The notes under the pieces were generated by a model. It worked only from the letters and a program-made list of their open reading frames with translations. It made no database searches and had not been told where the DNA came from. Positions 1-37,722 of a stretch of DNA of 37,722 bases are shown here, piece after piece. Origin of the DNA: Pseudomonadota bacterium. Its GTDB lineage: Bacteria > Desulfobacterota > WTBG01 > JAPLJA01. Position 1 is the first letter of the stretch, and the number at the start of each line of letters is the position of its first letter. The translations under genes and the position numbers were made by a program. The stretch covers positions 1-37,722 of the forward strand of contig JAPLJA010000136.1 in the NCBI GenBank assembly GCA_026388815.1. Direction: 5' to 3'.

Positions 1-1050
1 AGTGCCCTCAAATATTCCACAGGGATCAGGTCTATTGTGAACCTTAAGGGGGTTACGCCTGAAGGGGATATCTTAGAAACGGGGTCGGCCTGTCTTCCCA
101 AGGCAAATAACTTCTGGTGGTACGGGCCTGGCCCTGACCTGAAAGGCCTGCTTGAATCAGCCACCGTGGGAAGCCTCTGGTTTATCACTGAGGCAACCCT
201 CAAGCTGTACCCCTGGGCCGGAGGTGAATGGCCAAACGAAGAAGTGATTGATCGCCCCCCGCTCCCCTCCAATCATCGTATCTATTTCGTAGAGTTCAAG
301 AAGTATGAGGACATGTACCAATTTTTCTACGAAGTCTCCCACAATGCGATCGGCTCCCACCTGAACCTCATTAATGACACCTTTAACTCTTTCAATACGC
401 AACCTACGCTTGAGGAGAGTGAAAAGAAATTTAAAGAAGGATACTTCCCGAAACTCTTAATCTATATCATCCTCGCTGGTATATCTTCACAAAAACAGCT
501 CGAATTTGAAGAACGGGTGCTCATGGACATCATCAAAGATACTCACGGAATCCTGATAACTGATGAGCTCAAGGAGGTTCTCTCCACCTGGCATGGTGAT
601 GCCTTCCGTTCAGCCACCTCCATGCGCATGGGGAGACGCGGCTCCTACCATTTAGTCAAGATGAGCGAGCTGCCATTAAACTGTGTTGAAGAAGTATATA
701 AGGATCATATGTTACTGGTTGATGGAACTGAACACTACATGATGGATGATGAAATCCCCTTTGTTTATATCCATGACCGTGGATACTGGCAGTTGAGTGA
801 GACAGACTCCTACTTTGACCAGAATGATCCCAAGGAGTGTGAGAGATCGATGAACAGGGTTGCCACAGGTGAATTCAAGATGGTTACCGATGAAAATAGC
901 AGAATTGGATGGTACCTCTGTGGGTTTGAACCTTTTACATCAATCTATGGTCCCAAGATAGGACCCAACTTCCACCTCCTGGTGAAAAAAGTAAAAAACA
1001 TCTTCGATCCCGGCGACATGATGAACCCGGGGAAACTCGTCAATATGTAA
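1..1050 (+). CDS. FAD-linked oxidase (glycolate oxidase/alkyl-DHAP synthase-like), 5' truncated by the window edge
   Basis: Frame is open from base 1 (SALKYSTGIRSIVNLKGV...), so the GTG at 37 is probably internal; ATVGSLWFITEATLKLYP and C-terminal NIFDPGDMMNPGKLV are typical of FAD-linked oxidases. Confidence 0.8.
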   Translation, partial: SALKYSTGIRSIVNLKGVTPEGDILETGSACLPKANNFWWYGPGPDLKGLLESATVGSLWFITEATLKLYPWAGGEWPNEEVIDRPPLPSNHRIYFVEFKKYEDMYQFFYEVSHNAIGSHLNLINDTFNSFNTQPTLEESEKKFKEGYFPKLLIYIILAGISSQKQLEFEERVLMDIIKDTHGILITDELKEVLSTWHGDAFRSATSMRMGRRGSYHLVKMSELPLNCVEEVYKDHMLLVDGTEHYMMDDEIPFVYIHDRGYWQLSETDSYFDQNDPKECERSMNRVATGEFKMVTDENSRIGWYLCGFEPFTSIYGPKIGPNFHLLVKKVKNIFDPGDMMNPGKLVNM

Positions 1051-1055
1051 AACAG

Positions 1056-1229
1056 GGTCAAGGAGTCAAAGAGTCTAATGACAATGTCAAATGTCAAAGC
1101 TCAAATGTCAAATGAATGTCAAATGACTAACTCCAATATCATTTTGGCATTTGGATTTGATTTGAACTTTGGACTTTGACATTTGGATTTTTCACTTGAA
1201 CCCTGTCCGCCGAAGGCGGATTGAATCCT
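1056..1229. repeat. Dispersed intergenic repeat family A, copy 1 (CAAATGTCAAA-rich, imperfect inverted structure, ending in CCGCCGAAGGCGGA palindrome)
   Basis: Nearly identical to 13292-13468. Confidence 0.85.
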
Positions 1230-1263
1230 TGAACCCTCCCTTATTAGCAGAAGAACTTTAACC

Positions 1264-2502
1264 ATGAGAATCCTCCTGGTCCAATCATTCACCCCGGCAC
1301 TTGCCCCTGTCTTCCCTCTCGGTCTTGCCAGTATTACCTCGTCCCTTTTACCGGATCATCAGGTAGAGATATGCGACCCGAACATTGAAGAAAAAGGGCT
1401 TGAATCTCTTAAGGCATCTGTCAGGGAATTTCAGCCGGACATCATCGGCCTCTCGCTCCGCAATTTTGACACCGGGCAGTCCACTGTTCCTATCTCTTTC
1501 ATCAATGACTTTGCTGCAACTTTACGGATGATTAAATCGCTTGCCCCAGATGTGCTCATTATTGCAGGCGGCGCTGGGTTCTCCATATTCGGGAGAGAAC
1601 TCATGGAACGATTCCAGGAGCTTGACGCAGGAGTTTTCCTGGAAGGTGAAACCACGGTGAGGGAAATTCTCTCGCACCGTGATCAACTGGATAAGGTAAA
1701 GGGGATATTTTTACGCAGTGGCGGGGATGTCATTTTTACCGGCAAAATTCCTTTCGTTGATACCGATGCATTACCCTTCCCGGACAGAGGATACCGTCTG
1801 CTTAGCTATATAAAAAAATGCGGTGAATATGCGGACAGCCTCTACGCTGTGGGCGTTCAGAGTAAGAGGGGTTGTCTATATCGATGCGCCCACTGTACCT
1901 ACCCGTACCTCGAAGGAAATTCCCTACGGCTCCGGGCACCCTCTAAAGTAGTTGATGAGATAGAATATCTAACTACTCAGAATATCGATAAATTATTTAT
2001 TGCTGATTCTGTCTTCAACCAGCCCTATGACCATGCCCTGAGCATCTGCGAGGAGATCATCAGGAGAAAGCTGGACGTAGCCTGGTCAGCCTATTTCCGT
2101 GATGACCTGCTGGATGACAGGCTGATCAAAAAGGCAGAAGAGGCAGGGTGCACACTCTTTGAGCTCTCCCCCGACGGATTAACTGACTGGGCAATGTCGG
2201 TCTTGAAAAAGGGCCTTTCCATTGAGCAGGTTCTGAAAACAGCCAGACTGCTTGCACAGAGCGAAAGATCATCAGTCGTCTATAATTTCTTAAGAAATCT
2301 TCCGGATGAAGATTTACAAGAAAAAGTAAGGGGTAGGGAAACGATCAAGTGGATCGTAGAAATCTGTGGTGAAAAAATGGATGGCTATTACCCCAACTTA
2401 AGCCGTATCAGGATTTATCCCCATACAGCCATCTATGAATTGGCACTACAGAAAAAAATAATTTCCGAATCTACCGATCTTCTCTATCCAGTGTTCCTTT
2501 AA
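1264..2502 (+). CDS. B12-binding domain radical SAM protein
   Basis: N-terminal B12-binding-like region (MRILLVQSFTPALAPVFPLGLASI) and radical SAM CxxxCxxC (CLYRCAHC). Confidence 0.85.
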   Translation: MRILLVQSFTPALAPVFPLGLASITSSLLPDHQVEICDPNIEEKGLESLKASVREFQPDIIGLSLRNFDTGQSTVPISFINDFAATLRMIKSLAPDVLIIAGGAGFSIFGRELMERFQELDAGVFLEGETTVREILSHRDQLDKVKGIFLRSGGDVIFTGKIPFVDTDALPFPDRGYRLLSYIKKCGEYADSLYAVGVQSKRGCLYRCAHCTYPYLEGNSLRLRAPSKVVDEIEYLTTQNIDKLFIADSVFNQPYDHALSICEEIIRRKLDVAWSAYFRDDLLDDRLIKKAEEAGCTLFELSPDGLTDWAMSVLKKGLSIEQVLKTARLLAQSERSSVVYNFLRNLPDEDLQEKVRGRETIKWIVEICGEKMDGYYPNLSRIRIYPHTAIYELALQKKIISESTDLLYPVFL

Positions 2503-2647
2503 AATTCTTGCAAACCTACCCCTAAAGTCTATAATTCTAGATAAAGCTTCCTCCAACAGAAATGCTTTACTTATTGACCCACCAGATAACCTGCGGTATT
2601 ATGAAACTAAATTAGCAATACTTCTCGATTTACCTATAGGTTAATGA

Positions 2648-2956
2648 GTGGACATTGAGGAAATTAAATCACTTGTACGCAACAATCAATACATCTATAC
2701 TCATCACGCTGAGATAGAACGCAAGGCCGATGGGCTAACTTTCGCACAGGTAGAAGAAGCATTATTGAATAGAGAAATTCTTGAGCAATATCCCGATACT
2801 GGACGCGGAGAAAGCTGTCTGGTTCTCGGATTTTCAAGCGAGACGCCTATTCATGCTGCCTGTGGCTGGCGTGGGGAGAAAATCGCACTCATAACAGTTT
2901 ATATCCCCCGCCCACCAAAATTTCTTGATCCATGGACACGAGGAGGAACACCATGA
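2648..2956 (+). CDS. DUF4258 family protein (putative toxin)
   Basis: HHAEIERKADGLTFAQVEEALLNREILEQYP...; GTG start; stop overlaps the next ATG (ATGA). Confidence 0.7.
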   Translation: MDIEEIKSLVRNNQYIYTHHAEIERKADGLTFAQVEEALLNREILEQYPDTGRGESCLVLGFSSETPIHAACGWRGEKIALITVYIPRPPKFLDPWTRGGTP

Positions 2957-3201
2957 AAGAAAAACACTGTAACTTTTGTGGCAGTGAACGCTATGAAGAG
3001 CGGAAAATCGAGTATCTTTATACCCATGAAGGAAAGCATTTACTCGTCTCTAATACCCCTGTTGAGATTTGTTTGAACTGTGGGATGATTTATTATGATG
3101 CAGCCGTCCTCAAGAATATCGAACAGAGGTTTTTTGACATCTACCAGAACAAGCAAGAGCCAGACCGCTATATCAGCATTCCAGAAGAAGTCTACGCATA
3201 A
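2953..3201 (+). CDS. YgiT-type zinc-finger protein (putative antitoxin, MqsA N-terminal-like)
   Basis: Two CxxC motifs (CNFCGS, CLNCGM) followed by IYYDAAVLKNIEQ; overlaps the upstream DUF4258 gene. Confidence 0.75.
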   Translation: MKEKHCNFCGSERYEERKIEYLYTHEGKHLLVSNTPVEICLNCGMIYYDAAVLKNIEQRFFDIYQNKQEPDRYISIPEEVYA

Positions 3202-3255
3202 ACTCTTATTCCCTATTTCGCAATCCGCATTCCCCTAATCCCGAACCCCGATTCC

Positions 3256-4113
3256 CTAATCCCTACCGAGTCTTCTCGGCGTTGCACTCACCGGTCCGTG
3301 TATTGTTCTGTTTCCGTATATATCAACATCCTCTAGCTCATAATAATAGGTAGTTCTATTTTTAACATCTCTATCTACATACTGGTAGGTAGCACCGCTC
3401 GTGGTTGTACCTTGGGCTGGAATCGCTGAAGGATTAATCTTTACATACACTTCATCCTCACTTTCAGCACGGTAAAGGTTGAACTCTTCATTGTCTATTT
3501 CTGTTTCAGTTTCCCACTCTAATAGTACATAACCGTTGTAGTCTGTAGCAACGAAAGAAGAAAGTTCTATTACTGTTGGTATTACGCTCGGTGCGCGATT
3601 GAAGGTATAGAGGCATGTGTAATTACCGAGAAATTGCCATGTAATCGTAACATTCTCCACAGCTTTTCCGTCCACCTTAAGTGTCTGGTAAAAATGTTCA
3701 GTACATCCTGCGTAAGGGATGCTCAACGGTGGACAGCAAAGCCAATAATCATCATAGCAATCGCATTTGTTTCCAGTTCCAATTGGACAATACAAACCTG
3801 TAACAAATATACCTTTGCATTTACTACATCCATTATCTCTCCAAACTGACTCGGTAATCACCAAACCACTGCATTTATCATTAGGTGCTTTTGCTGTTGT
3901 AACACCAGTAATATGATAGTGAGCGAGCCCTCCGCAGTCATAATCATGATCACAAACGGTATATTCGGAATTATCGTAAAACATACTTAATGAGTAATTG
4001 ATCCCATCTACGTCACAATAAGCAAACAAACTATCAGCACTACTAATTACAAAAGCAAAGCATACGAGAGGAATGGTAATCTTTAACCACATATTGTTAA
4101 CAATACCTTTCAT
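3256..4113 (-). CDS. Secreted Cys-rich protein with C-terminal fibronectin-like module
   Basis: Signal peptide-like N-terminus; C-terminus FNLYRAESEDEVYVKIN...TYYYELEDVDIYGNRTIHGPVSATPRR, shared with the 21775-24147 protein. Confidence 0.7.
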   Translation of the reverse strand: MKGIVNNMWLKITIPLVCFAFVISSADSLFAYCDVDGINYSLSMFYDNSEYTVCDHDYDCGGLAHYHITGVTTAKAPNDKCSGLVITESVWRDNGCSKCKGIFVTGLYCPIGTGNKCDCYDDYWLCCPPLSIPYAGCTEHFYQTLKVDGKAVENVTITWQFLGNYTCLYTFNRAPSVIPTVIELSSFVATDYNGYVLLEWETETEIDNEEFNLYRAESEDEVYVKINPSAIPAQGTTTSGATYQYVDRDVKNRTTYYYELEDVDIYGNRTIHGPVSATPRRLGRD

Positions 4114-4167
4114 ATTTTTACCTCCTTTGATTTGCCCTTCTATAATAAAGACGGCTATGGGCGATTT

Positions 4168-4293
4168 TCATGGTGTCACCGGACACGGGCTTGGTGCACA
4201 GGCTTGTGCCGGACCCAACTCCTCCAAAATGTCCTCCTTGGAGTAGGTCACAATTGCGGGTGGTTCATAGTTATTTAGTCTTTCTTTTTCCAT
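4168..4293 (-). CDS. Small 41-aa peptide, putative RiPP-precursor-like (MEKERLNNYEPPAIVTYSKEDILEELGPAQACAPSPCPVTP)
   Basis: Translated by hand; G-rich RBS-like GGGGGG upstream; lies directly upstream of and co-oriented with the secreted protein gene at 3256-4113. Below the ORF-track size cut-off. Confidence 0.55.
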   Translation of the reverse strand: MEKERLNNYEPPAIVTYSKEDILEELGPAQACAPSPCPVTP

Positions 4294-4936
4294 AATTTAC
4301 CCCCCATTTTAAAATAATTTGTTAAGTCCTCTTCCGTAAATCAAGCCAGGCAAAGAGGCACTACCTTTTGGCACATACCCTCCCCTCGAAGAGTACAACC
4401 TCAGATCAGCCAAAAGAGGCAATTACATCTTTTCTTACAAGTGTTACCGAGGGCTCAGTTGGTAAGGGAGATGATGAAGAACCACCAAAACGAGAAGGTG
4501 TAACTTTAAGCAAATATGAGCATTTTTCTATATTTGCCTAAGCAACACATCTTAAAAAACAATAAGTCAAGGGAAATATTTAAGGAAAATATTTATGATG
4601 AATTTTTATGGAAAATCTCTTTTTTCACCTTCTAAAATCTAAACCGGGGCGCCTCTATAATCCGCACTCCGCACCTGTGCGCCGAAGCGCGCTCCGATGC
4701 GCAGGCGCAATTCGATTTCCGCATTAAGGAAACCTTCACCTTCGTACGGGCGAATCCGCCTACGGCGGAGCTCGCCCGTTCAATAATTTGGTGGCGGACC
4801 TTAGCGTACGTCCTTTTTATTTCCTTCTCTTTGAATCATAAATACCGCCTTTGCTGTTAATACAACAATTGGCATATTTATTATCTGAATCTTCTGTGTT
4901 TGCAAGATCAAATTGTTATGTGATAGTATTAAATCA

Positions 4937-5170
4937 ATGAAAGAAATCAAATATACAAGGCATGCAAAGAACAGACTTCGGTGGCGCAAGATTACAGAGG
5001 CCGAGATAGAATCTGCAATAAATCAACCGGATTTCGTCGAGCCTACTTTAGAGGGCAGATTGAACGCATGTTTAAAACTCTCTGATAAATATCTAAGGGT
5101 TACCTATAGGGAAGTATCAGGTAAAATTATGGTCATCAGTGCAGTAAAAAAGAAAAAGGGATGGAGGTGA
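4937..5170 (+). CDS. DUF4258 family protein (putative toxin)
   Basis: MKEIKYTRHAKNRLRWRKITEAEIESAINQPDFVEPTLEGRLNACLKLSDKYLRVTYREVSGKIMVISAV; start chosen at the second Met. Confidence 0.75.
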   Translation: MKEIKYTRHAKNRLRWRKITEAEIESAINQPDFVEPTLEGRLNACLKLSDKYLRVTYREVSGKIMVISAVKKKKGWR

Positions 5171-5176
5171 TCTCAC

Positions 5177-5407
5177 TTGAAGATTGAGTACGATAAAGAA
5201 GCAGACGCTCTCTATATCCAGTTAAGAGAGTCATATGTAGATGACAATATAGATATCGAAGAGGGAGTTACAGTTGACCTCGATGAGAAAAGACATATCG
5301 TAGGCATAGAAATTCTTGATGCGAGCAAGCGACTATCACTTAAGGATATCATCAATATAAGTATCGAAAACCTTCCTGTTGAGAAGATTGAAACTGCAAA
5401 TATTTAA
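5177..5407 (+). CDS. DUF2283 family protein (putative antitoxin partner)
   Basis: MKIEYDKEADALYIQL...DLDEKRHIVGIEILDAS; TTG start 7 nt after the DUF4258 stop. Confidence 0.8.
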   Translation: MKIEYDKEADALYIQLRESYVDDNIDIEEGVTVDLDEKRHIVGIEILDASKRLSLKDIINISIENLPVEKIETANI

Positions 5408-5595
5408 AAATCCCTTTCCCTTTTTATCTGGGCGCAATAAATTGCGCCCCTACATAAAACCGCAGGCCGTAAGGCCGGAGGCCGCTCATGCGGTAATTCA
5501 TTTGTCATTTTATTCCGCATCCCGCAATCTGCATTTCGCATACCTTTTACCTTCGTACGGGCAATTCATGAATTGCCCCTACACCTTCAACCTTC

Positions 5596-5955
5596 TCAGA
5601 GCACCTCTTCATCCTGTGGTCGCCAGGCAGGATCAACGATGCAGAGGAATTTCAGATCTGATATCCCGGAATTCTGAACGAACTGTTTCGCATGGGGAGG
5701 GATGTAAATCACCTGGCCCACGTGAACCTTCTCAGATTCATCATTGATATGCATGATGCCTTCTCCCTCAAGGATGTAATATACCTCAGAGGTCTTCAAT
5801 CTGTGAGTTTGAGAGGCCTTGCCGGGATGCAGCACTGCATGAGCCAGGCTGTAACGGATATCCAGTGTCGCCTTGTCCGGGTGGAGAATCTGCCGGAGAA
5901 CAGTATTATCTCCTGCAATAAATTCTTCACAATCCTTTAAATCCTTAATAAACAT
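5596..5955 (-). CDS. Cupin domain protein
   Basis: SLAHAVLHPGKASQTHRLKTSEVYYILEGEGIMHINDESEKVHVGQVIYIPPHAKQFVQN cupin motifs. Confidence 0.85.
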   Translation of the reverse strand: MFIKDLKDCEEFIAGDNTVLRQILHPDKATLDIRYSLAHAVLHPGKASQTHRLKTSEVYYILEGEGIMHINDESEKVHVGQVIYIPPHAKQFVQNSGISDLKFLCIVDPAWRPQDEEVL

Positions 5956-6103
5956 GATAGCGAGACCTCGCTCTGTTCCACATGCTTCGTTCTCCCTATT
6001 CCCTGATCCCCAATCCCTTCAAGGGCGAACACACAGGTTCGCCCCTACATAAAACCGCAGGCCGTCAGGCCGCAGGGCCTCCTATGGTAATTCATTTGTT
6101 ATT

Positions 6104-6574
6104 TTATTCCTCACTCCGCACTCCGCAATCTAAAATTTCCAGTATCTCTGCTGCATCTCTGACAAACTTCGGACAGCGTGTGGGAATGATTTTTTCATCC
6201 ATGGCACGTTTAAATCCTTCGGGTGTGCTGATATCGCAGCCCAGCAATTCCCGGCAGCGAATCGTGTTATTGCGGGATTTAAACTTTTCAGCAAACTTCC
6301 CCACGAGCGACTGGGTTTTTTGCTTCGCCTCCTTGTCTTCAGCCCACACGCTGCCGTGCTTAAGCCCGATAACCATGATCGCACCGCATACCGCCCCGCA
6401 TGTCTCACCCATGCGGCCGATACCTCCTCCGAAACCTCCCGAAATCATCAATGCAGTCTCTCGATTCAGGCCATAGTGTTCAGCATAGGCTGCACATACT
6501 GCCTGGGAACAGCTGAAACCTTCCTTAAAAAGCGAAACTGCTTTCTCCACCGTACATTCACGTTCTATAGCCAT
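6104..6574 (-). CDS. C_GCAxxG_C_C family redox protein
   Basis: GFSCSQAVCAAYAEHYGLNRETALMISGGFGGGIGRMGETCGAVCGAIMVIGL. Confidence 0.85.
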   Translation of the reverse strand: MAIERECTVEKAVSLFKEGFSCSQAVCAAYAEHYGLNRETALMISGGFGGGIGRMGETCGAVCGAIMVIGLKHGSVWAEDKEAKQKTQSLVGKFAEKFKSRNNTIRCRELLGCDISTPEGFKRAMDEKIIPTRCPKFVRDAAEILEILDCGVRSEE

Positions 6575-6658
6575 ATAAACCTCCGCTCATAGCATTCAGC
6601 CGTCAGCCGTCAGCCTTCATAAAGCAACTAAAACAAACACACTAATTGCTATTACATT

Positions 6659-6742
6659 GTCATTGCGAGCGACCAACGGGAACGTGGCAATCTCATCACA
6701 TAAACAAGAGATTGCTTCGTCGTTGTCACTCCTCGCAATGAC
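6659..6742. repeat. Intergenic inverted repeat (GTCATTGCGAG...GCAATCTC...GAGATTGC...CTCGCAATGAC)
   Basis: Perfect 11-bp outer arms and 8-bp inner arms. Confidence 0.85.
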
Positions 6743-6832
6743 GACAAAAAGGACTTTTCAGCAACTGCTAACAGCTAACTTTCTACTAAACTACCTTAAA
6801 AATTTCAATAGGAAGGCTTTTTACAGGATAGC

Positions 6833-6861
6833 TTGACCTTACCCTATAGATACTTTATAGT
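6833..6861 (+). promoter_or_regulatory. Sigma70-like promoter for lon
   Basis: TTGACC, 17-bp spacer, TATAGT, about 50 bp upstream of the lon ATG. Confidence 0.6.
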
Positions 6862-6911
6862 ATAAATGAACGAATGCGTTTTTACTTACAAATACGAGGT
6901 GAAGATAAAAA

Positions 6912-9308
6912 ATGGCTGAATCGCAGGAAAAGGACCAGTTAATCATACCAGACGTCCTCCCACTCTTACCGGTCAGGGACATCGTTATTTATTCCTACAT
7001 GTTTCTGCCCCTGTTCGTGGGAAGGGACGCCTCTCTCAAGGCAGTTGACGAAGCGATATCTAAAGACCGGCTCATCTTCCTGATTACCCAAAAAGAGGCA
7101 ACCGAGGATGAACCTGCAAAAGAGGGGCTGTACAACATCGGGACAGTGGCAATGATTATGAAGAAGTTCAAACTTCCTGATGGCCGCGTCAAGATCCTTG
7201 TCCAGGGAATCACGAAAGGGAAGATTGAGAAATACATCCAGGAAAAGCCCTTCTTCCTGGCGAATATCCAGAAGCTCGAAGACGAGGTCGTCACTGAGAT
7301 TAGCCTGGAAACTGAAGCCCTGATGAGGAACGTAAAAGAAGAGTGCGAAAAGATCCTCTCATTAAAGGGGCTTATCTCTGCCGAGATCCCCGAGATATTG
7401 AATAATATCTCTGAGCCGGGGAGGTTAGCTGACCTGGTGGCATCGAACCTGAGGCTCAAGATAGAAGAGTCCCAGTCAGTACTCGAAATTTTAGACCCCA
7501 TTGTGAGGCTGAAAAAGGTTAATGAACTCCTGGTAAAAGAGCTCGAGGTCTCCACCATGCAGGCCAAGATCCAGTCTCAGGCCAAGGAGGAGATGTCCAA
7601 AACGCAGAGGGAATACTTTCTCCGCGAGCAGCTCAGGGCGATCAAGGCAGATCTGGGAGAGATGGACGAGAAGTCCGCAGAGATCGCTGATTTCTCGGAA
7701 AAGATCAAAGCGGCTAACATGCCGCCGGAAGTTGAAAAGGAAGCGAGAAAGCAACTCAACCGGCTGGAACAGATGCACCCCGATGCTGCTGAAGCATCCA
7801 TCGTACGAACGTACCTGGAGTGTGTTGTTGAGCTTCCCTGGAGCAAGGGCACAAAGGATAACCTCGACATAAAGAAGGCCAAGGAAGTCCTGGACGAGGA
7901 CCATTACGACCTGCAGAAAGTGAAGGAGAGGATCCTCGATTACCTGTCGGTCCGGAAGCTGAAGAAAAAGATGAAAGGGCCGATCCTCTGTTTCGTAGGC
8001 CCGCCAGGGGTCGGCAAGACCTCGCTTGGAAAATCGATTGCCCGCGCCCTCGGGAGGAACTATATCAGGATATCCCTGGGCGGGATCCGGGACGAGGCCG
8101 AAATCAGGGGACACCGGAGAACTTATATCGGTGCACTGCCCGGCAGGATCGTCCAGGGAATAAAGCAGGCTGGTTCGAACAATCCGGTATTCATGATGGA
8201 CGAAATTGACAAGGTCGGAGCTGATTTCCGAGGCGATCCCTCGGCTGCGCTGCTCGAAGCGTTAGACCCTGAGCAGAACTATGCCTTCAGTGATCATTAC
8301 CTCAATTTACCTTTTGACCTTTCGAATGTAATGTTTATTACGACTGCCAACCTGGTTGATCCGATCCTCCCGGCGCTGAAAGACCGGATGGAGATTATCG
8401 AACTCAGCGGCTATACAGACGAGGAGAAGTTACGGATCACCAGGCAGTTCCTCATCCGCCGGCAGATGGAAGAAAATGGGATCACCCCGGAACACCTTGA
8501 GATAAGCGATGAAGCGATCATGGCCATCATCGCTCAATATACCCGAGAAGCGGGCTTAAGAAACCTGGAGAGGGAAATTGCCAACCTCTGCAGGAAAGCA
8601 GCGCGGGCTATTGCTGAAGGGAAAACAGGGAAGACCCACGTTACCAGAAACAACCTCTACAAGTTCCTCGGCGTACCCAAATACATCCCCGATGAAGAGC
8701 AGAAGACGAACGAAACCGGGTTGGCCACCGGCCTCGCCTGGACCCAGGTAGGAGGAGAAGTACTGTACATTGAGGCATCCACCATGAAGGGCAAGGGGAA
8801 TCTCACCCTTACCGGAAGCCTCGGTGACGTGATGAAGGAATCAGCCCAGGCTGCTCTGAGCTATGCCCGCTCAAAGGCTAAAGAACTGAATATTGACGAG
8901 CACTTTTATGAAAAACAGGACATCCATATCCATGTTCCTGCCGGGGCTATCCCCAAGGACGGCCCGTCTGCCGGCGTAACCATGGCTACGGCACTCATCT
9001 CTGCGCTCACCAAATACCCGACCAATAAAGACATTGCGATGACGGGAGAAATTACCCTGCGGGGAAGGGTTCTCCCGATCGGGGGACTGAAAGAAAAGGT
9101 TCTCGCTGCACTGAGGGCACATATCAAGACTGTCATCATTCCAGAGCAGAACCGGAAGGATCTCGATGATGTTCCTAAAAATGTCAAGAACAAGCTCAAC
9201 TTCGTATTTGTAAAAGATATGGATGAGATCCTGACGGTGGCCTTGGTGAAGAAGGGGAAGGCCAAGCTTGCAGATCAAAAAAATAGGCGAATTCGGGCTT
9301 CTAAATAG
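6912..9308 (+). CDS. lon: ATP-dependent protease La (Lon)
   Basis: Walker A GPPGVGKTSLGKSIA; catalytic region PKDGPSAGVTMATALISA; full-length 798 aa. Confidence 0.98.
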   Translation: MAESQEKDQLIIPDVLPLLPVRDIVIYSYMFLPLFVGRDASLKAVDEAISKDRLIFLITQKEATEDEPAKEGLYNIGTVAMIMKKFKLPDGRVKILVQGITKGKIEKYIQEKPFFLANIQKLEDEVVTEISLETEALMRNVKEECEKILSLKGLISAEIPEILNNISEPGRLADLVASNLRLKIEESQSVLEILDPIVRLKKVNELLVKELEVSTMQAKIQSQAKEEMSKTQREYFLREQLRAIKADLGEMDEKSAEIADFSEKIKAANMPPEVEKEARKQLNRLEQMHPDAAEASIVRTYLECVVELPWSKGTKDNLDIKKAKEVLDEDHYDLQKVKERILDYLSVRKLKKKMKGPILCFVGPPGVGKTSLGKSIARALGRNYIRISLGGIRDEAEIRGHRRTYIGALPGRIVQGIKQAGSNNPVFMMDEIDKVGADFRGDPSAALLEALDPEQNYAFSDHYLNLPFDLSNVMFITTANLVDPILPALKDRMEIIELSGYTDEEKLRITRQFLIRRQMEENGITPEHLEISDEAIMAIIAQYTREAGLRNLEREIANLCRKAARAIAEGKTGKTHVTRNNLYKFLGVPKYIPDEEQKTNETGLATGLAWTQVGGEVLYIEASTMKGKGNLTLTGSLGDVMKESAQAALSYARSKAKELNIDEHFYEKQDIHIHVPAGAIPKDGPSAGVTMATALISALTKYPTNKDIAMTGEITLRGRVLPIGGLKEKVLAALRAHIKTVIIPEQNRKDLDDVPKNVKNKLNFVFVKDMDEILTVALVKKGKAKLADQKNRRIRASK

Positions 9309-10269
9309 GCTGCAACAGAGAACAAAGATCTCTGACCCCTCGATAGTACAAGGTATTGGCGATGATTGCGCAGTAATCAACTTCGGCAATGGCCGGTTTC
9401 TCCTCGCAACCTGCGATGTCTTGCTGGAAGGGGTCCACTTCAATCTCAGATATACAGACAGCAACCATCTTGGGAAAAAGGCACTTGCGGTAAATTTGAG
9501 TGATATCGCTGCCATGGGCGGGGCTCCCCGGTTTTACCTGGCGTCCCTGGGACTTCCCCCTCACCTCCGCCTCTCATGGGTTGATAACCTCTATAAAGGC
9601 ATGGAGACAACAGCGAAAGAGAACGGCGTTTCTCTCATTGGAGGCAACATCAGTTCCTCCCGGACCATCTTCATTGATCTCACCGTGCTCGGCGAGATAA
9701 CGCCACAGGAGATCGTTTACCGTCACGGTGCCAGTACAGGCGACGCAATCTTTGTGACAGGCACCCTCGGAGATTCTGCCTTAGGTCTCATGGCACTCAG
9801 ATCCAGAAAAAAAATAAAAAACACTTCAGCGCTCCGGAGACTGACGGAAAAGCACCTTTCCCCTTCCCCGCGCATAAGGGAAGGAAGGTTCATAGCAGCC
9901 AACCGGATTGCCACAGCGATGATCGACATCAGTGACGGCCTGATTGCAGACCTCAAGCACATCCTTAAAAACAGCAACCGGGGTGCTGAAATCTGGGTTG
10001 ACGCCATTCCGTTTTCTTCTGAAGTTATCAGATACTCACCACTCTACAGAATGAACCCGACAGATCTTGCCCTCGCCGGCGGTGAGGACTATGAACTCCT
10101 CTTCACGGTACCCCGGAAGAAGCTGAAGCAACTCCAGCGCCTTTCACAAGAATTCTCTCTTTCTGTGACCATGATCGGAAAGATAACCGGGGAAAAGGGC
10201 AAGATCCATCTCATCAAAAATGACGGGAACCCATACCTTCTCAGAAGAGAAGGCTTCCGCCACTTTTAG
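9268..10269 (+). CDS. thiL: Thiamine-monophosphate kinase
   Basis: GEFGLLNRLQ, GIGDDCAV, DISDGL and AGGEDYELLFT motifs. Confidence 0.95.
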   Translation: MQIKKIGEFGLLNRLQQRTKISDPSIVQGIGDDCAVINFGNGRFLLATCDVLLEGVHFNLRYTDSNHLGKKALAVNLSDIAAMGGAPRFYLASLGLPPHLRLSWVDNLYKGMETTAKENGVSLIGGNISSSRTIFIDLTVLGEITPQEIVYRHGASTGDAIFVTGTLGDSALGLMALRSRKKIKNTSALRRLTEKHLSPSPRIREGRFIAANRIATAMIDISDGLIADLKHILKNSNRGAEIWVDAIPFSSEVIRYSPLYRMNPTDLALAGGEDYELLFTVPRKKLKQLQRLSQEFSLSVTMIGKITGEKGKIHLIKNDGNPYLLRREGFRHF

Positions 10270-10278
10270 CTTACACTC

Positions 10279-11283
10279 ATGGAACCATTCATTCTCATAA
10301 AACTGTCCCTCATTATTCTCTTTCTCTTCCTCTGCGCTTTTTTTTCAGGATCCGAAGTAGCACTGTTTTCTCTCGGGCCTTTACGACTCCAGAAAATGAA
10401 GGAAGAAAAAGATGCTTCAGCCACAGTCATTGCAAGGCTTCTGAACAATCCCCGTCGCCTCCTCATCTCAATTCTCATTGCAAATGAGATCGGGAACATT
10501 GCTGCTTCATCAATTGCCGCACCTATCTTCATATTCTACTTTGGGAAACGGGGGGAATGGATTGCTATTATGACGATGACACTGGCTATCATCTTTGTGT
10601 GTGACATCGTACCGAAATCGCTCTGCATCAGCTACCCTGACAAGGTATCCCGGCTCATTGCCCGTCCCATGATGAAATTCGTACAATTCATCACCCCGCT
10701 TCGCTGGACCATTAACCACCTTGTGGATGGCGTGATGTCTCTTCTCAACGTCAAACGGGATCCGAGGGAAAATATCTATATGGAGGCTGAATTCAAAGAC
10801 CTGGTGGATCTGGGGCATCGGGAAGGATCTGTTGAGGGAACGGAAAGAGATCTCATCCACCGGGTATTTCGACTGGGCGATACCAGGGTTTTCAGGATCA
10901 TGACTCCCAGAAAAGAGATGTTCACGCTCCCCTTAGAATTGGGGTTTGAAAAGCTCATCTCTCTGGTGAAAGAGGGACACTATTCCCGCATCCCCATCTA
11001 TTCGGGAGATAAAAATAATATCGTCGGGGTCCTCAACGCTAAAGACCTCCTCCCTTCCGTAAAAGGGACACGGGAACTGACGTTCAACGTATCAAAAATC
11101 CTCCACAAACCGTTATTTATTTCTCAGAATAAAAGGATTGACGAGATACTCAAGGAACTCCAGCTGAAAAAGATCCACATGGCAATCGTAATCGATGAGC
11201 AGAGCAAGGTGGCCGGCCTGGTAACCATGGAAGATATCCTCGAAGAGATTTTCGGAGAGATCTATGATGAATACGATAGGTAA
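10279..11283 (+). CDS. CNNM/HlyC-CorC family transporter (DUF21 + CBS)
   Basis: FFSGSEVALFSL, MTPRKEMFTL, VTMEDILEEIFGEIYDEYD. Confidence 0.9.
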   Translation: MEPFILIKLSLIILFLFLCAFFSGSEVALFSLGPLRLQKMKEEKDASATVIARLLNNPRRLLISILIANEIGNIAASSIAAPIFIFYFGKRGEWIAIMTMTLAIIFVCDIVPKSLCISYPDKVSRLIARPMMKFVQFITPLRWTINHLVDGVMSLLNVKRDPRENIYMEAEFKDLVDLGHREGSVEGTERDLIHRVFRLGDTRVFRIMTPRKEMFTLPLELGFEKLISLVKEGHYSRIPIYSGDKNNIVGVLNAKDLLPSVKGTRELTFNVSKILHKPLFISQNKRIDEILKELQLKKIHMAIVIDEQSKVAGLVTMEDILEEIFGEIYDEYDR

Positions 11284-12505
11284 TCTGCTAATTTTCATCA
11301 TTCCTCTTCTCCTCCTTGAGGGTTTTTTCTCCGGCTCAGAGATTGCCCTGGTCGCAGCAAACCATAAGAAAATAAGAAGTCGGGCGGAATATGGCTCACG
11401 AAAAGCGAAGATGGCTATCAACATTTTAAGAAAGCCTGAGCGGTTTCTCGCCACAACACTCTGCGGTGCCAATCTTGCCGAGGCAACCAATGTCATTCTT
11501 ACCTCTGCAATCTTCTATCAGGCCTGGGGGGAAAAAGGTGGTCTCTTTGCGATACTTCTTCTGTCACCCCTCATCCTCATCTTCGGCGAGATCATCCCGA
11601 AAAGCATTTTTCAGGCCCATGCCACCACGTTCGCTACGTGGGTTGCTTATCCAATCTGGTTCCTTTCATATCTCTTTTATCCTGTCGTCTTTGTGATTCA
11701 GAGAATATTTCGGTCTCTCAAGCAAAAAGGCGGCGAGGAAAGTCCTTTTATCACAAAGGAAGAGCTGAAAATGATCCTCAGGGCGAACCAGGGGGGGGGC
11801 GACCTGAATATAGGCGAGGTTGTTATGATAAACCGCATATTCGATTTTACCAAGACCAAGGTCAAAGAAGGAATGGTGCCCCTCATTGAAGTAAAAGCCC
11901 TGGATGAAAAAGATACCAGAAGTGATGCTATCGATCTCATAGCTGCGCAGGGGCACTCCCGCATCCCGGTCTACCGAGAAAGAATTGATAATATCATTGG
12001 CGTCGTGAACAGCTTTGATCTGTTGTCTGCCAAAAATGCTGATGAAAAACTTGAAAAACTGGCCCGCAATTGCCCCTATGTGCCTGAATCAAAGCCTATT
12101 GATGAACTCCTCCTGGAATTCCAGCGGAGTGGTAACCATATAGCAGTGGTCATCGATGAATACGGAGGTGCTGTAGGGATCATCACCATTGACGATATCC
12201 TGGAAGAGATTGTAGGAGAGATCAGGGATGAATATGATGCTGATGAAGAGATGATCGTACGGCTCAAAAACGATCAGTTCCTCATCAATGGCAGAATGGA
12301 GATCGACCAGATCAATGAGCAGTTGAACCTGAGCCTTCCCAGGGGAAACTATGAAACCTTAGGGGGATTTCTCCTTGAGTTGTTCGGCCACATACCTTCT
12401 CAGGGTGAGAAAGTCCAGTACCAAAATCTTACCTTTACCGTTTTGCGTGCCAGTGATAGACTTATCAATGAGGTAAAGGTGAGAAGAGAACCCGTTCAAG
12501 AGTAG
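11264..12505 (+). CDS. CNNM/HlyC-CorC family transporter with CorC_HlyC C-terminal domain (tandem paralogue)
   Basis: FFSGSEIALVAA, IDDILEEIVGEIRDEYD; overlaps the previous gene by 20 nt. Confidence 0.9.
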   Translation: MMNTIGNLLIFIIPLLLLEGFFSGSEIALVAANHKKIRSRAEYGSRKAKMAINILRKPERFLATTLCGANLAEATNVILTSAIFYQAWGEKGGLFAILLLSPLILIFGEIIPKSIFQAHATTFATWVAYPIWFLSYLFYPVVFVIQRIFRSLKQKGGEESPFITKEELKMILRANQGGGDLNIGEVVMINRIFDFTKTKVKEGMVPLIEVKALDEKDTRSDAIDLIAAQGHSRIPVYRERIDNIIGVVNSFDLLSAKNADEKLEKLARNCPYVPESKPIDELLLEFQRSGNHIAVVIDEYGGAVGIITIDDILEEIVGEIRDEYDADEEMIVRLKNDQFLINGRMEIDQINEQLNLSLPRGNYETLGGFLLELFGHIPSQGEKVQYQNLTFTVLRASDRLINEVKVRREPVQE

Positions 12506-12513
12506 AGGAGACT

Positions 12514-13266
12514 ATGGAGCTGAAAAAACTTACTGCCATCCTTCAGGGAGTCAAATCAGGGAAAATCACCCCTGATCAGGCTTTGAAAAGTCTTAAAACG
12601 CTCCCTTTTGAAGATATCGGCTTTGCCACCCTCGACCACCATCGCTCATTACGTCAGGGATTCCCGGAGGTAATCTGGGGAGAAGGGAAAACAGCTCAAC
12701 AGATCATAGCCATCATCAGGAAGATGGAGGAAAAGGGACACAACATTTTGGCAACCAGGGTGGATAAGAAAAAAGCTGCTCTCATCAAGAGAGCCATCCC
12801 GAAAGTCGCCTATTACCCTCATTCCCGGGTAGTAGTCCGTTTGCAGCATAAAGTCAGGGATGCAGGGAGAGGCACCATCCTTGTTGTCTCTGCCGGGACC
12901 TCAGATCTTCCGGTGGCTGAAGAAGCCCTGGTAACCGCTGAAATTATGGGAAACAGGGTAGACCACCTCTATGATGTCGGTGTGGCAGGTATTCACCGTT
13001 TAGTAAGCCAGAAAGAAAAGTTGCTGAAGGCGGGCGTGCTCATTGTGGTGGCAGGCATGGAAGGAGCGCTTCCCAGCGTTGTTGCCGGTCTCGTATCGAA
13101 ACCCGTCATTGCCGTTCCAACCAGCACCGGTTATGGAACGAGCTTTGGCGGAGTTACCGCCCTCCTTGGCATGCTCAATTCCTGCGCCTCCGGAGTGGCT
13201 GTCGTAAATATTGACAATGGATTCGGGGCAGGCTATATCGCAAGCCTGATCAATAGGAAAGAATAA
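12514..13266 (+). CDS. larB: Nickel pincer cofactor biosynthesis protein LarB
   Basis: AIR carboxylase-like: VSAGTSDLPVAEEALVTAE...PVIAVPTSTGYGTSFGGVTALLGMLNSCASGVAVVNIDNGFGAGY. Confidence 0.92.
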   Translation: MELKKLTAILQGVKSGKITPDQALKSLKTLPFEDIGFATLDHHRSLRQGFPEVIWGEGKTAQQIIAIIRKMEEKGHNILATRVDKKKAALIKRAIPKVAYYPHSRVVVRLQHKVRDAGRGTILVVSAGTSDLPVAEEALVTAEIMGNRVDHLYDVGVAGIHRLVSQKEKLLKAGVLIVVAGMEGALPSVVAGLVSKPVIAVPTSTGYGTSFGGVTALLGMLNSCASGVAVVNIDNGFGAGYIASLINRKE

Positions 13267-13291
13267 TACTATAAAGGATTCAAGGGGCCGA

Positions 13292-13468
13292 GGGATCAAG
13301 GAGCCAAAGAGTCTAATGACAATGCCAAATGTCAAAGCTCAAATGTCAAATGAATGTCAAATGACTAACTCCAATATCATTTTGGCATTTGGATTTGATT
13401 TGAACTTTGGATTTTGACATTTGGATTTTTCACTTGAACCCTGTCCGCCGAAGGCGGATCGAATCCTT
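13292..13468. repeat. Dispersed intergenic repeat family A, copy 2
   Basis: About 170-bp near-identical direct copy of 1056-1229, with CCGCCGAAGGCGGA duplicated at its end. Confidence 0.85.
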
Positions 13469-13512
13469 TCCGCCGAAGGCGGATCGAACCCTGCAATGTA
13501 AAGTGGGCACAT

Positions 13513-14691
13513 ATGAAAATAGCATATTTCGACTGTTTCGCAGGAATAAGCGGTGATATGGTCCTTGGTGCTCTGATTGACCTGGGATTCCCCGTCGAAA
13601 AGCTGAGAGGAGAATTGCAGAAAATCCCCCTGCCCCCTTACACGATTGAAACCTCGAAAGAAAAACGTCATGAATTGAGCGGAATCAAGGTCAATATTGC
13701 TCTACAGAACAGTAAGGGACTTTCTCTCAGCTTCAAGGAAATTGAGGAACTCATAGAACATTCCTCCCTTTCCCCTAAAGTAAAGGAAATGAGTCGTTGT
13801 ATCTTCCAGAGGGTCGCTGAGGCAGAAGCTCAGGTTCACGGGCAAGCCATTGCAGATATACACTTTCATGAAATAGGGGCAATTGATTCCATTGCTGATA
13901 TCGTAGGAGCTTCCATAGGCATTGACTACCTGAGGATAGATGAAATCTTCTCCTCCCCCCTGCCCTTCACCCGGGGTTTTATCCAGTGTCAGCACGGAAC
14001 CCTTCCCTGCCCTGGCCCAGCAACCCTTGAACTCCTCAAGGGCGTCCCGATGTATGGGATGGATATCGAGAAAGAGATTGTCACCCCTACCGGTGCAGCC
14101 ATAATCTCAACCTTGAGCAAGGGGTATTCACCCATGCCTGCCCTTCGCTTGGAAAAGATTGGATATGGTGCGGGGAGTTTTAAACTTGGGAAAATCCCTA
14201 ACCTCCTGAGAATCGTCCTGGGAGAGGGGGAAAACACCGCATATGAAGAAGACAGAGCTGTGGTGATTGAAGCGCATATTGATGACATGAACCCGGAATA
14301 CTTTGATTACCTCATGGAGCGCCTCTTTGAGAAAGGAGCGCTTGACGTCTCTCTATCGTCCCTGCAGATGAAAAAAAACCGCCCGGGTGTATTGCTCAGG
14401 GTAATCTCATCCCCTGATAAATTCCATGAACACAAAGAAATACTCTTCCATCACTCAACAACTACCGCTATTCGATACCATGAGGTCAAGAGGATAAAAC
14501 TCAAGAGAAGAGTAACAAAGGTTGAAACCCCCTTCGGTACGATAAGGGTAAAAATAATCGAAGGTCTTAACCGGAAAACCTTTTTCCACCCTGAGTACGA
14601 CGACCTCAAAAAAATAGCCCGAAAAAAAAATATCAGCTTGAGGGAGGCAGACCAGTTCTTGCAGAATATCTTCATAAAATCTAAACGTTAG
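13513..14691 (+). CDS. larC: Nickel insertion protein LarC (single-ORF form)
   Basis: MKIAYFDCFAGISGDMVLGALIDLG, FHEIGAIDSIADIVG, EAHIDDMNPEYFDYLMERL. Confidence 0.93.
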   Translation: MKIAYFDCFAGISGDMVLGALIDLGFPVEKLRGELQKIPLPPYTIETSKEKRHELSGIKVNIALQNSKGLSLSFKEIEELIEHSSLSPKVKEMSRCIFQRVAEAEAQVHGQAIADIHFHEIGAIDSIADIVGASIGIDYLRIDEIFSSPLPFTRGFIQCQHGTLPCPGPATLELLKGVPMYGMDIEKEIVTPTGAAIISTLSKGYSPMPALRLEKIGYGAGSFKLGKIPNLLRIVLGEGENTAYEEDRAVVIEAHIDDMNPEYFDYLMERLFEKGALDVSLSSLQMKKNRPGVLLRVISSPDKFHEHKEILFHHSTTTAIRYHEVKRIKLKRRVTKVETPFGTIRVKIIEGLNRKTFFHPEYDDLKKIARKKNISLREADQFLQNIFIKSKR

Positions 14692-14784
14692 AAATACATA
14701 ATATTTCTTGAAAGATTGCAATTTCCCATTTTTTAAATACAATATATATTTAGGTTAGTTATATTCCAAGAGGACTTACACCAA

Positions 14785-15018
14785 ATGCCTATATTCGAAT
14801 TTCGATGCCGTAAGTGCGGAAAGGAATTTGAGGAGTTGATCCTCTCTTCCGATCCCGATCCGTGCTGTCCCCAGTGCCAGGGTAACGAGGTCGATAAACT
14901 GCTCTCGGCTTTCAGTTTCTCCAGTAAGGGTGGCTCATCTGATGCTGTCAGTACATCTGCATCAAGATCGGGTGGCTGCAGCTCGTGCAGCAGCAAAAGC
15001 TGCAGTACCTGTCGTTAA
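14785..15018 (+). CDS. FmdB-type zinc ribbon protein
   Basis: MPIFEFRCRKCGKEFEELI...CCPQCQG plus Ser/Cys-rich tail. Confidence 0.85.
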   Translation: MPIFEFRCRKCGKEFEELILSSDPDPCCPQCQGNEVDKLLSAFSFSSKGGSSDAVSTSASRSGGCSSCSSKSCSTCR

Positions 15019-15065
15019 AGCTAAGGAATTGTCTGCACGTCACTTTTTTTCTGAGGAGGTTCTGT

Positions 15066-15719
15066 ATGAAAATAAAATGGTGTGGGCACGCATGTTTTCT
15101 CATCACCACGGATGACGGGATAAAGATTTTAACTGACCCGTATGAACCAGGGGGATACGGCGGCGCACTGGCTTACGGGAAGGTAGAGGATGAGGCTGAT
15201 GTGGTCCTCGTAAGTCACGATCATGCTGATCATAATTATACTCAGAACTTAAAGGGCAAACCGAGCGTGGTAAAGGGTGCAGGAAAGCATCACGTCAGGG
15301 GATTGGAGATTAAGGGAATTGCGACATACCATGATGCCTCTCAGGGCAAGGAAAGAGGAAACAACGTAATATTTTGTTTTACTGCTGACGGGTTCAATCT
15401 CTGCCACCTCGGAGACCTCGGGCATATGGTCAGCAAAAAGGAAATAGCTGAAATCGGCAGCGTGGATATCCTCTTCATACCGGTCGGCGGGTTCTATACT
15501 ATCGATGCCAAGACGGCTGGCGAAGTGGTAAACACGCTAAAGCCCAGGATTAGCATCCCCATGCATTTCAAGACTGAAAAGTGCAGTTTCCCTATCACCG
15601 GCGTGGAAGAATTCATAAAAGATAAATCCAATTACAAGAAGAGAGGGAAAAGTGAGGTGGATATAACAAAGGCATCCCTTCCCCAAAGTGAGATCTGGGT
15701 GCTCAGTCATGCCTTATAA
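15066..15719 (+). CDS. MBL-fold metal-dependent hydrolase (UPF0173-like)
   Basis: MKIKWCGHACFLITTDDGIKILTDPY, SHDHADHNY; start moved to the ATG at 15066 with AGGAGG upstream. Confidence 0.88.
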   Translation: MKIKWCGHACFLITTDDGIKILTDPYEPGGYGGALAYGKVEDEADVVLVSHDHADHNYTQNLKGKPSVVKGAGKHHVRGLEIKGIATYHDASQGKERGNNVIFCFTADGFNLCHLGDLGHMVSKKEIAEIGSVDILFIPVGGFYTIDAKTAGEVVNTLKPRISIPMHFKTEKCSFPITGVEEFIKDKSNYKKRGKSEVDITKASLPQSEIWVLSHAL

Positions 15720-15810
15720 AAATAGGGGTCAAGGGGCAAAGGTTCAAGTTATTGCGGAATGCAGATTGTCGAATGCGGAATAAAATTAGTGAACTATCGT
15801 TATTAGATTG

Positions 15811-15892
15811 GAATTCAGAATACAGAAATCAGAATGCAGAATAATCCGCCTTTGGTCCGCCAGTGGCGGATCTCCTGACTCCTGAATTCTTG
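15811..15892. repeat. GAATTC-ended repeat family B, copy 1
   Basis: GAATTCAGAATACAGAAATCAGAATGCAGAAT...CTCCTGACTCCTGAATTC. Confidence 0.75.
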
Positions 15893-15897
15893 TTTTT

Positions 15898-16092
15898 CTA
15901 CTCACCATTCATTTTCCCCCTGCGCAGGCCTGAAGCAAACACGGCCAGTCCTGCTAAAGCAACAGTTACTCCAAAAAGGTAGATGGGAAGCTTGAGTGAC
16001 GGCTGCAGGGGGATAAAATTATCCAAGCGGGCAAAGAATACCCCGATAAAGGCAATACAGACTCCAAGGAATTTTTTCTTCCGCTTTCCCAA
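15898..16092 (-). CDS. Small two-TM hypothetical protein
   Basis: 64 aa, two hydrophobic segments; co-oriented with the downstream end of oadB. Confidence 0.45.
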   Translation of the reverse strand: MGKRKKKFLGVCIAFIGVFFARLDNFIPLQPSLKLPIYLFGVTVALAGLAVFASGLRRGKMNGE

Positions 16093-16183
16093 CAGGCTGG
16101 CTCTCTTCTGGTAAGATTGTGCAGAACTAGTTGCTTATCGACCCGCTCCGCCTTCGGCGGACTAACGGCTATTCACTGTCTTT

Positions 16184-17410
16184 TTACGGCAGCTTGGAAA
16201 TGATGCTGCAATAACAGGCAGCGATGATTGCAGTCGTTATGACTCCTGCAACGTTAGGTCCCATGGCATAGGGAAGGATGAAGCATTTTTTATTCACTTC
16301 GTGGGCACATTTGTGCGCAACCTTTGCCGTAGTCGGGACACAGGAAACAGCGGCAATGCCGATTAAGGGGTTAATCTTTCCTCCGCTGATCTTATAGGCG
16401 ATAAGCCCGCCGATCAGTCCGCCCAGGCCGGAGAGAAAGAGGGCAATAAACCCGAGCAGAATGAGTTTAAACATCTTCGGGTCAACGACGACATCCACGC
16501 TTAGAAGACAACCGAGGGTAAAACCAAGGAAAAGGGTTGCACCGTTCAGTATTACCTCATCTGAAACTTTGATCAGACGAGGGACATTACCTTCCTTGAG
16601 AGCCACTCCCAAAAAAAAGCACACAAACAGAGGTGCAGCCACAGGGAACAGGAGACAAAGGACTGTTCCAGCCAGGACGCAAAAGGCCAGTTTTTCTCCC
16701 CGCGGAACCTTGGCAATCTTGAGGGGATCCATCTCAACAGCACGCATGTGCTTGGGTATGAGAAGCTTGATCATGAATGGATAGCCTGCATAAACCAGGC
16801 TTAAATAAAGATAGGCTACAATGGTAATCGGCACAAAAAGGTTCTTTGCCAGATACAGAGAGGTAAAGAGAACCATCGGCCCGTCAGCCCCACCTATCAC
16901 GGCAACAGCAGCAGCCTCACGGTAGTTGAACCCCATGCCCACCGCAATAGGAAAAGTGAGTATGGACCCAAGCTCGGCTGCGACTGCAAGGAGCATGCTC
17001 AACGCCGGACTTGCAATGAGGAAATCCAGATCGGTGATAACACCGATACCCAGAAAAACCAGACAGGCGATAAGACCATTGGAAAAGGTCAGTGCATACA
17101 CCGGCTGAAGAAAATAGATTTGAATGGCATTAATATGTTCCTCAGCCGTCTGTACCATAGGATCAAGGAACATGCTGGACATCTTGGTTGTCCCTTCAAC
17201 AAGTCCCGGCATCCACATGATTCCCGCATTCACCATGCAGAGACCAATCCCCATAGGCAGGATGATTAACGGGTCCAGAATATCTTTGTACGCCAGATAG
17301 ATAAAGAGAAAGCCCAGAAGGATGAGAAACAGCCTTATCAGGGCATGGGTAGGATCCATGCTGAGAAACGTGTCAATTCCGGGAAAATAATCCAACAGGC
17401 GATAATTCAT
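16184..17410 (-). CDS. Sodium ion-translocating decarboxylase subunit beta (OadB/GcdB/MmdB family)
   Basis: LPMGIGLCMVNAG, GVITDLDFLIASPALSMLLAVAAELGSILTFPIA, VIGGADGPMVLFTS, MGPNVAGVITTAIIA. Confidence 0.95.
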   Translation of the reverse strand: MNYRLLDYFPGIDTFLSMDPTHALIRLFLILLGFLFIYLAYKDILDPLIILPMGIGLCMVNAGIMWMPGLVEGTTKMSSMFLDPMVQTAEEHINAIQIYFLQPVYALTFSNGLIACLVFLGIGVITDLDFLIASPALSMLLAVAAELGSILTFPIAVGMGFNYREAAAVAVIGGADGPMVLFTSLYLAKNLFVPITIVAYLYLSLVYAGYPFMIKLLIPKHMRAVEMDPLKIAKVPRGEKLAFCVLAGTVLCLLFPVAAPLFVCFFLGVALKEGNVPRLIKVSDEVILNGATLFLGFTLGCLLSVDVVVDPKMFKLILLGFIALFLSGLGGLIGGLIAYKISGGKINPLIGIAAVSCVPTTAKVAHKCAHEVNKKCFILPYAMGPNVAGVITTAIIAACYCSIISKLP

Positions 17411-17430
17411 TTTCCAATACCTCTTTCAGT

Positions 17431-17562
17431 TCAGTTTTTCTGAGTCCCCAATCTCGATGCCTTCCTGATGAGGACTATTATTCCGACAACCATCAGGGAG
17501 ATGAGAAAGGCGAGCAGGTAAATAAGAAGGCCGATTTTCAATGCAAATCCCATACTGTACAT
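17431..17562 (-). CDS. Tiny single-TM protein, OadG/gamma-subunit-like
   Basis: Hand translation MYSMGFALKIGLLIYLLAFLISLMVVGIIVLIRKASRLGTQKN (43 aa), immediately upstream of and co-oriented with the beta subunit; AGAGGTG RBS. Confidence 0.6.
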   Translation of the reverse strand: MYSMGFALKIGLLIYLLAFLISLMVVGIIVLIRKASRLGTQKN

Positions 17563-17640
17563 GTTCTGCACCTCTTAAAACTTCATTTAATCAATATTTT
17601 TTAACATGATCATGGATGAAAATCAATTTTTAATTTATTT

Positions 17641-17668
17641 TTGACAGAAATGGATAATGAGATATAAT
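17641..17668 (+). promoter_or_regulatory. Consensus sigma70 promoter
   Basis: TTGACA, 16-bp spacer, TATAAT, upstream of the 17717 gene. Confidence 0.7.
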
Positions 17669-17716
17669 CCGTCATAGTTAATGACATGATGGCTATTTTT
17701 AGGGGGAGGAGTAGCT

Positions 17717-17884
17717 ATGAAATGTCCTAACTGCGGAAATAAGAGGATAAGAGAATCCATGCGGACACGAGGGGAGAAATCGGTTCCATTTTTCCGGCCC
17801 TATCGCTGTGAAGACTGACGGTACCGTTTCTGGTGGGTGAAGTCGAAAACCAGGGATAAATTAATTCCGGAAGAATCGAAATAA
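17717..17884 (+). CDS. Short zinc-ribbon protein interrupted by in-frame TGA (17816-17818) at the fourth Cys position
   Basis: MKCPNCGNKRIRESMRTRGEKSVPFFRPYRCED[TGA]RYRFWWVKSKTRDKLIPEESK; GGAGGAG RBS; consensus promoter upstream. Confidence 0.6.
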
Positions 17885-17893
17885 GTATTCCTG

Positions 17894-18289
17894 ATGGCTG
17901 AAGACCGCAAAATCTTAATGAAATGCTACTTTACCGTAGGGATACTTCGCCCTTCAGGTATTCAGGACCCCCTGCGGTGCATGTACTACCGGAATGGATA
18001 CTGCCTGAGCAATCCGGGTGATCTCTGGATTCACACAGAGATCAACGACGAGGGGAGTACTCTCTTCTGCTACGGTTTTAAGGATAAAGACCTGCCGGAT
18101 AACGAAATGGGACACTCTACCCTGAAGAAATGTATTATAGAGAACTGCCGTTACCCCCGTTACCGGGTTTTCGGGAAGAAACCCTACCTGTCCTCTTTCT
18201 GCGAGGAACACTTCAACGAAAAAAAGAAGGTCGCCCATCTGAAGCAGAAACCTGCCGGCGGGGAAAAAATCAAATCCAACCTTTCATAG
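17894..18289 (+). CDS. Hypothetical protein with several Cys residues
   Basis: 131-aa ORF 9 nt after the zinc-ribbon stop, same strand. Confidence 0.55.
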   Translation: MAEDRKILMKCYFTVGILRPSGIQDPLRCMYYRNGYCLSNPGDLWIHTEINDEGSTLFCYGFKDKDLPDNEMGHSTLKKCIIENCRYPRYRVFGKKPYLSSFCEEHFNEKKKVAHLKQKPAGGEKIKSNLS

Positions 18290-18298
18290 AAACAATAG

Positions 18299-18777
18299 TG
18301 TTAAAGTTTGTTCTCTTTATTATAGTTATCAATATCGGGTTTATTGTACTGGTAGATATTATGGTAGAGGTAAGGGATTTTATGCTAAAAATGACCTGGG
18401 GAAGGGAAAAGTTTGAAGCATACCGCCAATGGGAAAAAGCTCGATTCCACAATCTCCGTCAGGCTCAACGTGTCAGCCTTCAAAATGAATCGTCCGGAAA
18501 TTCTTCTCACCAATCTGTTAATGTAAAGCCAGAATCAGTAAAGCCTCCCCTCATCTCAATATTAATCGTTACCATCTGCATGATCATCCTGCAAGCTTAC
18601 CTCATGGCCCGCTTTACCCTCTTCTATCATGTGCTCTCGGGCTCTCAGTTTCTCCTGCTGACTATTATCGCCTCCGTAATATCCCTCATCATTCACTTAT
18701 CATCCAGGCATGGGCTCTTCATGGCCTTCATTCTCATCAGTTCTTATTTCGTGTTCGGGGCATTTCTTTATAGGTAA
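18299..18777 (+). CDS. Hypothetical membrane protein (three or more hydrophobic segments)
   Basis: Hydrophobic VLKFVLFIIVINIGFIVLVDIM and C-terminal TM segments; the start is uncertain (GTG at 18299 proposed; the track ORF starts at 18130 inside the upstream gene). Confidence 0.5.
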
Positions 18778-18790
18778 ACAAACAATTTCA

Positions 18791-18867
18791 AGAATTCAGG
18801 AGTCAGGAGACAGGAGTCAGAATATTTCTTATTCTGGATTCTGACTTCTGTATTCTGAATTCTCACT
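18791..18867. repeat. GAATTC-ended repeat family B, copy 2 (opposite orientation to copy 1)
   Basis: GAATTCAGGAGTCAGGAGACAGGAGTCAGAAT...ATTCTGACTTCTGTATTCTGAATTC. Confidence 0.75.
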
Positions 18868-18884
18868 CCACTATTCACTAAAGA

Positions 18885-19706
18885 CTATTCACTTTCTTTA
18901 TTCCCCCTTCGCCATTCCAAAATCGCTCTCATCCGCAATTCGGTTTCCGTAATAACTTCATCCCACAGCCCTTCTTTCTCAAGAGGTCTCCCGTGCGCCG
19001 GGTAGAGATTTCTGACCTTAAGAGCCTTCAACTTCGCAAATGAGTCGCATAAAGCATCACGGTCATTGTGGAAGGGATTCAATTCTCCCCTGCCGGTAAT
19101 ATTTAAGACGGTATCTCCGCTCAGGAGAACTTCGGAATTCTCATGGTAAAAACAGACGCTGTCCTCCACATGGCCCGGGGTGTAGATCACCCTCCACACA
19201 GGATTCACAGGCAGTGAAGACTCATCTTCGAGCCAGATATCAACACGATGATCTATCCGGTTCCTTAAAAGTGGGTAGCCGGCAATGGGTGCCCTCAAAA
19301 CGTCTCGTATAGAAGGAAGGGAGAATGCCTGGGATCTCCATACAGGTATTAACCCCTTAATCCATTTCTTTAAGGGAGGAAATTTTATTTTTCTGCCGGC
19401 AAGATATTCCTTTACCAGCGGATGGAAGGCGAGCTGAGCCGAGGTCATTCTTTTCAGGACATCTATCCCGCCAATGTGGTCAATATGAAAATGGGTGGCG
19501 GTAATAAGCGCAACGTCCGTTCTCTCCCGCTTTAATTCGTTTTCTATGAAGGCAATAATCGCTTCTGCGGCAGAAGGCACACCCACATCCACCACCACCA
19601 TCTTTTCTCCGGTTATCAGGTAGGAGTTGGAGACAAAACCGTTGAAAAGGAATACGCCTGCCTTTAGTTCCTCAACCTCTTTCGTGTATCGCCTTATTGG
19701 ACGCAT
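18885..19706 (-). CDS. MBL-fold metallo-hydrolase
   Basis: TATHFHIDHIGG, YTPGHVEDSVCFYHENSEVLLSGDTVL, YPAHGRPLE. Confidence 0.92.
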   Translation of the reverse strand: MRPIRRYTKEVEELKAGVFLFNGFVSNSYLITGEKMVVVDVGVPSAAEAIIAFIENELKRERTDVALITATHFHIDHIGGIDVLKRMTSAQLAFHPLVKEYLAGRKIKFPPLKKWIKGLIPVWRSQAFSLPSIRDVLRAPIAGYPLLRNRIDHRVDIWLEDESSLPVNPVWRVIYTPGHVEDSVCFYHENSEVLLSGDTVLNITGRGELNPFHNDRDALCDSFAKLKALKVRNLYPAHGRPLEKEGLWDEVITETELRMRAILEWRRGNKESE

Positions 19707-19936
19707 GGTAAAGGTAATTATTATATCAACAGCGGTTAGTCAAGGAAAGAACATGGAGCAAGGATGGAAAAATCTACCGCGCGAAGCGCGGCGCAAAGAA
19801 CGGATTACCGGCAAGAGCCGGCCTACGGTTTTATGTAGGGGCAGACCCCCGTATCCGCCCTGAGCAAAGAATGCTTGACTTAATTTTTCAACATTCTATA
19901 TTTACCCACAAGGGGGACATGATTATGAAAAAAATG

Positions 19937-21661
19937 TTCTTGATCTTCGGCATAGTCTCTATCTTCTTTTTTGTTCCAACCTTATCTCATTCAGGTGAAT
20001 GGGAATGGCAGAATCCTTTCCCGCAGGGAAACCGCCTCCATGCCGTCTGGGGGAGCTCAGGTTCTGACGTCTTTGCTGTTGGTGTCTCCGGCACCATCAT
20101 CCACTATGACGGCTCAACCTGGTCTCCTATGGAGAGCGGCGTGGTGAAAGACCTCAACGCTGTCTGGGGAAGCTCAGGCACCGACGTCTACGCTGCAGGG
20201 GATGGAGGCACGGTCATCCATTATGACGGTTCAGGCTGGTCATTAGAAGCGAGCAAAGCAGGGAGCAATCTCAATGGTGTCCGGGGCAGTTCAAGCAGTG
20301 ACGTATACGCTGTGGGTGACAGTGGCACGATCATCCATTTCGACGGGATAGGCTGGTATTCCGTGAAGAGCGGAACCTCAAAGGACCTCGCCGCCATATC
20401 AGGGCCATCAGGGACACCTTTGAGTTTTATCGTCGCAGGCGATGACGGCATCATCCTCCAGAGTACCGGTTCAAGCTGGTCTTCGATCACCAGCGGTTCT
20501 GCTAACAATAATCTCCATGGATTATGGAGCAGTTCAGGCACTTCTGCTTATGCTTATGCAGTAGGTGACGACGGTGCAATCGTTCTCATCTCCGGGACAA
20601 GTCAGTCTTCCATGACCAGCGGCACAACAACTACACTCACAGGAGTATGGGGCAGTCCAGATTCTGATGTCTTTGCTGTCGGCCAGGAAGGCACTATTCT
20701 CCACTACAATGGCTCGAACTGGTCTCCCATGAAAAGCCGGACAAATAACGACCTGAATGGAATCTGGGGGAGTTCAGGGTCGGACATCTTTGCTGTAGGT
20801 GACAGCGGAACCATCCTCCATTATGACGGGTCAAGCTGGTCATCCATGAGCAGCGGTGAGGAATATAATCTCAACAGCATCTGGGGAAGTTCAGGCTCGG
20901 ATGTGTATGCCGTGGGTGAGACAGGCACTATCCTCTACTTCGATGGATTGCCACCCTGGTCTCCCGTAGTCAGCGGGGCAAAGAAGAACCTCTTTGCTGT
21001 CTGGGGCAGCTCCGGCACAAACATATATGCTATGGGTACTGACGGAACCATTCTCTACTCTGATGGCTCAATCTGGACTCCCTGGCCCACTGGCGTAAAA
21101 AAGTCACTCTACTCAATCTGGGGCAGCTCCGGCTCCGATATCTTTGCGGTAGGCAATAAAGGCAGCATTCTCCATTCGAGCGGCCCAACCTGGTCACTCA
21201 TGAGCAGCGGAACAAAAAAATCCCTCTATGCGGTCTGGGGCAGCTCGAATGCTAATGTCTTTGCTGCAGGTGCTTCCGGGACAATAACCCGATTTAACGG
21301 TTCGACCTGGTCCCTCATGAGCAGCGGGACGAAAAAGTCCATCTACTCGGTCTGGGGCAGCTCCGGCTCCGATGTCTTTGCTGTCGGGCAGGATAGTACG
21401 ATTATCCATTTCAATGGCACATCCTGGTCGGCTATGACCAGTGGGACAAAATATTCACTCAATGGTGTCTGGGGCAGTTCAAGCACAGATGTCTTTGCCG
21501 TTGGGGATGAAGGTACGATACTCCATTACGACGGCGCGACCTGGTTTCCCATGAACAGCGGAACAAAAAAATCCCTCAATAGTGTCTGGGGAACGTCAGA
21601 TTCCGATGTATTTGCGGTTGGGAATAGCGGAACCATCCTCCACTACGATGGCTTACCTTAG
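19937..21661 (+). CDS. Secreted beta-propeller-like protein with about 14 tandem WGSSGSDVFAVGxxGTILHYDG repeats
   Basis: Signal peptide MKKMFLIFGIVSIFFFVPTLSHS followed by about 39-aa repeats; the start could instead be upstream in the track ORF at 19871. Confidence 0.85.
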   Translation, partial: FLIFGIVSIFFFVPTLSHSGEWEWQNPFPQGNRLHAVWGSSGSDVFAVGVSGTIIHYDGSTWSPMESGVVKDLNAVWGSSGTDVYAAGDGGTVIHYDGSGWSLEASKAGSNLNGVRGSSSSDVYAVGDSGTIIHFDGIGWYSVKSGTSKDLAAISGPSGTPLSFIVAGDDGIILQSTGSSWSSITSGSANNNLHGLWSSSGTSAYAYAVGDDGAIVLISGTSQSSMTSGTTTTLTGVWGSPDSDVFAVGQEGTILHYNGSNWSPMKSRTNNDLNGIWGSSGSDIFAVGDSGTILHYDGSSWSSMSSGEEYNLNSIWGSSGSDVYAVGETGTILYFDGLPPWSPVVSGAKKNLFAVWGSSGTNIYAMGTDGTILYSDGSIWTPWPTGVKKSLYSIWGSSGSDIFAVGNKGSILHSSGPTWSLMSSGTKKSLYAVWGSSNANVFAAGASGTITRFNGSTWSLMSSGTKKSIYSVWGSSGSDVFAVGQDSTIIHFNGTSWSAMTSGTKYSLNGVWGSSSTDVFAVGDEGTILHYDGATWFPMNSGTKKSLNSVWGTSDSDVFAVGNSGTILHYDGLP

Positions 21662-21667
21662 GTAAAA

Positions 21668-21699
21668 CAAAAGGCAGAGGGAAATTCCTCTGCCTTTTT
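21668..21699 (+). terminator. Rho-independent terminator
   Basis: AAAAGGCAGAGG-GAAATT-CCTCTGCCTTTTT directly after the stop codon. Confidence 0.85.
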
Positions 21700-21774
21700 C
21701 TAAAATCAGTTATCAGGGCCGCTTTTTTAGTCCGGTTGGCCTCTGTTTTCAGTTCGAGATTCTTTTCTTACTAC

Positions 21775-24096
21775 TCATCTGTATAATCTCCTCGGTGTTG
21801 CTGAGACAGGCCCATGAAGTCTCGTAATACCATAGAGGTCCATATCTTCAAGGAGATAATAATAAGTCTGGTGATTGTCCAGCTCCTCATCAATATACAT
21901 ATATTCTTCACCCGCCATAGCTGATCCCTCGCTCGGAATCAGGTCAGCATTGAGCTTTATATACTCTCCGTCTTCAGATTCAGCACGGTAGAGATTGAAA
22001 CCTGCATTGTCGATTTCTGATTCCGTTACCCATTCGATGACAACCTTTCTGTCAGCTGGTACAGCTGTAAAGGAAGAGAGAGAAATTAACGTCGGCGCAG
22101 AACATGCGACAGTTCCGCTTATTCCACAATAAGTCACTGAACTCGTATCGTATGCCTGATAGCACGCTATAACATCACTCCAGTTGATTATACCAGATAC
22201 ATACTGGTTATACGTTGAGATTACATCAGCCCAGGTTGAACAACTGCTGCTACTCGCTCCATGTTCTAAGTCATCAATGAGGAGAAGAAGTTCAGAACCT
22301 TCTGCAATATTGGAAAGCAAGGTAAATTTGAACTTAAAGATAGTCCCTGAGGTAGCTCCATCATCCTCGAACATAACTATGGGTTGGACCTTACCTGCAG
22401 CGTTGATGTCAGCAACTGATGCTTTTAAAATCGACGCGCCCATGGTCCCTGATGATGTTTCCGTATACTGAAGTTTGGTCTTATCAAAGGATACAGAGAA
22501 GGACGTATCATGTCTCCCTGCTGTATCACTGATTGTAACTGGCACCTCTATCTGGGCACCTGAATTGCAAGCGTTAACTGTCCCAACGGTAATATCCGGA
22601 CGGCCGCTGCATTCTATTACGATATTGACCGCTGTATGCGGTGCATTGGCTTGCTTCGAGGTTATGGTCGGCGTGGTCGCCGTATCTGCGGAGTTGACAA
22701 ACTGCTGATTCGTCGTTGTGGTCTGAATGATTGAGGTATTATCCGTCCTAATTGCTCCTGTATAGATAGTCACATTCACTTTGGTGGGATCAGAACCATC
22801 AATAGCAGCAGTGGCATTTGTTACAGTAGTGACAGCATTGCCAATGTAGAGGCCATAAATACTTGCTGCAGTGCTGTAATCCTTTCCACTACCCAAAGCG
22901 GTGGAATGACCGGTCGCAGTACTCGAGTCTATGTTGCAGTTGAATTGAATGGTAAAGTGGGTAGAATCAGCAAATCGTGCTGAAAGAATCGTTGGTACCT
23001 TCAAAATATTGATTGTACCAATCGTAGTAGTAACGGGTGATGCTGTATCACCATTGGTCACCACGGAAAATTGAAGACTGGTTGAGTCAATGCTCGTATC
23101 ATTCCTGTTGGAAGGTAACACACCAAGATCACTGTTCGACCCCATGTTTGAACGGAACTTCACTGTGCCGGTGCCGGTTGAAGGAGCTGAGTCAACATTC
23201 AACTTGATCGTTTTCCCATCGCTGCTGTAACCAGCCGTGTAGCCGCTCCCGGTATAAAGTGAAACAGCGAAACCATTCATGCTGACATTCATGCTGTTAC
23301 TGGTTCCAAGCTGAAGAGCTACATTGGTATCAAATTTTAACCCCGATGGGCATGTGAGCGAAATCGTGCTCCCTACTACCATGTCAGAAGCTGTGCCGGT
23401 GACCGTGATGTCACCGCCAAACTTCTGTGAGGTAGTAGCATTGTTGGCTATGGTTATGGACACACCGGGAGCAGCTATGATTAGACCAGATGGTGGGGAT
23501 ACAATAAAAATTGTGCTTCTGATTGCCGTATTCCCTGCCAGGTCTGCCACATTCAAGGTGATATTGTAGATTCCAGCCGCAAAGGGAATTGTAGGCGTGA
23601 AGATGGACGCTACATTGACCACATCATTTGTTATCGTCCCGCTAATCGGCACACCATCCTTTGTCACCGAGGTAATCTTTGTATTGGAAGCAGCTACATT
23701 ACTGCTGATATCTACCGCAGCAGAACCAGAGTTATCCGTGAGGTACACGGTAACCTTGGTGTTTCCTGGTGCCACGACCGTACTGCTGATGGTCGGGGCC
23801 TGGGTATCCGCACCGGTGGTGGTAAAGGTCGCATAGTTGGCTGTCACTACGCCGTTGACAGTGGTCTCGTTTTTCACGCTGGAGCTTGCCACTACTGTGT
23901 AGGTGATACCGGTTGAAGCAGTACCGGTGATAGTAATATCACCGCCGAACTTCTGCGAGGTTGTTGCTCTGTTGGCTATGGTTATCGACACGCCCGGTGC
24001 GGCTACGATTACTGCATCTGCCGTGGCGGCCAAACCACAAAGGAGCATAATCGCCAACATCAGTATGGTCATAAGGTTTTTTATGTTCGTTTTCAT
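21775..24096 (-). CDS. Large secreted protein with duplicated N-terminal module, cohesin-like region and C-terminal fibronectin-like module
   Basis: Start reassigned to MKTNIKNLMTILMLAIMLLCGLAATADA with GGAGAG RBS; duplicated (V/L)I(V/I)AAPGVSITIANxATTSQKFGGDITxTGTAS; C-terminal FNLYRAESEDGEYIKLN...HGPVSATPRRLYR. Confidence 0.75.
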   Translation of the reverse strand: MKTNIKNLMTILMLAIMLLCGLAATADAVIVAAPGVSITIANRATTSQKFGGDITITGTASTGITYTVVASSSVKNETTVNGVVTANYATFTTTGADTQAPTISSTVVAPGNTKVTVYLTDNSGSAAVDISSNVAASNTKITSVTKDGVPISGTITNDVVNVASIFTPTIPFAAGIYNITLNVADLAGNTAIRSTIFIVSPPSGLIIAAPGVSITIANNATTSQKFGGDITVTGTASDMVVGSTISLTCPSGLKFDTNVALQLGTSNSMNVSMNGFAVSLYTGSGYTAGYSSDGKTIKLNVDSAPSTGTGTVKFRSNMGSNSDLGVLPSNRNDTSIDSTSLQFSVVTNGDTASPVTTTIGTINILKVPTILSARFADSTHFTIQFNCNIDSSTATGHSTALGSGKDYSTAASIYGLYIGNAVTTVTNATAAIDGSDPTKVNVTIYTGAIRTDNTSIIQTTTTNQQFVNSADTATTPTITSKQANAPHTAVNIVIECSGRPDITVGTVNACNSGAQIEVPVTISDTAGRHDTSFSVSFDKTKLQYTETSSGTMGASILKASVADINAAGKVQPIVMFEDDGATSGTIFKFKFTLLSNIAEGSELLLLIDDLEHGASSSSCSTWADVISTYNQYVSGIINWSDVIACYQAYDTSSVTYCGISGTVACSAPTLISLSSFTAVPADRKVVIEWVTESEIDNAGFNLYRAESEDGEYIKLNADLIPSEGSAMAGEEYMYIDEELDNHQTYYYLLEDMDLYGITRLHGPVSATPRRLYR

Positions 24097-24330
24097 TGTC
24101 TCTCCTCTTAAGGAATAATTAAATCCTCGAAAAGATAGGTATTGCAACCTATCGAAAAGACTTTCTTACGCAAAAATATCTTGGCAGGGTACTGCTATTT
24201 CTCAGACCTTTCATCACTCAAAATAACCCTGAAAGGTCTATTAGTTAGCACTACTGATATGTGGGAATAACTTTTACTGTTTTTTACTACCTTTAGATAC
24301 ATTCTGTCAAGTAAAAAAGCTCTTAATATC

Positions 24331-24360
24331 TTGACCGAATTACGCCAATACATGTATCAT
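24331..24360 (+). promoter_or_regulatory. Sigma70-like promoter of pfk
   Basis: TTGACC, 18-bp spacer, TATCAT. Confidence 0.45.
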
Positions 24361-24402
24361 TAAACCCAATATTGAACTTCTTCTTAATATCGGAGGGTTT
24401 TT

Positions 24403-25437
24403 ATGAAAAAAATCGGCATACTGACTGGCGGCGGGGATTGCCCGGGACTGAATGCGGTAATCAGGGCAGTTGTGAGGAGGGCAATCGGCGCGTACAATCT
24501 TGAAGTTCTTGGTATCAGGGAAGGCTGGGGCGGGCTCATCTACGGATACGTGGAGCCCCTCACCCACTATTCCATCACCGGCATCCTGCCGAGGGGCGGG
24601 ACCATCCTGGGTACATCACGGAAAAACCCTTTAAAATCCCAGGACGACCATCAGAGGCTTCGCGATAACCTCAAACGGTATGGAATCGATGCGCTGATCG
24701 CCGTAGGCGGTGAAGACACTCTGGGTGTTGCCTACAAACTGCATAAAGAGGGAGTACCTCTCGTAGGAGTCCCCAAGACCATCGACAACGACCTCTCGGG
24801 GACTGATTATACGTTCGGCTTTGATACTGCCGTAAGCATTGCGACTGAAGCCATTGACCGCCTCCATACGACTGCAGAATCCCACCACCGGGTTATCGTA
24901 GTCGAAGTAATGGGGAGACACACCGGCTGGATTGCCACTGTTTCCGGAATAGCAGGAGGCGCCGACTGCATCCTCATACCGGAGAAACCATTCAAGGTCT
25001 CAGATGTCTCACAGTTGATTAAAACGAGGCATAAACGCGGTAAAAATTTCAGTATTGTCGTTGTGGCTGAAGGAGCAAAACCTGAAGATACCGGTGACCT
25101 CATCGTTCAGGATGAGAAGGTTGATGAGTTCGGTCACGTGCGGCTGGGCGGCATTGGAAGCGTTATTGCCAGACAGATAGAAGAACAGACCGGCATTGAA
25201 ACGAGGGTAACTTCTCTGGGGTATGTCCAGCGCGGGGGGACTCCTACAGCATACGACCGGGTGCTGGCAACCAGATTCGGGGTCAAGGCAGTGGATATGA
25301 TTATTGCCGGTGAATTCGGGAAAATGTCAAGCCTCAGGGGGAATAAAATCGTTGCAGTAGACCTGGAGGAGGCGACCTCCGGCCTCAAGAAAGTTGACCC
25401 TGAGTTGTTCAAGGTCGCAGAGGTCTTCTTTGGGTAG
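24403..25437 (+). CDS. 6-phosphofructokinase, PPi-dependent-type active-site signature
   Basis: ILTGGGDCPGLNAVIR, GGEDTLGVA (Asp at the position of Gly104 of E. coli PfkA), PKTIDND (Lys at the position of Gly124). Confidence 0.92.
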   Translation: MKKIGILTGGGDCPGLNAVIRAVVRRAIGAYNLEVLGIREGWGGLIYGYVEPLTHYSITGILPRGGTILGTSRKNPLKSQDDHQRLRDNLKRYGIDALIAVGGEDTLGVAYKLHKEGVPLVGVPKTIDNDLSGTDYTFGFDTAVSIATEAIDRLHTTAESHHRVIVVEVMGRHTGWIATVSGIAGGADCILIPEKPFKVSDVSQLIKTRHKRGKNFSIVVVAEGAKPEDTGDLIVQDEKVDEFGHVRLGGIGSVIARQIEEQTGIETRVTSLGYVQRGGTPTAYDRVLATRFGVKAVDMIIAGEFGKMSSLRGNKIVAVDLEEATSGLKKVDPELFKVAEVFFG

Positions 25438-25585
25438 AAAAGACCGTAGGCCGCGCTTCGCGGTAAATCTTTTCCGAAGACGGACCAAACGTCTTTTTGC
25501 AGTGGGGCGAGATTTAGTATTGTCGAAAAAATCGTTTTGAGCAAGGAAGAACCCTATCTTTTGAGGTTCTATTAGTAGAATTGCC

Positions 25586-25613
25586 TTGACTTTTCAGCGG
25601 TTTTTTGTAATAT
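25586..25613 (+). promoter_or_regulatory. Sigma70-like promoter of the gap-pgk-tpi operon
   Basis: TTGACT, 16-bp spacer, TAATAT. Confidence 0.5.
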
Positions 25614-25635
25614 TCCACTGCATCTCGTGCAGTGA

Positions 25636-26655
<1,020 letters not shown>

Positions 26656-26667
26656 AGGGGAGACGCC

Positions 26668-27858
26668 ATGGGTCGGTTGAAATATATTGACGAGCTTGAC
26701 CTGAAGGACAAAAAGGTATTCGTCCGGGTAGATTATAACTGTCCAATGGACAGTGCAGGCAATATCACGAATGATTTCCGTATTCAGGAATCCCTGCCCA
26801 CGCTGAATTACGTTTTAGAGAAGGGGGGCGCTCTCATCCTTGCTTCCCATCTCGGGAAGCCAAAAGGGAAACCGGATAAAAAATATTCCCTGCTCCCCGA
26901 AGCGAAGAGGCTTTCTGAGCTGATCAGGCGCGAGGTGCTGTTCGCTTCAGACTGCATCGGGCAGGAAGCCCAGGAAAAGGCAAAGGCTCTGAAACCCGGC
27001 CAGGTCCTGATGCTGGAAAATCTCCGCTTTTATCAGGAAGAGGAAAAGAACGATGATGCCTTTGCCCTGAAACTTGCAAATCTTGCAGACTGTTACATCA
27101 ATGATGCCTTCGGCGTTTCCCACCGTGCCCATGCCTCCGTAGACGCGATCACCCGTCATGTCAGTGCGTGCGCAGCCGGTTTCCTGATGAAGAAGGAGAT
27201 CACCTACTTTGAGAAGGCGATGAAGGCACCTGCCCGTCCCCTGGTAGCTATTGTGGGCGGAGCAAAGGTCTCTGGGAAATTGCAGGTGCTGGAAAACCTG
27301 CTGAAGAAGGTTGACAGCATACTCATTGGCGGAGGTATGGCGTTTACTTTTCTGAAGGCTCAGGGCGTTGAGATTGGCAAATCTCTGGTCGAGGACGACC
27401 TCATTCCCACGGCAAAGCGAACCCTCGATTTCGCCAGAGAAAAGGGAATCAACATCCTCCTGCCGATAGATTGCGTCGTAGCAGATAAAATGGACGCATC
27501 TGCCCAGACCAGAACGGTTGATATCAACAACATACCGAAAGAGTATCTCGGCCTGGATATCGGTGAAAAGACTGTTGCCCTCTTCGGTGAAACGATTAAA
27601 AATGCAAAGACGATCATCTGGAACGGGCCGATGGGGGTATTCGAAATGAAACCCTTCAGCTACGGCACCTTAGCCATCATTGATAAGATAGTAAAATCCC
27701 ATGCAATCAGTATTGTGGGTGGTGGAGATACTGATACGGCAGTGCACCAGGCCGGGAAAGAAAAAGAGATCACTTTCATCTCTACCGGAGGGGGTGCCTT
27801 CTTAGAGCTCCTCGAAGGCAAGGAACTCCCCGGGATAAAATCATTGGAAAGGTGCTGA
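26668..27858 (+). CDS. pgk: Phosphoglycerate kinase
   Basis: KVFVRVDYNCP, LASHLGKPKG, WNGPMGVFE, GGGDTDTA, STGGGAFLELLEG. Confidence 0.98.
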   Translation: MGRLKYIDELDLKDKKVFVRVDYNCPMDSAGNITNDFRIQESLPTLNYVLEKGGALILASHLGKPKGKPDKKYSLLPEAKRLSELIRREVLFASDCIGQEAQEKAKALKPGQVLMLENLRFYQEEEKNDDAFALKLANLADCYINDAFGVSHRAHASVDAITRHVSACAAGFLMKKEITYFEKAMKAPARPLVAIVGGAKVSGKLQVLENLLKKVDSILIGGGMAFTFLKAQGVEIGKSLVEDDLIPTAKRTLDFAREKGINILLPIDCVVADKMDASAQTRTVDINNIPKEYLGLDIGEKTVALFGETIKNAKTIIWNGPMGVFEMKPFSYGTLAIIDKIVKSHAISIVGGGDTDTAVHQAGKEKEITFISTGGGAFLELLEGKELPGIKSLERC

Positions 27859-28628
27859 AGGAAAAGATGCGCAGAGCGGTTATTGCAGGCAACTGGAAAA
27901 TGTTCAAGACCGTGAAAGAAGCCGTTGCCCTGGTCTCTGAACTGAAGAAAAGCCTGACTGAGGCAGACGACCGGGAAATCATTGTTGCTCCGCCCTTTAC
28001 GTCCCTCTTCCCTCTCAGTAAAGAGATCAAGGGATCAGTGATTAAACTCTCTGCCCAGGACTGCTTCTGGGAAAAGGAAGGTGCATACACCGGTCAAGTC
28101 TCTCCCCTCATGCTGAAAGATGCAGGCTGCAGTCACGTGATCATCGGGCATTCAGAGCGCCGCCAGTATTTTGCAGAGACTGATGAAACGGTAAACAGGA
28201 AGGCCAGAGCTTCCCTTGATGCAGGTCTTATACCCATCATGTGCATTGGCGAGATGCTCGAAGAGCGTGAAGAGGGTGAAACGTTTGCCGTTTTGGAAAC
28301 ACAGTTGCAAGGAGGCATGCAGGATATCCCGGTCAAAGAGACCGAAGGATTCATCATCGCCTATGAGCCGGTCTGGGCTATCGGTACTGGGAAAACTGCT
28401 ACCCCTGAACAGGCGGAGGAAGTTCATGCCTTTATCAGGGGCAGGCTGGAAAAGGCCTATAGCCGCACAGTTGCCCAGGGAATCCGCATCCTCTATGGAG
28501 GAAGCGTGAAACCTGAAAACATTGATGCTCTCATGGCAAAACCTGACATTGATGGTGCGCTGGTTGGAGGCGCAAGCCTTAAAGCAGATTCATTTTCAAG
28601 GATATGCCAGTTCATAAGAGCCTGTTGA
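27852..28628 (+). CDS. tpiA: Triose-phosphate isomerase
   Basis: AGNWKMFKT, GHSERRQYF, YEPVWAIGTGKTATPEQAEEVHAFIR, LYGGSVKPENI. Confidence 0.97.
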   Translation: MLKEKMRRAVIAGNWKMFKTVKEAVALVSELKKSLTEADDREIIVAPPFTSLFPLSKEIKGSVIKLSAQDCFWEKEGAYTGQVSPLMLKDAGCSHVIIGHSERRQYFAETDETVNRKARASLDAGLIPIMCIGEMLEEREEGETFAVLETQLQGGMQDIPVKETEGFIIAYEPVWAIGTGKTATPEQAEEVHAFIRGRLEKAYSRTVAQGIRILYGGSVKPENIDALMAKPDIDGALVGGASLKADSFSRICQFIRAC

Positions 28629-28703
28629 AAAAGTGCCTTCAATTGTCTTTGCTTCGATACTCTGTATCTCACAATGACGTTTATAAGAGTTTTTCAACAG
28701 GCT
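28619..28703. repeat. Inverted repeat AGCCTGTTGAAAAA...TTTTTCAACAGGCT overlapping the tpiA stop codon
   Basis: Perfect 14-bp arms; a half copy is present near 33776-33812. Confidence 0.85.
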
Positions 28704-28748
28704 GATTAGAACTGATTAACCCACTGTAAGGAGGATAAGAAAGAAAAA

Positions 28749-29135
28749 ATGATTACCCTGATTGTGATTGTCCATGTGATCCTCTGTATTGCCCTTATCA
28801 TTATCGTTCTTCTTCAAGCCGGTAAAGGGGCAGAAATAGGGGCAGCCTTTGGCGGTGCAAGCCAGACCATATTCGGGAGCAGCGGCTCCGGCGGTTTCAT
28901 GAGCAAACTCACCACCGGCTGTGCTATAATATTCATGATTACGTGCTTGAGCTTAAGCTATATCGCCTCCCGGAGAGGCGAATCGTCTGTTGTAACAGAG
29001 GGTGCAAAAAAACAGCAGGCTGGTCAACCCCTCTCTTTACCTGCTCAGCCAGCTCCCGGGGCACCATCTCAGCCGGCGGGAGTCCCTCATGCTCCACAGT
29101 CTCCCGCTCCTGTCAATCCTGCTGGCCAGCCATAG
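28749..29135 (+). CDS. secG: Preprotein translocase subunit SecG
   Basis: VHVILCIALIIIVLLQAGKGAEIGAAFGGASQTIFGSSGSGGFMSKLT. Confidence 0.95.
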   Translation: MITLIVIVHVILCIALIIIVLLQAGKGAEIGAAFGGASQTIFGSSGSGGFMSKLTTGCAIIFMITCLSLSYIASRRGESSVVTEGAKKQQAGQPLSLPAQPAPGAPSQPAGVPHAPQSPAPVNPAGQP

Positions 29136-29148
29136 GTTGCATAACCGT

Positions 29149-29234
29149 GCCGAAGTGGTGGAATTTGGTAGACACACCATCTTGAGGGGGTGGCGGCTAA
29201 CACCGTGCGGGTTCGAGTCCCGCCTTCGGCACCA
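29149..29234 (+). tRNA. tRNA-Leu(GAG), CCA encoded
   Basis: Acceptor GCCGAAG/CTTCGGC, anticodon arm CCATC-TTGAGGG-GGTGG (GAG), T arm GCGGGTTCGAGTCCCGC. Confidence 0.95.
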
Positions 29235-29236
29235 TT
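29218..29236 (+). repeat. 19-bp direct repeat within the tRNA-Leu 3' end (att-like)
   Basis: TCCCGCCTTCGGCACCATT, identical to 31759-31777. Confidence 0.85.
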
Positions 29237-29411
29237 AAAAATTTAAGTCTGTAGTTCAAGTGGATTACGGGCTTTTTTGTTTCGAATAGGATCGCATCTC
29301 AAAGATAAAGAATTGACCCCCTACTTTCCCCCAAAAGGGTCACCAGTTCGGGTGAATCCTTTGCCGCTGCAAATCTTACACTTGACGATCAATTTGAAAC
29401 CTTTTTAATAT

Positions 29412-29502
29412 GTTGAACGCTGGGCATGAGCCGACCACGCCACTAATGCTGGAATGAAAAACACAAGAGGCTGTTCGCGGTCGGCTGGATTTTCTGCTTA
29501 GG
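29412..29502 (-). other. Degenerate attC-like site downstream of the 307-aa gene
   Basis: Minus strand GCCTAAG...CAGCCGACC...GGTCGGCTCATGCCCAGCGTTCAAC: strong 8-bp internal stem and attC-like ends with mismatches in the core boxes. Confidence 0.45.
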
Positions 29503-29592
29503 CAAATTATCTCTCCTTTTTCCAAACGTCCTTTGTCAATGGCTGACCCCTCTGCTCGCCTCGTGGGAAACAACGCCGATCGTTCTCCCTAT

Positions 29593-30516
29593 CTATGGGG
29601 TTCCCTTGAGGACCCACTTTCCAGGCTCGTATTCCCAAACTTGCTCGCTTACCTTGGCCTGCATTCCATCAGATATCCTCATGGGTGGTGGATCTCCATT
29701 GCCCAGACTGACGCTGCCATTGCGGAAGCTGATAGCAGGGAAGTCACCACGACTGTCTATCCACAGGCCCAGAAAGTCGGCCCACTTTGAACCGAATGTA
29801 ACAACCCAGTAACGTGATCCCGCTGCCAGACCAAGGCTGAGCTCGTGATCCTGTAGGTTTTCAGTCCCACCCTTGAGTGCCTCAAACGGCAGGCGATGTT
29901 TGTCGAAAATCGGCTTGACGATCTGGACAAGCTCCGGGTGGTCAATGTTGGCTGCGAAGACGGTAAGTAAGAGGTACTCATTGAGAACATCGGTCATGCG
30001 CGATTCCTTCGCGGAAAAACTCGCGCCTTGCGCCGCTGAGTGTGGGCTACTGGCTGAACTCCCTCCGAGGGCTACTCTTTTTCCGTCCTTGAGCGTGACG
30101 CTTCCCTTGCCTCCCACATAAACATATCCCTTGCCGTATGTGCATCGAAATGTCAGAGGGTCCGTCTCGTCTCCTTCGAAAACGTAGCCAGTAAAACCTG
30201 AGTCCCGAAACTGGGACATTCTGTCTAGGGCAGTGCCGTTTACCGTCCCTTTGAAGCGGTGTATAGCACCATTATGGACTACCCGCTCGAGGAGAATGGT
30301 CTCCCCAGGGAACTGCTTGTTGGGGATAGTCCCGATGGAACCCTCAGTCCGAATCTTGCCCCCTTCGCCGGTGATCACGATGTCCGTCTTCGCCATCACC
30401 TGCTCAATCTTAATGTCTTTGAGAGTAAATTTTTCTTGTGCAGAGGCCGAATACTGAGAGACCATATTAATGAGAAACAATACTATTACCATTCCCAAAA
30501 TAGTTTTTGATTTCAT
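29593..30516 (-). CDS. Predicted exported protein, cassette cargo 2
   Basis: Signal peptide MKSKTILGMVIVLFLINMVSQYSASAQ; AAGGAGG RBS 7 nt before the ATG; lies between attC-like sites. Confidence 0.65.
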   Translation of the reverse strand: MKSKTILGMVIVLFLINMVSQYSASAQEKFTLKDIKIEQVMAKTDIVITGEGGKIRTEGSIGTIPNKQFPGETILLERVVHNGAIHRFKGTVNGTALDRMSQFRDSGFTGYVFEGDETDPLTFRCTYGKGYVYVGGKGSVTLKDGKRVALGGSSASSPHSAAQGASFSAKESRMTDVLNEYLLLTVFAANIDHPELVQIVKPIFDKHRLPFEALKGGTENLQDHELSLGLAAGSRYWVVTFGSKWADFLGLWIDSRGDFPAISFRNGSVSLGNGDPPPMRISDGMQAKVSEQVWEYEPGKWVLKGTP

Positions 30517-30547
30517 GCCGCACCCTCCTTTTTTAATTCATTTATAA

Positions 30548-30613
30548 GTCTAACGCACAAGCTAAGGGGCACAGCAGTCTTTTGCCGCGTTCCTCTTGAG
30601 CGCCTTGTTGGGC
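30548..30613 (-). other. Integron attC-like recombination site (66 bp)
   Basis: Minus strand GCCCAAC-AAGGCGCTCAAG-AGGAACGCGGCAAAAGACTGCTGTGCCC-CTTAGCTTGTGC-GTTAGAC; RYYYAAC and GTTRRRY boxes, pairable L boxes with an extra unpaired base. Confidence 0.8.
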
Positions 30614-30658
30614 ATTCATGTCTCGTTCCTTTTAATGGGCACTGTTCCTCGTACGACT

Positions 30659-31351
30659 TCAGTTGTTTCCCAGCAGTGCGGCCAGACGCCCAAACAGGTA
30701 TACTCGCTCCCGCCCATCCGCGGTTCTGTCGACGGCAAAGTAGTCGCCGGCCTTATGGCCAAAGGCGATCTTCGTTCCGATAATATTGCGGGCAATAAAG
30801 AATGGCTGGCTACAATAGAAGCTGACAGTCCTTCCTTTGGCTGCGGATATCTTCCCGCCAGGGGGCAAGACGAACATCACCTCCGCCCCTCTCCCAGCTG
30901 TGCCCGTGGTCGTTGTATTTATTTCCATTGAGAAAGAATACGGTAGGACGCCTTTCATCTCGATTGGGCCCTCAAGTTCCAGGGTGCTCAGATCGCTCCT
31001 CAGAACATCGCGATCAGGCAGATCGCGAAGTCGATCCCGAACCTGCACGAGGTGGGCGGTCTCAGGATAGTAGAGAACGAAACGAAGGTACGCTACTGCA
31101 GTGTTGGCCTGCACCGCCTTCGTGAACTCCGTGCTTTCCTGCCTACGGATCCAGTCGTCCGCCTGGTCGCGAAGCGGGCTCTTTGGGTGCGCGGTCCGGA
31201 ATACATTATACTCTTCCAAGCTAGCTGAGGACTGTGCCTTGGCCCAGGCCCGGGACTCTTGGTCGTCTTTAGCTTCTTGAGCAAAGCCAAGAGCATAAAC
31301 AAGTGACAATGACAGAATTAATACATTTAGCACTAAACCGTACCTTTTCAT
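30659..31351 (-). CDS. Predicted exported protein, cassette cargo 1
   Basis: Start reassigned to MKRYGLVLNVLILSLSLVYALGFAQ with AAAGGAGA RBS; starts 28 nt after a GTTGGGC core. Confidence 0.6.
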   Translation of the reverse strand: MKRYGLVLNVLILSLSLVYALGFAQEAKDDQESRAWAKAQSSASLEEYNVFRTAHPKSPLRDQADDWIRRQESTEFTKAVQANTAVAYLRFVLYYPETAHLVQVRDRLRDLPDRDVLRSDLSTLELEGPIEMKGVLPYSFSMEINTTTTGTAGRGAEVMFVLPPGGKISAAKGRTVSFYCSQPFFIARNIIGTKIAFGHKAGDYFAVDRTADGRERVYLFGRLAALLGNN

Positions 31352-31378
31352 AACGGCGCATCTCCTTTCTATGATTAG

Positions 31379-31385
31379 GCCCAAC
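31379..31385 (-). other. Lone GTTGGGC core (attI-like or relic attC R' box) at the upstream boundary of the first cassette
   Basis: GTTGGGC on the minus strand directly before the gene, with no complementary RYYYAAC arm upstream. Confidence 0.5.
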
Positions 31386-31758
31386 ATTAAATTTTTAAGC
31401 TGATTATACAATTGGCAACAATATAAGAGAATAGGATAATGTGTCAATAATTTTTAAGAGAAAATTTCAGAAGTAAAACCACGGCATTGTATAATGTTCC
31501 AAATTTTATTATATAAAATAGGTATAACTATGGAACTTGTTATGAGTCAGTCCTTCGGAAAGTATGGGCTTCAAGGGGTTCTATAAGATCCCAATCTATA
31601 CCCTTCTATGTCGTGTGGATTTCTGCAAAATACCCATCGGGTTAATTTGATTTCTGGTTGCGTATAGGTTGCATTTTGCTGTCACGTCATGTCACATTTT
31701 GCATTACTTTGCAGAGTTAACTATCTGAAATACTTGATATTTCATTACTTATTTCTAA

Positions 31759-31777
31759 TCCCGCCTTCGGCACCATT
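31759..31777 (+). repeat. Duplicate of the tRNA-Leu 3' terminus (att-like)
   Basis: Exact 19-bp match to 29218-29236. Confidence 0.85.
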
Positions 31778-31932
31778 TCCATGTTTTCTCTCTCACCCTT
31801 CTTCCATCCAGCCATTTCATGGGGAGTTATAAATATTGACAGATTATATCTGTTTTAATTAGACTGACCAAATCTTATTAGTCAGCAATCGCTTGTCTGG
31901 TAGAAATTCGTTCCATAACAGGAGGGGGTTAC

Positions 31933-33728
31933 ATGAACATCATTCACCAGGAGGCATTAGCATGGGTTCAGGAGATGGCCAACCTGTGCCAGCCGGATGA
32001 GATATGCTGGATCGACGGCAGCGAAGAAGAAAAAAAACGTCTTGAGAAAGATGCTCTTGCCACTGGCGAGCTTACCAAGCTGAACCAGACGCAATGGCCT
32101 GGATGCGTCTACCACCGGACAAATCCCAACGATGTTGCCCGCACTGAAGAGCTAACCTTTATCTGTACTGCTTTGAAGGAAGATGCCGGGCCGAACAATA
32201 ACTGGATGTCCCCGTTAACTGCCTACCGTAAAGCAACTGAAATTTTCAAGGGCTCCATGAAAGGCCGGACCCTGTATGTAATTCCGTTCTCCATGGGACC
32301 AGTCGGTTCTCCTTTCTCTAAAATCGGCATAGAAATTACTGACAGCATCTATGTGGTGCTCAACATGCGTATCATGACCATCGTAGGCGAAGAAGTGATT
32401 AATCAACTCGGCACCGCCGGCATATTTACCAAGTGCCTGCACAGCAAGGCTGATCTTAATCCGAAGCGCCGCCTGGTCCTCCATTTCCCTGAAGATAACA
32501 CGATCTGGAGCGTCGGCTCCGGTTATGGCGGCAACGTACTTCTCGGCAAAAAGTGCCTCGCCCTGCGCCTCGCGAGCCACATGGCGCACGAAGAGGGATG
32601 GCTAGCAGAACACATGCTCATCATGGGCATTGAAGAACCAAACGGTCGCATCCAATATCTTACCGGCGCCTTCCCAAGTGCGTGCGGCAAAACCAATCTG
32701 GCAATGCTGGTGCCTCCTGACGGTCTGAGACAAAAGGGCTATCGTATCTGTACGGTGGGCGATGATATTGCCTGGATGAGAATTGACACTGATGGCGGTC
32801 TGTGGGCCATCAATCCTGAATCAGGATTTTTCGGAGTTGTACCCGGCACAATTTAAAAACCAATCCTAATGCCATGGCCACTATTCGCAGGAATACCATC
32901 TTTACCAATGTGGTGCTTGGCGAAAACGGTGACGTCTGGTGGGAGGGATCTGATGATGAACCTCCACAGCTTGCTCGTGACTGGAGGGGGCGGCCCTGGA
33001 AGCCAGGCTTAAAGGACGACAAAAACTCCCCTGTACTCGGCGCTCATCCCAACAGCAGATTTACTGCACCTATCTCTCAGTGTCCCACTTCATCCTTCCG
33101 CCGCCAGCATCACCACGGCGTACCTGTCTCAGCAATCATTTTCGGAGGCCGCCGAGCACGTTTGGCTCCGCTCGTTTACGAATCCTTTAACTGGCAGCAT
33201 GGTGTATTCATGGGTGCTGCCATGGCTTCTGAGCGTACCGCCGCTCAATATGGCACTATCGGCGAGGTTCGCCAGGACCCCATGGCAATGCTGCCCTTCT
33301 GTTGATACAACATGGCCGATTACTTCGAACACTGGTTGCGCACGGGTTTGCGCATGAAACGGAAGATACAGCCGCGAATATTCAATGTCAACTGGTTCCG
33401 CACTGATGAAAACGGTAATTTTCTCTGGCCTGGCTACGGTGAAAATCTGCGCGTACTAGAGTGGATACTGGCCCGTTGCAGAGGCGAGGTTGATGCAGTT
33501 CAAACTGCCATCGGATACATCCCCCGTCCCGAAGATCTCAACTTGACCGGCCTTGATCTCCCTCCAGGCAACCTGGAGAAACTACTGAAGGTCAATCATG
33601 AAGACTGGCTGGAGGAAGCCAACCGGATCGAGAATTTTTTCAAACAGTTTGAAGACCGGTTACCCACTGAGATATGGGCGCAACTGGAAGGCCTCCGACG
33701 CAGGCTGGATGTCATGGACGAAATGTAG
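31933..33728 (+). pseudogene. pckG: GTP-dependent phosphoenolpyruvate carboxykinase, interrupted by a frameshift (about 32850) and an in-frame TGA (33303-33305)
   Basis: Three consecutive ORFs together encode [80 protein letters not shown]. Confidence 0.9.
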
Positions 33729-33821
33729 CCTCTTGGCATTACTCATCAGCCAAACTGCAGTGGTTTTACGCCCTGACAGGCTGATGAAAAACTCTTATGT
33801 ACGTCATTGCGCTTAGCAATA

Positions 33822-34187
33822 TTAACCTGGCATATGACTATCGCAGAGGGCAAGTACCATCTTATCTCTCTGAAAGGTTTTAATAAAACCGCTGTCCTTC
33901 ATTTTTTTAACTTCTTCAACCGTATAAGGAAAAACTTCAACGGGAAGCCCGACTCCCGAAAAATGGTCGAGAAATTCAGGAATCCGGTCAATGAACCTTC
34001 GTGAATCGTCCCGTAACAAAATATAAATATCTGCATCGCTTCCAGGTGCATAATTCCCACGTACCAGTGAGCCAAAAAGGCTTACTACTAAGACATCTGT
34101 CCTGGAAACCAGCAGTTGTTTGGCACGTATCATCAAACGTGGCAGAATTTCATTCCGGTTAAGAAATCTTACTCTTACACCACTCAT
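33822..34187 (-). CDS. Nucleotidyltransferase (MNT) domain protein
   Basis: VVSLFGSLVRGNYAPGSDADIYIL (GSx10DxD). Confidence 0.85.
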   Translation of the reverse strand: MSGVRVRFLNRNEILPRLMIRAKQLLVSRTDVLVVSLFGSLVRGNYAPGSDADIYILLRDDSRRFIDRIPEFLDHFSGVGLPVEVFPYTVEEVKKMKDSGFIKTFQRDKMVLALCDSHMPG

Positions 34188-34354
34188 AAATCCTCTGAGA
34201 AGCCTCTATGGCCTGTCCAGCCTCCTTTTTTGTAAAGTAATCATGCGGTATTCCATGCGGAAGACCATTCATAATAACCTGCTTCAAGGTCTAACTTTGC
34301 CTTTTCGATATCCTTTTCCGCCTGCCGTAACCAGTCTAAGCTTCTTTCAGGCAT
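34159..34354 (-). pseudogene. HEPN domain protein remnant (middle deleted, out of frame)
   Basis: MPERSLDWLRQAEKDIEKAKLDLEAGYYEW joined out of frame to NGLPHGIPHDYFTKKEAGQAIEASQRIYEWCKSKIS, which resemble HEPN N- and C-termini. Confidence 0.7.
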
Positions 34355-34603
34355 GCAATAGAGCCCCCCTCGAAGTCATTTGTCTGAAAGCTGACCTAAA
34401 AAATGCTATTGCACTCCTTAAAAATTGTCAATGACCAAATGTCAGGGGGTGACAGATGGAATCCAGTGACCAGAATGGAGAAGGCATCTGATAAATCCAA
34501 CCGCTTTGCACCATTATCGCTTTGCGCTTAGCGCCTTGCGTCTATCGCTCTTTTAGTCTATTCCGCTTCTAAAGAAGCTATTCTAATTTCTATATTACTC
34601 TCT

Positions 34604-35035
34604 TTACCCTTTTTCTATCTCATTCTTGATAAAATTTAGAAAAGGTGGATACAATTGAGGAGCTATTCGTAAGAACCTCTTTATATCTCCCCATTTCATA
34701 TCTAAATAGCGATGGGCTAAGGTATTCCTTATCTTGGCAAGTTCTGAGAAAGCCTCTGCTTCTTCCTCTTTATTATAAATATGGGAGCCTATCCAGAAGA
34801 GAACTTCTCTGGAAGTTTCAGGGATCTCCCCTCCCTCGATAGTAAGAAGCATCTTGGAGATATCTAACGTTGCATTAATAAGACTTTCAACCCATCTTTC
34901 TATTTCCAATCTCTTACTTCTCTGTGATTGGTAAACCTTCCAGTCGATTTCCTTTTCATATCCAGAAAGGAATTGCAGTTCCTTTTCAAGATAATCTACA
35001 TAAGGGACTATTTTCGATTTATCTCCCTGATGCAA
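34604..35035 (-). CDS. hepT: HepT-like HEPN (DUF86) toxin
   Basis: RNTLAHRYLD matches the RX4-6HXY RNase motif; adjacent to an MntA-like gene. Confidence 0.82.
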   Translation of the reverse strand: MHQGDKSKIVPYVDYLEKELQFLSGYEKEIDWKVYQSQRSKRLEIERWVESLINATLDISKMLLTIEGGEIPETSREVLFWIGSHIYNKEEEAEAFSELAKIRNTLAHRYLDMKWGDIKRFLRIAPQLYPPFLNFIKNEIEKG

Positions 35036-35462
35036 CTCTCTTCTCCTTATAGGAGTATGTAAGCCAATCTCTCACATATTCAGCTTCGTCACTGACGATA
35101 CAAAAAAAATCCATAAAAATTCCTCTGTCTCTGATGATGATAGGTTTTCCTTTTCTGATGATCTCATCGGCAAGAACCGACCTTGCTCTATTGAGAACTA
35201 CAAGGTCAATCTCTTTCTTTAAGAGCCTTTCAAGATCAAGGGCAATCCTGTTCTCTCCTTTATATGGTTTGCTAAAATTTTCCCACTCCACATCTTTTTC
35301 AGGCCGGAAATATATGGCTACGTCTATGTCACCTTCTCTCCGAACTTTACCTCTTGCTGCTGAGCCAAAAAGGAAGGCAAAAACGATATCCTCCCTTTCA
35401 TCAAAATAATCTTTTAGAAGCTCTATTATCCTCTTATTATCAGCGTTCACATTTTTCATCAA
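35019..35462 (-). CDS. mntA: MntA-like nucleotidyltransferase antitoxin
   Basis: FAFLFGSAARGKVRREGDIDVAIYF (GSx10DxD). Confidence 0.82.
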   Translation of the reverse strand: MMKNVNADNKRIIELLKDYFDEREDIVFAFLFGSAARGKVRREGDIDVAIYFRPEKDVEWENFSKPYKGENRIALDLERLLKKEIDLVVLNRARSVLADEIIRKGKPIIIRDRGIFMDFFCIVSDEAEYVRDWLTYSYKEKRVASGR

Positions 35463-35809
35463 TTTACTATTTCATCCTATCAGCAAACTGGCTACGCCTT
35501 CTTTATCCTCTCCGGGAAAAGCTCCCAAAGACCTCTCATGATGTGATTCTGGATATTTTTCACAAGCATTGATGGAGTTGATTGTAGCATTACTCACCCT
35601 AAAATGGAAGATTTAAAAGGCCCCCAGCGTATTTGAGGATGAAGGAATGAATAAAAGCGATTTCTTACATATCAATAGAGCAAGCCTGACCCCATACTCC
35701 TGCCTACTCTTTGCTTAAGTGGTGCACTTTAAAGTGGAATTCACCTTTAAATTGACTTGATTAATCGTAACTAGTAATATGAAGTAATATGATGATTAGG
35801 AGGTGTTAC

Positions 35810-36034
35810 ATGTCTAAGGTTATTGAAGCTGTCTTTGAAAATGGGATATTAAGACCTTTAACCGAACCCCATCTTAAGAACCACCAGCGAGTCAGGATAG
35901 AGATTCTCTCGGGAGATGATAAATGCTCGGTTGAATCTCAAAAAAAGACTCTATTGGAATTCGCGGGGGTCGGAAAAGGTCGTTTTACGGATGTCGCCAG
36001 AAACCATGACCGGTATCTCTATTCAAAGGATTGA
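35810..36034 (+). CDS. AF2212-like (DUF104) antitoxin
   Basis: MSKVIEAVFENGILRPLTEPHLKNHQRVRIEI. Confidence 0.85.
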   Translation: MSKVIEAVFENGILRPLTEPHLKNHQRVRIEILSGDDKCSVESQKKTLLEFAGVGKGRFTDVARNHDRYLYSKD

Positions 36035-36038
36035 CTCT

Positions 36039-36446
36039 ATGCCCCGGGATTGGATCTTCGTAGATACGAGTGCATGGTATGCAATTATTGACAAGAACGA
36101 CCGTGATTACAAGGCTGCAGTAAAGAAGGTCCGTATTTTGGATCGTCCCCTTCTAACAAGCAATTATATCCTCGATGAAATATTGACATTGCTTAAAACA
36201 AGATTGGGACCTTCAATAGCTATTCCATTCGGCCAAAAGTTGTGGGATCAAGAAGCTTCAGCTTTAGTTCGAATAACCGAAGAAGATGAGGAGAAAGCTT
36301 GGGGGATGTTTCGCCAATACGAAGATAAAGGTTTTAGTTTTACGGATTCCCTCACGTCCTTTGCTTTAATGGAGCGTCTTGACATCAATACGGTTTTTGC
36401 CTTTGATGACCATTTTGTTCAATACGGCAAATTCGTGATGCTGTGA
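36039..36446 (+). CDS. PIN domain (VapC-type) toxin
   Basis: MPRDWIFVDTSAWYAIIDKNDRDYKAA...DSLTSFALMERLDINTVFAFDDHFVQYG; start reassigned to the ATG 5 nt after the antitoxin stop. Confidence 0.88.
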   Translation: MPRDWIFVDTSAWYAIIDKNDRDYKAAVKKVRILDRPLLTSNYILDEILTLLKTRLGPSIAIPFGQKLWDQEASALVRITEEDEEKAWGMFRQYEDKGFSFTDSLTSFALMERLDINTVFAFDDHFVQYGKFVML

Positions 36447-36725
36447 AATGTTCCTAATTCGTTTATTCGGGTCAGACCAAGATAGCTTATTGAGTCCCAT
36501 TTCCCATTTAACCTTCAACCTTTGACCCGTTTCCTTTTACCTTACCATACCTTATACCCTTTCATGGTTAATTTCTAACCCAAAAATTGCAGTTCTAAGC
36601 TCATCATTAGCCACATATCTTTCATATTTATCCAAAACTTCAATTACTTACCTTGGTCCGACCCCATCACAGCTGACAGCGCTTCTTTCGGGCTGTATTG
36701 CGCACGGCCTAAAAGAGGCGTTGTG

Positions 36726-37085
36726 ATGTTCTCTCTCAGTCGGATTCAGCTTCGTCGGTTTTTCCTCTCTTTGGTTTTATCTTTCATTATTTCACTCCTT
36801 TTCTTCTTGACTGGTTCTGCCCATTCTGCTCAGATGGCTCTGGCCTGGGGCCCAAATAATGAACCGGGCGTTGCAGGATATAGAATCTATTATGGACTCC
36901 TCATGGACCAGTACAGCAGCAGCGTTGATGCGAGCAACCGGACAAGTTATACTCTGTCAAGCCTTGAGGATGGAAAGACGTATTATGTCGCTGCCACGGC
37001 TTATGATCAATATGGAGGCGATAGCGATTTCTCCGATGAGGTGATTTTCAATGTTCCTCCATTCGATAAGCGTCACTCTTGTTAG
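36726..37085 (+). CDS. Secreted fibronectin type III domain protein
   Basis: Signal peptide then MALAWGPNNEPGVAGYRIYYG...YTLSSLEDGKTYYVAATAYDQYGGDSDFSDEV. Confidence 0.8.
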   Translation: MFSLSRIQLRRFFLSLVLSFIISLLFFLTGSAHSAQMALAWGPNNEPGVAGYRIYYGLLMDQYSSSVDASNRTSYTLSSLEDGKTYYVAATAYDQYGGDSDFSDEVIFNVPPFDKRHSC

Positions 37086-37315
37086 GAAAGGCAGCAGAGG
37101 GTGATCCAGGCCTTGAGGTCAAAGGGCAGGAGCCATTTATATCAACAACGCCCCCTTTTACAATGACATTTGAAGATGTGACCCCCTCGACCCCCTAGAG
37201 GAAGATTTGAGGAATGTCCAATGTCAAGCCCTAACCCCAATTTTTTGATTTGAATTTTTTTAAAAAAGTGATATATATTTGATAATTCAAAAGAAATTAA
37301 AAAGGAGACTTAATT

Positions 37316-37549
37316 ATGGAAAGTTTTTTTGAGGCTATCTATGAAGACGGAGTGCTAAAACCGTTGGAACCCATTAAATTACTCGAGCATCAGAGGGTGA
37401 AAATTACGATTCAGCCACTACTGATAGGAAATCCAGATCAAGAATTAGAATCATGGCACCAGGTCTATGCTGGTTTGTCTGACAAAGAGATCTCAGAAAT
37501 TGAATCTATTGCCCTTGACCGTAGCCATTTCATGGTTCAGGAGATATAA
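37316..37549 (+). CDS. AF2212-like (DUF104) antitoxin
   Basis: MESFFEAIYEDGVLKPLEPIKLLEHQRVKITI. Confidence 0.82.
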   Translation: MESFFEAIYEDGVLKPLEPIKLLEHQRVKITIQPLLIGNPDQELESWHQVYAGLSDKEISEIESIALDRSHFMVQEI

Positions 37550-37551
37550 AA

Positions 37552-37722
37552 GTGGCAGACTTCTCCTTATTGGATACGGATACCTTATCTGAAATAATGA
37601 GGGGGCGGGATTCAAATATAGTGCAAAAAGCCAGGGAATATCTAAGAACTCATGGTCAATTTAGGATTTCGATTATCACTCGATATGAAATTCTCCGTGG
37701 TTTAAAGGCAAAGCAGGCATCG
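37552..37722 (+). CDS. PIN domain (VapC-type) toxin, 3' truncated by the window edge
   Basis: (GTG)ADFSLLDTDTLSEIMRGRDSNIVQKAREYLRTHGQFRISIITRYEILRGLKAKQAS. Confidence 0.82.
   Translation, partial: MADFSLLDTDTLSEIMRGRDSNIVQKAREYLRTHGQFRISIITRYEILRGLKAKQAS

Follow-up and report, generated by a model that had tools for sequence, protein, structure and literature searches.

A tRNA-anchored 2541-bp segment as a probable remnant of an integrative element whose relatives carry a recurrent arm motif

Tycheposons are cargo elements located at the 3′ ends of tRNA genes, and in E. coli the repeat units behind tyrT (rtT) carry the 19-bp tRNA 3′ end again downstream, as short tandem units. By definition, CIMEs are ICEs or IMEs that have decayed (PMC5704250), and Tycheposons, which are marine elements, have been proposed to be phage satellites (PMC11389934). 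In the stretch of DNA analysed here (37,722 nucleotides of contig JAPLJA010000136.1; the window) we found a 2541-bp segment, both borders of which carry the duplicated 3′ end of a tRNA-Leu(GAG) gene. Like a CIME, it is anchored at a tRNA and flanked by attL and attR, and it contains cargo only, the recombinase being absent; unlike a CIME, it shows no sign of a conjugative ancestor, its left arm appears decayed, and the related intact elements include prophage-like ones. With Tycheposons, likened by description alone, it has the cargo at a tRNA 3′ end in common, although these live in other organisms. The rtT units, unlike the island, have neither arm sites nor cargo, and they fit a 127-bp unit of a related genome (G011) better than they fit the window. 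The island resembles four prophages or islands (L190, L191, L203 and L208) of a group that we call the arm family: these carry the same arm motif at the same spacing, and L191 also lies at the same tRNA with a 17-nt duplication. Whereas those elements are 8-14 kb long and have an integrase beside the tRNA, the window island has none. The scar itself is an ordinary genome scar; its parent family is identified here.

The window belongs to a draft assembly of 3.49 Mb in 316 contigs, with 5.26% contamination. An exact 19-bp duplication of the tRNA-Leu(GAG) 3′ end had been reported in the initial annotation, and both copies were indeed found where it had placed them, with TCCCGCCTTCGGCACCATT exact at 29218-29236 and at 31759-31777 (Table 1). 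The identity comprises the final 17 nt of the tRNA followed by TT, and the ungapped likeness of the two copies reaches 25 nt at 92% (29212-29236 and 31753-31777). There was no third copy in the window with up to three mismatches allowed, and two matches occurred in none of 100 shuffled sequences, a chance of about 0. In the whole assembly the core 15-mer CCGCCTTCGGCACCA is exact only at the two repeat sites; a one-mismatch match on contig C182 lay inside coding sequence and was dismissed by eye as chance. The sequence directly following 31777 is TCCATGTTTTCTCTC.

Table 1. Coordinates of the features at the tRNA-Leu(GAG) locus (positions in the window)
Feature	Coordinates	Strand	Basis or remark
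tRNA-Leu(GAG), integration target, intact	29149..29234	+	ARAGORN, Rfam
attL core, left attachment-site copy (tRNA final 17 nt + TT)	29218..29236	+	exact repeat
Intrinsic terminator right after tRNA, 13 pairs, T-run	29245..29274	+	terminator scan
Candidate degenerate left arm site GTTTCGAATAGGATCGC, 3 edits from GNTGCGTATAGGNTGC	29279..29295	+	10/14 bases ungapped; weak by itself
isl1, 307 aa, N-terminal hydrophobic helix, no known family; cargo	29593..30516	-	ORF and family searches
isl2, 230 aa, signal-peptide-like start, no known family; cargo	30659..31351	-	ORF and family searches
Putative right arm-type site GTTGCGTATAGGTTGC, intact	31657..31672	+	lone exact match in 3.49-Mb assembly
attR core, right attachment-site copy; similarity from 31753	31759..31777	+	exact repeat
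pckG (GTP-dependent PEPCK), outside island; frameshift near 32855, in-frame TGA at 33303	31933..33728	+	

We noted that GTTGCGTATAGGTTGC sits 86 nt ahead of the second tRNA copy. 'Arm-type site' is a label given from position and by analogy, the sequence being a putative integrase binding site; no description of the motif in this context was found in the papers searched. The motif GNTGCGTATAGGNTGC, expected at 0.026 per genome and at 4e-7 in the 110 bp preceding the second copy, had 32 exact sites in 29 of 395 genomes of the phylum, as compared with 3 sites for the reversed control. A tRNA T-arm lay within 150 bp at 20 of the 32 sites, versus 4.9% of control positions. In total, about 25 of the 32 adjoin a tRNA gene or a tRNA 3′ fragment: the 20 recognized by the T-arm pattern and 5 short-copy right ends that the pattern missed and that were read by eye (the window, L165, L187, the right end of L190, and L198). 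The sites were of two types. In right ends the motif is followed by a tRNA 3′ fragment; in left ends the tRNA 3′ end is followed by a hairpin, the motif and then, often, the C-terminus of an antisense integrase. In about ten loci the motif adjoins integrases of one family (36-54% identity), which have the Pfam Phage_integrase domain with SAM-like N-terminal domains.

Measured from its first base to the end of the tRNA copy, the right arm stands at 119 nt in the window and at 108-148 nt in ten other right ends (108-119 nt in the Leu sites and L198, 133-148 nt in the others). The window spacing thus fits the arm family, in which GNTGCGTATAGGNTGC begins roughly 100-150 nt ahead of where the right tRNA copy ends. 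Past the 16-mer, the right arm of the window is most like those of L194 and L198 (0/500 shuffles); L194 is an element end adjoining the BREX genes BrxL, PglZ, BrxC and BrxP. At L241 (G233:C102, 824-11037), these four BREX genes lie upstream of an arm-family right end with a tRNA-Met-like fragment. In G002, GGTGCGTATAGGGTGC lies about 77 nt ahead of a loose copy of the tRNA end; the flank that the window and G002 have in common past the right copy was not significant (0.11 by shuffling). In viral contigs, used as a negative control, 28 of 30 motif sites were not beside a tRNA. The motif is thus not specific alone and, therefore, counts only together with the tRNA copy. Searching the viral contigs with the motif revealed no helper for the window site.

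The initial annotation had proposed a search for a full-length element with an integrase at the same tRNA, and L191 (in G373) proved to be one, with the same 17-nt duplication. This 8312-bp element lies at tRNA-Leu(GAG) and reads, in order, tRNA, hairpin, repeated GGTTGCG sites, an antisense 391-aa integrase, an ERCC4-type nuclease, other genes, right arm and tRNA copy; its integrase gene lies 32 bp past the tRNA, and its right arm starts 109 nt ahead of where the tRNA copy ends. A close relative, L190 (8741 bp, in G302), lies at tRNA-Leu(CAA) and has exact arms on both ends. Three other members lie at Arg tRNAs (L203, 14.1 kb; L208, 9.8 kb) and at a Met tRNA (L204, 9.2 kb). By inspection, L208 encodes portal- and terminase-like proteins; in L204 the integrase is absent directly after the tRNA. 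No conjugation genes were noticed in the intact elements that we looked at. Up to the tRNA end, the exact duplication measures 17 nt in L190, L191 and the window, and 45 nt in L203, L204 and L208; it was observed to start from the anticodon loop in the Arg and Met tRNAs and from the T-loop edge in the Leu tRNAs. The assembly of the window contains seven Phage_integrase matches, none of them near the arm family (29% identity at best, over part of the protein). It thus lacks a close relative of the arm-family integrase, and, therefore, no helper is seen there.

The content of the island itself is limited to isl1 and isl2, which are orphans and probably secreted proteins. Neither matched anything in Pfam, PHROGs, NCBIfam or PADLOC, and comparison with solved structures gave nothing significant. 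Searches for isl1 in phages and for isl2 in plasmids gave no match, and no full-length relative of either was found among 297 genomes of the phylum; elsewhere isl2 gave weak, partial matches only. Structure models built from the single sequences were of too low quality for use (mean pLDDT 35 and 49). We detected no genes for integration or for transfer (conjugation) in the segment, and tblastn with 12 arm-family integrases found no integrase relic. The earlier statement that the island encloses no recombinase is, therefore, borne out by the family searches with the two ORFs and by tblastn, and because both an integrase and a relic of one are absent, we class the segment as a remnant and not as an intact member of the family. 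Its base composition resembles that of the surroundings, up to an AT-rich right end.

At the left, the terminator behind the tRNA is probably the left end of the element, as intact members share this arrangement of tRNA end, hairpin and arm. Beyond it, GTTTCGAATAGGATCGC begins 45 nt past the tRNA, the left arm of intact elements lying about 49-61 nt past it; its level of match (10/14) is also reached by 30 (about 0.6%) among 5384 control segments taken from the window, and its reading as a decayed left arm is suggestive only. Of the putative attP arm-type sites, the right one is exact, and the left candidate is a 3-edit match near the expected place.

Looking for an empty site, we compared the locus in 16 further class genomes and in a set of 34 named ones from farther away; none of them is related closely enough to show it. 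Most of the relatives retrieved share the gene order pgk-tpi-secG-tRNA-Leu(GAG). Three of the other class genomes have a second copy of the tRNA end: G011 at 127 bp, G013 at 2655 bp, enclosing an AbiEi/AbiEii pair, and G005 at 4696 bp, enclosing a TOTE primase-helicase and a DUF4062 protein. None of the ORFs listed for these segments is an integrase, and in each a hairpin with a T-run was seen by eye after both copies. The right ends of the G005 and G013 segments differ from that of the window. In the 34 more distant genomes, which have this tRNA, flanks of up to 9.5 kb contained no second copy. That a second copy stands at this tRNA in three class genomes, and in none of the 34 distant ones, supports integration. 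In addition, behind a loose copy of the tRNA end in G015 there follows the C-terminal portion of a tyrosine integrase that has decayed. As separate observations, about 180 bp past both tRNA copies of G013 (L070, 4316 and 6955 onward) are alike, from the terminator onward, as though a tandem of two same-family elements stood there; and in G005 (L066, oriented, from about 8491 on) the sequence right behind the terminator of the second copy resembles, by eye, the 5′ region of a group II intron RNA.

Taken together, the 17-nt tRNA duplication, the right arm at the spacing of the family, and the existence of intact integrase-bearing members, one of them at the same tRNA, make it highly probable that the segment is the remnant of an integrative element inserted by a tyrosine integrase into the 3′ end of tRNA-Leu(GAG). 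The initial annotation had likewise taken the duplication for a tyrosine-recombinase scar around a non-autonomous or decayed island, a reading strengthened by the arm motif, by L191 and by the second copies in the three class genomes. The integrase would have bound the arm sites, and attP and attB, identical in sequence, would have crossed over close to the T-loop edge of the tRNA; the tRNA would thereby have been restored by DNA derived from the element, together with a new terminator. Afterwards the gene for the integrase, normally antisense right behind the left arm, would have been lost, and the left arm would have decayed. The segment fits a CIME-like remnant in which the att sites are kept and the integration genes lost; we infer that such genes were once present. 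A related integrase arriving in trans might still excise or extend the remnant. Several points speak against the remnant reading: none of the genomes compared offers an empty site, there is no integrase relic, the left arm is just a 3-edit match, no terminator was seen past the right copy, where the original tRNA terminator is expected, the base composition is similar to that of the surroundings, and the cargo looks like ordinary secreted proteins, not phage genes.

Another explanation is that the island, a small passenger, lacked an integrase from the outset and owed its movement to arm-family integrases acting in trans, as MITEs owe theirs to transposases. The right arm and both att copies are kept, the two ORFs are intact and an integrase relic is absent, all of which would suit a passenger, as would the other integrase-less segments (127 bp to 4.7 kb) between the same tRNA ends in the class, two of them with intact defence genes. 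However, the left arm is degenerate, and, therefore, this copy has probably lost its mobility; a search of 297 genomes of the phylum found the island no second time; and the right ends of G005 and G013 differ, so one common passenger family is not evident. Nor does the island resemble a MITE in having several copies and a helper in the cell, since it is single and its assembly has no close relative of a helper integrase. We consider this origin unlikely. A broader proposal, which we hold to be unlikely, is that arm-family integrases mobilise in trans small cargo with only att cores and arm sites, and that the secG-adjacent tRNA-Leu(GAG) serves as a loading dock both for cargo and for defence genes (AbiE and TOTE, with BREX in a related element), the window island being one passenger.

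Had the tRNA end been duplicated locally, with no recombinase involved, the case would recall the repeats behind tyrT in E. coli, and a model for such an event exists in the 127-bp unit of G011, which lies between two tRNA ends that each have their own terminator-like hairpin. The window copies, by contrast, are 2.5 kb apart, have nothing in common outside the tRNA end, and an arm site precedes the second, which makes such a duplication very unlikely. (At L065 in G011, the two tRNA-Leu 3′ ends 127 bp apart, with a hairpin behind each, are themselves reminiscent of the tyrT repeats.) The fragmentation and contamination of the assembly, together with the two lesions, perhaps sequence errors, in neighbouring pckG, could point to an assembly error; yet a repeat of 19-25 nt is short for a misjoin and the arm site stands at family spacing from the copy, and we regard an error as highly improbable. 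That the right arm motif is a chance match, leaving the repeat alone to carry the case, finds an argument in the viral contigs, where most matches lie away from tRNAs; the frequent tRNA neighbourhood of the phylum sites, and the fact that the window site is unique in its genome and so placed ahead of the copy, render this scarcely credible.

For the remnant and its relatives, GNTGCGTATAGGNTGC at a near-fixed distance from a tRNA 3′ copy offers a handle for the ends of the element family across the phylum, one that also catches recombinase-less remnants missed by gene-based searches. It has to be paired with the tRNA copy, since the motif alone also arises by chance. The apparent pattern of 45-nt duplications in Arg and Met tRNAs and 17-nt duplications in Leu tRNAs makes target choice testable.

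Downstream of the island, pckG is the sole GTP-PEPCK match in the assembly, and its lesions may reflect a pseudogene or sequence error. The initial annotation had the island separating the glycolytic operon from pckG; this describes the present order correctly, but pckG is broken and adjacency of the tRNA to pckG was seen in no relative examined. Past pckG, at 33822-36446 of the window, we observed two nucleotidyltransferase genes, a HepT-like gene and a PIN-domain gene, an arrangement that is toxin-antitoxin-like.

Follow-up and report, generated by a model that had tools for sequence, protein, structure and literature searches.

A probable degraded integron with two gene cassettes and a truncated intI, lying beside a duplicated tRNA-Leu tail

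Integrons are bacterial devices for collecting genes, and in the canonical chromosomal layout a divergent intI gene is followed by attI and by an array of cassettes. Clusters of attC sites without intI are common, and by default IntegronFinder 2 calls a CALIN where two or more attC sites lack a nearby integrase (PMC9024848). Three origins have been proposed for such intI-less clusters, the loss of intI being one of them (PMC8618304), and pseudogenes account for nearly a third of intI genes (PMC2426708).

The window, that is the whole stretch of 37,722 nucleotides analysed here, is contig C233 of a 3.49-Mb draft genome (316 contigs, 98% complete, 5% contamination). Reading of the proteins gives the gene order pgk-tpiA-secG-tRNA-Leu(GAG), then two minus-strand genes and a pckG-like gene. 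A search with the triose-phosphate isomerase matched many phyla at 52-59% identity and did not place the host in any one of them. From sequence comparison, we consider the locus of the two minus-strand genes to be, with a probability of about 0.87, a degraded integron comprising a truncated intI, a promoter, attI and two cassettes. The first-pass annotation had described it as an integrase-less, CALIN-like cluster; the cassettes are indeed without a local integrase, but attI, its promoter and the beginning of intI are retained, so the locus is more than a stray group of attC sites. The locus is real and well resolved, yet familiar in kind. Next to it, a gene resembling the GTP-dependent PEP carboxykinase (31933-33728) is broken into three consecutive ORFs (31933-32856, 32874-33305 and 33312-33728), which reflects either a pseudogene or assembly errors.

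The gene of cassette 1 (30659..31348, minus strand, 229 aa, ATG at 31348) and that of cassette 2 (29593..30516, minus strand, 307 aa) both encode proteins of no recognised family that look exported, with a signal-peptide-like start as judged by eye from the sequence and not by a prediction tool. The two ORFs, and the attC-like site claimed behind each, were recovered in our analysis. No relatives of either protein were found in Pfam, NCBIfam, PHROGs or plasmids, nor any of the cassette 2 protein in viral contigs and named GTDB genomes; the PDB search returned insignificant matches only, and none of the relatives searched carries either gene. A possible remnant of a third cassette gene (29321..29392, minus strand) was read from the sequence directly behind the last core, as an ORF of 23 codons with a TTG start and a CxxC motif. 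At another locus (L059, contig C228, 9703-10577), an attC-like site is followed by a gene for an exported protein, 46% identical to the cassette 2 protein over 46 aa.

The attC sites were evaluated with a covariance model derived from annotated class 1 integrons on plasmids together with integron loci of the host genome and its relatives. The model was aligned without the sites of the window, with the R and L boxes paired, and the window was searched with filters off. The site of cassette 1 (30548..30613, minus strand) scores 38.0 bits (E=7.4e-9 in the window) and ranks fourth among 21 matches genome-wide (E=6.8e-7 over 3.49 Mb). Its order is R'' (GCCCAAC), a 6-nt spacer, L'', L', a 7-nt spacer and R' (GTTAGAC), with the extrahelical base of L'' in the class-1 position, so that the textbook layout previously read by eye is borne out by an independent model and the site is an attC beyond reasonable doubt. 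The site of cassette 2 (29412..29503, minus strand; better bounds than the 29412-29502 given earlier) is the second-best match of the window, full length, at 11.3 bits and E=0.25, the third match reaching 10.0 bits. Its R boxes are degenerate (GCCTAAG/GTTCAAC) and its L boxes strong, as had been noticed. Scaled to a single strand of the approximately 100 nt that follow the gene, its E-value becomes about 3e-4 by our own arithmetic. This second site is weak by itself and would not stand alone, but it is in register, complete and placed where an attC must be. Both genes are therefore followed by an attC with paired R and L boxes and, at the first site, an extrahelical base, the second being the weaker example. 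When the isolated minus strands were folded freely, as the first-pass annotation had proposed, the stability was unexceptional (z of -0.45 and -1.45), so the case for attC rests on register and not on raw stability. Genome-wide, 14 sites on 11 contigs reach E<=0.01 with this model, compared with 0-4 per genome in 15 genomes of the same class.

The boundaries of the cassettes give a second line of evidence. While a cassette is circular, its R'' and R' complement each other, and upon insertion R' becomes partly derived from the neighbour; R'' should therefore fit the 5' core of its own cassette better than the adjacent R'. Three cores are seen on the minus strand, GTTGGGC (31385-31379), which forms the joint between attI and cassette 1 (31379..31385) and where the leader homology described below ends, GTTAGAC (30554-30548) and GTTCAAC (29418-29412). 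The R'' of cassette 1, GCCCAAC, pairs at 7/7 positions with its own core GTTGGGC and at 5/7 with the adjacent GTTAGAC, as predicted from the excised circle. For that of cassette 2, GCCTAAG, a count by hand gives 5/7 against its own core GTTAGAC; against GTTCAAC the value is 3/7. On contigs C36, C166, C183 and C160 of this genome, too, the R' next to the cassette's R'' is mismatched, and the perfectly matching core lies close to the start of the gene. This pairing pattern is the look of integrase-built arrays, and the cassette-precise boundaries proposed from the sequence hold, all three cores being present.

Upstream of cassette 1, a leader that holds attI and a putative cassette promoter (31383..31541, minus strand) recurs in the genome and matches the attI region of G064, a genome of the same phylum and another family. 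Outward from 31383, the DNA is related to contigs C133 and C203. The best promoter-like pair of the region, with 11/12 matching positions, is TTGACA (31447-31442) and TATATT (31425-31420) at a 16-nt spacing. In G064, the leader (6010-6122 of L223, minus strand) is followed by attC sites at 5545, 5024, 4376 and 4034, and an intact, divergent intI lies upstream of it (6174-7412); this locus is a textbook integron. Its IntI scores 411.9 bits against an integron-integrase cut-off of 265 and is 44-52% identical to other IntI proteins. It also has some 100 extra N-terminal residues, and a clade of longer IntI of this kind has been reported (PMC2426708). Since the G064 leader stands between an intact intI and an attC array, it corresponds to attI plus promoter. 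The alignment of window positions 31383-31541 with it has a score reached by 0/500 shuffles and extends past the intI ATG as far as about 31627. By this homology and the promoter scan, the first cassette of the window adjoins an attI with a promoter, and the continuation into about 85 bp of intI leads to the reading of the locus as a degraded integron. Together with the attC model match, the shuffle test of leader and intI refutes the view that ordinary genes are followed here by inverted repeats resembling attC by chance: the ordinary folding energies of the isolated strands would suit that view, but the E-value of site 1, the full boundary match and the attI homology make it practically untenable.

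The same flank bears on our initial idea, in which an integrase encoded elsewhere would have placed the cassettes into an attG site outside any integron, with neither attI nor intI ever belonging to the locus. For IntI1, insertion into attG is an established reaction (Loot et al. 2024, as cited in PMC12444791), the last core GTTCAAC is a non-standard GTTRRRY, and a complete intI is found neither locally nor in the genome. We dropped the idea once an integron leader was recognised in the upstream flank: the sequence beside cassette 1 is that to which the intact intI adjoins in G064, and it continues into intI itself, which makes off-target insertion very unlikely. The locus would thus show how an integrase-less cassette cluster arises by intI loss from a real integron and not by off-target insertion, a distinction that is usually difficult to draw.

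The truncated 5' remnant of intI (31542..31627, plus strand) reads MSQSFGKYGLQGVL followed by a stop and aligns in register with the start of the G064 intI. Taken by itself, this part has a score reached by 7/500 shuffles, and the intI homology at the window locus is moderately supported. On C133, the intI start MIEAFKEYLLRTE aligns with MITAFKEYLHRRA of G064 (0/500 shuffles), and C49 also keeps sequence that reaches past the leader to the beginning of intI. Neither the window nor the whole genome yielded a complete intI, and where a complete integron has a functional intI the window has this remnant only; the earlier statement that no intI-like ORF is present was thus right for a complete gene and overlooked the truncated one. 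Elsewhere, C-terminal intI remnants lie beside other cassettes on C293 (L010), C114 (L009), C36 (L061) and C183 (L062), C36 retaining an array of four attC sites. These pieces stand upstream of the cassettes and point the same way as they do, where the usual layout is divergent; the arrangement suggests that this genome also holds the decayed remains of a second kind of integron. Integrase matches on C69 and C25 were rejected as IntI, being full-length XerC/XerD-like genes.

A profile of the leader finds six clear copies in the host genome, two on C166 and one each on C133, C203, C49 and the window, and a weaker match on C313. In 6 of the 10 pairs of copies compared, similarity breaks off no more than 3 nt from the GTT crossover; two pairs involving C166a extend approximately 10 nt further and two with C49 stop earlier. 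The conserved end of the leader, GAATAAGCTTAAAAAT[AT]AATGTT, offers a handle for spotting integron remnants once intI is lost, and its core end is similar to that of attI2, AATAAAATGTTRRRY (PMC12901181). Five of the six copies (the window, both on C166, C49 and C203) are then followed by an attC. The one on C203 is weak (14-bit) and stands behind an operon resembling a type III restriction-modification system; there the leader copy precedes the apparent operon of about 7 kb (L122, 803-7919), which is possibly a giant cassette. G064 has, besides its complete integron, four more leader copies without intI (L224, L225 and L226), one of them with an attC and two just 1.2 kb apart. Since the right flank of L226 matches the sequence behind the attC of L224, L226 looks like an empty attI. 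Direct repeats of ~100 bp near several other attC loci had at first the look of insertion scars; the repeats on C166 proved to be leader copies, and the others are locus-specific. The locus-specific repeats occur near attC loci at L010, L093 and L095-L099 (~100-170 bp, 79-90% identical), and flank attC at L010, L097, L098 and L099.

These numbers of leaders lend themselves to a scenario in which leader and cassettes were copied from another integron of the genome as an intI-less unit, a dispersed attI, intI having never been complete at the window locus. The six copies in the host, the four intI-less ones in G064 and the upstream ends, which differ among the leader copies, point in that direction. 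We nevertheless hold it to be unlikely, as the window, C133 and C49 retain the start of intI, which independent losses of intI explain more simply; moreover, pairs that include the window or C133 show just 64-80% likeness, so that the copies are not recent duplicates. Doubtful as well, though worth stating, is the idea that leaders made of attI and promoter without intI are dispersed as docking sites served by one integrase in trans, in which case the window would be an outpost in a tRNA-linked island.

The tRNA-Leu (GAG) gene (29149..29234, plus strand; found by ARAGORN, 48.5 bits with the Rfam tRNA model) provides in its 3' end (29212-29236) one copy of a direct repeat, whose other, att-like copy lies at 31753..31777 on the plus strand (23/25 identical, 19 bp contiguous). 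Elsewhere in the genome, no site matches this tail with fewer than 2 mismatches, and one is within 2 over 18 nt. Such repeats of tRNA tails are left by tyrosine-integrase elements. Among 54 related loci in which tRNA genes were sought, 26 have tRNA-Leu(GAG) following tpiA; a downstream copy of the tRNA tail is found in none of the 24 that could be tested (the other 2 had too little downstream sequence), the best match in relatives being 15/22 as compared with 20/22 here. The absence of the copy in relatives makes the repeat an acquired feature. The element is therefore flanked as a genomic island would be, and the ORFs between the repeats include no tyrosine integrase gene, adjoining the tRNA or otherwise, nor anything else that an element inserting at tRNA genes would encode. 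Short repeated motifs (ATTTTGC, TGTCAC) lie beside the tail copy at 31660-31725 and are perhaps candidate recombinase arm sites. The link between cassettes and tRNA duplication drawn in the first-pass annotation was thus half right: the duplication is real and unique in the genome, and a functional tie to the cassettes is unsupported, since no tRNA is close to the other cassette loci examined in this genome. The duplication more likely marks a tRNA-targeted island that carried the integron and has decayed, and would be its scar.

The following history is proposed. An IntI-family integrase would have recombined two cassettes into an attI that adjoins a strong promoter, the folded attC strand reacting with attI at G|TT as usual; intI would later have been truncated, with some 85 bp of its start surviving, so that attI, the promoter and two exported-protein cassettes stayed fixed in place. 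Both cassettes are probably still transcribed from the promoter on the attI side. Most likely a tRNA-targeted island, whose own integrase has since gone, bore the integron or received it by insertion.

The many dispersed leaders without a complete intI in two genomes are the less usual observation. No paper describing multiple intI-less leaders came up in a partial literature search, and their repetition raises a testable question on dispersed attI sites. For the rest, the locus fits the known picture and documents the intI-loss route with unusual clarity. With a tRNA-targeted genomic island or integrative element it has in common that foreign genes lie between two copies of a tRNA 3' end in direct orientation, but it is only 2.5 kb long and keeps no integrase or other island gene. 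Like a CALIN, it has no complete integrase gene nearby and, if the weak second site (E=0.25) is counted, two attC sites; unlike a CALIN, it still has attI, promoter and the start of intI, so that its origin by intI loss can be read. With a canonical chromosomal integron such as that of G064 it shares the leader, the attI core, the orientation of the cassettes and the attC architecture, and differs in having only two cassettes and an intI cut to its first ~85 bp.
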